DNA from: Anaerolineae bacterium
GTDB taxonomy: Bacteria; Chloroflexota; Anaerolineae; 4572-78; NAK82
DNA length: 5,195 nucleotides
NCBI GenBank assembly: GCA_030597485.1
Contig: JAUVRU010000200.1
Location: forward strand, 1 to 5,195
Direction of reading: 5' to 3'
A program made the position numbers and the translations under genes. Positions within the stretch are counted from its first letter, which is position 1. The number at the start of each line of letters is the position of its first letter. Shown one piece after another: positions 1-5,195 of the stretch. The notes beneath the pieces are model-generated. The model was not told the origin of the DNA. It worked only from the letters and a program-made list of their open reading frames with translations, and made no database searches.

Positions 1-108
1 CTCCTGAGCCTGTCGTTCGACCACCGGGTAGTTGATGGCGTCCAGGCGGCTCAATTCCTTTCTCGCGTCAAGGACATCCTGGAACGGCCAAGTGTTTTGG
101 CGCTGTGA
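1..108 (+). CDS. 2-oxoacid dehydrogenase acyltransferase (E2), C-terminal end only
   Basis: Frame 1 is open from the window edge to a TGA at 106-108, giving 35 residues. They contain SFDHRVVDGVQAAQFL, the DHRxxDG signature of the E2 catalytic domain, with the active-site His at residue 8 of the fragment and the Asp at residue 12. The tail then ends in the short helix and Leu-rich terminus usual for the family. E2 enzymes form the core of pyruvate, 2-oxoglutarate or branched-chain 2-oxoacid dehydrogenase complexes in the cytoplasm and transfer an acyl group from lipoyl-lysine to CoA. The fragment lacks the lipoyl and E1/E3-binding domains, so which complex it serves cannot be told. Only the window boundary truncates it; there is no sign of decay. 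It probably ends an upstream operon, because strong promoters follow within 40 bp. Confidence 0.93.
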   Translation, partial: LLSLSFDHRVVDGVQAAQFLSRVKDILERPSVLAL

Positions 109-143
109 CATTGTCCTTGCGGTGTGACAAAATTCTGGCCTTC

Positions 144-172
144 TTGACAGATCTGATTATTCGTGTTATGAT
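144..172 (+). promoter_or_regulatory. Promoter P1, sigma70-type, extended -10
   Basis: The -35 box TTGACA (144-149) is a full match. A 17-base spacer leads to the -10 box TATGAT (167-172, 5/6), preceded by TG at 164-165, an extended -10. The predicted start is about 179. It faces the transporter operon, but the first confident start codon is about 695 bases downstream. Match quality and ideal spacing make a chance hit unlikely; activity is inferred. Confidence 0.75.
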
Positions 173-179
173 GCAGTAC

Positions 180-194
180 ACTTGTATGATAAGT
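180..194 (+). promoter_or_regulatory. Candidate GntR-family operator at the P1 start site
   Basis: ACTTGTATGATAAGT is an imperfect odd-length palindrome centred on T187. The outer ACTT/AAGT arms are perfect, and one of the three inner pairs on each side also matches. The TTGTATGATAA style resembles sites bound by FadR/FCD-type GntR regulators. It covers roughly +1 to +15 of P1, where a bound repressor would block initiation. No regulator gene lies in the window, so the assignment rests on motif shape and position. Confidence 0.4.
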
Positions 195-243
195 TACGTA
201 GTGATTATGTTTGCCGGCCTGCTCAAGTGGCCTCCCTGCCCCT

Positions 244-272
244 TTGACACTGTTTCGACCCAGTGATATAAT
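244..272 (+). promoter_or_regulatory. Promoter P2, full sigma70 consensus
   Basis: TTGACA (244-249), a 17-base spacer and TATAAT (267-272) are exact consensus matches, with TG at 264-265 giving an extended -10. The predicted start is about 279. The hexamers lie exactly 100 bp downstream of those of P1. The spacer holds a short inverted repeat, CACTG (248-252) and CAGTG (261-265), which overlaps the -35 box and could be an operator. It probably drives the importer genes with a leader of about 595 nucleotides. Confidence 0.8.
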
Positions 273-279
273 CCGGCTG

Positions 280-862
280 TTGCGACTTCCAGAGAAAACA
301 CCATGCCAGGCACGACTGGTGGCAAGCATGCAAGGTCACAATCATAGAAGATACGGTGACTCATTTGAACGTCTCCATGCGGTTGTGAGCTTCGAGGATT
401 ACGACTACCCTCCTTTTCTAACAATGAGTGGGACTCTTGGTATGGGAATGTTTGCCGAACGTCTGCCAGCCAGAGACGCCTCAATGACATTGGCCTACTC
501 CGATCATCGCTTTCAACACCGCCCTGCCAACCTGTTGTCAATCTCTATGCCATGGCCCAAGCAACACGGCATTACTCCCCCCATCAAGCCTGTGGATGTC
601 AGGTGGGAAGTGGAGCCAATGGTGATGGGCGTGCCGGTGAGGGTTGATTCTAGGCTCCTTCGGGGAGATGAGCGCGCATACGGCTGTCCGGCAGGATATC
701 GCTGGCGGCGTGCTCAGGAACCTTCGCCGAATGACATCCAGCACGTGCAGAGAAAGGAGGGCAAGCACATAAGTCCAACGCAGGAAGCATCGAATTCTGT
801 GAAGAACAAGGCATCAACAACTGCTCGATGATTGTGTTTGGACAAACTCACCAGAGTCTATC
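280..862 (+). other. Long leader or gene-poor stretch upstream of the transporter operon
   Basis: I recognise no gene family here in any frame. The best candidate is an open frame on the + strand with an ATG at 328 and stop at 829-831 (167 residues). GGTGG at 318-322 could serve as a weak ribosome site, and the frame ends 43 bases before the binding-protein start. It extends upstream only through a TTG at 211, which would overlap P2. Its residues (for example FEDYDYPPFL near the start and RWEVEPMVMGVPVRVD in the middle) show no family motif, signal peptide or membrane segment. It could be a small unknown first gene, a decayed gene, or an untranslated leader. I found no clear riboswitch, tRNA or terminator. 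Confidence 0.35.
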
Positions 863-864
863 AT

Positions 865-870
865 GGAGGA
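865..870 (+). promoter_or_regulatory. Ribosome binding site deciding the start of the binding-protein gene
   Basis: GGAGGA lies 4 bases before the ATG at 875. An in-frame ATG at 863 overlaps this site and has no Shine-Dalgarno sequence of its own, so 875 is the better start. It also gives a normal signal-peptide N-terminus (MTNPKNRSVSRRDF). Confidence 0.8.
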
Positions 871-874
871 GACT

Positions 875-2320
875 ATGACTAACCCAAAGAATCGTTCTGT
901 TTCCCGTCGAGATTTCATGAAACTGACCGCGGCCGGTGTTGCCGCAGCAGGGGTAGGTTCAGTCCTGGCAGCCTGCGGCGCGCAGCCGGCCCCTACTGAG
1001 GCCCCTGCTGCCACTCAGGCTGCCACCGCTGCGCCTACCGAAGCTCCCAAGGCAGGGGAGACGCTCAAGTGTTGGTGGTGGGGCGAGCAAGAGGCCCCTG
1101 GCGTAGAGAACTGGATAAATGAGACCGTTGCCATGTTCAAGGAGGAGACGGGCCATACCATTGAAACCACGCTGCAAGACACCGGGGTCGTCATCTCTGA
1201 GTTTCAGACCGCCTCGGCGGCCAACAGCGCGCCCGACATCCAGTTCGTGTGGAATGGGGTCTACCAGATGGAGGCCGCCTGGCTGGGTTACTTCGAACCG
1301 CTGGATGGGCTGATCGATGCCAAGATGCTGGAGGATGCATCCCCCACTTGCATGAACCAGTACGAGGGCAAGACATACAGCACCGCCTGGTATTCCTGCG
1401 GCATCGCGTGCGCGTATAACAAAGAGATGTTCGACAAGGCTGGCCTGGACCCGGAAAAGGCGCCCGAGACATTTGAGGAGTTGATGGACACCTGCGACAA
1501 GCTCAAATCCCTGGACGTCATACCCATGTCTGCCGGAATGAAGGATACCTTCTGGAGCGAGTGGTACCACGGTCACGCCTTGTCCCCCAACCTCGACACG
1601 CCTGCCGACGCGCTGAAACTGTATGCGGGGGAGGGGCTGGATTGGCGCGACCCGCGATACTACGATGTGTGGACCAAGTTGGGCGAGATATGGAACGCCG
1701 GGAATATCAACGACGACATGCTCTCCATTGACCTCTATCCTGCCATCGATCTTTTCGGCACGGGCAAAGCCGCCATGACGTGGTTGGTTGTGCCCCTGCT
1801 AAATGCGCAGAAGGAAATGCTGGGTGGAGAGATCATGGGCGTGTTCCCGTATCCCATGAGCGGCCAGGGCAAGCTGAATAACTGGCCGGTTCTGGACACC
1901 AATGGATGGGGCATCTCCGCTCAGAGTGAGAAGAAAGACATTGCCGTCGAGTTCCTCAAGTTCATGCAGCGACCGGAGCGTATCACCGCGGTCTGGGACT
2001 CTTCCAAGGCGCTGCCCACCACCAAGTCATGGCCCGGTGGAGAGGTGATCAAGGATCCCTGGTGGCTTGATGTATGGGAGAAATACATACACGGGCCGAC
2101 GGCGCAGTATGTGCCCGACATGATGCCCGGTCTGTTCTGGAGCGACGCCAACCTGGTCAACGCGCAGAAGACTATCACTGGTGAGCTGAGTCCCGAGGAG
2201 TGCGGCGAGAATGCCTACCAGGTGGTCCAGAAATGGCGGGAGCAAAGCCCAGACATGCTGGAGAAATACGCGCTCTGGGCGGAAAGCATGGAAAAGGTCT
2301 GGAACGAGAAATATGTTTAG
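875..2320 (+). CDS. Sugar ABC transporter solute-binding lipoprotein (MalE-like, CUT1 type)
   Basis: This 481-residue protein should capture a sugar or oligosaccharide outside the membrane and pass it to the two permeases encoded next. The N-terminus has a twin-arginine motif SRRDFMK (residues 10-16), a hydrophobic Ala/Gly stretch (18-33) and a lipobox LAAC with the lipidated Cys at 34. This suggests Tat export followed by lipid anchoring. Residues 35-61 form a low-complexity Ala/Pro/Thr/Glu linker. The binding domain starts near residue 63 (LKCWWWGEQ) and runs to the end. It is rich in Trp and Tyr, as in sugar binders, with the family-type PDIQFVW stretch early on and GWGISAQSEKKDIAVEFLKF in the second lobe. 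The length is usual for the family. It is the first confident gene of the operon. The substrate cannot be read from sequence; alpha- or beta-glucosides, polyols and uronides all remain possible. Confidence 0.93.
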   Translation: MTNPKNRSVSRRDFMKLTAAGVAAAGVGSVLAACGAQPAPTEAPAATQAATAAPTEAPKAGETLKCWWWGEQEAPGVENWINETVAMFKEETGHTIETTLQDTGVVISEFQTASAANSAPDIQFVWNGVYQMEAAWLGYFEPLDGLIDAKMLEDASPTCMNQYEGKTYSTAWYSCGIACAYNKEMFDKAGLDPEKAPETFEELMDTCDKLKSLDVIPMSAGMKDTFWSEWYHGHALSPNLDTPADALKLYAGEGLDWRDPRYYDVWTKLGEIWNAGNINDDMLSIDLYPAIDLFGTGKAAMTWLVVPLLNAQKEMLGGEIMGVFPYPMSGQGKLNNWPVLDTNGWGISAQSEKKDIAVEFLKFMQRPERITAVWDSSKALPTTKSWPGGEVIKDPWWLDVWEKYIHGPTAQYVPDMMPGLFWSDANLVNAQKTITGELSPEECGENAYQVVQKWREQSPDMLEKYALWAESMEKVWNEKYV

Positions 2321-2333
2321 TCCCTGAGGACTA
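2318..2333 (+). repeat. Small hairpin containing the binding-protein stop codon
   Basis: TAGTCC (2318-2323) and GGACTA (2328-2333) pair perfectly around the 4-base loop CTGA. The TAG stop codon forms the base of the stem. No T-run follows, so it is not a normal intrinsic terminator. It may help define the 3' end of the processed binding-protein message. Confidence 0.5.
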
Positions 2334-2353
2334 GGCGTTCGGCAACAGTGTCG

Positions 2354-2392
2354 GCGAGTCAGCGCATCAGGCCAGAAGCTGCGCTGACTCGC
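2354..2392 (+). repeat. Strong intercistronic stem-loop between binding-protein and permease genes
   Basis: GCGAGTCAGCGCA (2354-2366) and TGCGCTGACTCGC (2380-2392) form a perfect 13-bp stem with a 13-base loop; a G-T wobble at 2353/2393 could extend it. Only a short, mixed sequence follows, not a T-run. It therefore looks like an mRNA-stabilising or attenuating hairpin of the malE-malF kind, which raises binding-protein output over permease output. A factor-dependent or leaky terminator is the alternative. Confidence 0.75.
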
Positions 2393-2459
2393 TCACTCGT
2401 TTGACGCTGGCAGTCGAACGCTATCGAGAACGACAAGAAAACCGGAGGCTCCTCACGGC

Positions 2460-3338
2460 ATGCTCCGTACCAAGCGTTTTACACCCTATCTGTTTGTCGC
2501 GCCAATGTGGGCGTTGTTGCTTTTTGTGTTTGGGTACCCCATAGTACAGATTTTTAACTTCAGCACGCGCAGAATTCGCGGTGCCACCGGCCCCTTCATT
2601 GGCCTGGAAAACTATCGGCAGATATTCACAGACGACATTTTTATTCTGTCGGTCAAGCACAACGCCATGTTGTTGCTGGCCGTGCCGATCTTGATTGTCA
2701 TCGCTCTCGTGATTGCCGTGTTTTTGTACGAGCGAGTGACCGGCTGGCGCTTCTATCGTTTCCTTTTCTTCGTCCCGTACGTGATTGCCATTCCGGTAAT
2801 CGGCCATGTGTTTAGCAACCTGCTCTCCTTGAACGGTGCGGTCAACGAGCTACTCCGCTCCATCGGACTGGGCGTGTTGGCATTGGACTGGCTGGGCAGC
2901 GAAAAAGTCGCCTTATGGACGCTGATGGGCGTTATCATCTGGCGCGAGGCGGGTTTCGGAATCGTGCTCTTCCTGGCCCGGCTGCTCAGCTTGAACGAGG
3001 AATTGCTGGATGCCGGCAAGATCGATGGCGCCAACTGGTTGCAGCGCCTGTGGTACATCATCGTCCCGGAGCTGATGGGCGTGATCGAGTTCTACGCGGT
3101 GATATGCGTCATCACCATGGCGGCCTGGGTGTTTGGGTTTGTCTTTGTCATGACGCATGGCGGGCCAGCCAACGCCACCCAGGTAATGGAGCTGTACATC
3201 TGGAAGTACGCTTTCAGAATCCAGCTGCCGGGGATCGCCTCAGCTGTAGCCGTGATCCTGTTCTTGATCACCCTGGCGGCCATGGTCCCCCTGTTTTACT
3301 TGCGATACAAGGATGAGGGCACGGAGGCAAGCGCATGA
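2460..3338 (+). CDS. Sugar ABC transporter permease, MalF-like
   Basis: This 292-residue inner-membrane protein is one half of the translocation pore. Hydrophobic segments fall near residues 11-31, 69-91, 98-122, 150-172, 205-231 and 258-280, the six-helix pattern of short MalF-type permeases. The periplasmic stretch FIGLENYRQIF (46-56) is characteristic of the family. The cytoplasmic EAA loop, which docks on the ATPase, is at about 180-205: EELLDAGKIDGANWLQRLW followed by the conserved Pro at 203. GGAGG at 2444-2448 sits 11 bases before the ATG, a slightly long spacing that may moderate translation. It lies 139 bases after the binding-protein gene, with two hairpins in between. Its stop overlaps the next start, so the two permeases are probably translationally coupled. 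I see no damage. Confidence 0.93.
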   Translation: MLRTKRFTPYLFVAPMWALLLFVFGYPIVQIFNFSTRRIRGATGPFIGLENYRQIFTDDIFILSVKHNAMLLLAVPILIVIALVIAVFLYERVTGWRFYRFLFFVPYVIAIPVIGHVFSNLLSLNGAVNELLRSIGLGVLALDWLGSEKVALWTLMGVIIWREAGFGIVLFLARLLSLNEELLDAGKIDGANWLQRLWYIIVPELMGVIEFYAVICVITMAAWVFGFVFVMTHGGPANATQVMELYIWKYAFRIQLPGIASAVAVILFLITLAAMVPLFYLRYKDEGTEASA

Positions 3339-4216
3339 GCATGGAGAGCAGCTCAGCTAGAACCGAGGACCAACAATGGCAGGACACCGGGCTGCGCCGG
3401 GATAGGACAGCATTCGCCAAGCAGATCCCGCTCATTCTGTTGGCGCTGGCGATTCTCTTTCCGGGTTATTTTATGCTGATCACGCCCTTCAAGACCCAGC
3501 TTGACTACTCAATCAGCAAGCTGGGTCTCCCCACACAGTTCTATTTGGGCAGTTTCGAGACGGCGCTGCGCGGCGGACGATTCTTCTTGTGGCTTGTCAA
3601 TAGTATCATCATGGCCGTGGGGTCCGTAGTCGTTGCGTCGGTCGTCTCGGCACTGGGAGCCTTCGCCCTGGCCCGCATGAGTTTCCGGGGACGGGCTGCA
3701 ATGCTCACCCTGAACGCCGCGCTAATGGTTTTGCCGCCGGTGGTCCTGATCATCCCCATCTTCCTTCTCTACGCCAGGCTCAAGATGACCAGTACCTATT
3801 CGGGCGTCATACTGGTCTATGCCGGGCTGATCACGCCCTTCGCGGTCTATATGCTCACCAACTTCTTCAAATCCATTCCACACGAGATCATAGAATCGGC
3901 GTTGATCGACGGCGCTTCTTCGGTTGGCATCCTGCTGCGGATCATACTGCCGCTCTCCGCCCCGGCCTTGGTGACGATGATCGTGGTAAGCGCGCTGTGG
4001 GTGTGGAATGATCTGCTCATCGCGTTGGTGCTGCTGCCGGATGACAAGCTGCGCTCGCTGATGGTGGGAATCACCCTCTTCGGCGGTCGCTATAGCAACG
4101 ATGTGCCCGTGGCCATAGCCGGTATGCTGATGGCCAGCCTCCCTATGTTCATCTTATACATGGTGGGTCAGAGATACTTCGCTCACGGCCTGACGGCCGG
4201 CGCGATCAAGGGCTAG
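3335..4216 (+). CDS. Sugar ABC transporter permease, MalG-like
   Basis: This 293-residue protein is the second pore subunit. After a polar N-terminal tail of about 27 residues come hydrophobic segments near 29-50, 85-110, 120-143, 150-172, 208-230 and 260-282. The EAA loop at 184-207 is canonical (EIIESALIDGASSVGILLR, then ILPL). The C-terminus QRYFAHGLTAGAIKG is the conserved MalG ending, so the protein is complete. The start ATG shares an ATGA overlap with the upstream permease stop. GGAGG at 3323-3327, inside that gene, is 7 bases from it, which favours 3335 over the in-frame ATG at 3341. No ATP-binding subunit follows, so the importer must use an ATPase encoded elsewhere, as multitask MsmX/MalK-type ATPases allow in many CUT1 systems. 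Confidence 0.94.
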   Translation: MSMESSSARTEDQQWQDTGLRRDRTAFAKQIPLILLALAILFPGYFMLITPFKTQLDYSISKLGLPTQFYLGSFETALRGGRFFLWLVNSIIMAVGSVVVASVVSALGAFALARMSFRGRAAMLTLNAALMVLPPVVLIIPIFLLYARLKMTSTYSGVILVYAGLITPFAVYMLTNFFKSIPHEIIESALIDGASSVGILLRIILPLSAPALVTMIVVSALWVWNDLLIALVLLPDDKLRSLMVGITLFGGRYSNDVPVAIAGMLMASLPMFILYMVGQRYFAHGLTAGAIKG

Positions 4217-4275
4217 CGGGGGACGGTGAGGGTTCTTGGGGTCGCATAGCCATCAGCCAGCCTCGTGTGCCCCCA

Positions 4276-4300
4276 CGTTCCGCGAGAGATTGCCGGAACG
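4276..4300 (+). repeat. Weak inverted repeat downstream of the permease gene
   Basis: CGTTCCG (4276-4282) and CGGAACG (4294-4300) form a 7-bp stem with an 11-base loop about 60 bases after the MalG-like stop. No T-run follows. It might be a 3'-end hairpin of the operon message, but it is too modest to call a terminator. Otherwise 4217-4376 shows no gene or recognisable element. Confidence 0.3.
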
Positions 4301-4376
4301 CAGAGTGACATCCATCAGGTGGGCAAAGCACCCTCTGGGTCCTGGTGCGGTGCCTGCATCAACAACAATACCCCCG

Positions 4377-4434
4377 TGTCAATATTCGCACGTGAATGTA
4401 CCAGTCATATTCGGCTAAGATGTACCACCCCGGC
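4377..4434 (+). repeat. Terminal repeat array, istB-side end of the IS21 derivative
   Basis: Three direct units read inward: TGTCAATATTC (from 4377), TGTACCAGTCATATTC (from 4397) and TGTACCACCCCGGC (from 4421). The last two are 24 bp apart. Multiple short repeats at each end, bound by the transposase, are a known feature of IS21 elements. Confidence 0.65.
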
Positions 4435-4492
4435 CGGTGTTGGGTAACGAATCTCGATGCGATGGGACTGGACGGGATGGTGTCAATCAGAG

Positions 4493-4657
4493 TCAGCCAG
4501 GCTGTTCGATAGGCATTTCCTGCAGGAGACGATGGCGACCCTGAGCCCGGAAGCTGGAGCTGGTGATGATCAGAACCTCGGCGTGATGGGTCAGGCGATC
4601 TAGCCCGGCAGAGGCGAGCAATGGATCACCGACTGCGGCAGTGCTGCACCCTTCGTC
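4493..4657 (-). pseudogene. istB: IS21 ATP-binding helper IstB, C-terminal remnant
   Basis: The last ~45 residues of this frame contain GDPLLASAGLDRLTHHAEVL and then SSSFRAQGR, ending at a TGA at 4495-4493. This matches the C-terminal end of IstB, where a GD-x-x-x-A-x-A-x-x-DRLxHHAxV block is followed by a S-[FY]-R motif. IstB is the AAA+ helper ATPase that selects targets for IS21 transposition; Walker A and B and the rest of the protein are absent here. The clear match starts near 4630, and residues encoded up to 4657 (DEGCST) may be a worn extension of the preceding block. The frame extends upstream to an ATG at 4825 only by chance, through istA-derived and end sequence. Confidence 0.75.
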
Positions 4658-4736
4658 GGTCCACCGCCGTCGCCCGCTGCACACCGCGATCGCTGGGGGT
4701 GTTTCGCATATGTTGCAGCAATTCTCGGATGTCCAT
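4626..4736 (-). pseudogene. istA: IS21 transposase IstA, N-terminal remnant
   Basis: The frame starts at an ATG at 4736-4734 with a purine-rich AGGAAAAAG just upstream and gives 36 residues before a TGA at 4628-4626. It begins MDIRELLQHMRNTPSDRG and continues VQRATAVDRRRVQ. This has the layout of the IstA N-terminus: a short start, then a helix-turn-helix with the SDR...ATxVDRRxV pattern that binds the IS ends. Similarity fades after about residue 31-33 (near 4640), where the istB remnant takes over in another frame. The whole DDE catalytic core is missing, so no transposase activity is possible. If translated, the peptide could in principle still contact DNA as a mini-repressor, but that is speculation. 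Confidence 0.65.
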
Positions 4737-4817
4737 AGCGTTCTTTTTCCTGCCAGACATTGCCCCTGCTCACACCCCTTGAGATGGCAGGGAATACATT
4801 CATTCACCTGAGGTTCC

Positions 4818-4831
4818 GCCAACACGTTGGC
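4818..4831 (+). repeat. Short palindrome inside the IS21 derivative
   Basis: GCCAACACGTTGGC has perfect 6-base arms around a 2-base centre. It lies between the innermost terminal repeat and the istA remnant, where a promoter or operator for istA would be expected. Its function is unknown; it could be a regulatory site or simply a chance palindrome. Confidence 0.35.
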
Positions 4832-4844
4832 ACCTCTTCGCTGG

Positions 4845-4905
4845 GCAGGAGTGGTACACTATGGGTGAATGCGACTGGTACAGCCAGGTGAATATCCCCA
4901 GTACA
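4845..4905 (-). repeat. Terminal repeat array, istA-side end of the IS21 derivative
   Basis: Read on the - strand there are three units: TGTACTGGGGATATTCACC (from 4905), TGTACCAGTCGCATTCACC (from 4882) and TGTACCACTCCTGCC (from 4858), spaced 23 and 24 bp. Units two and three match the other end at 29 of 39 aligned positions by hand count. Confidence 0.65.
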
Positions 4906-4942
4906 TTGTCGTCGGAATGGTGACACCCCGAACGTTGGAATA

Positions 4943-4950
4943 GAGGAAGG
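4943..4950 (+). promoter_or_regulatory. Ribosome binding site of the URO-D-like gene
   Basis: GAGGAAGG lies 8 bases before the ATG at 4959. It is a good Shine-Dalgarno match and supports this start for a gene cut by the window edge. Confidence 0.75.
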
Positions 4951-4958
4951 GTTGAGCG

Positions 4959-5195
4959 ATGAGGAACAGAACGATCAAAGACAGAAGCCTCAGCGTGCGA
5001 GAGAACTACCTGCGAAACCTGGAATTCAACTATCCTGAGTGGATTCCCATCTTTTTCGAGTTGGCGCCTGCTATTTGGATGGAATACGGAGACCAGATCC
5101 AGAAGATGGTTGACAGGCACCCCCTCGTTTTTGACCGCGATGATCCCGGGGACTACAGTTTTAGCTTTCATGAGGGCGACCCCTTTTATACGTCC
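4959..5195 (+). CDS. Uroporphyrinogen-decarboxylase-like (URO-D superfamily) protein, N-terminal part
   Basis: The frame is open from the ATG to the window edge (79 residues, 3' end missing). The stretch VRENYLRNLEFNYPEWIP (residues 13-30) and the following MVDRHPLVFDRDDPGDYSF resemble the start of URO-D-superfamily proteins. In these, a RENxLR..EF..PEWIP opening is followed by a RHP.[IL]F block. These proteins are often not heme enzymes but cobalamin-linked methyltransferase relatives (MtaA/CmuA-like) or of unknown role, and in environmental bacteria they often sit beside sugar transporters. The catalytic or metal-binding part lies beyond the window, so the reaction cannot be judged. It is probably cytoplasmic, as there is no signal peptide. 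It reads in the same direction as the importer genes but is separated from them by the IS21 derivative. I see no clear promoter between 4906 and 4942. Confidence 0.65.
   Translation, partial: MRNRTIKDRSLSVRENYLRNLEFNYPEWIPIFFELAPAIWMEYGDQIQKMVDRHPLVFDRDDPGDYSFSFHEGDPFYTS

Follow-up and report, generated by a model that had tools for sequence, protein, structure and literature searches.

A collapsed IS21-family element that keeps both termini in an Anaerolineae genome, and its probable status as a relic

The locus and the ends of the element

The DNA analysed here (the window, 5,195 nucleotides from the metagenome-assembled genome, or MAG, of an Anaerolineae bacterium) starts with the C-terminal end of a 2-oxoacid dehydrogenase acyltransferase (1-107; PF00198, E 1.5e-10). 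A 206-codon open frame at 211-831 has no Pfam match and may be no gene. Positions 863-4216 encode a sugar-type ABC transporter, which Pfam resolves into a Tat-type solute-binding protein and two permeases. The collapsed IS21 element that is the subject of this report lies 160 bp past the second permease and 33 bp ahead of the next start codon (4959). By consensus, no promoter-like or terminator-like site was recognized between 4217 and 5000, and Rfam gave no match in the window. An empty insertion site was not found, as the loci in two genomes of the same family (G004 and G005) have the permease and lack the downstream gene.

Sequence inspection, alignment to an intact 2599-bp relative and terminal alignment with shuffled controls delimit an internally deleted IS21-family element of 549 bp at 4377-4925, with TGTCA...TGACA tips and with the istA-to-istB direction on the minus strand. 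The istB-side terminus (4377-4427, plus strand) has a TGTCA tip and copies of TGTACCA at element positions 21 and 45 (4397-4403 and 4421-4427), a spacing also seen in the intact relative in genome G002 and in a second remnant in the same MAG (L002, see below). The istA-side terminus (4852-4925, minus strand) also has a TGTCA tip, with repeats 21, 44 and 68 positions from it, the first of them altered to TGTACTG. The arrangement is the same in G002, where repeats are found at 21 and 45 on the istB side and at 21, 45 (TGCACCA) and 69 on the istA side. The 549-bp element and the intact relative therefore agree in the spacing of two TGTACCA-type repeats at the istB end and three at the istA end, and the TGTACCA core is kept in four of the five, the outermost istA-side repeat being the altered one.

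The first-pass annotation had placed the element at 4377-4905 and had described its ends as of the TGTACC type. The left limit stands, and the right one moves to 4925, given that position 4905 falls within the outermost repeat and the true tip is 20 bases beyond. Repeats of the TGTACCA type are indeed present and common to the intact relative, but they are internal, 20 bp inward of each tip, and the actual tips are TGTCA/TGACA.

When the two ends of the element were aligned with each other, the score of 46 was reached by none of 2000 base shuffles and by none of the 630 other 549-bp segments of the window. An inverted repeat was also picked up blind, pairing 4389-4435 with 4844-4890 at 72% complementarity. 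The pentamer CCCCG abuts both tips exactly (4372-4376 on the left and 4926-4930 on the right) and is annotated as a 5-bp target-site duplication; five flanking bases would agree by chance about once in 1000 cases, and more often in a C-rich stretch. Target-site duplications in the IS21 family are 4-8 bp long. For three Paracoccus IS21 elements the duplication is apparently 7-8 bp in the available part of the source (PMC3281130). Of the features that mark the family, the 549-bp element has the terminal inverted repeats composed of at least two repeated units and a short duplication on both sides, and IstA and IstB are present as remnants only, IstB by its match to PF01695 and IstA by pairwise match. 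With tips, terminal repeats and CCCCG flanks all in place, the earlier proposal that both ends are kept is borne out.

Gene remnants, deletion joint and drift

The istA 5' remnant (4633-4760, minus strand) covers IstA residues 1 to about 35 and was identified by tblastn, by BLASTP and by a search of its own genome with intact IstA. Its ATG is at 4760 (MSGRKKNAMDIRELLQHMRNTPSDRGVQRATAVDRRRVQHCRS, MSGRKKNA...), with the MDIRELL start at 4736, and the frame from the MSGR..MDIREL start is open for about 44 codons. In tblastn, positions 4736-4632 of the minus strand match residues 3-37 of P0001, i.e., IstA residues 1-35 of the intact relative (63%, E 8e-8), and pairwise BLASTP against the metagenomic IstA P0129 gives 27 of 34 residues (E 2e-16). 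With intact IstA as query, the MAG gives no IstA match other than this remnant (E 4.9e-7). The piece includes most of HTH-1, which in the solved structure of an IS21-family IstA comprises residues 1-39, according to the portion of that report available (PMC10122671). Probably owing to its shortness, the 43-residue piece matched none of the IS21 profiles of Pfam and NCBIfam, and its assignment thus rests on the pairwise matches and the own-genome search.

The istB 3' remnant (4493-4633, minus strand) consists of the last 46 codons plus the stop and spans IstB residues 211-256. It matches PF01695 over profile positions 201-235 of 238 (E 4.2e-6; 26.9 bits, cut-off 24.1), shares 43 of 46 residues with the metagenomic IstB P0053, and in tblastn aligns at 4633-4505 with residues 211-253 of the intact relative (65%, E 5e-11). 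The profile comparison that had been proposed as a check on both peptides therefore succeeded for IstB; for IstA it found no profile, yet the pairwise matches hold.

The two tblastn matches meet, in different frames, at 4632-4633, where istA codon ~35 adjoins istB codon ~211; the joint is placed to within a few bases. Relative to the intact element about 2.05 kb is absent (2599 minus 549 bp). These results confirm the initial description of an IS21 element collapsed to about 0.5 kb, in which an IstA-like N-terminus on the minus strand is followed, in another frame, by an IstB-like C-terminus, the start of istA being fused to the end of istB near 4633. That no long frame survives was roughly right, but a 110-codon frame (4493-4825) crosses the joint in the IstB frame.

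Drift was scored against 121 listed IstA and 121 listed IstB relatives, including the G002 queries; among the IstB relatives P0003 repeats the query and a few proteins are shorter than full length. In the IstA piece, Tyr33, present in all 121 relatives, is Cys, Thr29 (117 of 121) is Arg and Gly24 (101 of 121) is Ala. In the IstB piece a Gly found in 121 of 121 relatives has become Ser, and a Val found in 105 has become Met.

The same MAG has a one-ended IS21 remnant on contig C52 (L002:1501-1755) that comprises an istB-side end and an IstB tail, 92% identical to those of the window. Its break is at IstB residue 212, no more than about ten bases from the joint in the window, and at six IstB positions it has a residue that occurs in at most one of the 121 listed relatives. 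Judged from these substitutions, both the window element and L002 look like drifted remnants. Where istB was once encoded the two differ at 18 of 135 bases, and outside that part at 7 of 116 (Fisher p 0.06), a weak hint that the element ends may have been kept better than the rest.

We considered whether L002 could be a second copy of the 549-bp derivative and rejected this. Past its break, L002 shows no similarity above shuffles to the istA part of the window (the score was reached by 138 of 500 in local and 33 of 200 in anchored alignment) and no clear similarity to intact istB (35 of 200 shuffles). The L002 locus also has no 25-base istA-side tip when up to five changes are allowed.

Repeated sequences often mis-assemble. 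Given that the MAG is fragmented into 545 contigs, two parts of a full IS21 copy could have been brought together by an assembly or binning artefact. We regard this as very unlikely, given that the sequences at the joint share nothing beyond a base or two (as judged by the diverged relative), the flanking repeat is intact, and both pieces are changed at conserved residues, which argues against assembly from an intact copy. Those changes bear also on the idea that the remnant encodes a functional short peptide, an IstA HTH-1 of about 44 residues that would bind the ends of IS21 and repress full copies. The istA frame is open over about that length and covers most of HTH-1, but the loss of the invariant Tyr33 and of Thr29, together with the presence of one copy, makes such a role extremely improbable.

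Intact relatives, further copies and mobility

The intact relative (L020:1434-4032 in G002, a genome of the same family) has istA and istB and the same tips, and its products reach NCBIfam NF033546 at 278 bits (cut-off 160) and NF038214 at 255 bits (cut-off 200). The full-length parent-type element with the same ends that the first-pass annotation had called for was thus found, in a related genome. G002 is almost surely CP070811.1, Anaerolineales bacterium isolate bin12, whose end pattern lies at the same position. In the species-genome collection the istB-side end pattern occurs in one record, the intact bin12 copy (the window's own record was possibly left out). Closer full-length relatives exist among public metagenome proteins, namely P0053 for IstB and P0129 for IstA. 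The longest contig listed for each is 2777 bp, about one element long, and perhaps the two come from one element. A further IS21 relative is present in three copies in G053, one of which (L022) is flanked, outside the TGTCA/TGACA tips, by the 5-bp repeat AATGT; at another, L021, no flanking 5-bp repeat is visible.

The 549-bp derivative is present once in its own MAG, which is 71.65% complete in 545 contigs, so that further copies or a full parent may be missed. The further copies of about 530 bp that were to be sought in the host and its relatives did not appear, as no other match covering the 549 bp was found in 200 relatives or in 400 genomes of the phylum (these sets overlap, and the MAG itself is in both). 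The element had no plasmid match, its istB-side end pattern was absent from the viral contigs searched, and neither IstB P0053 nor P0250, used as queries against viral contigs, led to a confirmed relative. Used as a query, the 110-residue frame that crosses the joint retrieved 60 short proteins among 65 candidates, with alignments that begin at query residue 44 or later. None of the 60 clearly carries an istA-derived part; the best score to that part, from a nine-residue stretch in P0278, was reached by 17 of 2000 shuffles.

The pattern TGTACCA-N17-TGTACCA matched 36 of 396 genomes, and a backward control pattern also matched 22, so many of the single matches are due to chance. Among the places listed, the window holds the only convergent pair less than 1 kb apart, and three pairs about 2.7 kb apart are in G053. 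The survey undercounts, given that 10 of 38 places are listed for G094 and 10 of 11 for G086, and that a short derivative in G030 (described below) was missed as a pair. The istA-side tip matched four of 396 genomes; the match in G050 sits inside an unrelated gene and looks like chance.

Most likely, with a probability of roughly 0.83, 4377-4925 is an IS21-family copy that kept both termini and the 5-bp flank, lost about 2.05 kb by one non-homologous deletion and is now an immobile relic. In this scenario a full copy would have inserted first (or the element may already have been shortened), duplicating CCCCG, one deletion would then have removed the catalytic and ATPase parts, and the remnants of istA and istB would have drifted since.

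The element had been proposed instead to be a non-autonomous, MITE-like derivative that was or is mobilised in trans by a full IS21 copy. The structural part of that proposal holds: the copy has a single large internal deletion, retains its two termini, the five terminal repeat positions and the 5-bp flanking repeat, and has an intact relative whose ends are the same; as in a MITE, the ends of a full IS are present and a transposase is not. Given that neither enzyme is encoded, movement would be possible only if the IstA and IstB of a full copy acted on the ends. Public protein data contain many relatives of the parent (5827 IstB with E up to 1e-20 and 7493 IstA with E up to 1e-50, from 7999 scored candidates in each case), a 401-bp both-tipped derivative is found in G030, and low copy number alone is no bar, as MITEPye1 occurs at 1-3 per chromosome in the text available (PMC11578231). 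With the core kept in four of five repeats, mobilisation in trans could still take place, but there is no sign that it has occurred. The part of the proposal that concerns MITE behaviour has so far found no support: several copies, or proof that the short unit moved, were found neither in the MAG nor in the genomes searched, both the 549-bp and the G030 derivatives are present once per genome, the other genomes, viral contigs and plasmids searched gave no covering match, and no short protein clearly has the istA-derived part. In addition, the MAG has no further IstA, the outermost istA-side repeat is altered, the remnants have drifted and folding is not above that of shuffles (z -0.69; 26 of 100 shuffles fold as well). 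The incomplete MAG and the rarity of MITEPye1 mean that a single copy lowers the MITE claim without excluding it, and we consider it unlikely.

The 549-bp element has counterparts in the class. We examined 34 loci, 33 with IstB-tail matches or fetched for them, plus L002. IstB matches from near its N-terminus in 14, one has no IstB match, and in two, the window and L099 (G279), an IstB tail follows IstA directly. In the remaining 17 the match to IstB begins no earlier than residue 82; seven of these are at 41% identity or less, so that their IstB start is no safe break, and one is cut by a contig end. L099:1495-2252 (contig C37) is an internally deleted IS21 copy in which IstA 3-196 adjoins IstB 186-253. 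At L104:1062-1580 (G295, contig C196), which belongs to the 17, the deletion lies inside istB, leaving a 173-codon frame that lacks roughly residues 30-117 and with it the usual ATP-binding loop region, and the upstream IstA is interrupted by a stop. L002 and L080 (G209) keep only the istB-side end and the IstB tail, with breaks at IstB 212 and 206.

The 401-bp derivative in G030 (L078:1372-1772; contig C55:4064-4464), also among the 17, resembles the 549-bp element in its TGTCA...TGACA tips, in repeats that begin 20 bp inward of the tips, in its IstB tail and in being a single copy in its genome by DNA search. On its left side repeats lie at 21 (TGTATCA), 45 and 69, and on its right side one good repeat is present, at 21. 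Unlike the 549-bp element, it breaks at IstB 194 (IstB 194-254 remain), has no recognisable IstA and lacks a flanking repeat. Different breakpoints, together with single copies in the cases tested by DNA (the window and G030), point to repeated independent collapse, and from these sequences we read the collapsed copies in the class as recurrent independent relics with no amplified IS21 MITE family.

Among the 60 short proteins, 25 join the IstB tail to other sequence, and nine of these break at residues 206-221. We do not accept this as a breakpoint hot spot, given that the query required the IstB tail, that three of the nine proteins have one N-part in common and two more another, and that old remnants shrink towards the detection limit. 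Three diverged metagenome proteins of 61-68 residues (P0250, P0264 and P0287) have in common an N-part like DPRRRHYEVF joined to the IstB tail at residue 209, and in P0283 a transposase-type HTH is joined to it at 208; these joins reflect either one common chimera or recurrent joining at a single point. Among the matches listed from a search of 346 class genomes with P0250, none covers its first four residues, and P0264 had no plasmid match. In P0266 and P0267 a second type of N-part (..SDSNP[IF]HAEVL..) continues into an IstB tail of the subtype seen in the window; this may be another derivative, present in at least two contigs.

A broader scheme would have IS21 copies of Anaerolineae collapse repeatedly to short both-ended forms by a specific route (e.g., interrupted repair after excision) that keeps the last 45-60 IstB codons and about 255-310 bp of the istB side, some of these forms, including the 549-bp one, having been transferred in trans to other sites as IS21 MITEs. 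We consider this scheme quite improbable.

Comparison with known elements

The locus documents IS21 decay in Anaerolineae with exact ends, a target duplication, a joint and an intact relative, and collapsed IS21 copies are not confined to one lineage. Should the short forms prove to move, they could serve as a naturally occurring mini-IS21 with which to test the terminal repeats that IstA and IstB require. For now, the 549-bp element is chiefly a caution for annotation. In the portions available of the open-licence literature, including PMC9208149, PMC9330008 and PMC5756416, we found no description of a natural IS21-derived MITE, which is no proof of absence.

Known bacterial MITEs offer a comparison, here as described in the available parts of the reports. 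MITEPsy1 is probably derived from ISPsy2, MITEPsy3 was probably moved by ISPsy25, and MITEPye1 has the ends of the IS1182 family (PMC3189936, PMC6053426, PMC11578231). Like the 549-bp element, all three are short, encode no transposase and have the terminal inverted repeats of a full IS, and MITEPsy1 and MITEPye1 have direct repeats, comparable to CCCCG (PMC3189936, PMC6053426, PMC11578231). Both MITEPsy elements, MITEPsy1 with 100 bp and MITEPsy3 with 102 bp, are much shorter than 549 bp and present in multiple copies, and movement of MITEPsy1 was observed (PMC3189936, PMC6053426); MITEPye1 recurs in several strains (PMC11578231). The element in the window differs from all three in its length of 549 bp, in having been seen once and in its coding remnants.

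Compared with the IS21 family itself, the 549-bp element lacks the ~2.05 kb that include the DDE catalytic domain and the ATPase core. Its ends have multiple terminal repeats, as do L1/L2 and R1/R2 of IS21 in the parts of the sources available (PMC11208146, PMC10122671), and, in common with elements such as IS21 and IS5376, it retains IstA and IstB, here as remnants.
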